Source: Klebsiella michiganensis
Lineage (GTDB): Bacteria > Pseudomonadota > Gammaproteobacteria > Enterobacterales > Enterobacteriaceae
Reading direction: 5' to 3'
Assembly (NCBI RefSeq): GCF_002925905.1
Contig: NZ_PRDB01000002.1
Location: 124,001 to 188,000, forward strand
DNA length: 64,000 nucleotides
Below, piece after piece: positions 1-64,000 of the stretch (positions are counted from its first letter, which is position 1; every line of letters begins with the position of its first letter). The position numbers were made by a program, and so were the translations under genes. Below the pieces are notes generated by a model. That model was given only the letters and a program-made list of their open reading frames with translations, made no database searches and was not told the origin of the DNA.

Positions 1-1285
1 TCTCTTCCCCCGGCTGCCAGTGGTCGCGGTCAAACAGCAGGTTGACCTTATAACGGCCGTCGCGGTCGATATGGCCGTAGATATCGTTGGTTTTCGTGCT
101 GGTCACCCGCGCCGGCAGCGTGCCGGCCATGACCGGCCTGTCGCCCGGTTGCGGACGGAAGCCGTAATTTTCCGAGAACGGGATGGCCGTAAACGCCACC
201 TCATAGCTGCGGTCGCGACGGGCGCGGCTGTGGATGCCGGTAATCACCACGCCCTGGCGGAAAACCTCCGTCACCTCAGCGCCTCCGGTGACCTTCAGCT
301 CCCGGCCCGGCGCCAGCGCCGCGCTGCTGGTCCTGCCGCTCAGCCGGGTCTGGTCGTTCAGGTAGCGCTCGTGGCGCAGACGGGCATAAAACGCCCCGCT
401 CTCCGGCTCCGGGTTGCGCTGGCCGTCACTGCCCGGCGCCAGGTAGTTATCCGCCCAGTGATACGCCTCGCCGTAGGTGGTGACGTCGCCGGACGTCACG
501 TCCGCGCTCTGGCTCATCTCCTCCGGCGCGTTGCGGTAGTTGTAGTCCCGGGTGAACACCGACTGCTGCACCACGTTATGCTGGCTTTTCAGCGCCCACA
601 CCGACTCGGTACCGCCGTCGTGCTGGCCGGAGGGCGGCACCGACGGCAGAACCAGCCCCTGCTCGTAGTGCCGCTGGTCATCGTAAAACTCCACCACGTC
701 AATATTCAGCCGGGTGTCGGCGGTGAAGCGGAACCAGATACCGACCTCTCCCAGCAGGCGGGTGATAAAGCGCAGGTCGTCCTCGCCGTACTGCATCACC
801 TGCTCGCGACGCGGATACGCCTGTGCCAGGGTGAAGACAAAGTCCTCCCCGCGCATGGCGTGGCGGGTACGCAGGATATGCTCCACGATATCCGGCACCG
901 ACATATCCTGGTAAATCCGGTTCTGGTGGCTCCGGGAGAGCAGCGCCAGACGAGGCTGCAGGGTCAGGGAATAGTGCGTTTCGTCGCGGGATGCGGAAAG
1001 GCGCTCAAACGCCGTCACCACGCCCTGAATCGTGCGCACCGGCTGCTGAATGTTAATCCCGAAACCCTGGTCCGCCGGCGCCTGCAGGGTGAAGGTCGCG
1101 TCCTGCATCAGCATCTGCTGCGGCGTGATGGTTTTGTCGGCGCTGGTGAACTCAATCACGTATCTGAACGGTTCGCTCAGGGCCTCCTCACCTTCAAAGC
1201 TCAGCACGTCCAGAAGGGCGCTGCAGCCGCGCACCGTTAACAGATGGTGGCTGTGGCTGAACAGCAGGGATTTTATCTCGCTCAT
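1..1285 (-). CDS. vgrG: VgrG/TssI type VI secretion tip protein (3' end truncated by window)
   Basis: Minus-strand frame from ATG at 1285 reads MSEIKSLLFSHSHHLLTVRGCSALLDVLSFEGEEALSEPFRYVIEFTS..., a typical VgrG N-terminus; next to clpV and hcp. Confidence 0.9.
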   Translation of the reverse strand, partial: MSEIKSLLFSHSHHLLTVRGCSALLDVLSFEGEEALSEPFRYVIEFTSADKTITPQQMLMQDATFTLQAPADQGFGINIQQPVRTIQGVVTAFERLSASRDETHYSLTLQPRLALLSRSHQNRIYQDMSVPDIVEHILRTRHAMRGEDFVFTLAQAYPRREQVMQYGEDDLRFITRLLGEVGIWFRFTADTRLNIDVVEFYDDQRHYEQGLVLPSVPPSGQHDGGTESVWALKSQHNVVQQSVFTRDYNYRNAPEEMSQSADVTSGDVTTYGEAYHWADNYLAPGSDGQRNPEPESGAFYARLRHERYLNDQTRLSGRTSSAALAPGRELKVTGGAEVTEVFRQGVVITGIHSRARRDRSYEVAFTAIPFSENYGFRPQPGDRPVMAGTLPARVTSTKTNDIYGHIDRDGRYKVNLLFDRDHWQPGEE

Positions 1286-3924
1286 ACGCCCGCCCCTGCG
1301 CCAAACTCCATCACAATCCCCCCCTCTTCATCACGACCCAGCATCAGGTGCTGCGCCTTCTGCCCCGCCGCCTGATGGCTTAATAGCTGCAGGCTCAGCG
1401 CCGGCAGTATCTGCTGGTTGAGCAGGCTGTCCACGTTGCGCGCCCCGGTATCCGGCAGCAGGCAGGCATCCGTCAGAGCGTCGTACAGGCTGTCGCTGAT
1501 GGTAGTGGTCATGCCGTAGTGGCGACTGAGGCGTTTGCTCACCTGGCTGAGCTTCATTCCGACAATCGTGCGCATCGCGTCCCGCGTGAGCGGGCGGTAG
1601 ATCACCGTCTGGAAGCGCGCCAGCAGCGCGGGCTGGAAGTGGTCGCGCAGCAGCGGACGCAGCAGTTCATGCAGGTCGGATTCCGTGCCCTCCGGCCGTT
1701 CGTCCAGCATCTGCATGATGTGGTCGCTGCCGAGGTTGGAAGTCATCAGAATAACCGTGTTGCGAAAGTCGATCTCCCGCCCCTCGCCGTCGCGCATAAA
1801 ACCCCGGTCAAATACCTGGTAGAACAGGTTCATCACGTCCCGGTGGGCCTTCTCCACTTCGTCCAGCAGCACCACGCTGTACGGACGCTTTCTGACCGCT
1901 TCGGTGAGGATACCGCCCTGGCCGTAGCCGACGTACCCCGGCGGGGAGCCCTTGAGCTGGCTGACGGTGTGCGGCTCCTGGTATTCGGAGAGGTTGATAG
2001 TGATTAAGGATTTCTCACCGCCGAACAGCGCGTCAGCAAGGGCAAGCGCGGTTTCAGTCTTGCCGGTGCCGCTCGGCCCGGTCAGCAGGAACACGCCCTG
2101 CGGGCCGTTCTCCGACGTCAGCCCGGTTTTGCTGGCACGGAGACGCTGCGCGATGGCGTTCAGCGCCGCGTCCTGGCCCACCACGCGTCTACCGAGCTGC
2201 TGTTCCAGGCTCAGCAGCTCCGTCTGCTCATCCTTCATCAGAGACGAGAGCGGCACGCCTGTCCAGTCGGCGATGACCGTGGCAACGGTGCGCGCGTCCA
2301 CGTCCAGCCCCAGCAGCGGGTTCCCCTGCTGCACGGCACTAAGCTGGTTTTGCAGGTCCGCGATTTCCGCGTGGCGGGAGAGATCGGCGCGGCAGGCGAG
2401 CAGGTTTTCCGTGAGCTTCAGCTCCTGGCCATACTGCGTTTCCAGCTCGTCGAGCTGCAGGATAATACGGACTTCGTCCTGTTCGATGGCCGCCAGGCGT
2501 TCGCCGTGGGTGTGGTTGCCCGCCGCGATATCTTCCAGCAGCGCCTGCTTTTCCATCGCCAGGCCGGTGAGCTGCGCCTTCAGTCGAGTCAGCGGCGCCG
2601 GCACCGTATCCAGGCTCATGCGGATGCGGGCGGAGGCGGTGTCGAGTAAATCCACCGCCTTGTCCGGCAGCTGGCGTCCGGTCAGATAGCGTCTGGAGAG
2701 GGTGACGGCGGCGCGCACCGCCTCATCGGTGATGTGCACCCCGTGATGCTCCGCGTAGCGGGACTTCAGGCCCCTGAGCATCAGGCAGGCGGTGTCGTCG
2801 TCCGGCTCATCGACTTTGATCATCTGGAAGCGCCGCTCCAGCGCCGCATCGCGCTCAAAATACTGTTTGTACTCGCTCCAGGTTGTGGCGGCGATAGTTC
2901 TGAGTTCGCCCCGGGCAAGGGCCGGTTTCAGCAGGTTAGCCGCATCGGCGCCGCCCGCCTGGTTACCCGCGCCGATAAGGGTGTGGGCCTCATCAATAAA
3001 CAGAAGCACAGGCAGCGGCGACTGCTGCACCGCGTCGATAATGTTTTTCAGCCGCTGCTCGAATTCTCCCTTCACCCCCGCTCCGGCCTGCAGCAGGCCG
3101 AGGTCAAGGGTGCGCACGCTTACCGGTTTCAGCGCGTCCGGGACGTTGCCCTCGGCGATTCTGATCGCCAGACCTTCCACCAGCGCGGTCTTGCCGACGC
3201 CCGGCTCGCCCACCAGTATCGGGTTGTTCTTGCGGCGTCGGGAAAGAATGTCCACCATCTGGCGGATTTCATTATCACGGCCGAACACCGGGTCGATTTT
3301 GCCGTCCCGGGCGCGGGCGGTCACGTCGAGGGTGAACTTATCCAGCGCATTCTGCAGAGCCGGATTCAGATCCCCTTCTTTTACGCCCGCATTAACCGGA
3401 CGGCCGACAAACGCCACCTCGTCGCCCTGCGCCAGCTCTGCTTCCTGCTGCACCTCCGGGCGCTCTTCGGACTGCGCGTCCAGCAGCGGACGCAGGCGCG
3501 CCAGCTGGCTCTGCACCAGGGTCAGCAGCGGCCACAGGCCGTCGCAGCGCACCAGACTCTGTTTATCCACCAGCGCCATCAGCAGGTGGATACTACGGAT
3601 ATGCTCCTCCCCGGCCAGCGAAGCGCTCAGCCATGCCTCCTGCATCAGAGTCTGAATAGCGTCTGAAAGCTGCGGGCGGCCGCGCACCGAACGGGGGAGC
3701 TTATCCATAAAGGTCAGCAAATCCTGCCATATCGCGTCCATATCCCATTCGTAGCGCCGCGCCAGTACCGTCAGGTCGCCCTCGCCCTGCTCCAGCAGTT
3801 TCAGCAGCCAGTGCTCGGGCAGGATTTCCGCGTGCGCCCGGGTCTGGCACAGGGTGGCAGCGCCTTCCATCGCACGGGCGCAGTAAGGGTTAAGTCGGCG
3901 TAACAAAATGGCGGGATTTTCCAT
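1282..3924 (-). CDS. clpV: T6SS AAA+ ATPase ClpV/TssH
   Basis: 880 aa with two Walker A motifs (GEPGVGKTALVEG, GPSGTGKTETALALA) and ClpB/ClpV architecture; ATGA overlap with vgrG. Confidence 0.95.
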   Translation of the reverse strand: MENPAILLRRLNPYCARAMEGAATLCQTRAHAEILPEHWLLKLLEQGEGDLTVLARRYEWDMDAIWQDLLTFMDKLPRSVRGRPQLSDAIQTLMQEAWLSASLAGEEHIRSIHLLMALVDKQSLVRCDGLWPLLTLVQSQLARLRPLLDAQSEERPEVQQEAELAQGDEVAFVGRPVNAGVKEGDLNPALQNALDKFTLDVTARARDGKIDPVFGRDNEIRQMVDILSRRRKNNPILVGEPGVGKTALVEGLAIRIAEGNVPDALKPVSVRTLDLGLLQAGAGVKGEFEQRLKNIIDAVQQSPLPVLLFIDEAHTLIGAGNQAGGADAANLLKPALARGELRTIAATTWSEYKQYFERDAALERRFQMIKVDEPDDDTACLMLRGLKSRYAEHHGVHITDEAVRAAVTLSRRYLTGRQLPDKAVDLLDTASARIRMSLDTVPAPLTRLKAQLTGLAMEKQALLEDIAAGNHTHGERLAAIEQDEVRIILQLDELETQYGQELKLTENLLACRADLSRHAEIADLQNQLSAVQQGNPLLGLDVDARTVATVIADWTGVPLSSLMKDEQTELLSLEQQLGRRVVGQDAALNAIAQRLRASKTGLTSENGPQGVFLLTGPSGTGKTETALALADALFGGEKSLITINLSEYQEPHTVSQLKGSPPGYVGYGQGGILTEAVRKRPYSVVLLDEVEKAHRDVMNLFYQVFDRGFMRDGEGREIDFRNTVILMTSNLGSDHIMQMLDERPEGTESDLHELLRPLLRDHFQPALLARFQTVIYRPLTRDAMRTIVGMKLSQVSKRLSRHYGMTTTISDSLYDALTDACLLPDTGARNVDSLLNQQILPALSLQLLSHQAAGQKAQHLMLGRDEEGGIVMEFGAGAGV

Positions 3925-4057
3925 GAGCTTTTCTCTTTATCAGTTCCGGACACGCTACCGCCCGTCGCTGTTCCCTGTTATTCAGGAACCCAAAGCGCAT
4001 CAGGTCAGGCAGGCAGATTGTTTTTTTGCTGAGCGCCCGTCAGTTCAGGCGCTCAGC

Positions 4058-4081
4058 AAAAACGGGCAGCGGAAACTGCCC
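4058..4081 (-). terminator. Probable intrinsic terminator downstream of hcp
   Basis: Minus strand GGGCAG-TTTCCG-CTGCCC followed by GTTTTT. Confidence 0.6.
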
Positions 4082-4170
4082 ATCAGGGGATGACTCTAAA
4101 TAGTTCGCGCTGTAGCAAGACGGCAAGCGAACGCAGCCAACGGCGCTACAGCGTGAAATATGGCGAGTCA

Positions 4171-4662
4171 TCAGGCGGTGGCGCGTTCGTTCCAGCTGTC
4201 GGAATGAATGATGTTGCCGTCCTTGTAGGTCCAGGTGATTTTTTCGTAACGCAGCTCAATCTGCTCGAGGTGGTTATGCTTCTCGTAGGACGGGTCCTTG
4301 ACGTCGTGCATCAGCGGGTTGACCTTCACCACCTTCACGTTCTCAAGCTTCGTGTTGAAGTACTCCACTTCCTGACCGGCGTCGTTGATTTTGTACCAGC
4401 GGAATTCAGCCGACTTCAGCGTCTGGCCGGTGGTCACCGCCTTGTACAGGTACGGGCTGGAGGCGTCGATTTCCTTGGTGAACAGGAACGGCGTGTGGAT
4501 TCGCGTGCCGGTCAGCTTCCCGGTGTTGTTATCGGTCGGGATGTACAGGTTATGCTCCTGCGCCACCACCTCGATGCTGCCCTCGCGGTCCTTCACGTCC
4601 ACGGAACCTTTGATGTCCGCGCCGCCGTCGTCCTTCAGCCACAGATAGACTGGTATTGCCAT
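4171..4662 (-). CDS. hcp: Hcp/TssD T6SS tube protein
   Basis: MAIPVYLWLKDDGGADIKGSVDVKDREGSIEVVAQEHNLYIPTDNNTGKLTGTR...; start re-assigned from 4734 to 4662 because the ORF extension lies in an ERIC repeat. Confidence 0.93.
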   Translation of the reverse strand: MAIPVYLWLKDDGGADIKGSVDVKDREGSIEVVAQEHNLYIPTDNNTGKLTGTRIHTPFLFTKEIDASSPYLYKAVTTGQTLKSAEFRWYKINDAGQEVEYFNTKLENVKVVKVNPLMHDVKDPSYEKHNHLEQIELRYEKITWTYKDGNIIHSDSWNERATA

Positions 4663-4676
4663 ATTACTTCTCCATT

Positions 4677-4802
4677 TATACACGTCGTCCTTCAGGCTGC
4701 CTCTTTGTTGGCTGCCTTCATTTGCCCCGGTCACATAGTGAACTATGCTTCCGGGGACCCATTCAGTTGCCGCTGCGAGGCAGCCCGAATGACTGTGTGT
4801 AT
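4677..4802 (-). repeat. ERIC (enterobacterial repetitive intergenic consensus) element, about 126 bp
   Basis: Minus strand ...CTGAATGGGTCCCCGGAAGCATAGTTCACTATGTGACCGGGGCAAATGAAGGCAGCCAAC...GACGTGTATA resembles the ERIC consensus with imperfect inverted ends (TATACAC/TGTGTAT). Confidence 0.8.
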
Positions 4803-4806
4803 CATT

Positions 4807-6495
4807 TTAAAAAGCGCCATCATCCTGCGATGGCGCGGGGGTCATGCCCGGTGGCTGGCAGGCATTCGCCTGCGGCACCAGACTGATTTCGACACGGCGG
4901 TTCAGCGCCCGGCCTTCGGCCGTGTCGTTGGGGGCAACGGGTCGGCTCTCGCCGTAGCCCTGCACCGCAAAACAGCTCTCCGGCACGTCGCCGGTGTCGC
5001 GCATCCAGTCGCGCACCGATTCGGCACGCTTAAGCGAAAGTATCTGGTTGGATTTATCGTCGCCGGTGCTGTCGGTATGGCCCGCCACCACAATCAGCCA
5101 GCCGGGCTTCGCTTTAATGCCGACCAGCGAGTTCACCAGCAGCTTTGTCGAGCCGGGCTTCAGCGCCCACCTGCCGGTGTCGAACAGCGACATGCTGTCG
5201 AGGCGGATGATTTTCGGCGCGGTTTTCTCGGCAGGCTTCAGTGGCGGAGGCGCCGGGACATAGGAACGAATGGCGTCCAGCACCGGCATGCGCAAATGCT
5301 CCCCGTGATACAGGCCGAGCCCCATTTCCAGCGGTTCACCGTGGCGCGCCCACCGATCCAGCTGCAGCGCATCCCCGCGCAGGATCTGCACGGCGCGGGC
5401 TTTCGGGGCGTAGTCATCCATCGCAATCTGCGCGTAATGCTGAATATCGAACCCCACCCGCTGCAGCAGCTGGCGGTTGTTCCACGCGCTGGCGCACAGT
5501 GCGATGATGGCGGCAAGGGTGAACAGGCAGAATGCCCGCCGTAAAGTTCTGCTGAGCGGCGCCACGCCGGCGCCCAGTGGCAACAGCGGCAGAATAAAAT
5601 TCGGCAGCGTGACATCCGCTGATGAGGGATTGGGCTGCCAGCCGGGCAGCGAATTCAGGGCGGTATGTTGAGACAACCAGCGCTGCCACAGGCTATCAGC
5701 CAGAACCGGCGCCCCCGAAGGCGTCATGTGATATACCACCATCGCCGGGTCCGCCGGAGGCATATCGTCCGACGCCGCCGTCAGCGCGGCCATCATTGTT
5801 TGTTCAGTCAGGCGAACCAGCGTATTCATCCTCACCTGCGCAGCCAGGCGGTCCGTCCCGTCCTTTTGCGCCAGCCATGTCCCGGTGCTGCACGGCACAT
5901 CGTCCGCCAGCCATACCTGCATGGCCTCCCCGGCCTGCGCTGTCTGCCACAGCGGTTGTGGAACAGACGCCCCCGCCACCTTACTGTTCAACAGTAAAGG
6001 CACCGCCCGGCGGCAATCGCTCCGCACCTGGCTCAGCTGCCAGCGCAGCTCATAAAGCCCGGCCGCCAGCGCCGCCTCATCACGATGCAGCTGCGGACAG
6101 ACGCTGACCATCACCGCCAGCTGCGATACGAGGTCCGGGCGTTTCCACAGAAGAATACGTACCGTCTGCTGCAGTTCAGCCGTCGGGACGTTTAACCAGC
6201 AGCCCCGTGCCGTGCGGTAAACTGGCCCGCTCTCCGGCCACCCAGCAATATCGCCGCAGACCAGCACCACCGGCAGGCGATACGGCGCGTCCGGTATCTC
6301 ATCCAGCCAGGCGTTATCTACCAGCGGATCTTCCCGCCTGCGCCCGGCGAAAATCAGCCCGGCGATAACGGCGGCCAGTATCAGCGCAGCGGCCAGAATC
6401 CGCCCGCCGGAGGCCAGCGGCAGAAACAGCAGGCAGAGCAGCAGCGCCAGGATCCCGCCCCAGAGCCATAACAGGCGCAAATAGCGCACGTTCAT
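4807..6495 (-). CDS. T6SS-associated OmpA-domain membrane protein
   Basis: N-terminal TM segments; C-terminal OmpA/peptidoglycan-binding motif (VVAGHTDSTGDDKSNQILSLKRAESVRDWM...ALNRRVEISL). Confidence 0.85.
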   Translation of the reverse strand: MNVRYLRLLWLWGGILALLLCLLFLPLASGGRILAAALILAAVIAGLIFAGRRREDPLVDNAWLDEIPDAPYRLPVVLVCGDIAGWPESGPVYRTARGCWLNVPTAELQQTVRILLWKRPDLVSQLAVMVSVCPQLHRDEAALAAGLYELRWQLSQVRSDCRRAVPLLLNSKVAGASVPQPLWQTAQAGEAMQVWLADDVPCSTGTWLAQKDGTDRLAAQVRMNTLVRLTEQTMMAALTAASDDMPPADPAMVVYHMTPSGAPVLADSLWQRWLSQHTALNSLPGWQPNPSSADVTLPNFILPLLPLGAGVAPLSRTLRRAFCLFTLAAIIALCASAWNNRQLLQRVGFDIQHYAQIAMDDYAPKARAVQILRGDALQLDRWARHGEPLEMGLGLYHGEHLRMPVLDAIRSYVPAPPPLKPAEKTAPKIIRLDSMSLFDTGRWALKPGSTKLLVNSLVGIKAKPGWLIVVAGHTDSTGDDKSNQILSLKRAESVRDWMRDTGDVPESCFAVQGYGESRPVAPNDTAEGRALNRRVEISLVPQANACQPPGMTPAPSQDDGAF

Positions 6496-7157
6496 TTCCC
6501 GGCCCCCGGCAGCAGGGTTGCAATCAGGGAATCAAGCCAGTGGTTCAGACCCCACCACAGCGCGGCGATCGCTACCAGCGACAGCCCGATGCAAACCGGC
6601 CAGCGACGTAACCCGTCCGCCAGGCCGCTGCGCCCGGAGATACCCGCCAGTACGGGACGGCTCTGGTCCGTTTCAAACGGCGGCACGCGCTCGGTCAGTA
6701 CCCGAACAAGCTGGTCACGAGCCGGTTCATTCAGGGCATAACACCCTTTAAAGCCGAGCATCAGCACCCGGTGGAAACAGGTCAGCACCGCCATATCCGG
6801 CGCGGGCTCGCGCAGAACCTGACGCATCCGTTCATACAACGCGTCTCCGGCGTCCAGAGCACCAAAGTATTTCGCCTGCAGCGGACGGTCATACCAGACG
6901 ATGCAGGCATCATCCTCGCCTTCGCGTCCTTTGGCGGTCTCATCCAGCAGCGCACACCAGGCGTAAAGAATATGCCGACGGCTCGCCTCGCTGACGTCCG
7001 CAGCCTCAAGCTTCGCCATCACCTGTTCAATATGATCTACACAATGTCGCCACAGGCGGTCGCCCTCCCCGTCGGCCAGTCTTGCGCCGAACCGCAGTTC
7101 CGTCACCGTCAGCCACGCGTCCGCCATCAGGGCGTCGATATTTATGTCCTGTTTCAT
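6492..7157 (-). CDS. tssL: TssL/DotU-IcmH family T6SS membrane protein
   Basis: DotU-like fold region (HILYAWCALLDETAKG) and C-terminal TM; overlaps flanking T6SS genes by 4 bp. Confidence 0.88.
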   Translation of the reverse strand: MKQDINIDALMADAWLTVTELRFGARLADGEGDRLWRHCVDHIEQVMAKLEAADVSEASRRHILYAWCALLDETAKGREGEDDACIVWYDRPLQAKYFGALDAGDALYERMRQVLREPAPDMAVLTCFHRVLMLGFKGCYALNEPARDQLVRVLTERVPPFETDQSRPVLAGISGRSGLADGLRRWPVCIGLSLVAIAALWWGLNHWLDSLIATLLPGAGK

Positions 7158-8496
7158 GAGCGCAGCACCGCAAACAGTTCAAGTTCCGGATCGCCCAGCA
7201 GACCGGGGACGTAAAAGACACAACTGCCTTCCAGCAGCATCGCCCGCGCCGCCGGATGGGCCATATCAAGGGTGAAATACTGGTTTTCCAGGCGCAGCGG
7301 GATAGCCGCAGGGACGTGGCTCATCGCGCGCAAAGGAATGCCGGGCTGCGAACCGTTGACCACCCTGTCGACTTCATCCGGGCTACCCGCTTTGCACTGA
7401 AGCGGAAACTGCTCCAGCAGTTGCGCTACCGGCAGCGGCGAGCGTACCGAGAGATAAAAATCCGCCTCTTCACGCAGTCTCGGATCGTGGAGACGGGCGT
7501 GCCAGCGCTTGCGCCGTTCATCGCGGACCATGTCAATCGCCACAACCCGGGATGGCAGGCTGGCTTCCAGCAGCACACCCAGCAGGTCAAACAACGGCGG
7601 GAAGACCGCCGTTAGCTGCTCATGACGATAGGCCGGAATATCGGCGGTGGTGTGATCAAGAGAAAACGTCAGCAGGCTGCCTGCAAGACCGGCCAGCGCC
7701 TGATAAAGCCGCTCCGGGTGCACCTGCGGATAGCGCACAAAATAGCTGAGCACCGGCTCCGCGCTGTTGAGCGCATTCAGCAGCCAGAACAGCGACACGT
7801 CCGCCACCGCGAAGTCGGCCATTCGTTCGTTGCTCTCCCGACGCATAGACATCAGGCGCTGCAGGCGCGCGCGTAGCTGACCCGTCAGATATTCGGTCTG
7901 CTCCGTTAGCCAGCGGCTGGCCTGCACGTTCAGCAGCGGCGGGATAAACGACGCGTCCTGCGACCAGTCTCCCTGGCTGTCGCGCTTAAGACGGGCCACG
8001 GCGACGGTCTGGTAATTGCCGTTGTCGTTATCCTCTGTACGCAGCGTCAGTTCCGGCTGCATTACCGCAATCTGGCGGCTGTCATCCCCATAGCGGTTAC
8101 GCACCTCCCGCCAGGCCAGACGCCAGCGCACAGGACGCTCCGCTTTCTGCTCCGGTTGCAGGCAGTTGCCGCCGTTTTCATACTCATGGGGCAACGCCAA
8201 AACCACCGTCAGTTCGTGGCTTTCTGTTTCCGGTAAGGTCATCACGGGCGGCAACGCATCGGCGTTATCGCTATCAGTGAGCGTTCCGTCGGCGAAACGC
8301 ACACACAGGTGGTCGGCCTTCAGTTTCCCCTGCTTCAGCAGCGCGGCGTCAAAAGCCGTCCGCGCAACCCCCCAGGGATGTATTGCTCCCAGTCGGGCGA
8401 CACACTCGTGTGCCAGGCCGCTTGCGCGGCCTCCTGCTGAAAATGTTGAGGGGAAACCATCTGGCCCCGCCCCCACAGCGGTCGTACTGTTTTCAT
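7154..8496 (-). pseudogene. tssK: T6SS baseplate TssK with apparent -1 nt frameshift near codon 30
   Basis: ATG at 8496 reads MKTVRPLWGRGQMVSPQHFQQEAAQAAWH, then the continuation ECVARLGAIHPWGVARTAFDAALLKQGKL... lies in another frame (ORF 7154..8476). Junction about 8403-8410. Confidence 0.8.
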
Positions 8497-8509
8497 CCCT
8501 GCCCCCGCC

Positions 8510-10050
8510 TTACGCTTTCGCTTTCGGCATCTGGCTGACCAGCGACAGGTTCACGTCCATCCCTTCCACCTGGAAATGCGGCACCGCGTACAGCTTCACG
8601 CGGAAGAAGCCCGGATTGTCCTCGATATCTTCCACCACCACCTTCGCGTCGCGCAGCGGGTGTGAGGCCTGCAGCTCGTCGCCCGGGTCGGTCATTTCCG
8701 TCACCAGACCGCGCACCCAGGTGTTGAGCTCCAGCTCCAGCAGGCGGCGATCCTTGGTGGTACCGATGTTTTCACGCTGAACGAGCTTCAGGTAGTGCGC
8801 AATACGCGACAGCAGGAAGATATACGGCAGGCGCGCGTTGATGCGGCTGTTGGCGGTGGCGTCGGCGGTGTCGTACAGCGCCGGCTTCTGGGCCGAGTTG
8901 GCCGAGAAGAAGCAGGCGTAGTCGCGGTTTTTGTAGTACGACAGCGGGATAAAGCCGAGGCTGGCGAACTCAAACTCGCGGGTTTCCGGGATCATCACCT
9001 CCGACGGGATCTTCACCTGGTTGCCGGTGCCCAGATCGTAGAGGTGGATCGGCAGATCTTTCACCGCTCCGCCCGCCTGCGGGCCACGGATCTGCACGCA
9101 CCAGCCGTTATTAATAAAGCTTTTCACCATGTTGGACGCGAAGGAGAACGAGGCGCTGGTCCACAGGTATTTCTCGTGGTCCGGGCCTTTCACCTGCTCG
9201 ACGTAGTTGAAGCTGCGCACCGGCACGGTGTCCGGTCCATACGGCAGGCGGCCCAGCACGCGCGGCATCACCAGGCCGATATAGCGCGCGTCGTCGGTGT
9301 CGCGGAAGGATTTCCATTTGATGTACTCGGCGCGGTCGAAGTAGTTGCCGATATCCTTGATGGCGGCAACCTCTTCCATGGACTCTTTCAGAAAGAAGGC
9401 CGGACCCACGGCGCCGATAAACGGCATATGGCCGCGGCGGAGACGCCGGAGATGCTGCGCAGCAGCGCCACGTCCTGCGGGCTGGCGTCGAACTCATACG
9501 CGGAGATCACCGAGCCAATCGGCTCGCCGCCCGGGGTGTCGTACTCGGCGGTGTAGGTGTGCCAGTAGAGGCCGCTCTGAATCAGCTCCGGCGCGTCTTC
9601 GAAGTCCTGGCGCAGATCGTCTTTGGAGACGTCCAGAATTTCGGTTTTGACGTTCTGGCGGTAGTCAGTGCTGTCCACCAGCTGCTTCAGGCCGCGCCAC
9701 AGGGATTCCACCTTCTGGAACTCAGGATGGTGCATCACCGCGTCCAGCTGGCGGCTGATTTGATAGTCCAGCTCCGCGATGTGGTGGTCAATCAGGGTCT
9801 TGTCGAGCTTCTCCACGGTCTTTCCGGACTGACGGATGCAGTCCATAAATACCTGCATCGCCGCCGTCAGTCGTTCGCCCGCCGGGGCGTCGGACAGCGC
9901 GGCATCATCCAGAAAGTCGTTAATATCGCCCAGGCGGGACGCCGGGGTCAGGTTGATTTTGTCAAACAGGGAGGCGTAAACGCTCTCTTTTTCCAGTACA
10001 GCGGTCTGCCCCTGCGCGGGGGCGGTTTCAGTATTTACAGACATCAGCAT
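8510..10050 (-). pseudogene. tssC: T6SS contractile sheath large subunit TssC (VipB), apparent 1-nt frameshift
   Basis: ORF 9388..10050 gives the N-terminal part to ...ISGVSAAA; ORF 8510..9427 resumes as MPFIGAVGPAFFLKESMEE...; one missing C restores SAAAHMPFIGA. Confidence 0.88.
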
Positions 10051-10084
10051 ATTCCCGGTTAATCCATTAAATAACGCACGCCGT

Positions 10085-10576
10085 TTATTTCGGGGCCAGC
10101 GCGCTCATTTCGTCGCGTAATTCCTGCGTCAGCGCCGGATCTTTCAGGATTTTCTCGAGCTCTTTTCTGAAAGTGGCGTTATCAAGCAGGTTGGATTTGA
10201 GGTCGCGTAATAAATTCCGCATCGCCAGCATGGCGCGGAGCTGGGGGATCTGGCGGGCCACCTGCTCCGGTTCGAAATCTTTCATATCGGCGAAGCGGAG
10301 CTGAATATTTTCTTCGGCGCTATCGCCGGCCAGCGTGTTCTGTACCGTGAGGCTGATTTCCGGGCTGAATTCCGAAAGTACGCTGTTGAAGTTATTTTTA
10401 TTGACGTTGATTTTTGCTCTTTCCGATAATGGCCGGTCTTCTTTGCCATTACTGAAATCACCGATGGTGAGGAGTTTCAGCGGCAGCTCGACTTTCTTCT
10501 GCGCGCCTCCTGTGTGCAGAGCCAGCTTTAAATTAATGCGTGCCTTGGGCACCTCATTCTGGAACGTATCAGCCAT
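10085..10576 (-). CDS. tssB: T6SS contractile sheath small subunit TssB (VipA)
   Basis: MADTFQNEVPKARINLKLALHTGGAQKKVELPLKLLTIGDF..., typical TssB. Confidence 0.93.
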   Translation of the reverse strand: MADTFQNEVPKARINLKLALHTGGAQKKVELPLKLLTIGDFSNGKEDRPLSERAKINVNKNNFNSVLSEFSPEISLTVQNTLAGDSAEENIQLRFADMKDFEPEQVARQIPQLRAMLAMRNLLRDLKSNLLDNATFRKELEKILKDPALTQELRDEMSALAPK

Positions 10577-11436
10577 AGCGGTCCCTTCCCGTGAGGAATA
10601 ATGTATTAAAGATAACGGTGTGTGATGACCCGGATATAGTAGAGCAAAGCGCCAAAAAATATCAACCAGCCTGTTGCAAAGTCCATTATAAGACTTTCCT
10701 CAGGCATCTTAAGGCAAATGTAAGAATGAAACGCATGAGACAAACAATGCCGGTATGTAATAACAACCATTTGCTTACAATAAAGGCAGGATGTATACCT
10801 GACAGAGAAATGTGAATTAAATTCATATCTGAATAGGCAGCATTGATTGATGCAAATCAATATGTAACGCAAATACTGGTCGTTCCGGATACTGAAAAGC
10901 GCGCGAGCAGGGGAGTAAGAAATAAATTATTTTTTATCGTTTACCGGCCATAAAAAAGCCCAGCGCCGGGCATGGATATGGTTATAATTAATGGCTGGCA
11001 GGATTAATATAAAACTCACAAATAATATTTTTCAGATATCCGGTATCGATGGTTAAACCGGACAACGTATAGAGTCGCGCTGAGCGAAAAAGAAATAGCG
11101 GCATTTCATTCAGCGGATATATTAAAACACAACTTACAATAATGCCTCTCACTCATATCATGTCCTATAACCTTCCTTGCGCCCTCCCCGTGGACAGAGA
11201 GAGACAGCGTCTTTCTACTGTGAGCCATCCCAGACAAGTCGCCAGAGAGAACATTCAGCGTTAATGATCCCTCATATCATAACCAGACTGCCCGGCCTCA
11301 ACGCTGCACTTTCCCCCTCAGCCCTTCTCTTTACCGCCACAGATTCAAAACCTTGATCTTCTCCGTGGCTCAGCGCAGCATGGAAATGCAAACACACTAA
11401 AACAAGAATTCGCAACCCAATCACAGGAGAGAATCA

Positions 11437-12519
11437 GTGCAAACAGGACATCGCTTCCAGGCTACGGATCTGCATCAATTTGTTAAAACCCTTTTCACCC
11501 ATATGGGAAGCTCCCTCACCGAAGCATCGCTTATCGCCGACCATCTGATTGCCGCTAACCTGGCCGGGCACGATTCCCACGGCGTCGGCATGATCCCAAG
11601 CTACGTACGCTCCCACGCGCAGGGTTATCTCCAGCTCAATCGCCACGCCAGCGTGATGAAAGACGCGGGCGCGGTGGTCACGCTGGACGGCAACGGCGGC
11701 TTCGGCCAGGTCGTGGCCCATGAAGCCATGCAGATCGGCATTAAGAAAGCCAGAGAGCACGGTATGGCCGCCGTGGCGCTGCGTAATGCGCACCATATTG
11801 GCCGCATCGGCTACTGGGCAGAACAGTGCGCGGCCGCCGGAATGATCTCTATCCATTTCGTTAACGTCGTTGGCAACGTGATGGTCGCCCCGTTCCGTGG
11901 GAAAGACAGCCGCTTCGGTACTAACCCGCTGTGCGTGGTGTTCCCGCGCGCCGGCCATCCGCCGCTGCTGCTGGATTACGCCACCAGCGCCATCGCCTTC
12001 GGTAAAACCCGCGTCGCCTGGCATAAAGGCGTCCCGGTACCGGCGGGGTCGCTGATCGACGCTCACGGCGTCCCCACTACCGACCCGGCGGTGATGCAGA
12101 CGTCGCCGCTGGGGGCGCTGCTGACCTTTGCCGAACATAAAGGCTACGCGCTGGCGACGCTGTGCGAAATTATCGGCGGCGCGGTATCCGGCGGTAAAAC
12201 CTCGCATCAGGAGACGCTGCAGGGCAGCGTGGACGCTATCTTCAACTGCATGACCACCATTATTCTCAGCCCGGAAGCGTTCGATGCGCCGGATATGCAG
12301 CGCGAGACCGAAGCGTTTATCGACTGGTGTAAACGGTCGCCGCACGACCCGGACGCGCCGATTCTGGCCCCGGGCGAGTGGGAAGAGGCTAACCGCCAGC
12401 AGCGTCTGGCGCAGGGGATACCGCTGGACGCCGGCAGCTGGCAGGCGATTTGCGCCGCCGCCGAAGAAGTCGGTTTACCCGCCGACACCCTCGCGCAGCT
12501 GCGCCAGAAGCTGGCCTGA
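11437..12519 (+). CDS. hcxB: Malate/lactate dehydrogenase family, hydroxycarboxylate dehydrogenase B-like
   Basis: Very similar to recalled E. coli HcxB/YbiC: GHRF...LIADHLIAANLAGHDSHG.GMIPSYVRS, LLDYATSAIAFGKTRVAWHKGVPVP. Confidence 0.85.
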   Translation: MQTGHRFQATDLHQFVKTLFTHMGSSLTEASLIADHLIAANLAGHDSHGVGMIPSYVRSHAQGYLQLNRHASVMKDAGAVVTLDGNGGFGQVVAHEAMQIGIKKAREHGMAAVALRNAHHIGRIGYWAEQCAAAGMISIHFVNVVGNVMVAPFRGKDSRFGTNPLCVVFPRAGHPPLLLDYATSAIAFGKTRVAWHKGVPVPAGSLIDAHGVPTTDPAVMQTSPLGALLTFAEHKGYALATLCEIIGGAVSGGKTSHQETLQGSVDAIFNCMTTIILSPEAFDAPDMQRETEAFIDWCKRSPHDPDAPILAPGEWEEANRQQRLAQGIPLDAGSWQAICAAAEEVGLPADTLAQLRQKLA

Positions 12520-12529
12520 TTTTTCCTCG

Positions 12530-12551
12530 ATGACGCCCGAACGGGCGTCAT
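12530..12551 (+). terminator. Hairpin downstream of hcxB-like gene
   Basis: ATGACGCCC-GAAC-GGGCGTCAT; no strong T-tract. Confidence 0.4.
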
Positions 12552-12631
12552 GTCATCGTCATTAGTGTCGACATCACCGCCGCCCCGCCCCGCCTGATCA
12601 ACTATTCTATACAAATTCAATAAGTTAAGTT

Positions 12632-12648
12632 TTGGCACAGCGTATGCA
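12632..12648 (+). promoter_or_regulatory. Sigma-54 (-24/-12) promoter upstream of fdhF
   Basis: TTGGCACAGCGTATGCA: GG-N10-GC spacing with TGGCAC core, about 108 nt before the ATG. Confidence 0.7.
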
Positions 12649-12755
12649 TAACGCTCCCGTCATTTGCCGGTGCGCTGGCTCATGACGCCCTGACAAAGGC
12701 GGGCCGGGCCCGGTCTGTCGTTGTTGTTTATTCTCTGTTAACAGGTCTGTTACTG

Positions 12756-14906
12756 ATGAAAAAAATCACGAGCGTTTGCCCTTATTGCGGGGCCGGTTGC
12801 AAACTTAAGCTGGTCGTCGAAAACAATAAAATTCTCCGTGCCGAAGCCGCCGATGGCGTCACCAACCAAAATCAGCTGTGCCTGAAAGGCTATTACGGCT
12901 GGGATTTCCTCAACGACACCCAGCTACTGACGCCGCGTCTGCAGCAACCGATGATTCGCTATCAGAAAGGCGGTAAGTTCACCCCGGTCAGCTGGGAGGA
13001 AGCTATCCGCTATACGGCGAATAAACTGCGTGAAATAAAGGAGAAGCACGGCCCGCGCGCCATTATGACGACCGGTTCATCGCGCGGTACCGGGAATGAA
13101 ACCAACTATGTGATGCAGAAATTCGCCCGCGGCGTGCTCCACACCAACAACGTCGACTGCTGCGCCCGCGTCTGCCACGGCCCGTCGGTAGCCGGGCTTC
13201 AGCTGGCGCTCGGTAACGGCGCGATGAGCAACTCGATTAGCGATATCGAAAACTCGAAATGCCTGCTGGTCTTTGGCTATAACTGCGCTGACTCCCACCC
13301 TATCGTCGCCCGCCGGGTGATTAAAGCTCGCGAAAACGGGGCGAAAATCATCGTCTGCGACCCGCGCCGTATCGAAACCGCCCGCATCGCCGATCGCCAT
13401 CTGCAGCTCAATAACGGCAGCAATATGGCGCTGGTCAACGCCTTCGCCCACGTGCTGCTGGAAGAGGATCTGTATAACCACGACTACGTCGACCGCTTTA
13501 CCGAGGGGCTGGACGCCTATCGCGAAACGGTGAAAGACTATTCCCCTGAAGCCGTCGAAGGGATCGTCGGCGTGCCGGCCGCTGAAATTCGCCAGGCGAT
13601 GCGCATGTTTGCCGCCGCGCCTTCCGCCACCATTATGTGGGGCATGGGCGTCACCCAGTTCGGCCAGGCGGTGGACGTCGTCAGAGGGCTGGCGAGCCTG
13701 GCGCTGTTAACCGGTAACCTCGGACGCGCCAACGTCGGCGTGGGGCCGGTACGCGGACAAAACAACGTCCAGGGCGCCTGCGATATGGGCGTCCTGCCGA
13801 ATATGTTCCCCGGCTACCAGGACGTCACCGACGCCAGCGTTCGCGATAAGTTTGCCAAAGCATGGGGCGTTAACCCGGCTGTCATGGACGACCAGGTCGG
13901 TACCCGGATCACCGAAGTGCCGCACAAAGCGCTGGCTGGCGAAATCAAAGCCTACTACATCATGGGTGAAGATCCCCTGCAAACCGAAGCCGATTTAGGC
14001 CTGGTGCGTAAGGGGATTGAAGCGCTCGATTTTGTGGTGGTGCAGGATATCTTTATGACCAAAACCGCCGAAATCGCCGATGTACTGCTGCCCGCCACCT
14101 CCTGGGGGGAACACGGCGGCGTCTTTACCTGCGCCGACCGCGGCTTCCAGCGCTTTGAGCAGGCGATTATCGCTACCGGTAACGTTAAGCGCGACTGGGA
14201 AATCATCAGCCTGCTGGCCAGCGAAATGGGCTATCCGATGCATTACGATAATAACCAGCAGATCTGGGACGAAATGCGCGAGCTTTGTCCGCTGTTCTAC
14301 GGCGTCACCTACGAGAAAATGGGCGATATGAACCACGTCCAGTGGCCGTGCCCGACGCTGGATCACCCCGGTACGCCGTGGCTGTATAAAGATAACCTCT
14401 TCGATACGCCAACCGGCAAAGGCCAGCTGTTCGCCGCCCCGTGGCGCGCGCCTGCCGAGACGCCGGATGAAGCGTATCCGCTGGTGCTCTGTACCGTGCG
14501 CGAAGTCGGCCACTACTCGTGTCGTTCGATGACCGGCAACTGCGCGGCCCTGCAATCGCTTGCCGATGAGCCGGGCCGGGTGCAAATCAACCGCGCCGAC
14601 GCGCAGCGCCTCGGAATCGCCGACCAGCAGCTGGTATGGGTCAGCTCGCGGCGCGGTAAGGTGATTACCCGCGCCGACATCAGCGATCGCATTAACGAAG
14701 GCGCGGTGTATATGACCTATCAATGGTGGGTCGGCGCCTGTAATGAGCTGACGCAGGATAATCTCGACCCGATCTCGAAAACGCCGGAAACCAAATACTG
14801 CGCGGTGAAGGTGGAGGCTATCGCGGATCAGCGCTGGGCCGAGCAGTATGCCTGGACAAGCTATAGTGAGATGAAAGCCCGCCTGAAAGCGGCGGTGAAC
14901 GTGTAA
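12756..14906 (+). CDS. fdhF: Formate dehydrogenase H-like molybdopterin oxidoreductase, Cys (not Sec) form
   Basis: 716 aa colinear with E. coli FdhF; 4Fe-4S motif CPYCGAGC; codon 140 is TGC (VDCCARVCHGPS). Confidence 0.9.
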   Translation: MKKITSVCPYCGAGCKLKLVVENNKILRAEAADGVTNQNQLCLKGYYGWDFLNDTQLLTPRLQQPMIRYQKGGKFTPVSWEEAIRYTANKLREIKEKHGPRAIMTTGSSRGTGNETNYVMQKFARGVLHTNNVDCCARVCHGPSVAGLQLALGNGAMSNSISDIENSKCLLVFGYNCADSHPIVARRVIKARENGAKIIVCDPRRIETARIADRHLQLNNGSNMALVNAFAHVLLEEDLYNHDYVDRFTEGLDAYRETVKDYSPEAVEGIVGVPAAEIRQAMRMFAAAPSATIMWGMGVTQFGQAVDVVRGLASLALLTGNLGRANVGVGPVRGQNNVQGACDMGVLPNMFPGYQDVTDASVRDKFAKAWGVNPAVMDDQVGTRITEVPHKALAGEIKAYYIMGEDPLQTEADLGLVRKGIEALDFVVVQDIFMTKTAEIADVLLPATSWGEHGGVFTCADRGFQRFEQAIIATGNVKRDWEIISLLASEMGYPMHYDNNQQIWDEMRELCPLFYGVTYEKMGDMNHVQWPCPTLDHPGTPWLYKDNLFDTPTGKGQLFAAPWRAPAETPDEAYPLVLCTVREVGHYSCRSMTGNCAALQSLADEPGRVQINRADAQRLGIADQQLVWVSSRRGKVITRADISDRINEGAVYMTYQWWVGACNELTQDNLDPISKTPETKYCAVKVEAIADQRWAEQYAWTSYSEMKARLKAAVNV

Positions 14907-14944
14907 AACACCGCGGGGAGATGCGCGCATCTCCCCCCATATCC

Positions 14945-15172
14945 ACTTTTGCTCCCGGGGGATGCGCTCAACATGCGTTGCCCGGGCTACAGGTTCAGTG
15001 CCGTCTGCGGGCCGGTAGACTGGACAGATGCGCAGCATCGCCTCCGGGAAATTATGCCGCACTGCGCTCTGCTCCCGGGGCGGCGCTCAACGCGCCTTGC
15101 CCGGGCTACAGGTTCAGTGCCGTCTGCGGGCCGGTAGCCCGGACAGATGCGCAGCATCGCCTCCGGGATCGG
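14945..15172. repeat. Two REP-like repeat copies
   Basis: GCCCGGGCTACAGGTTCAGTGCCGTCTGCGGGCCGGTAG...GACAGATGCGCAGCATCGCCTCCGGG present twice about 117 bp apart; same family as 37.3-39.7 kb. Confidence 0.8.
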
Positions 15173-15176
15173 TCTC

Positions 15177-16328
15177 TTACGCCAACAGTTTCTCCACCAG
15201 CGCCGTCCACAGCGCCACGCCGTGCGGGATCAGCGCATCGTTAAAATCATATCCGGCGTTATGTAGCGGCTTTGATGCCGTCTCGCCATCGGTGCCAATC
15301 CAGAAATAGGCGCCCGGGCAGGCCTCCAGCATGCAGGCAAAATCTTCCGAGGCCATAGAGGGATTGCCGTTCCAGCTCACCGCCGATTCCCCCAGCAGCG
15401 CGGTCGCCACCTCGCGAACCTTTTGCGCTTCAGCCGGGTGGTTGGTGGTGACGGGATAACCGGGATACCAGGCGATTTTGCCTTCCACGTCTGATACCTG
15501 CGGCTGGGCGGCGACATAGCTTTCAATCAGCCCCCTGACCCGCTCACGCACCTGGTTATTCAGACAGCGGAAGGTTCCGCGCAGCACCACTTTATCCGGC
15601 AGCACGTTGATCGCCTCCCCGCCGGAAATCTGGGTAATGCTTACCACCGTGGATTCCTGCGGCGACAGGCGGCGCGACGGAATGGTTTGCAGCGCCATAA
15701 TCAGCTGCGCCGCGGCGACAATCGGGTCCGCCCCGCGCTCCGGCATCGCCGCATGGCAGCTCTTGCCGGTCAGGGTAATTTCAAACGCATCGAGAGAGGC
15801 CATCATCGCCCCGCTGCCGATCGCCACCTGGCCCAGCGGCATACCCGGCCAGTTGTGCAGCGCGTAAATGGCATCCATCGGGAAGCGCGCAAACAGCCCC
15901 TCTTCCACCATCTTACGCGCGCCGCCCAGGTTCTCCTCAGCGGGCTGGAAAACAAAGTGAACGGTGCCGCGAAAGCGGCGGGTTTGCGCCAGATGCGCCG
16001 CTGCCGCCAGCAGCATTGCGCTATGGCCGTCGTGGCCGCAGGCGTGCATCACGCCCGGATTACGCGATTTATAGTCGACGTCGCTCTGCTCGGTGATCGG
16101 TAGCGCATCCATATCGGCCCGCAGGCCAATTACCGGACCCGGGCCGTTCTCCAGCGTCGCGACCACGCCGGTGCCCGCCAGACCGCTATGCACCTGAAGG
16201 CCAAATGAAGCGAGCAGTTCAGCGACCCGGCGAGAGGTTTCCTGTTCCTGATACCCCAGCTCAGGGCAAGCATGAAAATCACGTCGCCAGCGAATGGCCT
16301 CGGCGATCAGTGAAGGGGATACAGCCAT
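15177..16328 (-). CDS. M20 family amidohydrolase (hippurate hydrolase/aminoacylase-like)
   Basis: GLRADMDALPITE, MHACGHDGHSAMLL, HFVFQPAEENLGGA motifs. Confidence 0.88.
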   Translation of the reverse strand: MAVSPSLIAEAIRWRRDFHACPELGYQEQETSRRVAELLASFGLQVHSGLAGTGVVATLENGPGPVIGLRADMDALPITEQSDVDYKSRNPGVMHACGHDGHSAMLLAAAAHLAQTRRFRGTVHFVFQPAEENLGGARKMVEEGLFARFPMDAIYALHNWPGMPLGQVAIGSGAMMASLDAFEITLTGKSCHAAMPERGADPIVAAAQLIMALQTIPSRRLSPQESTVVSITQISGGEAINVLPDKVVLRGTFRCLNNQVRERVRGLIESYVAAQPQVSDVEGKIAWYPGYPVTTNHPAEAQKVREVATALLGESAVSWNGNPSMASEDFACMLEACPGAYFWIGTDGETASKPLHNAGYDFNDALIPHGVALWTALVEKLLA

Positions 16329-16610
16329 GTCTTACTCCTTTCCTGCACAGCTTCAGCGCTGAACGAGTGTTTTATGCAATACGTTAGGGCTACAGGTAAC
16401 CCGCTAGCCTATTGGTTATATCCTTTCGCCCGCTCGCTGACAACTGCCGCCAAACCCTGCGCCAACGCGCCTTTGCGCGGCATCCCGCCTGCACTGCGTT
16501 TTTTTGTAGTCATATCAACGGTGACATAAGGCGTGCGATTAATTATTATGCAGCTATACTGGCGTTTTGCCGAATAATTCACTCTACAGACCTCCTTAAC
16601 CGGAAATAAA

Positions 16611-17816
16611 ATGTTCAACCCAGAGCAGAATCGTCTTGCCCCCACGCTGGCGATGATCATGGCGGCTTCATTAGTGGGATTTATCACCGGATACACGGTG
16701 CCCTTAATCAGTCTGGAGCTGGCGCAGCAGCAGATTGATACCGTTTACGTCGGCCTGCTGGCCGCGCTACCGCCAGCGGGGATGATGATCTCCTCCTTCC
16801 TCTCGCCCGCGCTGTGCCGGCGCTTCGAGATGGGGCTTCTGCTCTCCGTCAGCCTGGTGGCGCTGGCGGCGGCAACCATCGCCTCCTGCCTGTCGTTTGA
16901 TATGGTTCATCTCCTGCTGCCGCGGCTGGTGACCGGCCTGGCGTCAGGGGTGATTATCGTCATTGGCGAAAGCTGGATCACCGGCGGCGCGGCGGGTAAA
17001 AACCGGGCAACCCTGACCGGCATTTATGCCTCCGCCTTTACCGGCTGTCAGCTGGCGGGGCCGCTGCTGATCTCCGCCGGAGAAGCGTATCAATCATGGA
17101 CTCTGCTGCTCGTCGGACTGGTGACCCTCGCCTGCCTGCTGATGCTCCGCCATTTGCCCTCCGGCAGCCGCGAACGGCTGGCGGAACGCGCCAGCTGGCG
17201 CAGCCTCGGCGCCTTTTTGCCGGTACTGGCTTCCGGCGTATTCTGCTTCGCCTTTTTTGATGCCAGCATACTGGCGCTGCTGCCGCTTTACGGTATGGAT
17301 AAAGGGCTGAGTGAAGTGACGGCGGTACTGCTGGTCACCGTGGTATTAACCGGCGATGCCGTATTCCAGGCGCCGCTGGGCTGGATTGCCGACCGCTTCG
17401 GTATCCGCCGCGTGCATCTGACCTGCGCGGTGGTCTTCTGCCTCGCCCTGCTGGCCTTACCGTTCCTGTTGGCGTCGCATATCCAGCTGATTGTCGGCTG
17501 CCTGCTTCTCGGCGCCGCGGCGGGGGCGCTCTATACCCTGTCGCTGGTCCGCGCCGGGAAGACCTTCTCCGGGCAGAAGCTGATTATGATCAACGCCCTG
17601 CTGGGATTCTTTTGGTCCGCGGGGAGCGTCGCAGGCCCGGTGGTCAGCGGATTGCTGATCAGCGTCGCGGGGTATGATGGTCTGCTGATGACGCTGTTTG
17701 TCAGCGGCGCGCTGTTCCTGCTGATTCAGTGCCTGGGTAAAAGCGAAAAAGCCCTGCTGGCGGACGAACGCGAGCGCGAAGAAGAGATGGATGATATTAG
17801 CGAGGCGGCGCGGTAA
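16611..17816 (+). CDS. MFS transporter
   Basis: 12-TM hydrophobic protein; PLGWIADRFGIRRVHL motif. Confidence 0.8.
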   Translation: MFNPEQNRLAPTLAMIMAASLVGFITGYTVPLISLELAQQQIDTVYVGLLAALPPAGMMISSFLSPALCRRFEMGLLLSVSLVALAAATIASCLSFDMVHLLLPRLVTGLASGVIIVIGESWITGGAAGKNRATLTGIYASAFTGCQLAGPLLISAGEAYQSWTLLLVGLVTLACLLMLRHLPSGSRERLAERASWRSLGAFLPVLASGVFCFAFFDASILALLPLYGMDKGLSEVTAVLLVTVVLTGDAVFQAPLGWIADRFGIRRVHLTCAVVFCLALLALPFLLASHIQLIVGCLLLGAAAGALYTLSLVRAGKTFSGQKLIMINALLGFFWSAGSVAGPVVSGLLISVAGYDGLLMTLFVSGALFLLIQCLGKSEKALLADEREREEEMDDISEAAR

Positions 17817-17916
17817 CGCTTAAGGGCAGGCACGGTTCGGCAGAACGAAAGCGCCCTCATCGCCCGCGCAGCGTCTTCTCCCCGGCAGCGCAGTCGCGCG
17901 CCGGGGCCGGGAGCCG

Positions 17917-18648
17917 TTACAGCACTTTACTCAAAAACGCGGCGGTGCGCGGGTTAGTCGGCGCGCCAAAGATCTGCGCCGGTTTCCCCTCTTCCTGAAT
18001 AATGCCCTGGTCGATAAAGATAACCCGATCGGCCACTTCGCGGGCAAAGCCCATTTCGTGGGTCACGATTACCATGGTCATCCCTTCGCTGGCGAGGTTT
18101 TTCATCACCTCCAGCACGTCGCCCACCAGCTCAGGATCGAGCGCCGAAGTGGGCTCATCAAACAGCATAATCGACGGCTTCATCGCCAGCGCGCGCGCGA
18201 TGGCCACCCGCTGCTGCTGCCCGCCGGAGAGGCTGGAGGGCCAGGCGTCGCGCTTGTCGCTCAGCCCGACCTTCGCCAGCAGCTCTTCCGCCAGACGCAC
18301 CGCCTCCGCGCGCGCCGTGCCGCGCAGGCTCATCGGGGCCATAATCAGATTTTCCAGCACCGTTTTGTGCGGGAACAGATTGAAGCGCTGAAAGACCATG
18401 CCGACACTTTCCCGCATCTTATTCAGATCGGTGGCGCGATCGTGGGCAGCGAAGCCGTTCACCTCAACCTCGCCTTCGCTGACGGTTTCCAGCGCGTTCA
18501 TGCAGCGCAGAAAGGTGCTTTTCCCGGAACCGGACGGGCCGATAATGCACACGACTTCCTGCGGCTTAATGTCGCAGCTGATGCCGCGCAGAACGTGGCT
18601 GTCGCCGAAGCGCTTGTGTAAATTACGAATGTGAATCACTTTTGCCAA
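17917..18648 (-). CDS. Polar amino acid ABC transporter ATP-binding protein
   Basis: [32 protein letters not shown], GlnQ/HisP-like. Confidence 0.9.
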
Positions 18649-19390
18649 ACCTCTTTTCCAGACGGTTAACCAGCTGCGCCAGCAGGAAAGTAATAACCCA
18701 GTAAACCAGGGAGATGGTCAGGTAGGGTTCCCAGTAGGTGGCGTAGGCGCCGGAAACGGTGCGCGCGGCGTAGGCCAGATCCGCCAGACCGATGGCCGAC
18801 GCCAGCGAGGAGTCCTTAACGATGGCGATAGCGTTGTTGCCCAGCGGCGGCAGAATGCGGCGAAACGCCTGCGGCAGAATCACCTGACGCATGGTTTTCC
18901 ACCACGGCATTCCCAGCGCGCGGGAAGCTTCCATCTGCCCCTTATCGATCGACTGGATCCCGGCACGGAAGATCTCCGACACGTAGGCCCCGGCATTCAG
19001 CGTAATCGCCACGATACAGGAGAGAAACGCGCCGTAGTTTGAGCGCAGCTCGCGAGCGAAATCAGCGCTCATCATGCCGCTGGTCACCAGCAGTCCGTCG
19101 CGCGGGTTGATAAACAGCGGCACCAGCGCGAAGTGCACCACCATAATTTGCACGAACAGCGGCGTACCGCGAAACGCGCTGACGTAAAAGCGCACCGGAA
19201 ACTGCACCAGGTAACGCAGAACGTATTTCCATACCCCGTGCTCGGCTTTCGCCATCCGCCCCAGCCCGAGGGTCAGCCCCCACAGGGTGCCGAGGATCAC
19301 GCAGATAATGGTACATTTAATGGTCATCAGGGCACCGTCCATAAACAGCGGACCGTACTCCTCAATGATCTCCCAACGGAATCCCGTCAT
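18623..19390 (-). CDS. Polar amino acid ABC transporter permease
   Basis: EAA loop [32 protein letters not shown]. Confidence 0.9.
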
Positions 19391-19455
19391 AGCCCTTCCC
19401 TAAAAAATACGGCTATCGCCAGAGTCGATAGCCGTGATGAAAATAAAAATGCGAA

Positions 19456-20223
19456 TTATTGCGCTGGCAGCGTCGGGACGTTCTCGTCGAACCAGGTTTT
19501 ATAGATTTTGGCGTAGGTGCCGTCAGCGATGATTTTCTGTAAACCGGCGTTGATCTTCGCCTGCAGCTCGCTGTTGCCTTTCGCCACCGCGATGCCGAAA
19601 TACTGGCGCTCAAATTTGGCATCCGGCACCAGCTTGAACTGCTTCTCCGGGTGCTGCTTGATGTAGTATTTCACCACGCCGACGTCGCCGACCGCCGCGC
19701 TCACGCCGTCTTCAAACAGCTCCTGCAGCATCAGCGGAGTATTATCAAAACGCTTGATCGCGGTACTGTTCTTGCCCAGCACGTCGGAAACCACGATATC
19801 GCCGGTGCTGGAGTTCACCACGCCGACTTTCTCGTTTTTCAGCGCCTCAAGGGAGGAGACCTTTGAATCCGCCGGCACGACGATGGACTGCTCGGCCGGG
19901 AAATAAGGGGCGGAGAAATCCACCATCTGCTTACGCTTATCGGTGATGGTGATCCCGGAGATAATAATGTCGCGGTCGCCGGTGTTGAGGGTGGCGAAGA
20001 TCCCTTCCCACGGCGTATTGACCAGTTTGATATCAAAGCCTTCCGCTTTGGCGATCGCTTTGATGATATCAATATCAAAACCTTCCAGCTGTTTCTGGCT
20101 GTTCTCGAACTCAAACGGGCGATAGGTTCCGCCGGATCCCACCACGTAAGTTTGCTGAGCCGCGTGGGCGGTGCCGATCATCGCCGCCACCAGGCAGCAT
20201 GCTTTCATCCACTTCTTAACCAT
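19456..20223 (-). CDS. Polar amino acid ABC transporter periplasmic binding protein
   Basis: Signal peptide; GTYRPFEFENSQKQLEGFDIDIIKAIAKAEG; SBP family 3. Confidence 0.9.
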   Translation of the reverse strand: MVKKWMKACCLVAAMIGTAHAAQQTYVVGSGGTYRPFEFENSQKQLEGFDIDIIKAIAKAEGFDIKLVNTPWEGIFATLNTGDRDIIISGITITDKRKQMVDFSAPYFPAEQSIVVPADSKVSSLEALKNEKVGVVNSSTGDIVVSDVLGKNSTAIKRFDNTPLMLQELFEDGVSAAVGDVGVVKYYIKQHPEKQFKLVPDAKFERQYFGIAVAKGNSELQAKINAGLQKIIADGTYAKIYKTWFDENVPTLPAQ

Positions 20224-20318
20224 GACAACTCCGTTTTATGCATTAATTTTGCATAAAAATACACACTGTCAGCATGGCATGCAACCGGAAACCTTCCCGA
20301 CGGTAAATTATCTGCCGT

Positions 20319-21218
20319 TTAGCTTCGTTTACCGCCGGATTTCCCGATGGCCCGATGCAATTCATTGATCCGCTTCATCGATTTCACCGTTTTTTGCGGC
20401 GCGGTGGAGGCGACCGACAGCACGATCATCTCCAGGCAAACCAGCACCGTCCCATGCAGCGGCACCCGCCCATTATCGCCGCCGCGCGGCACCTCAATGA
20501 CCACCTGCGCCTCCTGGCTAAAGCGGGAGTCCAGCGCCTGGGTGAGTAAAATCGTCGGGATCCCCAGACGGCGGGCCTCGCGCAGGGTCGTCATCCCCTC
20601 CCGGTGCGGCGACTTCTGCCCCATCATAATCAGCACGTCGCCGCGCTGCAGGCCGATCAGCTGCTCGGCGAGGCTAAACCCGGTGCGGTTCATTACGTAC
20701 GAAGGCAGGCCGATGCGGCTCAGCAGCCTGGCGGTATACTCCGCCAGAATGCCCGAGGCGCCGATCCCAAAAATCCCCACCTGGCGCGCGTCGGTCAGCA
20801 GCGCCACCGCCTGGGCCACCGCGGCGCGGTTGTCGGGGCGCGCAAGCACTTCGCAGGCCCGCTGATGCCCTTCCAGCACGAAATCGATGCTCGAATTGAC
20901 GTCGCTGGATAAGGCGCTCACCGTGGAGATCATTTTTTCCGACGAGGTCGCCGACGGGCCGAACCAGCGCTCCATGGTCTGCTTCAGCTCCCGCAGTCCG
21001 GCGAAGCCGAGCGCCTGGATGGCGCGCACCACCGTGGCGTCCGAGGTATTGGTCGCGGCGGCGAGTTCCATGGCCGTGCGCTCCAGCACCGCTTCCCGGT
21101 TTTCGTTGATATAGCTCACCACCGCCAGCAGACGCGGCGACAGCTGATGCGCACGGGCGCGAAAACGTTCGCCGAACAGGTCAACCCGCCCCTTCTCTCT
21201 TTTTACCACCGTTTTCAT
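20319..21218 (-). CDS. MurR/RpiR family transcriptional regulator (HTH + SIS domain)
   Basis: HTH TSDATVVRAIQALGFAGLRELK; SIS domain VGIFGIGASGILAEY. Confidence 0.88.
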   Translation of the reverse strand: MKTVVKREKGRVDLFGERFRARAHQLSPRLLAVVSYINENREAVLERTAMELAAATNTSDATVVRAIQALGFAGLRELKQTMERWFGPSATSSEKMISTVSALSSDVNSSIDFVLEGHQRACEVLARPDNRAAVAQAVALLTDARQVGIFGIGASGILAEYTARLLSRIGLPSYVMNRTGFSLAEQLIGLQRGDVLIMMGQKSPHREGMTTLREARRLGIPTILLTQALDSRFSQEAQVVIEVPRGGDNGRVPLHGTVLVCLEMIVLSVASTAPQKTVKSMKRINELHRAIGKSGGKRS

Positions 21219-22162
21219 TTCAGCCCCTCGGGCAAAGGACGACCGGCAATGTGCGACTGTACCTGGGCGACCATCAGCGACAGCGCGGCGTAGGAGTTAG
21301 AGATAACCTCCTCGCGCGGCAGCAGAATGTAGCGCCCGGTGCGGCAGGCGCGCATAAAGTCGCACCAGCCGGGCATCACGCCCTCCATCGCCTGCAGCTC
21401 ATCCTGCGGCCTGCCGCCGGTATCGGAACGCCAGGTGGCAAATACGAAATCGGCATCCAGCGCCGGCAGCTGCTCGGCGCTGACGTCAATACGCTGGCCA
21501 TCGGGGATGTTGTCAATCAGCGGCGGGAAGCGGAATCCGGCATCGCGCAGCACGCGTCCCAGCGCATGATAGGCGTGATGCACGGTAACCTTGCCGTTGT
21601 TGGCCTGAATCACCGAGACTACGATGTTTTGCGTATCCACCATCGCCTTTAGCTGGGCTATCTGCGCCTGATAGCGGCGTTCGAGGATTAAGAGCCGCGG
21701 CTGGGTACCGGTGAGCTGCGCCAGCTTGCGGTAGATGCGCGGCGCGCTGCCCTGCAGGTGGTCGATGCTGACCGTTGGCGCAATCTTCTCCAGCTGCTCC
21801 ACCGAAACGTGACGGCTGGGCTCGGTAATAATCAGGTCCGGTTTCGCGGCGGCCACCGCTTCGAGATCGATATCCGCCGTGCCGATAAACCGAATCGCGC
21901 TGTTATCGAAATCAACGCCGGTCAGCTGTGCGCTGGCGCGTAAAAAGTGGCTGCCGTCCGGACGCGTCCTCCCGTGGCTGGCCACCGGCGGGACGCCAAG
22001 CTCGATCAGCGGGATGGTGATATCCAGATCGTGCAGCGACACAATGCGCTGCGGGTGCAGCGGAACGGTCACCGTACGACCCAAATCATCGGTAAAGGTT
22101 TGCGTATCGGCGGCCGAGGCGACGCCCGCCAACAGCACCAGCAGAGAAACGAACCAACGCAT
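21215..22162 (-). CDS. Fe3+-siderophore/dicitrate ABC transporter substrate-binding protein (FecB-like)
   Basis: MRWFVSLLVLLAGVASAADTQTFTDDLGRTVTVPLHPQRIV; start moved from 22240 to 22162 by signal peptide. Confidence 0.85.
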   Translation of the reverse strand: MRWFVSLLVLLAGVASAADTQTFTDDLGRTVTVPLHPQRIVSLHDLDITIPLIELGVPPVASHGRTRPDGSHFLRASAQLTGVDFDNSAIRFIGTADIDLEAVAAAKPDLIITEPSRHVSVEQLEKIAPTVSIDHLQGSAPRIYRKLAQLTGTQPRLLILERRYQAQIAQLKAMVDTQNIVVSVIQANNGKVTVHHAYHALGRVLRDAGFRFPPLIDNIPDGQRIDVSAEQLPALDADFVFATWRSDTGGRPQDELQAMEGVMPGWCDFMRACRTGRYILLPREEVISNSYAALSLMVAQVQSHIAGRPLPEGLK

Positions 22163-22178
22163 AGCGATCCTTTTTGAT

Positions 22179-23231
22179 TTACAGGGCGTCACGGCGACGC
22201 CAGAGCAGAACGATAAAAAACGGACAGCCGACCAGCGCAATCACGATCCCTGCAGGGATCTGCAGCGGCGCGAAAGCCAGTCGGCCAATTGTATCGGTGG
22301 CTAACACCAGCAGCGCGCCAACCAACGCGCTGCCGCAGAGCAGCGCCACCTGGCCGCCGCGCAGCAGAAACCGCGCCATATGCGGCGCCATCAGGCCAAC
22401 GAAGCCGAGGCTTCCGACGCAGGAAACGCTGGCGGAGGTCAGCAGCACCGGCGCGAAAAAGCGCAGCAGGGTTAGCTGCTGCAGGCGTACGCCGAGACCA
22501 ATGGCAGTGCGGTCGCCGAGCAGCGCCGCATCGGCGGCCCTGGCGGTCAAAAAAAGGATCAGCGCCCCGGGCAGCGCCCAGCAGAAGGCGACGGCCAACA
22601 GCGGCCAGGTCGCCGCGTGCAGGCTGCCCGCCAGCCAGATCATCGCCGTTTGAACATCGCGCACGTCGGCGGTGGTCATAAAAATGCCCACCGCCGCCGC
22701 CAGCGTCCACGACACGCCGATGCCGATGAGAATAAAGCGCGGGCGCGAACAGTCGCGGGCCAGCGCCAGAACCAGCAGCGCCACCAGCACGCCGCCGAGC
22801 ATTCCCGCCAGCGGCCGCCAGACCAGGCCCACCGCCGGGAAGAACAGCACCAGCGCCAGAACGACAATACTGGCCCCCTCCTTCACCCCGATAAGCCCGG
22901 GATCCGCCAGACCGTTGCGGGTAATGCTCTGCATCGCCGCGCCGGCCAGACCGAGCATCGCCCCGCACAGCAGCGCCATAAACAGCCGCGGCAGGCGGAT
23001 ATCAAAGAGGATAAATCGCTGCTGTTCGTCCACGATGTCCGCCCCCAGCAGCGCACGGAACAGGGTACCGGAGGGCATCGGGAAGCTGCCGCGGGTCAGG
23101 CCAAACAGCGCCAGCAGCAGGATGACGAGCAGCGCGACAGCGGCGATTTTTACCGCCGCAGGGCGCAGCAGAATGTGCCAGCGGCCGCAGGTCAGCGGCC
23201 GAAAGCCGGCGCGACGGACGGCGCTTTTCAT
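22179..23231 (-). CDS. FecCD-family iron transporter permease
   Basis: FecCD motifs (DIRLPRLFMALLCGAMLGLAGAAMQSITRNGLADPGLIGV). Confidence 0.88.
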   Translation of the reverse strand: MKSAVRRAGFRPLTCGRWHILLRPAAVKIAAVALLVILLLALFGLTRGSFPMPSGTLFRALLGADIVDEQQRFILFDIRLPRLFMALLCGAMLGLAGAAMQSITRNGLADPGLIGVKEGASIVVLALVLFFPAVGLVWRPLAGMLGGVLVALLVLALARDCSRPRFILIGIGVSWTLAAAVGIFMTTADVRDVQTAMIWLAGSLHAATWPLLAVAFCWALPGALILFLTARAADAALLGDRTAIGLGVRLQQLTLLRFFAPVLLTSASVSCVGSLGFVGLMAPHMARFLLRGGQVALLCGSALVGALLVLATDTIGRLAFAPLQIPAGIVIALVGCPFFIVLLWRRRDAL

Positions 23232-24253
23232 TTAAAAAACCTCGCGGCGATAAAAATAAATACCGGCGCCCCCACCAGCGCGGTCATCGCGCCGGTTGCC
23301 AGCTCCTGGGGCGCAACCAGGGTACGAGCGGCGATATCCGCCAGCAGTAGCACCAGAGCGCCAACCGGAGCGGCCAGCGGCAGCGCCAGGCGAATATCTT
23401 CGCTAATCAGCCGGCGCACCGCGTGGGGGACCACCAGCCCGACAAAGCCGATCGGCCCGGCCACCGCCACCGCCGAGCCGCACAATAGCGCAATGGCGGT
23501 CAGCCCCAGCAGGCGGGTCTGAACAATCTTTACCCCCAGCCCCAGCGCGACCTTATCGCCCAGCGCCAGCACGTTAAGACGCGGCGCGATGACCAGCGCG
23601 ATCGTCACTCCCGTCAGCGCCGGGAGCAGCGCAGCGCGCAGCGTTTGCCAGTTCAGCCCGGCAAGATCGCCCGCCAGCCAGGTGCGCATCGCCAGCAACG
23701 TTTGTTCATCGAGGATCAGAATCGCCGCGGTGACAGCCGAGGCAAAGGCCGACAGCGCCACCCCGCACAGGGTAATGCGCAGCGGCGTAACGCCGCCCCG
23801 CCCGGACGACGACAGCAGCATCACGCCGCCAAACAGCAGCGCCGCGCCGCAGGCGGCGGTGAGCGGTCTGGCTAACGCCACGCCGCCGAGGCTGATTCCC
23901 AGCGCCGATGTCGCCACTACCGCCAGCGAAGCGCCGGCGTTAAGGCCGAGAATATGCGGCTCGCCCAGCGGGTTGCGGATCACGGTTTGCAGCAGCAGCC
24001 CCGCCACGCCGAGCGCCGCGCCGGTGAGCAGCGCCGCCGCGAGACGTACCAGGCGTAAATCGACAATAATTCGGTGGTCAAAATTGCGCGGATCGTAATG
24101 GAGCAGCGCCTGCAGCACCGTTTGCGGCGCAATCCAGCGCGCGCCAAGTCCGAGATGCACCAGCGAGCCGCCCAGCAGCAGCAGGCTCAGCAGTACCAGC
24201 GCCAGCCGGGGGCGGGATTGTCGGCGCGGCAGCAGCAGCGCGGAGGCGCTCAT
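23228..24253 (-). CDS. FecCD-family iron transporter permease
   Basis: DLRLVRLAAALLTGAALGVAGLLLQTVIRNPLGEPHILGLNAGAS. Confidence 0.88.
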   Translation of the reverse strand: MSASALLLPRRQSRPRLALVLLSLLLLGGSLVHLGLGARWIAPQTVLQALLHYDPRNFDHRIIVDLRLVRLAAALLTGAALGVAGLLLQTVIRNPLGEPHILGLNAGASLAVVATSALGISLGGVALARPLTAACGAALLFGGVMLLSSSGRGGVTPLRITLCGVALSAFASAVTAAILILDEQTLLAMRTWLAGDLAGLNWQTLRAALLPALTGVTIALVIAPRLNVLALGDKVALGLGVKIVQTRLLGLTAIALLCGSAVAVAGPIGFVGLVVPHAVRRLISEDIRLALPLAAPVGALVLLLADIAARTLVAPQELATGAMTALVGAPVFIFIAARFFK

Positions 24254-25122
24254 AACGCTTTCTCCTCACGGGCGCGGAACGGCATAAAAAAGGGCTTACC
24301 GGTCTGCGGGTTGAGCGACATCTGCACGTCCACGTCAAAAACGGTTTTGATCAGCTCCGGCGTGCAGATTTCCTGTTCATTAATCACCCCGGCGATCGCG
24401 CCTTTTTTAAGAAACACCAGCAGGTCGGCGTAGTTCACCGCGAAGTTCAGGTCGTGCAGGACGGTGACCACCGTGCGGCCGTGATCGCGGGTTAAGGTTT
24501 GCAGCAGTTCAAGGATGTCGACCTGATAGCGCAGATCGAGCCAGGTGGTGGGCTCATCCAGCAGAATCGTCGCCGTTTGCTGGGCGAGAGCCATCGCGAT
24601 CCAGCAGCGCTGGCGCTGGCCGCCGGAGAGGCTATCAACCGCCAGGTGGGCAAACTCTGCGGTACCGGTGAGCCGCAGCGCCTCTTCTACCGCCCGTTCA
24701 TCGGCCTCGGACCATTGTCGCATCAGCCCCTGCCAGGGGTAACGCCCGCGCGAAACCAGTTCAAAAACCGTCAGCCCTTCCGGGGTCAGCGGCGATTGCG
24801 GCAGAATGCCCAGCCGACGGGAAACCTCCCGGGTCGGCATCTGGTGAATCACCTCGCCGTCCAGGCGTACGCAGCCCCCCAGCGGCTTGAGCATCCGGGC
24901 GATAGTCGACAGCAGCGTCGATTTCCCCGAGCCGTTGGCGCCGGCCAGTACCGTCATTTTCCCGTGGGGGATGGTCAGATGAATATTGTCGACAATTAGC
25001 GTCTGGCCATATCCGGCCGACAGGGAATCAAGGACGATCCCCTGCTCTGCAGGCAACACCCGCTGTGGCATAACTCGCTCCCGCGCCGCAACGGCGTGGC
25101 GCCAGGCCCGCTCGTTCCGCAC
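24250..25122 (-). CDS. Iron-siderophore ABC transporter ATP-binding protein (FecE/FepC-like)
   Basis: GANGSGKSTLLSTIARML, LSGGQRQRCWIAMALAQ; real start may be internal Met at 25071. Confidence 0.88.
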   Translation of the reverse strand: MRNERAWRHAVAARERVMPQRVLPAEQGIVLDSLSAGYGQTLIVDNIHLTIPHGKMTVLAGANGSGKSTLLSTIARMLKPLGGCVRLDGEVIHQMPTREVSRRLGILPQSPLTPEGLTVFELVSRGRYPWQGLMRQWSEADERAVEEALRLTGTAEFAHLAVDSLSGGQRQRCWIAMALAQQTATILLDEPTTWLDLRYQVDILELLQTLTRDHGRTVVTVLHDLNFAVNYADLLVFLKKGAIAGVINEQEICTPELIKTVFDVDVQMSLNPQTGKPFFMPFRAREEKAL

Positions 25123-25128
25123 TCAAAC

Positions 25129-25147
25129 AAAAATAAATCTCATTCTC
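25129..25147 (-). promoter_or_regulatory. Candidate Fur box
   Basis: Minus strand GAGAATGAGATTTATTTTT agrees with GATAATGATAATCATTATC at 13/19 by manual alignment; lies between divergent iron genes. Confidence 0.4.
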
Positions 25148-25496
25148 TTTTGATCATGCGGTGGATGAATGTAGTAGTCAATACCCTATGACGGCGCCAG
25201 CCGCGCGGGTTTACTACCAAAACCCTCACAACATAAAAAGACTTTAATCATCAATTAAAACAATAAGATATTACTTTTTCGCCCAGCCCCTCCCTCGCTA
25301 ATTGATTGATTATTTGTTTCGTCAGTTTTTTATCTTACATAACGTTTACTACTACATGCCTTCATGATTGAATGATTCTCAATTACATATCTGGCGCGCG
25401 TTGCGGCGTAAAAAACAGCCAGGTTTATTTTTCAGGGCAATGATTTTATTGGCTTTACCTCTCCGCAAAGGCGAGGTTCGTTCACGAGACACAAAA

Positions 25497-27650
25497 ATGA
25501 TTCCACTCAATGTCCCTTATTCGGCATTAAAAGGGCGTGCGCTTTTTTCACTGATTTTTTTCACCTCACCGGGATTATTGGCAGCGGTTAATAGCGCCGA
25601 TAAAACAAAGAAAACCGCTGACGAGACCATAACTGTCGTGGCCGACGGCACTCGGCAACGCGCCACCCAGGGATATCAGCCGGTCAATACCTCGACCGCC
25701 ACGCTGACTACTATGCCGATGCTGGATATTCCGCAGGTGGTCAATACCGTCAGCGAGCAGGTGCTCGAGGATCAGCATGCGACGAACCTCGACGAAGCGC
25801 TGTATAACGTCGCCAACGTGGTACAAACCAATACCCTCGGCGGGACCCAGGATGCCTTCACCCGCCGCGGCTTCGGCGCTAACCGCGATGGTTCAATCAT
25901 GACCAACGGCCTGCGCACCGTGCTGCCGCGCAGCTTCACCGCCGCCACCGAACGCGTCGAAGTGCTCAAAGGCCCGGCCTCAACGCTGTACGGTATTCTC
26001 GACCCCGGCGGATTAATCAACGTGGTGACCAAACGCCCGGAGCGCAGCTTCGGCGGCTCCGTCTCCGCCACCTCCACCAGCTTTGGCGGCGGTACCGGCC
26101 AGTTTGACGTCACCGGCCCCATCGACGGGACGCCGCTGGCGTATCGGGTAATTGGCGAATATCAGCATGAAGATTACTGGCGTAATTTCGGCAAAGAGAA
26201 GAGCAGCTTTATTAACCCCTCCCTGACCTGGTTCGGCGAGCGGGCGACGGTGAACGTCTCATATTCGCACCGTGACTACAGTGCCCCATTCGATCGCGGC
26301 ACCATCTTCGATCTGAATACCGGCCATGCGGTGAACGTCGATCGCAAAACGCGTTTTGATGAACCGTTTAATATTACCGACGGTTATTCCGATCTCGCGC
26401 AGCTGAATGCCGAATACCGTCTCAGCGACGCCTGGACCGCCCGCTTCGACTACAGCTACAGCCAGGATCATTACAACGACGATCAGGCCCGGGTAATGGC
26501 CTACGACTCGGCGACCGGCAACCTGACCCGCCGCGTCGATGCCACCCACGGTTCCACCCAGAAAATGCACACTACGCGGGCGGATTTACAGGGCAACGTG
26601 GTCATTGGCGGTTTCTACAACGAGATCCTCACCGGCCTGGCCTATGAGAATTACGATCTGCTGCGCACCGATATGATCCGCTGTAAGAACGTCAAGGGTT
26701 TCAATATCTATAATCCGGTCTACGGCACTGTTGGCAAATGCTCCAGCGTTTCGGCATCCGACAGCGACCAGCGTATTCAGCAGGAGAGCTACGCGGGCTA
26801 CCTCCAGGACGCGCTCTATCTTACCGATAAGTGGATTGCCGTCGCCGGGGTGCGCTATCAGTATTACACCCAGTACGCCGGCAAGGGCCGCCCGTTTAAC
26901 GTCAATACCGACAGCAGCGACCAGAAATGGACGCCGAAAGCGGGCCTGGTGTATAAGCTGACGCCGTCCGTCTCGCTGTTCGGTAACGTGGCGCAGTCGT
27001 TTATGCCGCAGTCCTCTATCGCCAGCTATATTGGCAATCTGCCGCCGGAAGAGTCGACGTCTTACGAGCTGGGCGCGAAGTTCGATCTGTTCAACGGCGT
27101 CACCGCCAATATCGCGCTGTTTGATATTGATAAGCGCAACGTCCTCTACACGGAATCCGTGGGCGATGAGACGGTGGCAAAAACCGCCGGTAAAGTGCGC
27201 TCCCGCGGCGTCGAAGTGGACGTGGCCGGGTCGCTGACCGATAACCTGAGCGTTATCGCCAGCTACGGCTATACCGATGCGAAGGTCACCGACGATCCGG
27301 ATTACAAAGGCAAACCGCTGCCGAACGTGCCGAAACACACCGGTTCGCTGTTCCTGAGCTACGACATTCACAATGTCTACGACAGCAATACGCTGACGGT
27401 GGGGGGCGGCGGTCGCGCGGTGAGCAAACGTTCCGGCACCAACGGCGCGGATTATTATCTGCAGGGCTATGCGGTGGCGGATGTATTTGCGGCCTATAAG
27501 ATGAAGCTGCAATATCCGGTGACCCTGCAGGTTAACGTGAAGAACCTGTTCGATAAGACCTATTACACCTCCTCCATCGGCACCAATAACCTCGGCAACC
27601 AGATCGGCGATCCGCGGGAAGTACAGTTTACGGTGAAGATGGATTTTTAA
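25497..27650 (+). CDS. TonB-dependent siderophore receptor (FhuA/FoxA-type)
   Basis: Plug motif DETITVVADG...; RVEVLKGPASTLYGILDPGGLINVVTKRP; ends ...REVQFTVKMDF. ATG at 25497 preferred over TTG at 25368. Confidence 0.92.
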   Translation: MIPLNVPYSALKGRALFSLIFFTSPGLLAAVNSADKTKKTADETITVVADGTRQRATQGYQPVNTSTATLTTMPMLDIPQVVNTVSEQVLEDQHATNLDEALYNVANVVQTNTLGGTQDAFTRRGFGANRDGSIMTNGLRTVLPRSFTAATERVEVLKGPASTLYGILDPGGLINVVTKRPERSFGGSVSATSTSFGGGTGQFDVTGPIDGTPLAYRVIGEYQHEDYWRNFGKEKSSFINPSLTWFGERATVNVSYSHRDYSAPFDRGTIFDLNTGHAVNVDRKTRFDEPFNITDGYSDLAQLNAEYRLSDAWTARFDYSYSQDHYNDDQARVMAYDSATGNLTRRVDATHGSTQKMHTTRADLQGNVVIGGFYNEILTGLAYENYDLLRTDMIRCKNVKGFNIYNPVYGTVGKCSSVSASDSDQRIQQESYAGYLQDALYLTDKWIAVAGVRYQYYTQYAGKGRPFNVNTDSSDQKWTPKAGLVYKLTPSVSLFGNVAQSFMPQSSIASYIGNLPPEESTSYELGAKFDLFNGVTANIALFDIDKRNVLYTESVGDETVAKTAGKVRSRGVEVDVAGSLTDNLSVIASYGYTDAKVTDDPDYKGKPLPNVPKHTGSLFLSYDIHNVYDSNTLTVGGGGRAVSKRSGTNGADYYLQGYAVADVFAAYKMKLQYPVTLQVNVKNLFDKTYYTSSIGTNNLGNQIGDPREVQFTVKMDF

Positions 27651-27661
27651 GCCTCATCCCT

Positions 27662-27750
27662 GTCCCGGATCGCGGCGCGCGGCGCCTTATCCGGGCTAGC
27701 ACACTGTAGCCCGGGCAAGGAGCGGCCCTACCGCCCCGCCCCGGGAATCC
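27662..27750. repeat. REP-like intergenic palindromic sequence
   Basis: CCCGGATCGCGGCGCGCGGCGCCTTATCCGGGCTAGC...TAGCCCGGGCAAGG...CCCCGGGAATCC. Confidence 0.55.
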
Positions 27751-27794
27751 CCGCCGAACGGTCAGAATCAGCACGCCCCGGATAACGCCTTGCC

Positions 27795-28583
27795 TTACCA
27801 GTCCTCCCCCTGGCCAAGAATGCGCAAAATATCCTGCCGATGCTGCAGCAGCAGCGGATTGTCGCGATGGCGGGGATACGTCAGCGGAAGCGCAAACTCG
27901 GCGATAATCCGCCCCGGTCGCGGCGACATGATTAACACCCGATCGCACAGCAGCAGCGCCTCTTCGATATCGTGGGTAACCAGCAGGCTGGTATAGCCCT
28001 GCTGCTGCCACAGGGCGATCAGCTCCCGCTGCATGCTGATGCGGGTAAGGGAATCCAGCTTGCCCAGCGGCTCGTCGAGCAGCAGCAGACGCGGCTCATT
28101 CAGCAGCGCCCGGGCCAGCGCCGCACGCTGCGCCATCCCGCCGGAAAGCTGGCGCGGCCACGCTTCGCTAAACGCCTGCAGCCCCATTCGCGAAATCAGC
28201 GCATCGGCCTTTGGCTCAAGCCCCTTTTTCCCCTGCGCCTGCGGTCCCAGCAGCACGTTTTGCCGCACCGTCAGCCACGGATAAAGGGTCGGATCCTGAA
28301 ACACCAGTATCCTTTCGGGCCCCGGTCCGCCCATCGCCGCCTCATCAATCTGAATTTGCCCGGCCTGCTGCGGCTCCAGTCCCGCCAGCAGCCGCAGCAA
28401 AGTGGATTTACCGCAGCCCGAAGGACCGAGCAGCGCGACGCTCTCTCCGGGCCGCAGCTGCAGGCTGATATTCTCCAGCACCGGCACCGTCTGTTTGCCA
28501 AGGCTAAAAGCGTGATGCAGATGACTTATCGACACCGCCGCGCCGGTCGATGCCGCCTGAGAAGTGGCGTTCGCAGTTACCAT
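27795..28583 (-). CDS. Nitrate/sulfonate/taurine-type ABC transporter ATP-binding protein (SsuB-like)
   Basis: GPSGCGKSTLLRLLAGLEPQQAG; LSGGMAQRAALARALLNEPRLLLLDEPLGKLD. Confidence 0.88.
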   Translation of the reverse strand: MVTANATSQAASTGAAVSISHLHHAFSLGKQTVPVLENISLQLRPGESVALLGPSGCGKSTLLRLLAGLEPQQAGQIQIDEAAMGGPGPERILVFQDPTLYPWLTVRQNVLLGPQAQGKKGLEPKADALISRMGLQAFSEAWPRQLSGGMAQRAALARALLNEPRLLLLDEPLGKLDSLTRISMQRELIALWQQQGYTSLLVTHDIEEALLLCDRVLIMSPRPGRIIAEFALPLTYPRHRDNPLLLQHRQDILRILGQGEDW

Positions 28584-29587
28584 TGCATCCCTCCCCGCTG
28601 CCAGCTCAGCAGCCGGTCGCGGACCATAAACAGCCCGCTAATCAGGCCGGAGCAGAGCAGCGCCATCACCAGCAGCGCCGCGTACATATTGGGATAGGCC
28701 GCCCAGCCCTGCGCCCACTGGAGATAAAAACCGATACCGGATTTCACGCCGACCATTTCGGCGACGATCAGCACCGAAAACGATGCGCCAAGCCCCATAA
28801 ACAGGCCGACAAAAACGTTCGGCAACGCGGCGGGGATCGCCACGCGCAGGATCAGGAAACGCTGGCTGGCGCCCAGGGTTCGCGCCACGTCATACCACGC
28901 CTTATCGATGCCGATAACCCCGGACCAGGTCAGCACGGTCACCGGGAACCAGGTGCTGAGCGCGATCAGAAACACGCTGGCGCCGAAGCTGGAGGGGAAG
29001 ATAAACAGGCACAGCGGCAGCAGCGCGGTGGACGGCACCGGCCCCAGCAGACGCAACACCGGATGCACCCAGTAGCCGATCCGCTGGGACCAGCCGATCG
29101 CCAGCCCGCTGATAAAACCGCAGCTGGTTCCCAGCAGCACCCCGAGCCCGAGCAGCCCCAGCGAATGCAGAAGGCTATCAAGCAGGCGCGGCCAGTCATC
29201 GTGCAGCACCTCAATCAGCGCCTGCGGCGGCGCGAAAAACGGCACCGGCAAAAACGCCGTCTTGGCCGTCAGTCCCTCCCACAGCGCAAAAAGCAGCGGC
29301 AGCAGCGCCAGCCACTTTCCGGCATGCTGCAGGCGAGTCCCCCGCTGCCGCCAGTAGCGGTAGCTCAGCGCCAGCAGCAACAGTCCGCCGCCAAGGGTGA
29401 ACTGCGCCAGCGCCCACCCTTCGCTAAACGGCCAGCGCCGCCCGGCATCGGGCCAGGCCAGGGTAAACAGGCCGCCCAGCAGCCATAGCGCGGCGGCAAG
29501 CCAGCCTTCCTTCCACAGCGGCCTACCGCTTGCCGGGCGCGTCAGCACCCGTTCAGGCGAAAACGTTGACATAAATGCTCTCCGCAA
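28577..29587 (-). CDS. Sulfonate-type ABC transporter permease (SsuC/TauC-like)
   Basis: Multiple TMs; EAA loop region DVARTLGASQRFLILRVAIPAALPNVFVGL. Confidence 0.87.
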   Translation of the reverse strand: MRRAFMSTFSPERVLTRPASGRPLWKEGWLAAALWLLGGLFTLAWPDAGRRWPFSEGWALAQFTLGGGLLLLALSYRYWRQRGTRLQHAGKWLALLPLLFALWEGLTAKTAFLPVPFFAPPQALIEVLHDDWPRLLDSLLHSLGLLGLGVLLGTSCGFISGLAIGWSQRIGYWVHPVLRLLGPVPSTALLPLCLFIFPSSFGASVFLIALSTWFPVTVLTWSGVIGIDKAWYDVARTLGASQRFLILRVAIPAALPNVFVGLFMGLGASFSVLIVAEMVGVKSGIGFYLQWAQGWAAYPNMYAALLVMALLCSGLISGLFMVRDRLLSWQRGGMQW

Positions 29588-30581
29588 ACTGATGGGGATC
29601 GGTTCCCGGTTTAATGACCTGCACCCGCTGAAGATCCACGGCGTACTGGGTCAGCTCTTTGACAAACGCCTCGCCCACCGCATGATGGCCGTGCCCCTGG
29701 CCGTGGAGAATTCCGCTGACCTCCGCCTCATTGGTATTCAGCGCATGGGCGAGGAAGGATTGCGCCACGCTCTCCGGATGCGCGGCGGCATAGCTGTGCG
29801 CCTCAAGAATCGCCTGGGTGAGCGCGGCGGCGGCCGGTTTATGATCGCGCGCCAGGCTACCGCTGACCCCCAGTACGCAGCAGCTCAGGTTAGCGTAATC
29901 GCCGGTCATATTGCTGGCGATAAGCTGATATTTACCGGTGTCCAGCAGACGATAGCTGAAGGGTTCGCTGCCGCTGATGGCGGCAATTTCGCGTTTATCC
30001 AGCGCCACGCTGAGTAAATCTGCCGGATAGACTTTCCACTGCACATCGCTTATCGGATCGATGCCGTGGCGCTTAAGCAAGATGGCGAAGAAGTTTTTAT
30101 CCGGCCCGGCCATATCGGTGACGCCGATGGTTTGCCCCTTCAGGCTCTCCAGGCCGCCGAACGGCGAGTTTTTCGCCGTCAGCAGGTTCAGGCAGCCGCC
30201 GTGGGTTCCGGCGGTGAGCTTCACGTCGAAGCCCTGCTCCAGCGCCTTCAGCCAGCGCAGCGCCATCCCGACGCCGGCGTCGGCCTTGCCGGTGGCAATC
30301 GCCTCCAGCAGCACGTCCGTCGAATTGCCGAAGTTAACGAACTCCACGTCGAGATTGTATTTACTGAAGATCTTCTGCTGCTCCGCGACGGCAACCGGCG
30401 CCAGGCACACCGCGCTTTTGTTAATCGCCAGCTTGATTTTGTACGGCTGCGCCAGGCGCAGGGCCGGGTGTTCCTCACCGCTCGCCATGGCCGCCATATC
30501 GTGAGCCCAAAGCGGCAGAGAGGCCCCGGCCAGCGCAAGGCTGCCGGTCAAGCGTAAGAAACGACGGCGAGATGTCATCAT
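29553..30581 (-). CDS. ABC transporter substrate-binding protein (NMT1/SsuA-like) with Tat-type leader
   Basis: MMTSRRRFLRLTGSLALAGASLPLWA twin-arginine leader; KYNLDVEFVNFGNSTDVLLEAIATGKADAGVGMA. Confidence 0.85.
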   Translation of the reverse strand: MMTSRRRFLRLTGSLALAGASLPLWAHDMAAMASGEEHPALRLAQPYKIKLAINKSAVCLAPVAVAEQQKIFSKYNLDVEFVNFGNSTDVLLEAIATGKADAGVGMALRWLKALEQGFDVKLTAGTHGGCLNLLTAKNSPFGGLESLKGQTIGVTDMAGPDKNFFAILLKRHGIDPISDVQWKVYPADLLSVALDKREIAAISGSEPFSYRLLDTGKYQLIASNMTGDYANLSCCVLGVSGSLARDHKPAAAALTQAILEAHSYAAAHPESVAQSFLAHALNTNEAEVSGILHGQGHGHHAVGEAFVKELTQYAVDLQRVQVIKPGTDPHQFAESIYVNVFA

Positions 30582-31552
30582 GGCGACACCTCCGCATGGG
30601 CCTGCACGGCAGGCACGCTAAAGCCGTTATCAAACGTCGGCGTCACGTCCAGCTTTGCGCGGATCAGCCCGTTGGTGAGGTAAAAGTCCGCCGTCGACTG
30701 CTGCTGAGCGACCGTCTTCGCGTCCAGACGCAGCCACTGCGACTGGCGATTGGCAAACTGCGCGCGGGCGATATCCCCCGGGAAACGAATAATTTCCCCC
30801 AGCGTTTTACCGTAGCTATCGAGATTGGCGTAGGCCCAGCGCTCGGCGCCGGCCAGGCGATTTAGGTAATCCTGCAGCGCCGCGCGCTTCTGCGGATCCT
30901 TAAGGGCATCATCGGTTGCCGCCAGGAAAGTGTTACCCGGCAGCAGCCCTTTGCCGCTGACCAGAATCTGCCCCTCGGCGGTCTTCACCAGCTGCGTGGT
31001 ATAGGGCTCCCAGGTCGCCCAGGCGTCCACCGAACCGTTGAGCAGCGCCACTTTGGCGTCCACCGGCCCGAGAAACACCCACTGCACCTCTTTCGGCGAA
31101 ATTCCCGCCTGCTCCAGCGCTTTCAGCGCCACAAAGTGGCCAATCGACCCTTTACCGGTAGCGATGCGTTTGCCTTTTAAATCCGCGGCGCTTTTCAACG
31201 CGCTGCCGGGCGAGACCAGCACCGCGGTGCCGGCCGGGTTGCTTTTATCGACGGCGATGGCTTTAACCGGCGCGCCGTTAGCCAGCGCGAACAGCAGCGG
31301 CGCATCGCCGATAATTCCCGCATCCACCGCCCCGGCGTTAAGCGCTTCCGCCAGCGGCGCGGCGGCCGGAAACTCGGCCCATTTAATCTCGTAAGGGAGA
31401 TCCTGCAGGGCGTTGGCTGCCTCCAGCTGCGAACGCATGCCGCCTTTTTGATCGGCGATTCGCAGGGTGATTCGCTCCTGAGCCGCCGCATAGCCGCTCA
31501 GGGCCAGCAGCATAACCACCCCGGCTAAACCGGTAACATTAAGTCTGCGCAT
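30578..31552 (-). CDS. Aliphatic sulfonate-type substrate-binding protein (SsuA-like)
   Basis: MRRLNVTGLAGVVMLLALSGYAAAQ signal peptide; GKGSIGHFVALKALEQAGISPKEVQWVFLGPVDAKVAL. Confidence 0.87.
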   Translation of the reverse strand: MRRLNVTGLAGVVMLLALSGYAAAQERITLRIADQKGGMRSQLEAANALQDLPYEIKWAEFPAAAPLAEALNAGAVDAGIIGDAPLLFALANGAPVKAIAVDKSNPAGTAVLVSPGSALKSAADLKGKRIATGKGSIGHFVALKALEQAGISPKEVQWVFLGPVDAKVALLNGSVDAWATWEPYTTQLVKTAEGQILVSGKGLLPGNTFLAATDDALKDPQKRAALQDYLNRLAGAERWAYANLDSYGKTLGEIIRFPGDIARAQFANRQSQWLRLDAKTVAQQQSTADFYLTNGLIRAKLDVTPTFDNGFSVPAVQAHAEVSP

Positions 31553-31563
31553 ATGAATTATCC

Positions 31564-32709
31564 TTATTTTTGAAAAGCGTGTTTGCCGGCCGCCAGCCAC
31601 GCGCTGTCGCTCTGCGGGGTATGTACCCGCCCGCACAGCACGTTGCGATAGTGGCGTTCCAGAGGATTTTGCCGACTCAGGCCATGGTTGCCGGTCAGCT
31701 CCAGCGCCAGGTTCACCGCCTGAATGGCGTTGTCGGTAATCGTGACTTTCGCGAGATTCGCCTCAATGGCGGAAAAGCCCAGCTGCGCGGCCTTTTCCAA
31801 CAGACCGCGATTGACCAGTAGCCAGCCGTCAATCTGGCCGACTTTTTCCTGCACCCGCGGCAGGCTGGAAAGGGGTTGCCCAAGGCTGCCCGGAATACGC
31901 GTACCCAGCCACGTTACCAGCCAGTCGCGGGCCGCCCGCGCGATGCTGTCGTAAATCGCCGCCAGCAGCGCCGTATGGCGGTTGGCAAACAGACGAAACT
32001 GCTCCGCATCCGGCGCGGGAGGCGCATCGGCGGGCCACACGTCCACCGCGTGCTCTGCGGCCACCCGGACGTTGTTCAGCACCACTTCGTGGCTACCGGT
32101 TGCCCGCATTCCGGCGTGATCCCAGCTGTTCACCACGGTAATGCCCTCACTGTCGCGGGGCACCAGCCAGGTGCCGACCAGCGGCGGAGCGTCGTCGCTG
32201 CGGCCCCAGATGGCCAGCCAGCTCAGCCCCTCAATACCGGTGGTATAGATTTTATGGCCGTTAATCTGCCACCCTTCCGCGCGGCGGGTCGCCACGGTTT
32301 GCGGCAGGCCGCCGCGCGCCGGGGAGCCCAGTTCCGGCTCCACGCGCAGGCTGTTGATCAAGCCTCCCCGCTCGACGGCATCGTGAAAAACCCGCTGGCG
32401 CAGCGGCTCGGACCAGTTCTCGTTTTCCGCCAGCCGCAGATGGTGCAGGTACTGCATGCAGACGATCAGCGCCGTCGCCGGTTCGCCCCAGGCGATGGCC
32501 GCAATGGCCTGCTGAAGCTCGGCTAAGCCAGCACCTGCCCCGCCGTACTGCTGCGGCACGGCGAGGCTTAAAAAACCGCGCTGGCGCAGACGGTCGATAT
32601 TGTCGCGGGGAAAGTTGCCGCTGGCGTCGAGACTGGCCGCCTGCTCCGCCATCAGTTGGCGAACCTCCCTCAACCGCCGCGCCCAGTCATCGCTTGTCTG
32701 ACCGATCAC
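31564..32709 (-). CDS. Acyl-CoA dehydrogenase-fold monooxygenase (SfnB/DszC-like)
   Basis: RLRQRGFLSLAVPQQYGGAGAGLAELQQAIAAIAWGEP...; next to SsuD-like gene. Confidence 0.82.
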   Translation of the reverse strand: MIGQTSDDWARRLREVRQLMAEQAASLDASGNFPRDNIDRLRQRGFLSLAVPQQYGGAGAGLAELQQAIAAIAWGEPATALIVCMQYLHHLRLAENENWSEPLRQRVFHDAVERGGLINSLRVEPELGSPARGGLPQTVATRRAEGWQINGHKIYTTGIEGLSWLAIWGRSDDAPPLVGTWLVPRDSEGITVVNSWDHAGMRATGSHEVVLNNVRVAAEHAVDVWPADAPPAPDAEQFRLFANRHTALLAAIYDSIARAARDWLVTWLGTRIPGSLGQPLSSLPRVQEKVGQIDGWLLVNRGLLEKAAQLGFSAIEANLAKVTITDNAIQAVNLALELTGNHGLSRQNPLERHYRNVLCGRVHTPQSDSAWLAAGKHAFQK

Positions 32710-33791
32710 GAGGCGCGCTCCGCCACGGCGCGCAGGGCGGCTTTTTCGCGGGCGATCGGCAGCAGCGCTTTACCGTACTCCTGAGCATCGTTGAGCGGAT
32801 CGAACCCGCGGATCAGGAAGTTGCGCACGCCGAGGTCGTAGTAATCGAGCAGCGCGTCGGCGACCTGTTCCGGGGTGCCCACCAGCGCGGTGGAGTTGTG
32901 GCCGCCGCCTACCAGCTGCGCGATCCCGGTCCACAGGCGTTTATCCACCACCTTGCCCTGCGCCGCCGTCGCCCGCAGACGCTGCGCCCCGACGCTGTCG
33001 GGCTTGGCTTTGAAACCGCCTCCGCTCTGCGCCGCCCGCTCGGTGGCGACGTGCAGGATATGCTCGGCTTTCTCCCAGGCCTCGGCTTCGGTCGCGGCGA
33101 TAATCGGCCGGAACGAGACGCTGAAGTCGATTTCGCGCTGATGTTTCGCCGCCTCGGCCCGCACGCGCTGGATGGTTTCCGCGGTTTGCGCCAGCGACTC
33201 TCCCCACAGGGCGAAGACGTTGGCGTGCTTGCCGGCCACGGCGATGGCCGCTTCCGACGAACCGCCGAAATAGAGAGGGATATGCGGTTTTTGCAGCGGG
33301 CGAATGGCCGACCACGCCTGTTCCGCCTGATAAAAGTCATTGGCGATATCCACCGGCTGTTCGGCGGTCCACACCTTGCGGACGGTCTCAAGGAAGGCAT
33401 CGGTACGCGCATAGCGCTGGTCGTGATCGAGGTAATCACCGTCGCGGCGCTGCTCGGCGTCATTGCCGCCGCTGATGATATGCACCGCCAGACGGCCGCC
33501 CAGCAGGTGTTCAAGGGTAGCGAACTTACGCGCGGCGAGGGTCGGCGAGACAAAACCGGGACGATGAGCCAACAGGAAGCCGATCTTTTGCGTCGACAGG
33601 CCCGCCAGCGCGGTCACCAGGAATCCGTCGGGTTGATCGGACCAGTGGCCCACCAGCAGGCGGTCAAACCCGGCGGCCTCGTGGGTTTGCGCGAAACGCA
33701 CGATGTAATCGCGGTCAAAAATCGGGCCGACCGGGGCGATGGTTTCCGACGACAGGCGGTGGCCGATCATGCCGAGAAATTGAATGCTCAT
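32706..33791 (-). CDS. LLM-class FMN-dependent monooxygenase (SsuD-like)
   Basis: MSIQFLGMIGHRLSSETI...LLAHRPGFVSPTLAARKFATLEHLLGGRLAVHIISGGNDAEQRRDGD. Confidence 0.88.
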   Translation of the reverse strand: MSIQFLGMIGHRLSSETIAPVGPIFDRDYIVRFAQTHEAAGFDRLLVGHWSDQPDGFLVTALAGLSTQKIGFLLAHRPGFVSPTLAARKFATLEHLLGGRLAVHIISGGNDAEQRRDGDYLDHDQRYARTDAFLETVRKVWTAEQPVDIANDFYQAEQAWSAIRPLQKPHIPLYFGGSSEAAIAVAGKHANVFALWGESLAQTAETIQRVRAEAAKHQREIDFSVSFRPIIAATEAEAWEKAEHILHVATERAAQSGGGFKAKPDSVGAQRLRATAAQGKVVDKRLWTGIAQLVGGGHNSTALVGTPEQVADALLDYYDLGVRNFLIRGFDPLNDAQEYGKALLPIAREKAALRAVAERAS

Positions 33792-33936
33792 GCAGAACTC
33801 CTTGTAGCAGGATAATGAGTGGGCCGCCGCGGCGGCGCGTTTTCATTACCCTATACACGGGGTCTTAATGAACAAAATGCATTTTTATCATATCTTAATA
33901 TGCGAGATAAGCATTTATAAAAATTATATATACGTT

Positions 33937-34830
33937 TCAGCCAGATACGTTTAGCTGCTGAACGACTTTGCCGGCGAAAAAAGTCAGCGGCTGGCTCAGA
34001 TTAGCCAGATTCTGCGCGTGAACCAGCCACAGATGCACCTCGGGCTGGAAATCCGCCAGCGTCAATACCGTCACCTCATCGCGCCACGGGCTGGCGGCCA
34101 GCGCGGCGCGCGGCACCAGGCCAAGCCCCAGCCCCTGCGCCACGAGGCTGATTTGCAGCTGGGCGCCCGCGGTCTCGACATTCAGCGCCAGACGCAGCCC
34201 CTGGGACTGCAGCTCGCGGATCAGCCCGGCCCGCAGGCCGCAGCCGTCGGGATTGAGCACCCAGCCTTTTTCCGCGCAGTCGCGCAGCGCCCCGGCGTGA
34301 AGACGCCCGCTTTTAGCCGCAATCACCACAATATCCAGCGGGCACAGCAGGCGCCCGCCGTAGCCCTCAGCAAAGCGTTGCTGTTCCGGCCCCATCGCCA
34401 GCACGCCGTCCAGCTCGACGCTTTCAAGGCGCTTTTGCAGCAGCCCGCTCCAGCCGCAGGTCACCTGCGGTCGCAGGGCGGGAAACTGCTGGCGCAGCGC
34501 GGTCAGCGCCGGCTGCAGGGCAATTTCCGCCACGCTCTGCGGGACCCCGAGACGCAGGATACCGTGCGGCTCGGCCTCGGGGTCGAGCAGGCCGTACAGC
34601 TTTTTGGTCTCCCGCTTGATGCTCAGGCACTGCTCGTAAACCCGGTGCCCGGCGGCGGTCAGGGTGAGCGGCCGGGTCTGACGCTCCAGCAGCGTTACGT
34701 TGAGGGTTTGCTCAAGACGCTGCAGACGACGGGTAATCGCCGATTGGGTAATACCGAGATATTCCGCGGCCTGGTTAAGCGAGGAGAACTGCACGGTGGC
34801 CAGCAGTGCGTCAATGTCGTCGATGCGCAT
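33937..34830 (-). CDS. LysR-family transcriptional regulator
   Basis: N-terminal HTH SLNQAAEYLGITQSAITRRLQRLEQTLNVTLLER. Confidence 0.9.
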   Translation of the reverse strand: MRIDDIDALLATVQFSSLNQAAEYLGITQSAITRRLQRLEQTLNVTLLERQTRPLTLTAAGHRVYEQCLSIKRETKKLYGLLDPEAEPHGILRLGVPQSVAEIALQPALTALRQQFPALRPQVTCGWSGLLQKRLESVELDGVLAMGPEQQRFAEGYGGRLLCPLDIVVIAAKSGRLHAGALRDCAEKGWVLNPDGCGLRAGLIRELQSQGLRLALNVETAGAQLQISLVAQGLGLGLVPRAALAASPWRDEVTVLTLADFQPEVHLWLVHAQNLANLSQPLTFFAGKVVQQLNVSG

Positions 34831-34859
34831 AGCGTCCTTAAAGCCTGGCCCATCAGAGC

Positions 34860-35035
34860 TATTTTGCTTGCCATTTTGAACCTGGGCAGTGCTCAGACAA
34901 AACTCATAGAGTTTTGAACGCCTTCAGGGCGGCCCGAAGGGGGAGCGTAGCGAATAATCCTCACGTACTACGTGTACGCTCCGGTTCTTCCGCGCTGGCC
35001 GTGTTCAAACTGTCTACGCCAATGACGCTTGATGG
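34860..35035. repeat. MITE-like palindromic intergenic sequence
   Basis: GTTTTGAACGCC...CGTGTTCAAAC imperfect inverted ends, internal CACGTA-C-TACGTG palindrome. Confidence 0.4.
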
Positions 35036-35143
35036 GTAGGCTATCAATGTTATTTTTGCATATTAATATATGCGGAAATTGCATTTTAATTATATTAACG
35101 CCTTTGCTAGCGTAAAGACCAGTCCCGACAACAGGAAGCGACC

Positions 35144-35740
35144 ATGACCGCACCGCGAGTGGAAAAATTACGCCAGTTTATTCAAGACCTTGATGCCCTG
35201 CATCGCGAATTTGCCGATGAACAGCTCCTGCTCGACGCCGTGGCCCTGCGCCTGGCCGCGCTGGTGAAAAAAGATGACTGGCTGCCGGAGGAGTACACCC
35301 TGCCGCATCCCCACCACTATCAGCAGTATCTGCTGCATGCCGATTCCGGGCAGCGTTTTTCCATTGTCAGCTTCGTCTGGGGGCCGGGGCAATCGACGCC
35401 GATTCACGATCATCGGGTGTGGGGCGCCATCGGCATGCTGCGGGGCGCGGAGGAGAATCAGCGCTACCGCCTGGACGAGCGCGGCCAGCCTGTGGTCAGC
35501 GGCCTTGCTGAACGCCTTTCCCCAGGCGAAGTGGAAAAAGTCTCTTCCCGCGACGGCGATATTCACCGGGTGAGCAATGCCCTCGCGGATAGCGTCTCGA
35601 TCAGTATTCACGTTTACGGCGGCAATATCGGCGGCGTCAGGCGAGCGGTTTATACTCCGGAAGGCCTCGTCAAACCTTTTGTCTCCGGCTACTCCAACCG
35701 CCACTTACCCAATATCTGGGATCTCTCAAAGGATAATTAA
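35144..35740 (+). CDS. Cysteine dioxygenase-family cupin protein
   Basis: GPGQSTPIHDHRVWGAIGMLRGAEENQRY cupin; DIHRVSNALADSVSISIHVYGGNIGGVRR. Confidence 0.88.
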   Translation: MTAPRVEKLRQFIQDLDALHREFADEQLLLDAVALRLAALVKKDDWLPEEYTLPHPHHYQQYLLHADSGQRFSIVSFVWGPGQSTPIHDHRVWGAIGMLRGAEENQRYRLDERGQPVVSGLAERLSPGEVEKVSSRDGDIHRVSNALADSVSISIHVYGGNIGGVRRAVYTPEGLVKPFVSGYSNRHLPNIWDLSKDN

Positions 35741-35741
35741 T

Positions 35742-37322
35742 ATGCCCACCTGTTCTTATCGCCCGGCCGCCCAGTTGCGCCAGGCGCTGCTGGACGGCGC
35801 CGAGCTGGCGCTGATCGACGTTCGCGAAGAGGCCGACTTTGCCCGCAGCCATCCGCTGTTTGCCGCTAATCTGCCGCTCAGCAAGCTGGAGCTGGATATT
35901 TTTCGGCGCGTGCCGCGCCTGACGACGCCGATTACCGTCTATGACGGCGGCGAAGGTCTGGCGGAGCGGGCCGTCGAGCGCCTGCAGAGCTGGGGCTACG
36001 AAGATGTCGCCCTGCTGGAAGGCGGCCTGCCGGGGTGGCAGCGCAGCGGCGGAGAGCTGTTCCAGGATGTGAATTCGCCGAGCAAAGCGTTCGGCGAGCT
36101 GGTGGAGAGCGAGCGGCATACCCCCTCGCTGAGCGCCGGGGAAGTGCAGGCTCTGCTCGATGGTCAACAGGAGGTGGTTGTCGTCGACGCGCGCCGTTTC
36201 GATGAGTATCACACCATGAATATTCCCGGCAGCATCAGCGTGCCCGGCGGGGAGCTGGCGCTGCGCATTGAGGGCCTGATTCCGTCATCGCAGGCGACGG
36301 TGATCGTCAACTGCGCGGGGCGCACGCGCAGTATTATCGGCACGCAGTCGCTGCGCAATGCCGGTTTGCCCAATCCGGTCTACGCGCTGCGCAACGGCAC
36401 CATCGGCTGGACCTTAGCCGGGTTTGACCTTGAGCGCGGCCAGCAGCGGCGTTATGACGCCGATTTTCGCGCCCCAGCCGAACGCGCGGCGGCGGTGAGG
36501 CAGCTGGCGGAGCGCGCCGGCGTCGCCTTTATAGACAGCCCAACCCTTCAGCGCTGGCTGCGGCAGCCCGCCCGCACCACTTACCTGTTCGACGTCCGCA
36601 GCCCGGAGGAGTACGCCGCAGGTCATCTGCCGCTGAGCGTTAGCGCGCCCGGCGGGCAGCTGGTGCAGGAAACCGACCATTTCGCCAGCGTGCGCGGGGC
36701 GCGCATTGTGCTGATTGCCGATGACGAGATACGCGCGCCGATAACGGCGTCCTGGCTGGCGCAGATGGGGTGGGAAGTGGCGGTATTACGCGATGCGCGC
36801 GCGGAAGATTTTAGCGAGCGCGGTACCCCCGCAGGCCGCGTACCGCCGGGTCCGCAGGCGGAGGAGATTGCCCCGCAGCAGCTGGCGGCACAGCTGAGGG
36901 AGCCGGGAACCGTGGTGCTGGACTTTACCACCAGCGCCAACTACGTCGCCCGGCATATTCCCGGCGCTTACTGGCTGGTACGTTCACAGCTGCGCCAGGC
37001 GCTGGAGGTGCAGCCTTCCGCCGAGCGTTACGTTGTCACCTGCGGCAGCAGCCTGCTGGCCCGCTACGCGGTGCCTGAGGTTGCGGCGTTAACCGGTAAA
37101 CCGGTGCAGCTGCTGAGCGGCGGCACGCTGGCGTGGATTGACGCCGGGCTGGAGCTGGAGCATGGCGAGACGCATCTGGCGACACCGCGCAGCGATCGCT
37201 ATCAGCGCCCGTATGAAGGTACCGATAACTCACCCGCGGCAATGCAGGCCTACCTCGATTGGGAGTTCGGCCTGGTTGAACAGCTGAAGCGCGATGGCAC
37301 GCACGGGTTTAAAGTATTGTGA
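35742..37322 (+). CDS. Multi-domain rhodanese sulfurtransferase
   Basis: Several rhodanese-like segments (ALIDVREEADFARSHP, VVVDARRFDEYHTMNIPGSISVPGGEL, YLFDVRSPEEYAAGHLPLSVSAPGGQL, VVLDFTTSANYVARHIPGAYWL). ATG at 35742. Confidence 0.88.
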   Translation: MPTCSYRPAAQLRQALLDGAELALIDVREEADFARSHPLFAANLPLSKLELDIFRRVPRLTTPITVYDGGEGLAERAVERLQSWGYEDVALLEGGLPGWQRSGGELFQDVNSPSKAFGELVESERHTPSLSAGEVQALLDGQQEVVVVDARRFDEYHTMNIPGSISVPGGELALRIEGLIPSSQATVIVNCAGRTRSIIGTQSLRNAGLPNPVYALRNGTIGWTLAGFDLERGQQRRYDADFRAPAERAAAVRQLAERAGVAFIDSPTLQRWLRQPARTTYLFDVRSPEEYAAGHLPLSVSAPGGQLVQETDHFASVRGARIVLIADDEIRAPITASWLAQMGWEVAVLRDARAEDFSERGTPAGRVPPGPQAEEIAPQQLAAQLREPGTVVLDFTTSANYVARHIPGAYWLVRSQLRQALEVQPSAERYVVTCGSSLLARYAVPEVAALTGKPVQLLSGGTLAWIDAGLELEHGETHLATPRSDRYQRPYEGTDNSPAAMQAYLDWEFGLVEQLKRDGTHGFKVL

Positions 37323-38268
37323 TGTCCCCCGCTCGCGCTGCGCTTAGCGGGGCTACGGGCTCACTGCCGTCTGCCATACCGTAGCCCGGACTGATGCGCA
37401 GCATCACCTCCGGGAAATTATGCCGCACTGCGCTCTGCTCCCGGGGGCGGCGCAAGCGCCTGCCCGGGCTACAGGTCCACCGCCGTCTGCCATACCGTCG
37501 CCCGGACAAATGCGCAGCATCGCCTCCGGGAAATTATGCCGCACTGCATTCTGCTCCCGGGGGCGGCGCAAAGCGCCTGCCCGGGCTACAGGTCCTGGGA
37601 GTTCGGCCTGGTTGAACAGCTGAAGCGGGATGGCACGCACGGGTTTAAAGTATTGTGATGTCCCCCCGCTCGCGCTGCGCTTAGCGGGGCTACGGGCTCA
37701 CTGCCGTCTGCCATACCGTAGCCCGGACTGATGCGCAGCATCACCTCCGGGAAATTATGCCGCACTGCGCTCTGCTCCCGGGGGCGGCGCAAGCGCCTGC
37801 CCGGGCTACAGGTCCACCGCCGTCTGCCATACCGTCGCCCGGACAGATGCGCAGCATCGCCTCCGGGGAATTATGACGCACTGCGCTCTGCTCCCGGGGG
37901 CGGCGCAAGCGCCTGCCCGGGCTACAGGTCCTGGGAGTTCGGCCTGGTTGAACAGCTGAAGCGGGATGGCACGCACGGGTTTAAAGTATTGTGATGTCCC
38001 CCCGCTCGCGCTGCGCTTAGCGGGGCTACGGGCTCACCGCCGTCTGCGGTCCGGTAGCCCGGACAGATGCGCAGCATCGCCTCCGGGAAATTATGCCGCA
38101 CTGCGCTTTGCTCCCGGGGGCGGCGCAAGCGCCTGCCCGGGCTACAGGTCCACCATCGTCTGCCATCCAGTAGCCCTGACAGATGCGCAGCATCACCTCC
38201 GGGAAATTATGCCGCACTGCGCTCTGCTCCCGGGGGCGGCGCAAAGCGCCTGCCCGGGCTACGGGCTC
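37261..38268. repeat. Three tandem 336-bp units, each with the last 62 bp of the rhodanese gene plus two REP-like repeats
   Basis: GGGAGTTCGGCCTGGTTGAACAGCTGAAGCG... starts at 37261, 37597 and 37933 (exact 336-bp period). Confidence 0.9.
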
Positions 38269-38359
38269 ACTGCCGTCTGCCATACCGTAGATACTGTGAA
38301 CGCCTGCAACCATTTTTAGTTGCCGATACTTTCTCCGGCTCCCGGATGACAGGCACACC

Positions 38360-38392
38360 AACGACAGCACTCTCTGGTGCTGTCGTTTTTTC
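38360..38392 (+). terminator. Strong hairpin + T-tract in IS right end
   Basis: AACGACAGCAC-TCTCTG-GTGCTGTCGTTTTTT. Confidence 0.7.
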
Positions 38393-38405
38393 TCAGGGAA
38401 CGTTG

Positions 38406-41121
<2,716 letters not shown>

Positions 41122-41201
41122 TTTGCAATCCTCCTTGTTTGAAGGAGTGCAGAGATAGCAAACGCCCGCCGATGTTACACATCATCAAACATCATTTCGT
41201 C

Positions 41202-41939
41202 TCATCGGCCCGCCCCATCAGGCTCGCGCATGATCCATGAGTACTGAAATGACTTCGGCGCCGGGAAATGCGTGCGCCGACGAAACGACCCCAGCCGCTG
41301 CGGCGTGCAGTAGGTGCAGCTCCCCAGCCACTCCATGTTTTCCTCCGGCACGCCCGCGCTGCGCAGCAGGAGGTGGGCAAAGGCCCGCAGATCGAACCAC
41401 GCATTGTCGCCCGCGGTCGCTTTCGCCTGCTCCCCCTCCGACGCCGCCTGATGGGACAGGAAGAGCTGCTCCCGATGGCGTTTTGCCAGCTCGCCGGCGG
41501 GCATCGCCAGCAGCGCCTGGTAGAAGTCGCCGGTGACTTCATAGCAGCAGGGGTGAATATGCGGCCCGCTCACCACCACCAGATCTTGCGGGTCGACGTG
41601 ATAACGCTGAAACAGCGCAAGGCTATTTTCGATAATCCCGCTGGCCGCGCCGCGCCAGCCTGCGTGCACGCTGCAAACATAGCGCCCATCGCGCGACGCC
41701 ATCAGCAGCGGCAGACAGTCGGCGGTCACCACGCCCATCTTTTGCCCGCTGACGGCGGTAAACATCGCATCGGCGTGGGGGCGCTCCGCCTGCGGCGCCC
41801 GATACTCATGTACGATATTGCTGTGAACCAGTTTAACCGGCGCCATTTCGCTATAGGGAAAGGCGGCGGTTTCATGAACGTCGAGAAAGGTGTAGCGGAT
41901 ACCGGGGATATCGCTCAGTAAGCGGGATGTAAAAGACAT
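41202..41939 (-). CDS. YfiH/YlmD-family (laccase-domain) protein
   Basis: VVTADCLPLLMASRDGRYVCSVHAGWRGAASGII; SGPHIHPCCYEV; start at 41939 (MSFTSRLLSDIPGI). Confidence 0.85.
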   Translation of the reverse strand: MSFTSRLLSDIPGIRYTFLDVHETAAFPYSEMAPVKLVHSNIVHEYRAPQAERPHADAMFTAVSGQKMGVVTADCLPLLMASRDGRYVCSVHAGWRGAASGIIENSLALFQRYHVDPQDLVVVSGPHIHPCCYEVTGDFYQALLAMPAGELAKRHREQLFLSHQAASEGEQAKATAGDNAWFDLRAFAHLLLRSAGVPEENMEWLGSCTYCTPQRLGSFRRRTHFPAPKSFQYSWIMREPDGAGR

Positions 41940-41994
41940 GATGCTCGGAAGAATCAATGGATGATGATTTAACCTATGCCAAAGTAGAGAGATG

Positions 41995-42050
41995 CGCAAG
42001 GCGGATTCCCGGGCAAGGCGCGGCTTTACCGCGCCGCCCCCGGGAATCAG
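41995..42050. repeat. REP-like palindrome
   Basis: GCGCAAGGCGGATTCCCGGGCAAGGCGCGGCTTTACCGCGCCGCCCCCGGGAATC. Confidence 0.55.
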
Positions 42051-42059
42051 CGAAAATGC

Positions 42060-43256
42060 TCAGGCCAGCGCCGTGCGCTTTTGTCGGCTCATCAGCCAGA
42101 ACACCGCCGCGCCCGCCAGCAGAATGCCGGGAGCGGACGCGGCCATCACCCCGACGGTGCCGGTGCCCAGCGCCAGCATTTTGCCCGCCAGCAGCGGACC
42201 GCTCATCGCGCCGAGACGGCCAATCGCCACCGCCGTCCCTACGCCGGTGGCGCGGATTTCGGTGCGATAGAACAGCGGAGCCAGCGCGTAAAGCACGCTC
42301 TGGCCGCCGGTGGCAAACAGTCCGGCGACAAAGCCGGAGAAGAGCATTGCGGTCAGCGAGGACGCGGTCCCCAGCGCCAGCAGCGACGCCAGCATGCCGG
42401 TATAGATCAGCAGCGACATCCACAGCGGGCTGAGCTTATCCATCAGCGCCCCCAGCAGCAGCGTGCCGCAGGCGGCGCCGAACTGCAGGACAAACATCAC
42501 CCCCGCCGCCTCGCTGGGGCTGAACCCCTGGCCGACTAACAGCATCGGCAGCCAGTTGATCAGCATATAGACCACCAGCAGCGTGAAAAAATAGCACAGC
42601 CACAGCAGCAGCGTGGCGGTAGCGTTGCCCGGCGCGAGGAGCGTGCGCAGCGGCACGCCCCGCGCGCTGCGCTGAAACACCGGCGATTCCGGCAGCCAGC
42701 GCAGCAGCAGCGGCACCAGCAGCAGCGGAACGATACCGCCGATCCAGAACACCGTTTGCCAGGCCGCGGCAAGGCCGAAAAAGCCCAGCGCCGCCGCCAG
42801 CGCCGCGCCGATGGGGACGCCGCAGTACATCAGGCTGACCGCCCTTCCGCGAAAGCTGGGGCCGGCGGCCTCGGAGGTTAAGGCAATCAGATTCGGCAGC
42901 GCCGCGCCCAGGCCGACGCCGGTCAGCAGCCGGGCCAGCAGCAGCGTGGGATAATTCCACGCCAGCGCGGTAGCGATTGAGAACAGGCCAAAGAGCAGCA
43001 CCGAGCCCAGCAGAATTCGCTTGCGGCCATAGCGATCCGCCAGCATGCCGCCCACCAGCGCGCCGGGCAGCAGGCCGAGGATCCCGGCGCTGAAAATCCA
43101 GCCCATCTGCATTTTATCCAGCGCGAACGCCTGCGCCATGCCTACGGCGGCGATGCCTGCCGCCTGCAGATCCAGCCCTTCCATCAGGGCCACCATAAAA
43201 CAGAGCCCGACGGTTAACATCAGGCGCGAATTGCTTGCAGTCGTTGTTTGGGTCAT
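42060..43256 (-). CDS. mhpT: MFS transporter MhpT (3-(3-hydroxyphenyl)propionate)
   Basis: AAHS-family MFS protein at end of mhp operon. Confidence 0.87.
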   Translation of the reverse strand: MTQTTTASNSRLMLTVGLCFMVALMEGLDLQAAGIAAVGMAQAFALDKMQMGWIFSAGILGLLPGALVGGMLADRYGRKRILLGSVLLFGLFSIATALAWNYPTLLLARLLTGVGLGAALPNLIALTSEAAGPSFRGRAVSLMYCGVPIGAALAAALGFFGLAAAWQTVFWIGGIVPLLLVPLLLRWLPESPVFQRSARGVPLRTLLAPGNATATLLLWLCYFFTLLVVYMLINWLPMLLVGQGFSPSEAAGVMFVLQFGAACGTLLLGALMDKLSPLWMSLLIYTGMLASLLALGTASSLTAMLFSGFVAGLFATGGQSVLYALAPLFYRTEIRATGVGTAVAIGRLGAMSGPLLAGKMLALGTGTVGVMAASAPGILLAGAAVFWLMSRQKRTALA

Positions 43257-43330
43257 AGGGTACCTTTGCGATATCCGGACAAGCGGAGCAGGTGAATGGC
43301 GGCTGATACGTTGCCAGCCGCGCGTTGCTT

Positions 43331-44347
43331 TTATTTGCTGCGGTTAAGCAGATCCAGCGCGACGTCGACGATCATATCCTCCTGACCGCCCACCATCCGC
43401 CGCTTGCCGAGCTCGACGAGGATATCCACCGCGCTCAGGCCGTAGCGCCCGGCGGCCGCTTCGCTGTGGCGCAGAAAGCTGGAGTAAACCCCGGCATAGC
43501 CCAGCGCCAGCGTTTCGCGGTCAACCCGCACCGGGCGATCCTGCAGCGGGCGCACCAGCTCATCGGCGGCGTTCATCAGAGCATACAGATCGGTACCGTG
43601 ATTCCAGCCGAGCTTATCGGCGGCGGCGATAAACACCTCCAGCGGCGCGTTGCCCGCCCCAGCCCCCATCCCCGCCAGGCTGGCATCGATACGGTCGCAG
43701 CCCTCTTCCACCGCGGCGATGGAGTTGGCCACGCCGAGACTGAGGTTATGGTGCGCGTGCATCCCGGTGGCGGTTTCCGGCTTCAGCACCGCCTTGAGGG
43801 CGCGGAAGCGATCGCGAATATCGTTCATGTTCATCGCCCCGCCGGAATCCACCACGTAAATACAGGTGGCGCCGTAGGATTCCATCTTCAGCGCCTGCTG
43901 CGCCAGCTGTTCCGGGGAGGTCATATGGCTCATCATCAGGAAGCCGACGGTGTCCATGCCCAGCTCGCGGGCGAAGGCGATATGCTGCGCGGAAACATCC
44001 GCCTCGGTGCAGTGGGTCGCCACGCGCACCACCCGCGCCCCGGCCTGATACGCGTTTTTCAGGTCGTGCAGAGTGCCAATGCCGGGTAGCAATAAAGTGG
44101 CGATCTTCGCCTGGCTGACCGACTCCGCCGCCGCCTCAATCCACTGCAGGTCGCTGTACGCGCCGAAGCCGTAGTTAAAGCTGGAACCCTGCAGACCGTC
44201 GCCGTGGGCCACCTCTATCGAATCGACGCCCGCGCAATCCAGCGCCCGGGCAATCTGGCGCACATTGTCGAGCGAGTATTGATGACGAATCGCGTGCATC
44301 CCGTCGCGCAGGGTCACGTCTGAGATATAGAGTTTTTTGCCGTTCAT
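43331..44347 (-). CDS. mhpE: 4-hydroxy-2-oxovalerate aldolase MhpE
   Basis: [52 protein letters not shown]. Confidence 0.95.
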
Positions 44348-45294
44348 GCTGCTTCTCCCGCCGCGTCGTTCATCGCCTGGACCATTTTTTCCGCCGTCTC
44401 CAGCGCCGCCGACGTCATAATATCGAGGTTACCCGCGTAGGCTGGCAGATAGTGCGCCGCCCCTTCGACCTCGAGATAAACCGCCGTTTTCAGGCCCGAG
44501 AAGCGGCCGACGCCCGGCAGGTTTACCGGTTTATCTTCCGGGATGACCTCAAACTGCACCTGCTGCTTCAGGCGATATCCCGGCACGTAGGCCTGCACCG
44601 CCGCCGCCATCTCGGCGATCGACGCGGCAATCGCCTGCTGCGATGCCGCTTCGCTCAGGACATAAACGGTGTCGCGCATCATCAGCGGCGGCTCCGCCGG
44701 ATTCAGCACGATAATCGCTTTGCCTTTCGCCGCGCCGCCCACTTTCTCAATGGCCTGCGAGGTGGTTTCGGTAAATTCATCAATGTTGGCGCGCGTCCCC
44801 GGCCCGGCGGATTTGCTGGCAATTGAGGCGACGATCTCCGCATAGTGCACTTTTGCCACCCGAGAGACCGCCGCCACCATCGGGATGGTGGCCTGGCCGC
44901 CGCAGGTCACCATATTGACGTTGCCTTCGGCCAGATTGGCCTCAAGATTGACCACCGGCACGCAGTACGGGCCGATGGCCGCCGGGGTCAGGTCGATCAC
45001 CCGGATCCCCGGCCTGGCTTCCCGCAGCGCGGCGTCGTTTTTCACGTGCGCTCCGGCGCTGGTGGCGTCAAAAACCACATCGATATCGGCGAATTCCGCC
45101 ATCTGCATCAGGCCGCCAACGCCCTCGTGCGTGGTGGCGACGCCCATGCGCCGGGCGCGGGCCAGGCCGTCGGACTCAGGGTCGATGCCGACCATTACCG
45201 CCATCTCCAGGTGCTGCCCGTGGCGCAGAATTTTGATCATTAAATCGGTGCCGATATTGCCGGAGCCGATAATGGCGACTTTACGTTTACTCAT
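44344..45294 (-). CDS. mhpF: Acetaldehyde dehydrogenase (acylating) MhpF
   Basis: [47 protein letters not shown]; start at internal Met about 45294. Confidence 0.94.
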
Positions 45295-46099
45295 CACTCT
45301 CTTCCTCTTTGGCGACAAAGGTCGCCGCCACTGAACCTAAACCGTCGATATGGGCGGCAAAACGATCGCCGGCGGTAATCGCCACCATCGGGCCTAACGC
45401 CCCGGTCAGCACGATATCCCCCGCCCGCAGCGGCTCGCCGAGGCTGGCCATTTTGCGCGCCAGCCACACCGCCGCGTTCAGCGGATGGCCAAGACATTCG
45501 CTGCCGCGCCCGCTGGAGACCTCTTCCTCGTTACGGGTCATGCGCATCGCGCAGTTTTTCAGATCCAGCCCATCCGGGCGCCGCGCCGGGCTACCCAGCA
45601 CGTAAACGCCGCAGGAGGCGTTATCGGCGACCGTATCGACAAAGCCAATCGACCAGTCGCGAATACGGCTGCCGACCACCTCCAGCGCGGGAAGCACCCA
45701 GTCGATGGCGGCGTACAGTTCATCAAAGGTGGTATCGGCATGCGGCAGATCGCGTTTCAGCACCAGGGCGATTTCGGCCTCCACTTTCGGCTGCAGCACC
45801 CGGGAGAACGGCACATCGGCGTTATCGCCGTAGCACATGTCGGCAAACAAGGTGCCGAAGTCCGGCTGGTCAACGCCCAGCTGCTGCTGCACTTTAGGAT
45901 GGGTCAGCCCCACCTTGCGTCCCGCCACCCGGCGGCCGTTCGCCACGTGGTGCTGCACGTTCATCCGCTGGATGGCGTAGGCCGCTTCCGCGTTGTCAAC
46001 GCCGAGCGCATCGCGCAGCGGTTCAATCGCCTGGCCGCGGCTTTCCGCCTCACGCAGACGCTGCGCTAGTTGTTCAAGAGATAAGGTTGTCATCAGCAC
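45287..46099 (-). CDS. mhpD: 2-keto-4-pentenoate hydratase MhpD
   Basis: [48 protein letters not shown]. Confidence 0.94.
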
Positions 46100-46102
46100 T
46101 CC

Positions 46103-46972
46103 TCAGGTACGCGCCAGAAAATCGAGCACCAGCTGGTTAAAGCTCTCCGCGTGCTCCCACTGCGCCCAGTGACCGCAGTCGCGATAGATATGCAGTTCGG
46201 AACCGTTAATGCCCGCCAGCAGGCGCAGCCCGGCGTCCATCGGTACAAAGCGATCGTTACGCCCCCAGACGATCAGGGTCTGCGCGCGGATTTCGCCGAG
46301 ACGCGGGCTAAAATCCGGGAACTGCTTCGGGTTCGCTTCCAGGCTTTGGACGAAATTATCCAGATGCTCCCGGCGCGACAGCATATTATTGAGGCGCGCT
46401 TCAAACAGCGCGTCGGTCAAATCGCGGGTATCGAAGACAAAGATGTTCATCATCTTTTTCAGGTTTTCGATGGTCGGCTCACGGTACAGGCCGTTCAGCA
46501 GCTTGATGCCTTCCGTCGGCATCGGCGTAAACAGGCTCATACCGCCGGTTCCGCCGCCCATCAGCACCAGTTTGCCGACGCGCTCCGGCCAGCTGAGGGT
46601 AAAGGCCACCGCGCTGTGTCCGCCCATCGAATTGCCCAGCAGATGCACTTTGCTGATATCCAGCTGGTCAATCACGCTTTTCAGCACCCTGGCGTTCAGG
46701 TCGGAACGGGAGCCGCGGTTGACGATAGAATCGCTTTTTCCCCAGCCGGGGCAGTCCAGCAGAATGACCCGGTAGCCCGCCTCGACCAGCGGGTCGATAT
46801 TGCGGTTAAAGTTGGCCCAGCCGGTAGCCCCGGGGCCGGAGCCGTGCAGCAGGACCACGGTTTCGTCGCCCTCGCCGCAGTCATTAAAATGGATGCGTAA
46901 TGTTTCTCCGCCCTCTTCCACGTTGAGGAAACGGCTGGTGGCGGCTTCGGTTTGCGGTTGGTAGCTCATCAT
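46103..46972 (-). CDS. mhpC: MhpC meta-cleavage product alpha/beta hydrolase
   Basis: [53 protein letters not shown] nucleophile elbow. Confidence 0.95.
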
Positions 46973-46986
46973 ATTCTCCCGTTAAT

Positions 46987-47949
46987 TCAGTTCTGCGCGG
47001 CGGCGCTCAGCGAGCCAAATCCGGCAATCCACTCGGGGATTGGTCGGTAATAGCGGCCTTCGCAGCGCCAGCGGCCAAATGCGGATAGCGCGGCAAAGGC
47101 GGCCACCCAGGCTTTAATTTCGTGCGTCGATTTCCCGGCCATTGCCGACAGCTCTTCGTTACTGACGGCATCCAGCTCCGCCAGCCGCCCCTGCTCCAGC
47201 AGGCTCATAAAGCGGGTATCCCAGACGGGGTTGAGCGGATAGAGCGAGTTCTGGTCCTCGATAAACTGCTTCGCCGCGCTAATGACCCGCTGCTGGCGCA
47301 GTTCACGCTCGTCCGGCGGCAGCTGCCTGCCGCTGCCCAGCAGCCGGTCGCGCATATGGGCATCGGCCTTCGCCAGCTCCGGTACCGGCGGCTGATGCGA
47401 CAGGCCGCCGGAGCCAAGGATTAATACCCGTTTATTGAGGGTGGTCAGGAAGCGGCCAATGGCTTCGCCCAGCATGCGGGTGCGCTGAAAGCCCGGCAGC
47501 GGCGACGCCACGCCGTTGATAAACACCGGCAGAACCGGCAGGGTATCCAGCCCGCCGAGCAGGAACTCCAGCGGTTGCGCAAAGCCGTGATCCACCTGCA
47601 TGCAGTAGGAGACCGCCAGATCGATGCCCTCTTTCATCACCGCGTGGGCGCAGGCCTCCGCCAGCGCCGTCGGCACCGGCAGAACGCCGCTGGCGCTGCT
47701 GAAGTCGCCGATAGCGGTCGCCCCGATGCCTAAACAGAACGGCGGCATCACATCGTAGAAAAAGCCGTTGTAGTGATCGGGAGCAAACAGCACCACCAGC
47801 TCCGGGTCGAAGGCGGCAATGCGCGCCCGCGCGTCGGCGATAGTGCCGTTCACTTCGTCCAGTACCGCCTGTTCCGGGTCAACGTAGCCCACCAGCGGGG
47901 TATGGGAGAGGCAATGAAGATACGCGTTCATATCAGGCCACCTGTTCAA
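46987..47949 (-). CDS. mhpB: MhpB extradiol dioxygenase
   Basis: [28 protein letters not shown]...[20 protein letters not shown]; start likely at internal Met about 47931. Confidence 0.95.
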
Positions 47950-49633
47950 TCGTTGTTGCCGCCTGCGCGGAAGCCAGCTGCATCTTGCTCGCCAGCGCGT
48001 CGAGCTTTTTGCTCAGGGTTTGCGGGATGGCCACGGTGGCGACGAAGCGGTCCGGACGCACCACGGCAATGGCGGTATCGTGCTGCGCGAACCAGCTTTT
48101 CAGGCGGTTTTGCGTATCGCCGACGCGGATAACGCCGGGCACGTTGTCCTGATCGCAATGAATCTGCACCTCCGGCACCACCTGGATAAAGCGCACCCCG
48201 ACCGCGCGCCAGCGGGCAATTTGCTCATCGTTGAGCCCCCACTGCGGATTACAGCCCCAGGCGATAATGGCGAATCTGGCGCCAATCACCTCATCGAGCA
48301 GCGTCACCTGCCCGTTTTCCAGCGTCACCTTCGGCTGGATAAACATTTTGCCGACCGGGGACGTTTTGCTTTCGCCTTCCGCCAGCAGCGCGCCGTCGCG
48401 ATACTGCGGCATCGGCTTGAAACGCATTTCAAGGAAGTAGCGTTTAACCGGCGGCAGATAGTTGAGCAGCCACGAAACGCCGTCGCGCACCGCGCCGTGC
48501 CAGCGTTTCGGCGGCGCCAGGACGTTGCCGGCGGTGACCGACAGGTCGATCATCGCTTTGGCGTGATCGCGCCGCTCCTGCTGGTAGCTGTCCAGCAGCG
48601 CCTCTCCGGCTTTGCCGTTCACCACCAGCGCCAGCTTCCAGGCCAGGTTAAAGGCGTCGCGCATACCGCTGTTGTAGCCCTGCCCCTGCCACACCGGCAT
48701 GATGTGCGCCGCGTCGCCCGCCAGCAGTACGCGATCGACGCGAAAGCGTTCGGCGATGCGCGCGTTGTGGGTGTAGACGCGCTGGCGAATCAGCTCGACG
48801 TTATCCGGGTCCGGCAGCACCTTGCTCAATAGCTGGCGCATCTTGCGCGGCTCGCTGAGCTGGGCTTCGGTTTCGCCGGGCATGACCATAAATTCGAAAC
48901 GCCGTACCCCGTGCGGCAGCGCGGCGGAGACGTACGGGCGCACCGGGTCGCAGCACAGGTAGACGTGCGGCGTCGCCAGCGGATCGTTGGCGATATCAAT
49001 AACAATCCATTGATTCGGCGCGGTTTTGCCTTCGAAGGGAATATTCAGCGCGCGACGAATGAAGCTGGCTCCGCCGTCGCAGGCCACCAGCCAGTCGGCG
49101 CGCACGGTTTCCCGCTCGCCGTCGCTGCCTTTGACGTTCAGGGTGACACCGTCACTATTCTGGCTAAAGGCCTCTACTTCGCGGGAAAACAGGCAGCGCA
49201 CGTGGGGGAAACGGCTGAGGCCGTCGTACAGCACCGCGTCCACCTGCGGCTGAATAAACGCATTGCGGCGCGACCAGCCAAACTCGTCGGTCATTGGCTG
49301 AATATCGGCAAAGCAGCGCCCTTTCGGGGTGAGAAAGCGCATCGCGTGCCACGGCGTAGTATGCGGCAGCACGTTGTCGACCAGCCCCACCGCCTGCATC
49401 GCCCGCAGCGCCTCATCGTCGATACCGATGGCGCGGGGATAATCGATCAGCGACTCGAGCTTCTCAATCAGCACGACGCTGACGCCCATCTGCCCGAGGT
49501 AGTTGGCGATGGTCAGGCCAACCGGACCGGCGCCGGCAATAGCGACCTGCGCGCTGTGCTGTACCGCGGGTTGGATATCAGGATTGGATGTTGTCATTTT
49601 CAAAACCTCACGCTTCGGACAAATTGCCGTCAC
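47933..49633 (-). CDS. mhpA: MhpA FAD-dependent hydroxylase
   Basis: [58 protein letters not shown]. Confidence 0.94.
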
Positions 49634-49738
49634 CGCACAACCTTCAGCAGGGCAATTTGTTAACTAAATGTGAATTTATTTTTATTGTGAGGTCAGTATA
49701 GGGTCGGTGATTTGCGCTACAATCAAAACATTACCGGA

Positions 49739-49755
49739 TGAGCACCAGGTGCACA
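49739..49755 (+). promoter_or_regulatory. Candidate MhpR operator
   Basis: TGAGCACCAGGTGCACA; reverse complement TGTGCACCTGGTGCTCA closely matches the recalled E. coli palindrome GGTGCACCTGGTGCACA. Confidence 0.6.
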
Positions 49756-49787
49756 TGATTGTTTATAATGATTTTTATTGAGGACGC

Positions 49788-50594
49788 ATGAACGAAAACG
49801 CTTCGGCAGATTACAAAACGGTGCGCGGATTGAGCCGCGGATTATTGTTATTAAATTTGTTAAATAAATTCGACGGAGGCGCGACGGTCGGCACCCTGGC
49901 CGAGTTTAGCGGCCTGCATCGCACGACCGTCAGGCGGCTGCTGGAAACGCTGCAGGACGAGGGTTACGTGCGCCGCAGCCGCTCCGATGACAGCTTTCGC
50001 CTGACGATTAAAGTGCGTCAGTTAAGTGAGGGATTTCGTGACGAACATTGGATTTCTGCCCTCGCCACGCCGCTGCTTGGCGAGCTGCTGCGCGAGGTTT
50101 TATGGCCGACAGACATCACCACCCTGGACGTCGATGCGATGGTGGTGCGCGAAACCACCCACCGCTTCAGCCGCCTCTCCTTCCACCGGGCGATGGTCGG
50201 CCGCCGCCTGCCGCTGCTGCTGACCGCTTCGGGATTAACCTGGCTGGCCTTCGCGCCGGAACATGAACGAAGCCCGATTGTTGAGATGCTGGCCGCCCGC
50301 CCGGAAGCGGAGTATCAGCTGGCGCGCGAGCCGGAAAAACTGGCCGCCATCCTCGCACGCACCCGGCAAAACGGCTACGGCGAAAACTTTCGCGGCTGGC
50401 AGCAGGAGGAGAAAATCGCTTCCATTGCCGTCCCCATTCGCCGCCAGCAGCGGGTTATCGGCTGCCTGAACCTGGTCTATATGGCCAAAGCCATGACCAT
50501 TGACCAGGCGGCGCAAAAGTACCTCACCTCGCTGCAGAAGGTCGCTGCCCGCATAGAAGAACGGATGTCCGATGAAGAGGTGTTTTATCAATAA
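49788..50594 (+). CDS. mhpR: IclR-family regulator MhpR
   Basis: HTH GLHRTTVRRLLETLQDEGYVRR; divergent from mhpA. Confidence 0.92.
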   Translation: MNENASADYKTVRGLSRGLLLLNLLNKFDGGATVGTLAEFSGLHRTTVRRLLETLQDEGYVRRSRSDDSFRLTIKVRQLSEGFRDEHWISALATPLLGELLREVLWPTDITTLDVDAMVVRETTHRFSRLSFHRAMVGRRLPLLLTASGLTWLAFAPEHERSPIVEMLAARPEAEYQLAREPEKLAAILARTRQNGYGENFRGWQQEEKIASIAVPIRRQQRVIGCLNLVYMAKAMTIDQAAQKYLTSLQKVAARIEERMSDEEVFYQ

Positions 50595-50641
50595 CCTTGT
50601 CCATAGGGGGTAAATCGCCCGTCAGCCATTGCGCCCGGACT

Positions 50642-50665
50642 CGTTATATATTTTAATATACAACG
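50642..50665 (+). promoter_or_regulatory. ModE-like operator upstream of FecCD-type ABC operon
   Basis: CGTTATATATTTTAATATACAACG: same length and arm layout as the E. coli modA ModE site (CGTTATAT-N8-ACATAACG, recalled). Confidence 0.65.
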
Positions 50666-50691
50666 ATTTTTCCTTTGCCGCTGAGCCCATC

Positions 50692-51750
50692 ATGTCCAGA
50701 CATCCGCGCGTTTTCTTTGCTATGGCGCTGTTAAGCGCCAGCCTGTTTGCCGGTCAGGCCTTTGCCGACCGCACCCTCACCGACCAGCTGGGTCGTGAAG
50801 TCACCCTCCCCGACCACGTCACCCGCGCCGTGGTGCTCCAGCATCAGACCTTAAACCTGCTGGTGCAGCTTAACGCCGCTGACGACGTCGTCGGCGTCAT
50901 GAGCAGCTGGAAAAAGCAGCTTGGCCCGCAGTTTGCGCGCTTTATGCCGGCTATTGAGACACTACCTATGCCGGGCGATCTGACGCAGGTCAATATCGAG
51001 AGCCTGCTGGCGCTGCATCCCCAGGTGGTGTTCGTTGCCAACTACGCGCCGCAGGCGATGATCCAGCAGATCCAGGACGCCGGGATCCCGGTGGTGGCAG
51101 TCTCTCTGCGCCAGGATGCCGCGGGTGAGAAAAACAAAATGAACCCGACGATGGCCGATGAAGAGCTGGCCTATAACGAGGGGCTGAAACAGGGGATCCG
51201 CCTGATTGGCGAAGTGGTCGGCCGTCAGGCTCAGGCCGAAGCGCTGATTCAATACACCTTCAGCGCGCGCAGGCTGGCTAACGCGCCGGTTGCCGATATC
51301 CCGGAAAACGAGCGGGTGCGGGTATATATGGCCAATCCGGACCTCAACACCTACGGCTCGGGCAAATATACCGGCCTGATGATGAAGCACGCCGGGGCGC
51401 TGAACGTTGCCGCCGCCAGCGTAAAGGGCGCGCGCCAGGTCTCGCTGGAGCAGGTGCTGCAGTGGGATCCGCAGGTGATTTTCGTACAGGACCGCTACCC
51501 GGAGGTGGTCAAACAGATACAAAACGACCCGCAGTGGCAGAGCATTGACGCGGTCAAAAATCACCGCGTGTGGCTGATGCCGGAATACGCCAAGGCCTGG
51601 GGCTACCCGATGCCGGAGGCGCTGGCGATCGGCGAGCTGTGGATGGCGAAAAAACTCTACCCCTCACGCTATAACAGCGTCGATGTCGAGGCGAAGGCGC
51701 GGGAGTACTATCAGCGTTTCTACCGCGTGAAGTGGACGCCGGATGCGTAG
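50692..51750 (+). CDS. Periplasmic binding protein, class III (BtuF/FecB/MolA-like)
   Basis: MSRHPRVFFAMALLSASLFAGQAFADRTLTDQLGREVTLPDHVTRAV signal peptide and SBP fold. Confidence 0.87.
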   Translation: MSRHPRVFFAMALLSASLFAGQAFADRTLTDQLGREVTLPDHVTRAVVLQHQTLNLLVQLNAADDVVGVMSSWKKQLGPQFARFMPAIETLPMPGDLTQVNIESLLALHPQVVFVANYAPQAMIQQIQDAGIPVVAVSLRQDAAGEKNKMNPTMADEELAYNEGLKQGIRLIGEVVGRQAQAEALIQYTFSARRLANAPVADIPENERVRVYMANPDLNTYGSGKYTGLMMKHAGALNVAAASVKGARQVSLEQVLQWDPQVIFVQDRYPEVVKQIQNDPQWQSIDAVKNHRVWLMPEYAKAWGYPMPEALAIGELWMAKKLYPSRYNSVDVEAKAREYYQRFYRVKWTPDA

Positions 51751-52747
51751 TCATCGTCATCCGGCCCTGCTGCAATGTACCCTCGCGCTGGTGACGATCG
51801 TGATTGCAATCGCTTCACTCTGCCTCGGGCAGTATCCGTTAAGCCTGGCGGAAGTTTTTCGCCAGCTGGCGCATCTTTCTCCCCTCGACGGCGTCGCCGG
51901 CCAGGTCGTGTGGTCGGTGCGGCTGCCGAGGATCGTGATGGCGCTGCTGGCCGGCGGCGCGCTGGGGCTATGCGGGGCCACCTTACAGGGCGTATTCCAG
52001 AATCCGCTGGTGGACCCGCATATCATCGGCGTCACCTCCGGTTCCGCCTTCGGCGGGACGCTGGCGATTCTGCTGGGGCTGAACGCCGCGCTGATGATGG
52101 CCTCGACCTTTCTCTTCGGCCTTGCCGCGCTGATGCTGGTCTATCTGATAGCCGCGCTGCAGGGGCGCGAAAGCACCCTGGTGCTGATCCTCTCAGGCAT
52201 TATCCTCAGCGGCTTTTTTGCCGCCCTGGTGAGCCTGATGCAGTACCTGGCCGATAGCGAAGAGACGCTGCCGAATATTGTTTTCTGGCTGCTCGGCAGC
52301 TTCGCCACCGCCAGCTGGCACAAAGTCCTGCTGATGGCGCTACCGGTAGCCTGCGCCGCGATGGTGCTGTTTAAGCTCCGCTGGCGGATTAACCTGCTGG
52401 CGCTGGAGGAGAAAGATGCCCGCGGTCTGGGGGTTGCGGTGACCGGGCTGCGTCGCGGGGTGCTGGTGTGCTGCGCGGTGCTGGTCGCCGCTCAGGTGGC
52501 GGTCAGCGGCAGCATCGCGTGGGTCGGGCTGGTGATCCCGCATCTGGCGCGGCTGCTGGCCGGCGCCGACCACCGGCGTCTTCTCCCTACCGCCTTCTGG
52601 CTCGGCGGCGGTTTTATGATCGTCGTCGATGACCTCGCCCGCACGCTGATCCAGGCCGAAATCCCCATTGGAATCATCACCGCGCTTCTTGGCGCGCCGC
52701 TGTTTACCTGGCTGCTGGTGCAGTCGCGACGCACAGGCGCGCGCTGA
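51743..52747 (+). CDS. FecCD/BtuC-family permease
   Basis: VRLPRIVMALLAGGALGLCGATLQGVFQNPLVDPHIIGVTSGSAFG. Confidence 0.9.
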   Translation: MRSHRHPALLQCTLALVTIVIAIASLCLGQYPLSLAEVFRQLAHLSPLDGVAGQVVWSVRLPRIVMALLAGGALGLCGATLQGVFQNPLVDPHIIGVTSGSAFGGTLAILLGLNAALMMASTFLFGLAALMLVYLIAALQGRESTLVLILSGIILSGFFAALVSLMQYLADSEETLPNIVFWLLGSFATASWHKVLLMALPVACAAMVLFKLRWRINLLALEEKDARGLGVAVTGLRRGVLVCCAVLVAAQVAVSGSIAWVGLVIPHLARLLAGADHRRLLPTAFWLGGGFMIVVDDLARTLIQAEIPIGIITALLGAPLFTWLLVQSRRTGAR

Positions 52748-53496
52748 TGACCCTTTCCCTACAGTTAAGCGACCTGCTCTACGGCCACAGCCGACCGCTG
52801 TTCGCACCGCTGAACCTGCAGTGCCGTTCCGGCGATATCTGGGCGGTGCTCGGCGCTAACGGCCGCGGCAAAAGCACTCTGCTCGATACCCTGACCGGCG
52901 TACTGACGCAGCTCGGCGGTGGGTTTACCTGCGCGGGCGGTCTCGCCATCGTGCCGCAGCATTTTCGCCCGGCTTTTGGCTGGCAGGTGCGCGACGTGGT
53001 GCTGATGGGACGGGCGCGCCACGTTAATCTGTTCGCTCAGCCAACAGCGGAAGACGAACGTGAGGTGCAGAAGGCGCTGGCGCAGCTGGGGATCGCGGCG
53101 CTGGCCGACAAGGCGTTTTGCGCGCTGTCCGGCGGCCAGCAGCAGCTGGTGCTTATCGCCAGGGCGCTGGTGGGCGCCAGCCAGAATATCCTGCTGGATG
53201 AACCCTGCTCGGCGCTGGATCTGGCCAATCAGCAGCTGGTGCTGCAGCTCATCAGCGACCTGGCCCATCGCCAGAAGCGGACGGTGCTGTTTACCACGCA
53301 CGATCCGACCCACGCCCTGCAGGTGGCGAACCAGACCTTGCTGCTGCTGCCCGACGGTGAATGGCTGGCGGGAGAATCAGCCGCCGTACTGACGGAAGCG
53401 AATCTTCAGCGCGCGTATGGTTTAGCGGTACGCAAAGTCCATCCCCCCGGGTCGGCGCTGCCGCTGCTGGCTCCGCAGTTTACGATTCGTCGCTGA
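52747..53496 (+). CDS. ABC transporter ATP-binding protein (BtuD/FecE/MolC-like)
   Basis: GANGRGKSTLLDTLTGV; LSGGQQQLVLIARALVGASQNILLDEPCSALD. Confidence 0.9.
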   Translation: MTLSLQLSDLLYGHSRPLFAPLNLQCRSGDIWAVLGANGRGKSTLLDTLTGVLTQLGGGFTCAGGLAIVPQHFRPAFGWQVRDVVLMGRARHVNLFAQPTAEDEREVQKALAQLGIAALADKAFCALSGGQQQLVLIARALVGASQNILLDEPCSALDLANQQLVLQLISDLAHRQKRTVLFTTHDPTHALQVANQTLLLLPDGEWLAGESAAVLTEANLQRAYGLAVRKVHPPGSALPLLAPQFTIRR

Positions 53497-54220
53497 TAGG
53501 CAAAAAACCGGCGTCTTTCAGTAAGCGCTGCCCCTCCGCGCCGAGGATAAAGCGGCACAGCCGCTGCGCCCCGGCGCTCTGTTCAATCTGCGCCAGCAGA
53601 TAGTCGCAGCGAACATTCCACGCCGGCGGAATAAGCTGCGTGCGCAGATCGCTGCACGCCGCCATCTGCGCGGCGTAGTGCGCATAGCCGATAAACAGGT
53701 CGGTTAAGTTTTCACGGATCAGCCACGCCCCGGCGATTTCTCCCGCCGGCACCGGCAGCGAGTCGCGGCCGCCTACCAGCGGACGCGCGCGCGCCATCAT
53801 GGCGGCGCCGACGCCGGGACAGCGCTCTTCAATGTGGGAGAAAAGCTGCCAGGTGTAGTCGCCTGAAGGGTCGCAGCCCGGCGTTGAGGTTGCCAGGCGT
53901 AGGTCCGGGTCGCTGAGCAGCGCCAGCCACTCCCGCGTCTCGGTTGTTGCGCCGCGGCGGGCGGTCAGCATCAGCTGATTCCGGGCGAACAGATAGCACG
54001 CCCCGGCCAGCCCGGCCTGACGCAGCGCCTGCGGATGTTGGCTATTGGCCGAGGCGAACACCGAGCACGGCTCTCCGCCCTCAATGCGCTCGCGCAGCAG
54101 CCCTGCCGGACCAAAATGGACCTCGACCGGGATGCCGGTCTGTTGCTGAAAGCGCGCCAGCAGCGGAATGAAAGCGCTTTTCAGGCTTCCCGCCGCCAGC
54201 AGCGTTAGGGAGGGAGTCAT
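53480..54220 (-). CDS. ModA-like (molybdate-type) binding protein lacking an obvious signal peptide
   Basis: MTPSLTLLAAGSLKSAFIPLLARFQQQTGIPVEVHFGPAGLLRERIEGGEPCSVFASAN: begins at the mature ModA fold. Confidence 0.75.
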   Translation of the reverse strand: MTPSLTLLAAGSLKSAFIPLLARFQQQTGIPVEVHFGPAGLLRERIEGGEPCSVFASANSQHPQALRQAGLAGACYLFARNQLMLTARRGATTETREWLALLSDPDLRLATSTPGCDPSGDYTWQLFSHIEERCPGVGAAMMARARPLVGGRDSLPVPAGEIAGAWLIRENLTDLFIGYAHYAAQMAACSDLRTQLIPPAWNVRCDYLLAQIEQSAGAQRLCRFILGAEGQRLLKDAGFLPISDES

Positions 54221-54229
54221 AAGAACCAT

Positions 54230-54253
54230 CGCTATATAGTCATAAATACAGCG
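54230..54253 (-). promoter_or_regulatory. ModE-like operator upstream of ModA-like gene
   Basis: CGCTATATAGTCATAAATACAGCG, same 24-bp layout as the site at 50642. Confidence 0.6.
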
Positions 54254-54279
54254 CTATAATAACGCAGGTTCAGGTCATT

Positions 54280-55116
54280 TCAGTAGCGAATTTCCGCCAG
54301 TTCGCGCAGCTGTTCCGGCGTCGCCACCGGCAGGTTAAAGAAGCGCAGATAGGCCGGGATCATTTCAAACAGCATGTCGGTGCCGCGCTGAATGGGGCAG
54401 CCCGCCGCCTGCGCCGCCTGCAGTAGCGGAGTGAACTCCTGGGCCATAACCACTTCACCGACAAAGGTGCCCGGCGTCAGGCGCTGCGGGTCCAGCGGCA
54501 GCGGATCGCCCTCTTTCATCCCCAGCGGCGTGGCGTTAACCACCAGATCGTGCCCCTGCGGATCGCGCTGCATCAGCGTAATGTCCAGCCGAGGATAGTG
54601 CTCAAGCAGACGCCCGGCCAGCGCTTCCGCCGTCTGCGAACAGATATCGTACAGCGTCAGGGCGCTGACGCCCGCCGCCGCCAGCGATGCGGCAATGGCC
54701 GAGCCGACGCCGCCGCTGCCCACCACCAGCGCCCGCGCCCCTCGCGTCTGGAAACCTTTACGCGTGATACCGAGGACAAAGCCTTCGCCATCAAACATAT
54801 CGCCGCTCAGCGTGCCGTCGGCTTCGGGACGGATCGCGTTACAGGCGCCCGCTATCGCCGCCGTTGGGCTAAGATGCTGCACCAGCCCGCAGGTGGCGAT
54901 TTTGTGCGGCATGGTGACCAGCGCGCCAATAATATTGGTCATCTTAAACAGCATCGGCACAAAGGCGGCGTAATCCTCAGGCTTGACGCCCATCGGCACC
55001 ACTTTGGCGTCAACCTGCTGATGAACCAACCACGGGTTGTAAATCATCGGCGCTTTAAACTTCGCGGTCGGATAGCCAAGATGCGCTATCAGCCGCGTAT
55101 TTCCACTAATCACCAT
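54280..55116 (-). CDS. Shikimate/quinate dehydrogenase family (AroE/YdiB-like)
   Basis: MVISGNTRLIAHLGYPTAKFKAPMIYNPW...ALVVGSGGVGSAIAASLAAAGVSALTLYD; VNATPLGMKEGDPLPLD. Confidence 0.87.
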   Translation of the reverse strand: MVISGNTRLIAHLGYPTAKFKAPMIYNPWLVHQQVDAKVVPMGVKPEDYAAFVPMLFKMTNIIGALVTMPHKIATCGLVQHLSPTAAIAGACNAIRPEADGTLSGDMFDGEGFVLGITRKGFQTRGARALVVGSGGVGSAIAASLAAAGVSALTLYDICSQTAEALAGRLLEHYPRLDITLMQRDPQGHDLVVNATPLGMKEGDPLPLDPQRLTPGTFVGEVVMAQEFTPLLQAAQAAGCPIQRGTDMLFEMIPAYLRFFNLPVATPEQLRELAEIRY

Positions 55117-55147
55117 TCCCTGCTCCTTTAACAACGACTGCATCACG

Positions 55148-56467
55148 TTACTGCGAAAGTTCGATACGCTTGACATCGCCCAGGATAAAGACATAAGCCG
55201 CCACGCCCAGCAGCGCTGCGCCGCCGATATAAATCAGCGCGTAAAAGAAGTTGCCGGAGGCGGCAACAATGAAACCGATAATCAGCGGCGTCAGGATCCC
55301 GGCGAGGTTAGCGCAGAAGTTAAACAGGCCGCCGGTCAGACCGCCAAGGCCTTTCGGCGCGATGTCGGAGATCAACGTCCAGCCCAGCCCGACCATCCCC
55401 TGACCAAAAAAGGCGAACGACATCACCAGAATTACCGCCAGATCGCTGGTCAGCCAGTTGGCGGAGATAATGGTGCTCGCCATCAGCAGACCGGCAATGA
55501 TCGGCAGCTTACGCCCGAGGTTCGCCGAGCCGGTGGCCTTCAGCAGCTTATCGGAGACCCAGCCGCCGAACATCACGCCGCCCGCCGCCGCCAGAAACGG
55601 CATGATGGCGAAGAAGCCGACCTTAATCCACGGCATATGGCGCTCGGTGGCCAGATAGGTTGGAAACCAGGTCAGGAAGAAGACCAGCACCGTATTACCG
55701 GCAAACTGCCCGATGCTGGCGCCGAGAATCTGCCGTTTCGCCAGCAGCTGGCGGATCAGCGGCCAGCTAAAGGCGGTATGCTGCTCTGCGCCGGTGGACA
55801 TTCCGCCGCCGTTGACGATGTGCTCGCGCTCCAGCTGATTGAGGTGTTTATCCTCATGCGGCTCGCGATAGCAGCGCCACCACACCAGCGCGAACATCAC
55901 GCCGGCGGCGCCGACGCTAATAAACAGCGCGCGCCAGCCAAAGCTGCCCATTATCCAGAACAGCAGCGGCGCAAAACAGGCCAGCCCGAGATATTCGCCG
56001 ACGGTATAGACCGCCGTCGCCTTAGCGCGCTCCTGCTGCGGGAACCAGGCGCTCACCACCCGGCTGTTCACCGGGAAACAGGGGGCTTCGCTGACGCCGA
56101 GGCCAAAACGGCACAGCAGCAGGGTTTTCAGGCCGACCGCCAGGCCGTGGAACATGGTGAATAGCGACCACAGGGTCAGCGCCAGAAAATAGGTGACTTT
56201 ATTACCGAAGCGGTCAAGGAAGATGCCGCCGGGGATCTGCGCCAGCGCGTAGGTCCAGGCAAAGGCGGAGAATACGATGCCCATCATCGCGGCATCAATA
56301 CCCAGCTCTGCGGTCAGCTGCGGCGCGGCAATCCCCAGCACCGTGCGGTCGAGATAGTTGATCATGGTGCCGACCGCCAGCAGCGCAAGGATACCGATAC
56401 GCCGCCGGGAAGGCCGCGCGCCGGACGCGGCGGCGGCCGTCGTGTGATTATGGCTATAAGAGTTCAT
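55148..56467 (-). CDS. MFS transporter, anion:cation symporter type
   Basis: GTMINYLDRTVLGIAAPQLTAELGIDAAMMGIVFSAFAWTYALAQIPGGIFLDRFG. Confidence 0.88.
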   Translation of the reverse strand: MNSYSHNHTTAAAASGARPSRRRIGILALLAVGTMINYLDRTVLGIAAPQLTAELGIDAAMMGIVFSAFAWTYALAQIPGGIFLDRFGNKVTYFLALTLWSLFTMFHGLAVGLKTLLLCRFGLGVSEAPCFPVNSRVVSAWFPQQERAKATAVYTVGEYLGLACFAPLLFWIMGSFGWRALFISVGAAGVMFALVWWRCYREPHEDKHLNQLEREHIVNGGGMSTGAEQHTAFSWPLIRQLLAKRQILGASIGQFAGNTVLVFFLTWFPTYLATERHMPWIKVGFFAIMPFLAAAGGVMFGGWVSDKLLKATGSANLGRKLPIIAGLLMASTIISANWLTSDLAVILVMSFAFFGQGMVGLGWTLISDIAPKGLGGLTGGLFNFCANLAGILTPLIIGFIVAASGNFFYALIYIGGAALLGVAAYVFILGDVKRIELSQ

Positions 56468-56546
56468 AGTCGTTTCCTGTCATAGGGTACAGCCGGATGT
56501 TGTTATTGTGTTTGCGACGTTGGGTTGTGAACCATTTGCTACATTA

Positions 56547-58400
56547 CTAGGTGTACTGCATTGCTGACAAGCGTACAGCTGCATTTACAGCACCATAAAG
56601 TGCGTAACCGTTGCGCCGCTCGGTCAGTTCAAAGAAAAAGCGTCCGGCAGAAAACGGGCGGGTATATAGGTGCAGGAATTCACCGCCGCTTCCGTCACGA
56701 TCGTAAAGAATTTGATGATTCTTCAGCAGGTTGACCTGAACATCCTCGCCAAAACGGGCCAACAGATCTTCATAGTAGTTCGCCGGGATCGGCAGCGCGT
56801 TGACCGCAACCGGAGCCAGGCTGGCGAGCGTGGAGGGTAAATCGTGGCAGGCAAACGCCGCGTGCTGTAAACCTGCTCCCTGATAACAGGCTACCGAACG
56901 GGCAATTTGCGTGGCGCGGCTTTGCGAAATATTGAGCGCGAGACGAATGTCGCCCTGCGGACTGCGCACCGCCAGGCTGCGCACCAGCCCGTAAGGATCG
57001 GGCAGGGTCTGCTCATGTTCGAGCGTAAAGCCGAATACGGTGCGGAAAAAGATAATCCAGTTATCGCGGCTGTCCGCTTCCATGCCGAGTGCCAGGTGAT
57101 CGATACCCCGATAATCGTCGCGCGGCGTGACGTTCGCGCGCAGATGAAAATCGCGGGTGTAGATATCGTCCCCCATCTCAATCAGATAAATAAGGCTGCC
57201 GTCCGGGGCGCAAACCGCCGGGATGGGGCTTTCGTTCGGCCCGGCATCGCCCTGCCAGGTGGCGTAGCCTAAGGCGCGGGCGCGTTCCACGATCGCCGCG
57301 CTCTGGCTGACGCGCAGCGCCATGGCGCAGAGGGAAACCCCGTGGCGCTGGTGAAAATGATCGGCCCAGCTATGCGGCTGGGCGTTAACCACCACCCTCG
57401 CCCCGCCGTTGCGCCAGAGGGCGACGCGTTTTGAGCGATGCGTCCCCTCTTCGGCAAAGCCGAGCTGCGTCAGCCTGTGTCCGAGTTCGCCCGCCTGCGC
57501 CGGCGTGGCGGCAAACTCGATAAACTCCAGCCCGGCGTAGAGGGGCAGTTCAGCGGAGGAAAACAGCGGCGCCCGGCTTTCCGGCAGCCGCTGACGGACC
57601 TGCTCTTCCAGCCACAGCAGCGAGCGATAGCCATCTTTCGCCGTCGCGCCGTTGGGCGATGCGCGGAAGCTGTCGTTAAAGATCTCCAGCGACCAGGGGC
57701 CGCAGTAGCCGCGGCGGGTAAGATCGCAGGCAAACTCCACCAGCGGCAGCTGCCCCTGGCCGGGAAAACAGCGGAAGTGGCGGCTCCATTCGAGAATATC
57801 CATTTTCATCAGCGGCGCGTCGGCCATCTGTACAAAGGTGATTTTTTCCAGCGGCACATCCGCCAGCTGCGCCAGCGTATCGCCGCGCGCCAGCACGTGG
57901 AAACTGTCGAGCACGATGCCCAGCGCCGGGCTATCGACGCTTTTGACCCGCGCCCACGCCTGATGCCAGCGGTTGACGTGGGTGCCCCAGGCCAGCGCCT
58001 CGTAGCCAATCGTGATGCGTTCCTGCTCCGCCAGCGCAGCAAGGGCGCGTAAGTCGGCGACCTGCAGCTCGACATCGGCGGAACAGTCCGGCTGAACGTT
58101 GCTGCACAGCAGCAGGGTGTCGCAGCCCAGCTCGTGCATAAGCGCAAATTTGCGCCTGGCGCGTTCCATGTTGGCGGCAAACTGGGCGCGGCTGGCGCCT
58201 TCAAAATCACGAAATGGTTGAAAAAGCGTGATTTTTAGTCCTAAATCTGCCGCCAGGTGGCGGATATCGGCCGGCGTACCGGTATAATAGAGCAGATCGT
58301 TTTCGAAGATTTCGACGCCCTGATAGCCCGCCGCTGCGATGGCATGGAGCTTTTCGGGTAAGGTACCGGAGATCGAGACGGTGGCGATGGAACGCAACAT
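56547..58400 (-). CDS. quiC: 3-dehydroshikimate dehydratase QuiC-type fused to HPPD-like domain
   Basis: N-terminal TIM-barrel (MLRSIATVSISGTLPEKLHAIAAAGYQGVEIFENDLLYYTGTP), C-terminal VOC/HPPD-like (GIDHLALGMEADSRDNWIIFFRTVFGF). Confidence 0.85.
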   Translation of the reverse strand: MLRSIATVSISGTLPEKLHAIAAAGYQGVEIFENDLLYYTGTPADIRHLAADLGLKITLFQPFRDFEGASRAQFAANMERARRKFALMHELGCDTLLLCSNVQPDCSADVELQVADLRALAALAEQERITIGYEALAWGTHVNRWHQAWARVKSVDSPALGIVLDSFHVLARGDTLAQLADVPLEKITFVQMADAPLMKMDILEWSRHFRCFPGQGQLPLVEFACDLTRRGYCGPWSLEIFNDSFRASPNGATAKDGYRSLLWLEEQVRQRLPESRAPLFSSAELPLYAGLEFIEFAATPAQAGELGHRLTQLGFAEEGTHRSKRVALWRNGGARVVVNAQPHSWADHFHQRHGVSLCAMALRVSQSAAIVERARALGYATWQGDAGPNESPIPAVCAPDGSLIYLIEMGDDIYTRDFHLRANVTPRDDYRGIDHLALGMEADSRDNWIIFFRTVFGFTLEHEQTLPDPYGLVRSLAVRSPQGDIRLALNISQSRATQIARSVACYQGAGLQHAAFACHDLPSTLASLAPVAVNALPIPANYYEDLLARFGEDVQVNLLKNHQILYDRDGSGGEFLHLYTRPFSAGRFFFELTERRNGYALYGAVNAAVRLSAMQYT

Positions 58401-58526
58401 AGAGTCCTCGGGTCATTAGCTGACTTAATGACCTGAATATGTATCATTTGGTTCAAATGCGCCATGATTGGTTGCAAAATTGTGATCAATATGTGTATTT
58501 TTTGCATCTCAAGAAAAGGAGCCGTT

Positions 58527-59165
58527 ATGTCCGTCGTTGCTCATGATGAAGCGCAGTCTCTGAAAGAGCGGATCTTCGCCGCCGCCATTACCGTTTTCGC
58601 CGAGCATGGACTGTCGGGCGCGCGGATGGAGCAAATCGCCACCGAAGCGCAGACTACCAAACGCATGGTGGTCTACTACTTCAAGACCAAAGAGCTGCTT
58701 TATCAGGCCGTGCTGCAGCACGTCTACGCGAGGATCCGCGAAACCGAGCAGCAGCTCGGGCTGGAAAACGTACCGCCGGTAGAGGCGCTGGTGCAGCTGG
58801 TGAAGTGGAGCGTGCGCTATCACGCCACGCACGCTGACTATATGCGGGTGATCTGTATGGAAAACATGCAGCGCGGGAAATGGCTGAAAAGTTCAGGTCA
58901 ACTGAAACCGCTGAACCGCACCGCCCTGTCGATCCTGGAAGATATTCTTCAGCGCGGGCAGCAGCAAGGGGTGTTTCAGGCAGGGCTGGAAGCGCGCGAT
59001 GTACATCGATTGATCAGCAGCTTTAGCTTCTACCAGGTATCAAACTTTTATACGTTCAGCAGCCTCTACCTGGACGATCCGATGCCGGCTATTGATGATG
59101 AAGCGATGGTCGCCCACCACTGCGATATTGCCGTCAAGGCGGTTATTCGCTTTGTCATTTCCTGA
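58527..59165 (+). CDS. TetR-family regulator, divergent from quiC-like gene
   Basis: MSVVAHDEAQSLKERIFAAAITVFAEHGLSGARMEQIATEAQTTKRMVVYYFKTKELLYQ. Confidence 0.88.
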   Translation: MSVVAHDEAQSLKERIFAAAITVFAEHGLSGARMEQIATEAQTTKRMVVYYFKTKELLYQAVLQHVYARIRETEQQLGLENVPPVEALVQLVKWSVRYHATHADYMRVICMENMQRGKWLKSSGQLKPLNRTALSILEDILQRGQQQGVFQAGLEARDVHRLISSFSFYQVSNFYTFSSLYLDDPMPAIDDEAMVAHHCDIAVKAVIRFVIS

Positions 59166-59188
59166 AGCGCGCGGGAAGCGTCCGGCGG

Positions 59189-59401
59189 CTAGTTTCCGGA
59201 AAGCGCATGGACCACCTTCTCCATCGCTTCCTGCGTCAGCGCGGAACGTTTGATTTTCGGGTTCGCCAGGGCGGTACGCACCACGCCGGCGATAACGATA
59301 TGCTTTGGCTCCTGACCCAGGTCGCGCATCTCCAGCACGACTTTGCCCACTACGCGGCACATTTCCTGATACAGCGCCTCATCTTTGGCTGTGTTTCCCA
59401 T
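59189..59401 (-). CDS. fumD: FumD fumarase D
   Basis: MGNTAKDEALYQEMCRVVGKVVLEMRDLGQEPKHIVIAGVVRTALANPKIKRSALTQEAMEKVV; synteny with pykF. Confidence 0.9.
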   Translation of the reverse strand: MGNTAKDEALYQEMCRVVGKVVLEMRDLGQEPKHIVIAGVVRTALANPKIKRSALTQEAMEKVVHALSGN

Positions 59402-59687
59402 TCTATTTCACTCTCAATTTTTCATTATCAATCAAATCATTATTGATATATTTCCTGAGTAAATCAAACCAGCTCCGCGTTTGCGCCTCAGAGACTGCTT
59501 TTCCCTGGCAAACTTGTGAATAAACCCGCGTTTCCGCCCTCTTTATCTTGTCAGGTGATGAAAAAATGTGTTGCGCATAAGCGTAGGATTAGTTTGCATT
59601 TTGTTAAGTATATAACTATAGAAATGAAACATGGTTTTCATTTTCTTTTTTGGATTTGGCAACGTATAATGCCCAACAAATTCTTAT

Positions 59688-59699
59688 TGAATGGTTTCA
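59688..59699 (+). promoter_or_regulatory. Candidate Cra/FruR site upstream of pykF
   Basis: TGAATGGTTTCA just downstream of a TATAAT at 59675-59680; pykF is a known Cra target. Confidence 0.5.
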
Positions 59700-59910
59700 G
59701 CGCATTGGATTGCATGACTAAACGCATAACACGTTGCCTCTTTTCATGGGCTGAACCGCCAGCACACATTCTTCTGCACGCTCTTTTGTTGTCACCTATC
59801 CTTAGAGCGTGGCATAGCAACTTTCGTAATACAGGTTTAACTCTGCGGCAGTGCGCCCACGGAGTCAGATTCCCCATCCCTATCCTTCACAACTTAAAGA
59901 TTAAACTGTC

Positions 59911-61323
59911 ATGAAAAAGACCAAAATTGTTTGCACCATCGGTCCGAAAACCGAATCCGAAGAGATGTTGACCAAAATGCTGGACGCTGGCATGAACGTT
60001 ATGCGTCTGAACTTCTCTCACGGTGATTACGCGGAACACGGTCAGCGCATCCAGAACCTGCGCAATGTGATGAGTAAAACCGGTAAGAAAGCGGCAATCC
60101 TTCTGGATACCAAAGGTCCGGAAATCCGTACCATTAAGCTGGAAGGCGGCAACGACGTTTCTCTGAAAGCGGGCCAGACCTTTACCTTCACCACCGACAA
60201 ATCCGTTGTCGGTAATAACGAAATCGTTGCGGTGACCTATGAAGGTTTCACCAGCGACCTGAGCGTCGGCAACACCGTACTGGTTGACGATGGTCTGATC
60301 GGTATGGAAGTCACCGCTATCGAAGGCAACAAAGTTGTTTGTAAAGTACTGAACAACGGCGACCTTGGCGAGAACAAAGGCGTTAACCTGCCGGGCGTGT
60401 CTATCGCTCTGCCAGCGCTGGCCGAAAAAGACAAGCAGGACCTGATCTTCGGTTGCGAACAGGGCGTTGACTTTGTTGCGGCCTCCTTTATCCGTAAGCG
60501 TTCTGACGTTGTTGAAATCCGTGAACACCTGAAAGCCCACGGCGGCGAGAAGATCCAGATCATCTCCAAAATTGAAAACCAGGAAGGCCTGAACAACTTC
60601 GACGAGATCCTCGAAGCCTCTGACGGCATCATGGTTGCGCGTGGCGACCTGGGCGTTGAAATCCCGGTTGAAGAAGTGATCTTCGCGCAGAAGATGATGA
60701 TCGAAAAATGTATCCGCGCGCGTAAAGTCGTTATCACCGCGACCCAGATGCTGGATTCTATGATCAAAAACCCGCGTCCGACCCGTGCGGAAGCAGGCGA
60801 CGTGGCTAACGCCATCCTCGACGGCACCGACGCAGTTATGCTGTCCGGCGAATCCGCAAAAGGTAAATACCCGCTGGAAGCGGTCACCATCATGGCGACC
60901 ATCTGCGAGCGTACCGACCGCGTGATGACCAGCCGTCTTGAATACAACAACGACAACCGTAAGCTGCGCATCACCGAAGCGGTTTGCCGCGGTGCGGTTG
61001 AAACGGCTGAAAAACTGGAAGCGCCGCTGATCGTTGTGGCAACCCAGGGCGGTAAATCCGCGCGCGCCGTACGTAAATACTTCCCGGATGCCACCATCCT
61101 GGCGCTGACCACCAATGAAACGACCGCGCGTCAGCTGGTGCTGAGCAAAGGCGTTGTGGCGCAGCTGGTTGAAGATATCTCTTCTACCGATGCCTTCTAT
61201 ATCCAGGGTAAAGAGCTGGCGCTGCAGAGCGGCCTGGCGCGTAAAGGCGACGTGGTTGTTATGGTCTCCGGCGCGTTGGTCCCGAGCGGAACCACCAATA
61301 CCGCTTCCGTGCACGTGCTGTAA
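59911..61323 (+). CDS. pykF: Pyruvate kinase I
   Basis: [44 protein letters not shown]. Confidence 0.98.
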
Positions 61324-61352
61324 TAATTTACAGGTTAATTAGTATTTCCTTT

Positions 61353-61382
61353 AAAAGCGCCTCTTCGGGGCGCTTTTTTTTA
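61353..61382 (+). terminator. pykF rho-independent terminator
   Basis: AAAAGCGCC-TCTTC-GGGGCGCTTTTTTTT. Confidence 0.9.
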
Positions 61383-61623
61383 TTCTGGCACTAGCCGCTA
61401 TTAATAAAAATGCAAATCGGAATTTACTATTTAATGCGAGATTATCTAAGATGAATCCGATGGAAGCGCGCTGTTTTCACTCGCCTTTTTAAAGTTACGT
61501 GATGATTTCGATGCTTCTTTGAGCGAACGATCAAAAATAAGTGCATTCAGGTAAAAAAATATTCTCATCACAAAAAAGTTTGTGTAATACTTGTAACGCT
61601 ACATGGAGATTAACTCAATCTAG

Positions 61624-61872
<249 letters not shown>

Positions 61873-61888
61873 TAGTATCTGTGTAATA

Positions 61889-61920
61889 AAAATGGCGCAC
61901 ATTGTGCGCCATTTTTTTTG
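61889..61920 (+). terminator. lpp rho-independent terminator
   Basis: AAAATGGCGCACATTGTGCGCCATTTTTTTT. Confidence 0.92.
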
Positions 61921-62043
61921 CCTTACCTTTTCCCGCCTACTGCACCCTTTTCGCTTCATCTACCGGCGTATTATTCTGTACCGACAGGCTCGACGCGGTG
62001 CTTCCGCTAGCCGATACCACCACCGGATATCCTGCCCGCCGGG

Positions 62044-62922
62044 TCAGCGCGCGTTTAAGCTGCGCCTCATCAACCGCTTTATCCCCGAGAATTGATGAAA
62101 CTCCGCCGGAAGCGTATAGGCCATGGTCTGCGCATTGCTGGCCTCATCCGGCGTCAACGGGCGATGAACTTCAACATAGCGCTTACCGTCCGGCTCCACG
62201 GCGAACTTGACCGGCTGGTTGATAATCCGTACCGGCGTCCCGCTTTTCACCTGATTGAATAAAGACTGGATATCCGCCGCGTTCATGCGCATACAGCCGG
62301 AGCTGACGCGCAGACCCACGCTGTCCGGCGCGCTGGTGCCATGAATCAGATATTCACCGTTACCGTATGCCAGGCGGAGCGCATAGCGGCCTAGCGGGTT
62401 ATTCGGCCCTGCGGGCACGACCGGCGGCAGTTTAATCCCTTTCTCCAGCGAACGGGCGCGGATGCCCGCCGTCGGCGTCCAGGTGGGGTTCGGGATTTTC
62501 TGCCCTATGCGGGTCGTCATTTCCGGCGTCTCCAGCCCCTGCTGACCAATCCCCAGGGGATAGACCTGCACCTGATTGACGCCCGGCGGGAAGTAGTACA
62601 GACGCAGCTCGGCCAGGTTGACGACGATGCCCTCGCGCGGCACGTCCGGCAGCAGCATCTGCGAAGGTATCAGCACCTGAGTACCCGGTTTAGGCTGCAC
62701 CGGCGCAATGGTATCGTTCGCTTCAAGGATCAGCATCGCCGCCGTATCAAAACGACGGGCAATCGCCTGCAGGTTGCGGTCACCCTCCTGTACCGTCCAG
62801 AACTGGTTCTCACCAATCAGACGACTGTTGGCAGGAGGAAGGGGATAATCAACGGCCCAGGCGGCGTGGGACGCGCTGAGGGCGCTCAGAAGGGCAATGG
62901 TGATAAGAGAAGCGCGTTTCAT
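62044..62922 (-). CDS. ldtE: L,D-transpeptidase LdtE (YnhG)
   Basis: YkuD motif [21 protein letters not shown], LysM-like region; synteny lpp-ldtE-suf. Confidence 0.94.
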
Positions 62923-62958
62923 ACTGAGATTCCTTCTTTCGCTGATAAAACGCCAGGC

Positions 62959-63002
62959 CTGTTATGCACGACGGGAGGCGAGCCTCCCGTCGTGCATAAC
63001 AG
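62959..63002. terminator. Perfect 44-bp palindrome between sufE and ldtE
   Basis: CTGTTATGCACGACGGGAGGC-GA-GCCTCCCGTCGTGCATAACAG: 21-bp arms. Confidence 0.6.
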
Positions 63003-63023
63003 AATGAAATCTACTGTTTTATT

Positions 63024-63440
63024 CTAGCTAAGATTTGCTGCTTTCGCGCGAATTGCGCGGATCATGGCTTCCAGTCCTTGCGACCGCGAGGGGGTAAGGT
63101 GCTGCGTCAGGGCCATTTTTTCAAACCACGGACGCACGTCAAACGCGGTGATATCTTTGGCCGTCATCTGGTCATAGAGGATAAACACCACCGCGATAAG
63201 GCCTTTGACGATGGCCGCATCGCTGTCGCCGCGAAGCGCAATCGCGCCGCTCTGCTCCTGCGCCATCACGATCCACACCTGGCTCTGGCAGCCCTGAATG
63301 ATGTTCTGCGCGGTGTGTTCCTCCGGGCTCAGCGGCGCCAGGCGCTGACCCAGTTCAATAATATAGAGATACTTCTCTTCCCAGTTTGCACAACGGCTAA
63401 AGTTGCGCAGCAGTTTGTCTCTGTCCGGTAACGCCGCCAT
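63024..63440 (-). CDS. sufE: SufE sulfur acceptor
   Basis: [37 protein letters not shown]...[13 protein letters not shown]. Confidence 0.96.
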
Positions 63441-63451
63441 AGTTGCTTCCT

Positions 63452-64000
63452 TTAGCTTAATAATTTGTGGATCCGCTGTAGCCCCGCTACCAGTCGGTCC
63501 ACCTCCTCCGTCGTATTGTACATCGCCAGCGATGCCCGACACATGGCCGGCACGCCGTAGAACGCCATCAGCGGCATGGCGCAGTGGTGCCCGGTCCGCA
63601 CCGCAATACCGTAGTTATCGAGGAAGCTGCCGACATCATAAGCATGATGTTTGCCGAGATTAAAGGCGATCGCTCCCAGGCGATCTTGCGGGCCGTAAAG
63701 GGTTAAATCCGCCACGCTCTCCAGCGCCTGCAGCGCGTAGCGCATCAGGGTCTGTTCATATTCCGCGATGTGCGTCAGTCCCAGCGCGCTGACGTAATCC
63801 AGCGCCGCGCCCAGCCCGACGATGCCGCCGGTATTCGGCGTTCCCGCCTCGAAGCGCCACGGCGCTTTTGCCCAGGTCGTGCCTTCCGTCAGGCTGACCG
63901 TGGCGATCATCGACCCGCCCCCTTCCCACGGCGCCATCTCCTGCAAAATGTCCTGCTTGACGTAGAGCACGCCGATGCCGGTGGGACCGTACAGCTTGTG
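63452..64000 (-). CDS. sufS: SufS cysteine desulfurase (5' part beyond window)
   Basis: [35 protein letters not shown]...[38 protein letters not shown]. Confidence 0.96.

Follow-up and report, generated by a model that had tools for sequence, protein, structure and literature searches.

The mol locus of this Klebsiella michiganensis contig very probably forms a second molybdate/tungstate uptake unit that is repressed by ModE and that includes a cytoplasmic ModA-like protein. The locus lies within a window of 64,000 nucleotides, which is the whole stretch of DNA that was analysed. The operon consists of three genes on the forward strand. The first, molA (50692..51750), encodes a class III substrate-binding protein (SBP) with an apparent signal peptide and a Pfam Peripla_BP_2 match, the second, molB (51743..52747), encodes a FecCD-type permease (Pfam FecCD), and the third, molC (52747..53496), encodes an ATPase (ABC_tran). 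The gene for the ModA-like protein (Pfam SBP_bac_11; working name 'ModL') is located on the reverse strand at 53480..54229 and is convergent with molC. A 3' overlap of about 17 bp between these two genes had been claimed in an earlier note on this DNA, and the end of molC at 53496 and of the opposing frame at 53480 give exactly 17 bp. The same genome features modE beside modA, with a TIGR00637 match above the cut-off. Because modE and modAB are also present, molABC represents a second system.

ModE-type sites and their conservation

Two 24-bp ModE-type sites are located at the outer ends of the locus. Site 1 (CGTTATATATTTTAATATACAACG, 50642..50665, forward strand) lies 26 bp upstream of the molA ATG, and site 2 (CGCTATATAGTCATAAATACAGCG, 54230..54253, forward strand) abuts the first ATG of the ModA-like gene, which is transcribed on the reverse strand. 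The earlier note had placed such sites at 50642 and 54230 and compared them to a ModE operator. The coordinates are exact, and both sites match the consensus core, site 1 with one mismatch and site 2 with two. The E. coli ModE consensus used for this comparison, ATCGNTATATA-N6-TATATANCGAT, is the one printed in PMC545781 and was chosen to avoid circularity; the scan core taken from it is CGNTATATA-N6-TATATANCG. Across all 32 contigs of the genome (6.19 Mb) the core occurs at no more than six places with up to two mismatches, which are moaA (0), dmsA (1), site 1 (1), modA (2), site 2 (2), and an unrelated place (2). The matches at moaA, dmsA, and modA were assigned by their neighbouring ORFs. 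The mismatch count of site 2 equals that of the modA operator in the same genome.

A looser pattern, CGYTATATWN6WAYAYARCG, has just four exact matches in the whole genome, namely modA, dmsA, site 1, and site 2. Exact matches to this pattern were found in 20 of 20 genomes of the genus, and the reversed pattern, used as a control, gave none. The 23 loci checked from the genus search consist of modA (5), dmsA (4), molA (2), the ModA-like gene (1, L218), a second SBP operon (3), and a yghX-yghU-like interval (8). A weight-matrix scan, which the earlier note had proposed as a check, was done with a matrix trained on 15 modA/dmsA/moaA-type sites without sites 1 and 2; 8 of the 15 were confirmed by neighbouring genes and the rest were accepted because of their sequence resemblance. 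Sites 1 and 2 are by far the two highest-scoring places in the window, at 30.4 and 18.4 bits; the next one reaches 6.8 bits, and the best score among 20 Markov-random windows is 8.7. From their sequence we infer that sites 1 and 2 are operators bound and controlled by ModE.

The operator at molA is widely conserved. A ModE-type site with at most two mismatches is located upstream of molA in all 80 named Enterobacterales loci, which span Klebsiella, Raoultella, Kluyvera, Citrobacter, Kosakonia, Buttiauxella, Pectobacterium, Serratia, Rahnella, and others, while shuffles of the same upstream stretches reach this threshold in 0 of 1600 cases. The arms of site 1 are conserved in the alignment. A separate family of small genomes features a perfect molA site in 7 of 8. 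In another family, probably Pasteurellaceae (the name is a guess), the molA sites are degenerate with 1–4 mismatches, and ModE control is therefore less sure there. A molA relative is also found in some E. coli strains. In the one strain examined, molA is paired with a ModA-like gene and diverges from the permease and ATPase genes, and a ModE-type site with two mismatches is located between the divergent pairs. Class-wide, MolA was found in 1 of 369 sampled genomes, a sampling too thin to show where the protein occurs. No consensus promoter over site 1 emerged from a sigma-70 scan.

Conservation of site 2 is limited to K. oxytoca, K. spallanzanii, K. indica, and some relatives; Raoultella and Kluyvera have a decayed version, and Citrobacter and others have no such site. 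The earlier note had taken loss of the two sites from orthologous loci as evidence against its reading. Such loss is not what is found for site 1, which is present at all 80 loci, but site 2 is kept in part of Klebsiella only. A ModE site as a constant feature of the ModA-like gene was considered and rejected, since most relatives do not have one. Immediately upstream of site 2 is a candidate promoter for the ModA-like gene, CTGAAA-16-TATTAT (54256..54283, reverse strand). This element matches 9 of 12 consensus positions in a consensus scan in which shuffles give 0.1, and its AT-rich -10 region is conserved in the alignment. Repression by Mo-loaded ModE would fit both the distance of site 1 from the molA start and the position of site 2, which has the candidate promoter on one side and the ATG on the other.

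Additional ModE-type sites precede other genes in the genomes that were searched. A ModE-type palindrome precedes a class III SBP operon (L166:6621-13792, also L165 and L167; SBP loci L203-L209) that consists of an SBP, a FecCD permease, an ATPase, a SAM methyltransferase, a ModD homolog (TIGR01334), and a TonB-dependent receptor, and is followed by a MOSC protein. The site features 0–1 mismatches in 7 of 7 such SBP loci from different genera. The operon is a candidate for ModE-controlled TonB/ABC uptake of a molybdenum or tungsten complex, and its SBP was not found in the genome of the window. In a second arrangement (L233:3055-6336, L234:6984-10262) a ModE-type site is followed by a TonB-dependent receptor and a MolA-like SBP with ~27–30% identity to MolA, with no permease of its own. 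Neither TonB-receptor class III system has a matching exact site in the genome of the window, and both look more novel than the mol finding itself. Exact ModE-type sites also recur in the genus at ~1501-1524 of L211, L212, L214, L220, L222, L225, L228, and L229, between dienelactone-hydrolase-like and glutathione-transferase-like genes, which we take to correspond to the yghX and yghU types of E. coli; we know of no molybdenum link for this interval. Another ModE-type site (L236:5057-8476) is located upstream of a formate-dehydrogenase-like gene (FdhF/YdeP-type) that is followed by an fdhD-like gene, both named by eye.

The ModA-like protein

The ModA-like gene is found at 75 of the 80 mol loci, and three of the five loci without it are cut off by the end of the contig. 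The gene is convergent with the operon at 50 loci, is the last gene of the molABC operon at 15, and lies directly behind molA without adjacent molBC at 10. These last ten are Rahnella/Ewingella-type loci (L120-L128, L131), and a search of six such genomes gave no close molB elsewhere, the best match being 36–43% identical. The Rahnella/Ewingella loci indicate that the link of the ModA-like gene to molA is as strong as its link to the permease. On its other side, the window features shikimate dehydrogenase-like, MFS transporter, and QuiC-like 3-dehydroshikimate dehydratase genes (54280-58400), which suggests a quinate/shikimate catabolic cluster beside mol.

The AlphaFold2 model of the ModA-like protein shows a ModA fold with a pLDDT of 96. 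The best Foldseek matches of the model are ModA-family structures with an E of 1e-18, and the TM score to 7tav, 4rxl, and 1wod is ~0.77 at ~20% sequence identity to ModA structures. PDB matches to SAKe repeat designs are regarded as artefacts and were set aside. The NCBIfam model for molybdate ABC transporter SBPs, PRK03537, gives the ModA-like protein its best score of 259.7 bits, which is below the cut-off of 288. Residues A12-L16, P41, G43, L45, D120-P121, G123-Y125, G153, and Y182 are invariant in 38 diverse orthologs and are located where ModA binds its ligand. The ligand residues of E. coli ModA are presumably Ser12, Ser39, and Tyr170. Of these, Ser12 and Tyr170 correspond to the invariant S15 and Y182, and the Ser39 position is occupied by Ala or Gly. 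Because this second ligand serine is replaced, the ligand of the ModA-like protein is not certain.

No signal peptide is visible in any of the 75 mol-linked orthologs when their frames are inspected by eye, and the protein is thus probably cytoplasmic. The frame in the window is open for just 8 codons before the first ATG, and the frames of many orthologs likewise close a few codons upstream of the start. The earlier note had described an accessory oxyanion binder; the ModA-like identity is upheld by the fold, and a periplasmic accessory role is unlikely given that every mol-linked ortholog is without a visible signal peptide. An ordinary periplasmic second SBP that serves MolBC or ModBC and is exported in a way not yet recognised is accordingly an improbable reading, even though the ModA fold, the annotation 'molybdate ABC transporter substrate-binding protein', and the classical leaders of distant relatives located away from mol (L140, L142) favour it; to our knowledge there is no export route for such a leaderless protein. 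The leaders of L140 and L142 indicate that leader loss in the mol-linked proteins may be derived. There is still less chance that the gene, after losing its leader, is carried along in a neutral or decaying state, with site 2 as a relic. The loss or decay of site 2 in most relatives would agree with this, but the frame is intact, the pocket-region motifs are invariant across the diverse orthologs, the gene is located inside the mol operon in several lineages, and the predicted fold is confident.

A cytoplasmic ModA-like protein would most likely be a buffer or carrier for incoming molybdate/tungstate. A more specific proposal, which is plausible but tentative, is that an SBP fold, having lost its signal for export, has turned into a dedicated intracellular receptor or carrier for the oxyanion imported by Mol. 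Within the same tentative proposal molybdate/tungstate might be buffered or passed on, and the gene itself might be repressed by Mo-ModE. If true, an intracellular ModA-like receptor would add a new type of component, next to the molbindins, to the molybdenum homeostasis of bacteria.

The molABC operon and the proposed mechanism

By its sequence the operon is MolABC. MolA is 62% identical to H. influenzae MolA, HI_1472 (PDB 3psa/3psh), over the mature protein (E 1.1e-138). The best solved relative of the permease is HI1471 (PDB 2nq2 chain A, E 6.8e-97), and HI1470 (PDB 2nq2 chain C, E 1.5e-54) is the sole solved relative of the ATPase at E<1e-30. For all three proteins the H. influenzae Mol subunits are far ahead of any other solved protein. 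The earlier note had argued for a MolABC-type importer that sequence alone would label iron or B12, and both parts agree with these results: the three subunits are best matched by Mol, the molA site is kept throughout the 80 loci, and generic family models do give iron/B12. The public records name these genes 'ABC transporter substrate-binding protein', 'iron ABC transporter permease', and 'substrate-binding domain-containing protein'. An importer of iron-siderophore, heme, or cobalamin, with palindromes that are incidental or belong to another regulator, has very little probability, since the generic FecCD, Peripla_BP_2, and BtuC matches and the public iron annotation are set against NCBIfam iron/B12 models that fall far below their cut-offs on the operon, the wide margin of the Mol relatives, and conserved upstream operators of the type common to modA, dmsA, and moaA. 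The six-site consensus scan, the Mol relatives, and the conservation of the molA site together support a second ModE-controlled importer. The molybdate versus tungstate specificity of MolA is a prediction from its relatives.

In the proposed mechanism MolA would bind the oxyanion in the periplasm and hand it over to the MolBC importer, which is BtuCD-type. When cytoplasmic molybdate is plentiful, Mo-loaded ModE would occupy site 1 and shut the molABC operon. Separately, Mo-ModE would bind site 2, which lies between the start codon and the candidate promoter, and shut the convergent ModA-like gene.

Comparison with known systems

MolABC is itself a system that is already known. The H. influenzae MolABC (HI1472-HI1470) is a low-affinity molybdate/tungstate importer, and Mol carries molybdate in vivo (PMC4031551). 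The H. influenzae molB is repressed 10-fold by molybdate, for which Rice et al. 2014 invoked an 'unknown factor' (PMC4031551). A simple candidate for this factor is offered by the conserved ModE operator at molA. The H. influenzae mol cluster also features a ModA-like gene, HI1469 (PMC4031551, PMC3928620), which was deleted together with mol in a mutant that lacks HI1469-HI1473, so that its role was not separated (PMC4031551). The two systems are thus alike in their subunits and in the ModA-like gene of the cluster. The present locus differs in the near-consensus ModE operator ahead of molA and in the convergent orientation of the ModA-like gene, which has a ModE site of its own; the H. influenzae cluster additionally has modD, salX, and cysU (PMC3928620).

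The present results correct a widespread 'iron transporter' label, offer a candidate repressor of molABC under abundant molybdate, and bring to light a conserved, apparently cytoplasmic ModA-like protein. Molybdoenzymes matter in the anaerobic respiration of gut Enterobacteriaceae. The ModA-like protein shares with ModA and PRK03537 the fold and presumably part of the ligand motif, but it differs from ModA in its lack of a visible signal peptide, its low identity, the unconserved Ser39 position, and scores below the PRK03537 cut-offs. The E. coli/Klebsiella ModE regulon (modABC, moaA, dmsA) uses the same 24-bp operator, and modE and the classical targets are present in this genome; compared with that regulon, molABC and the ModA-like gene are additional predicted targets.
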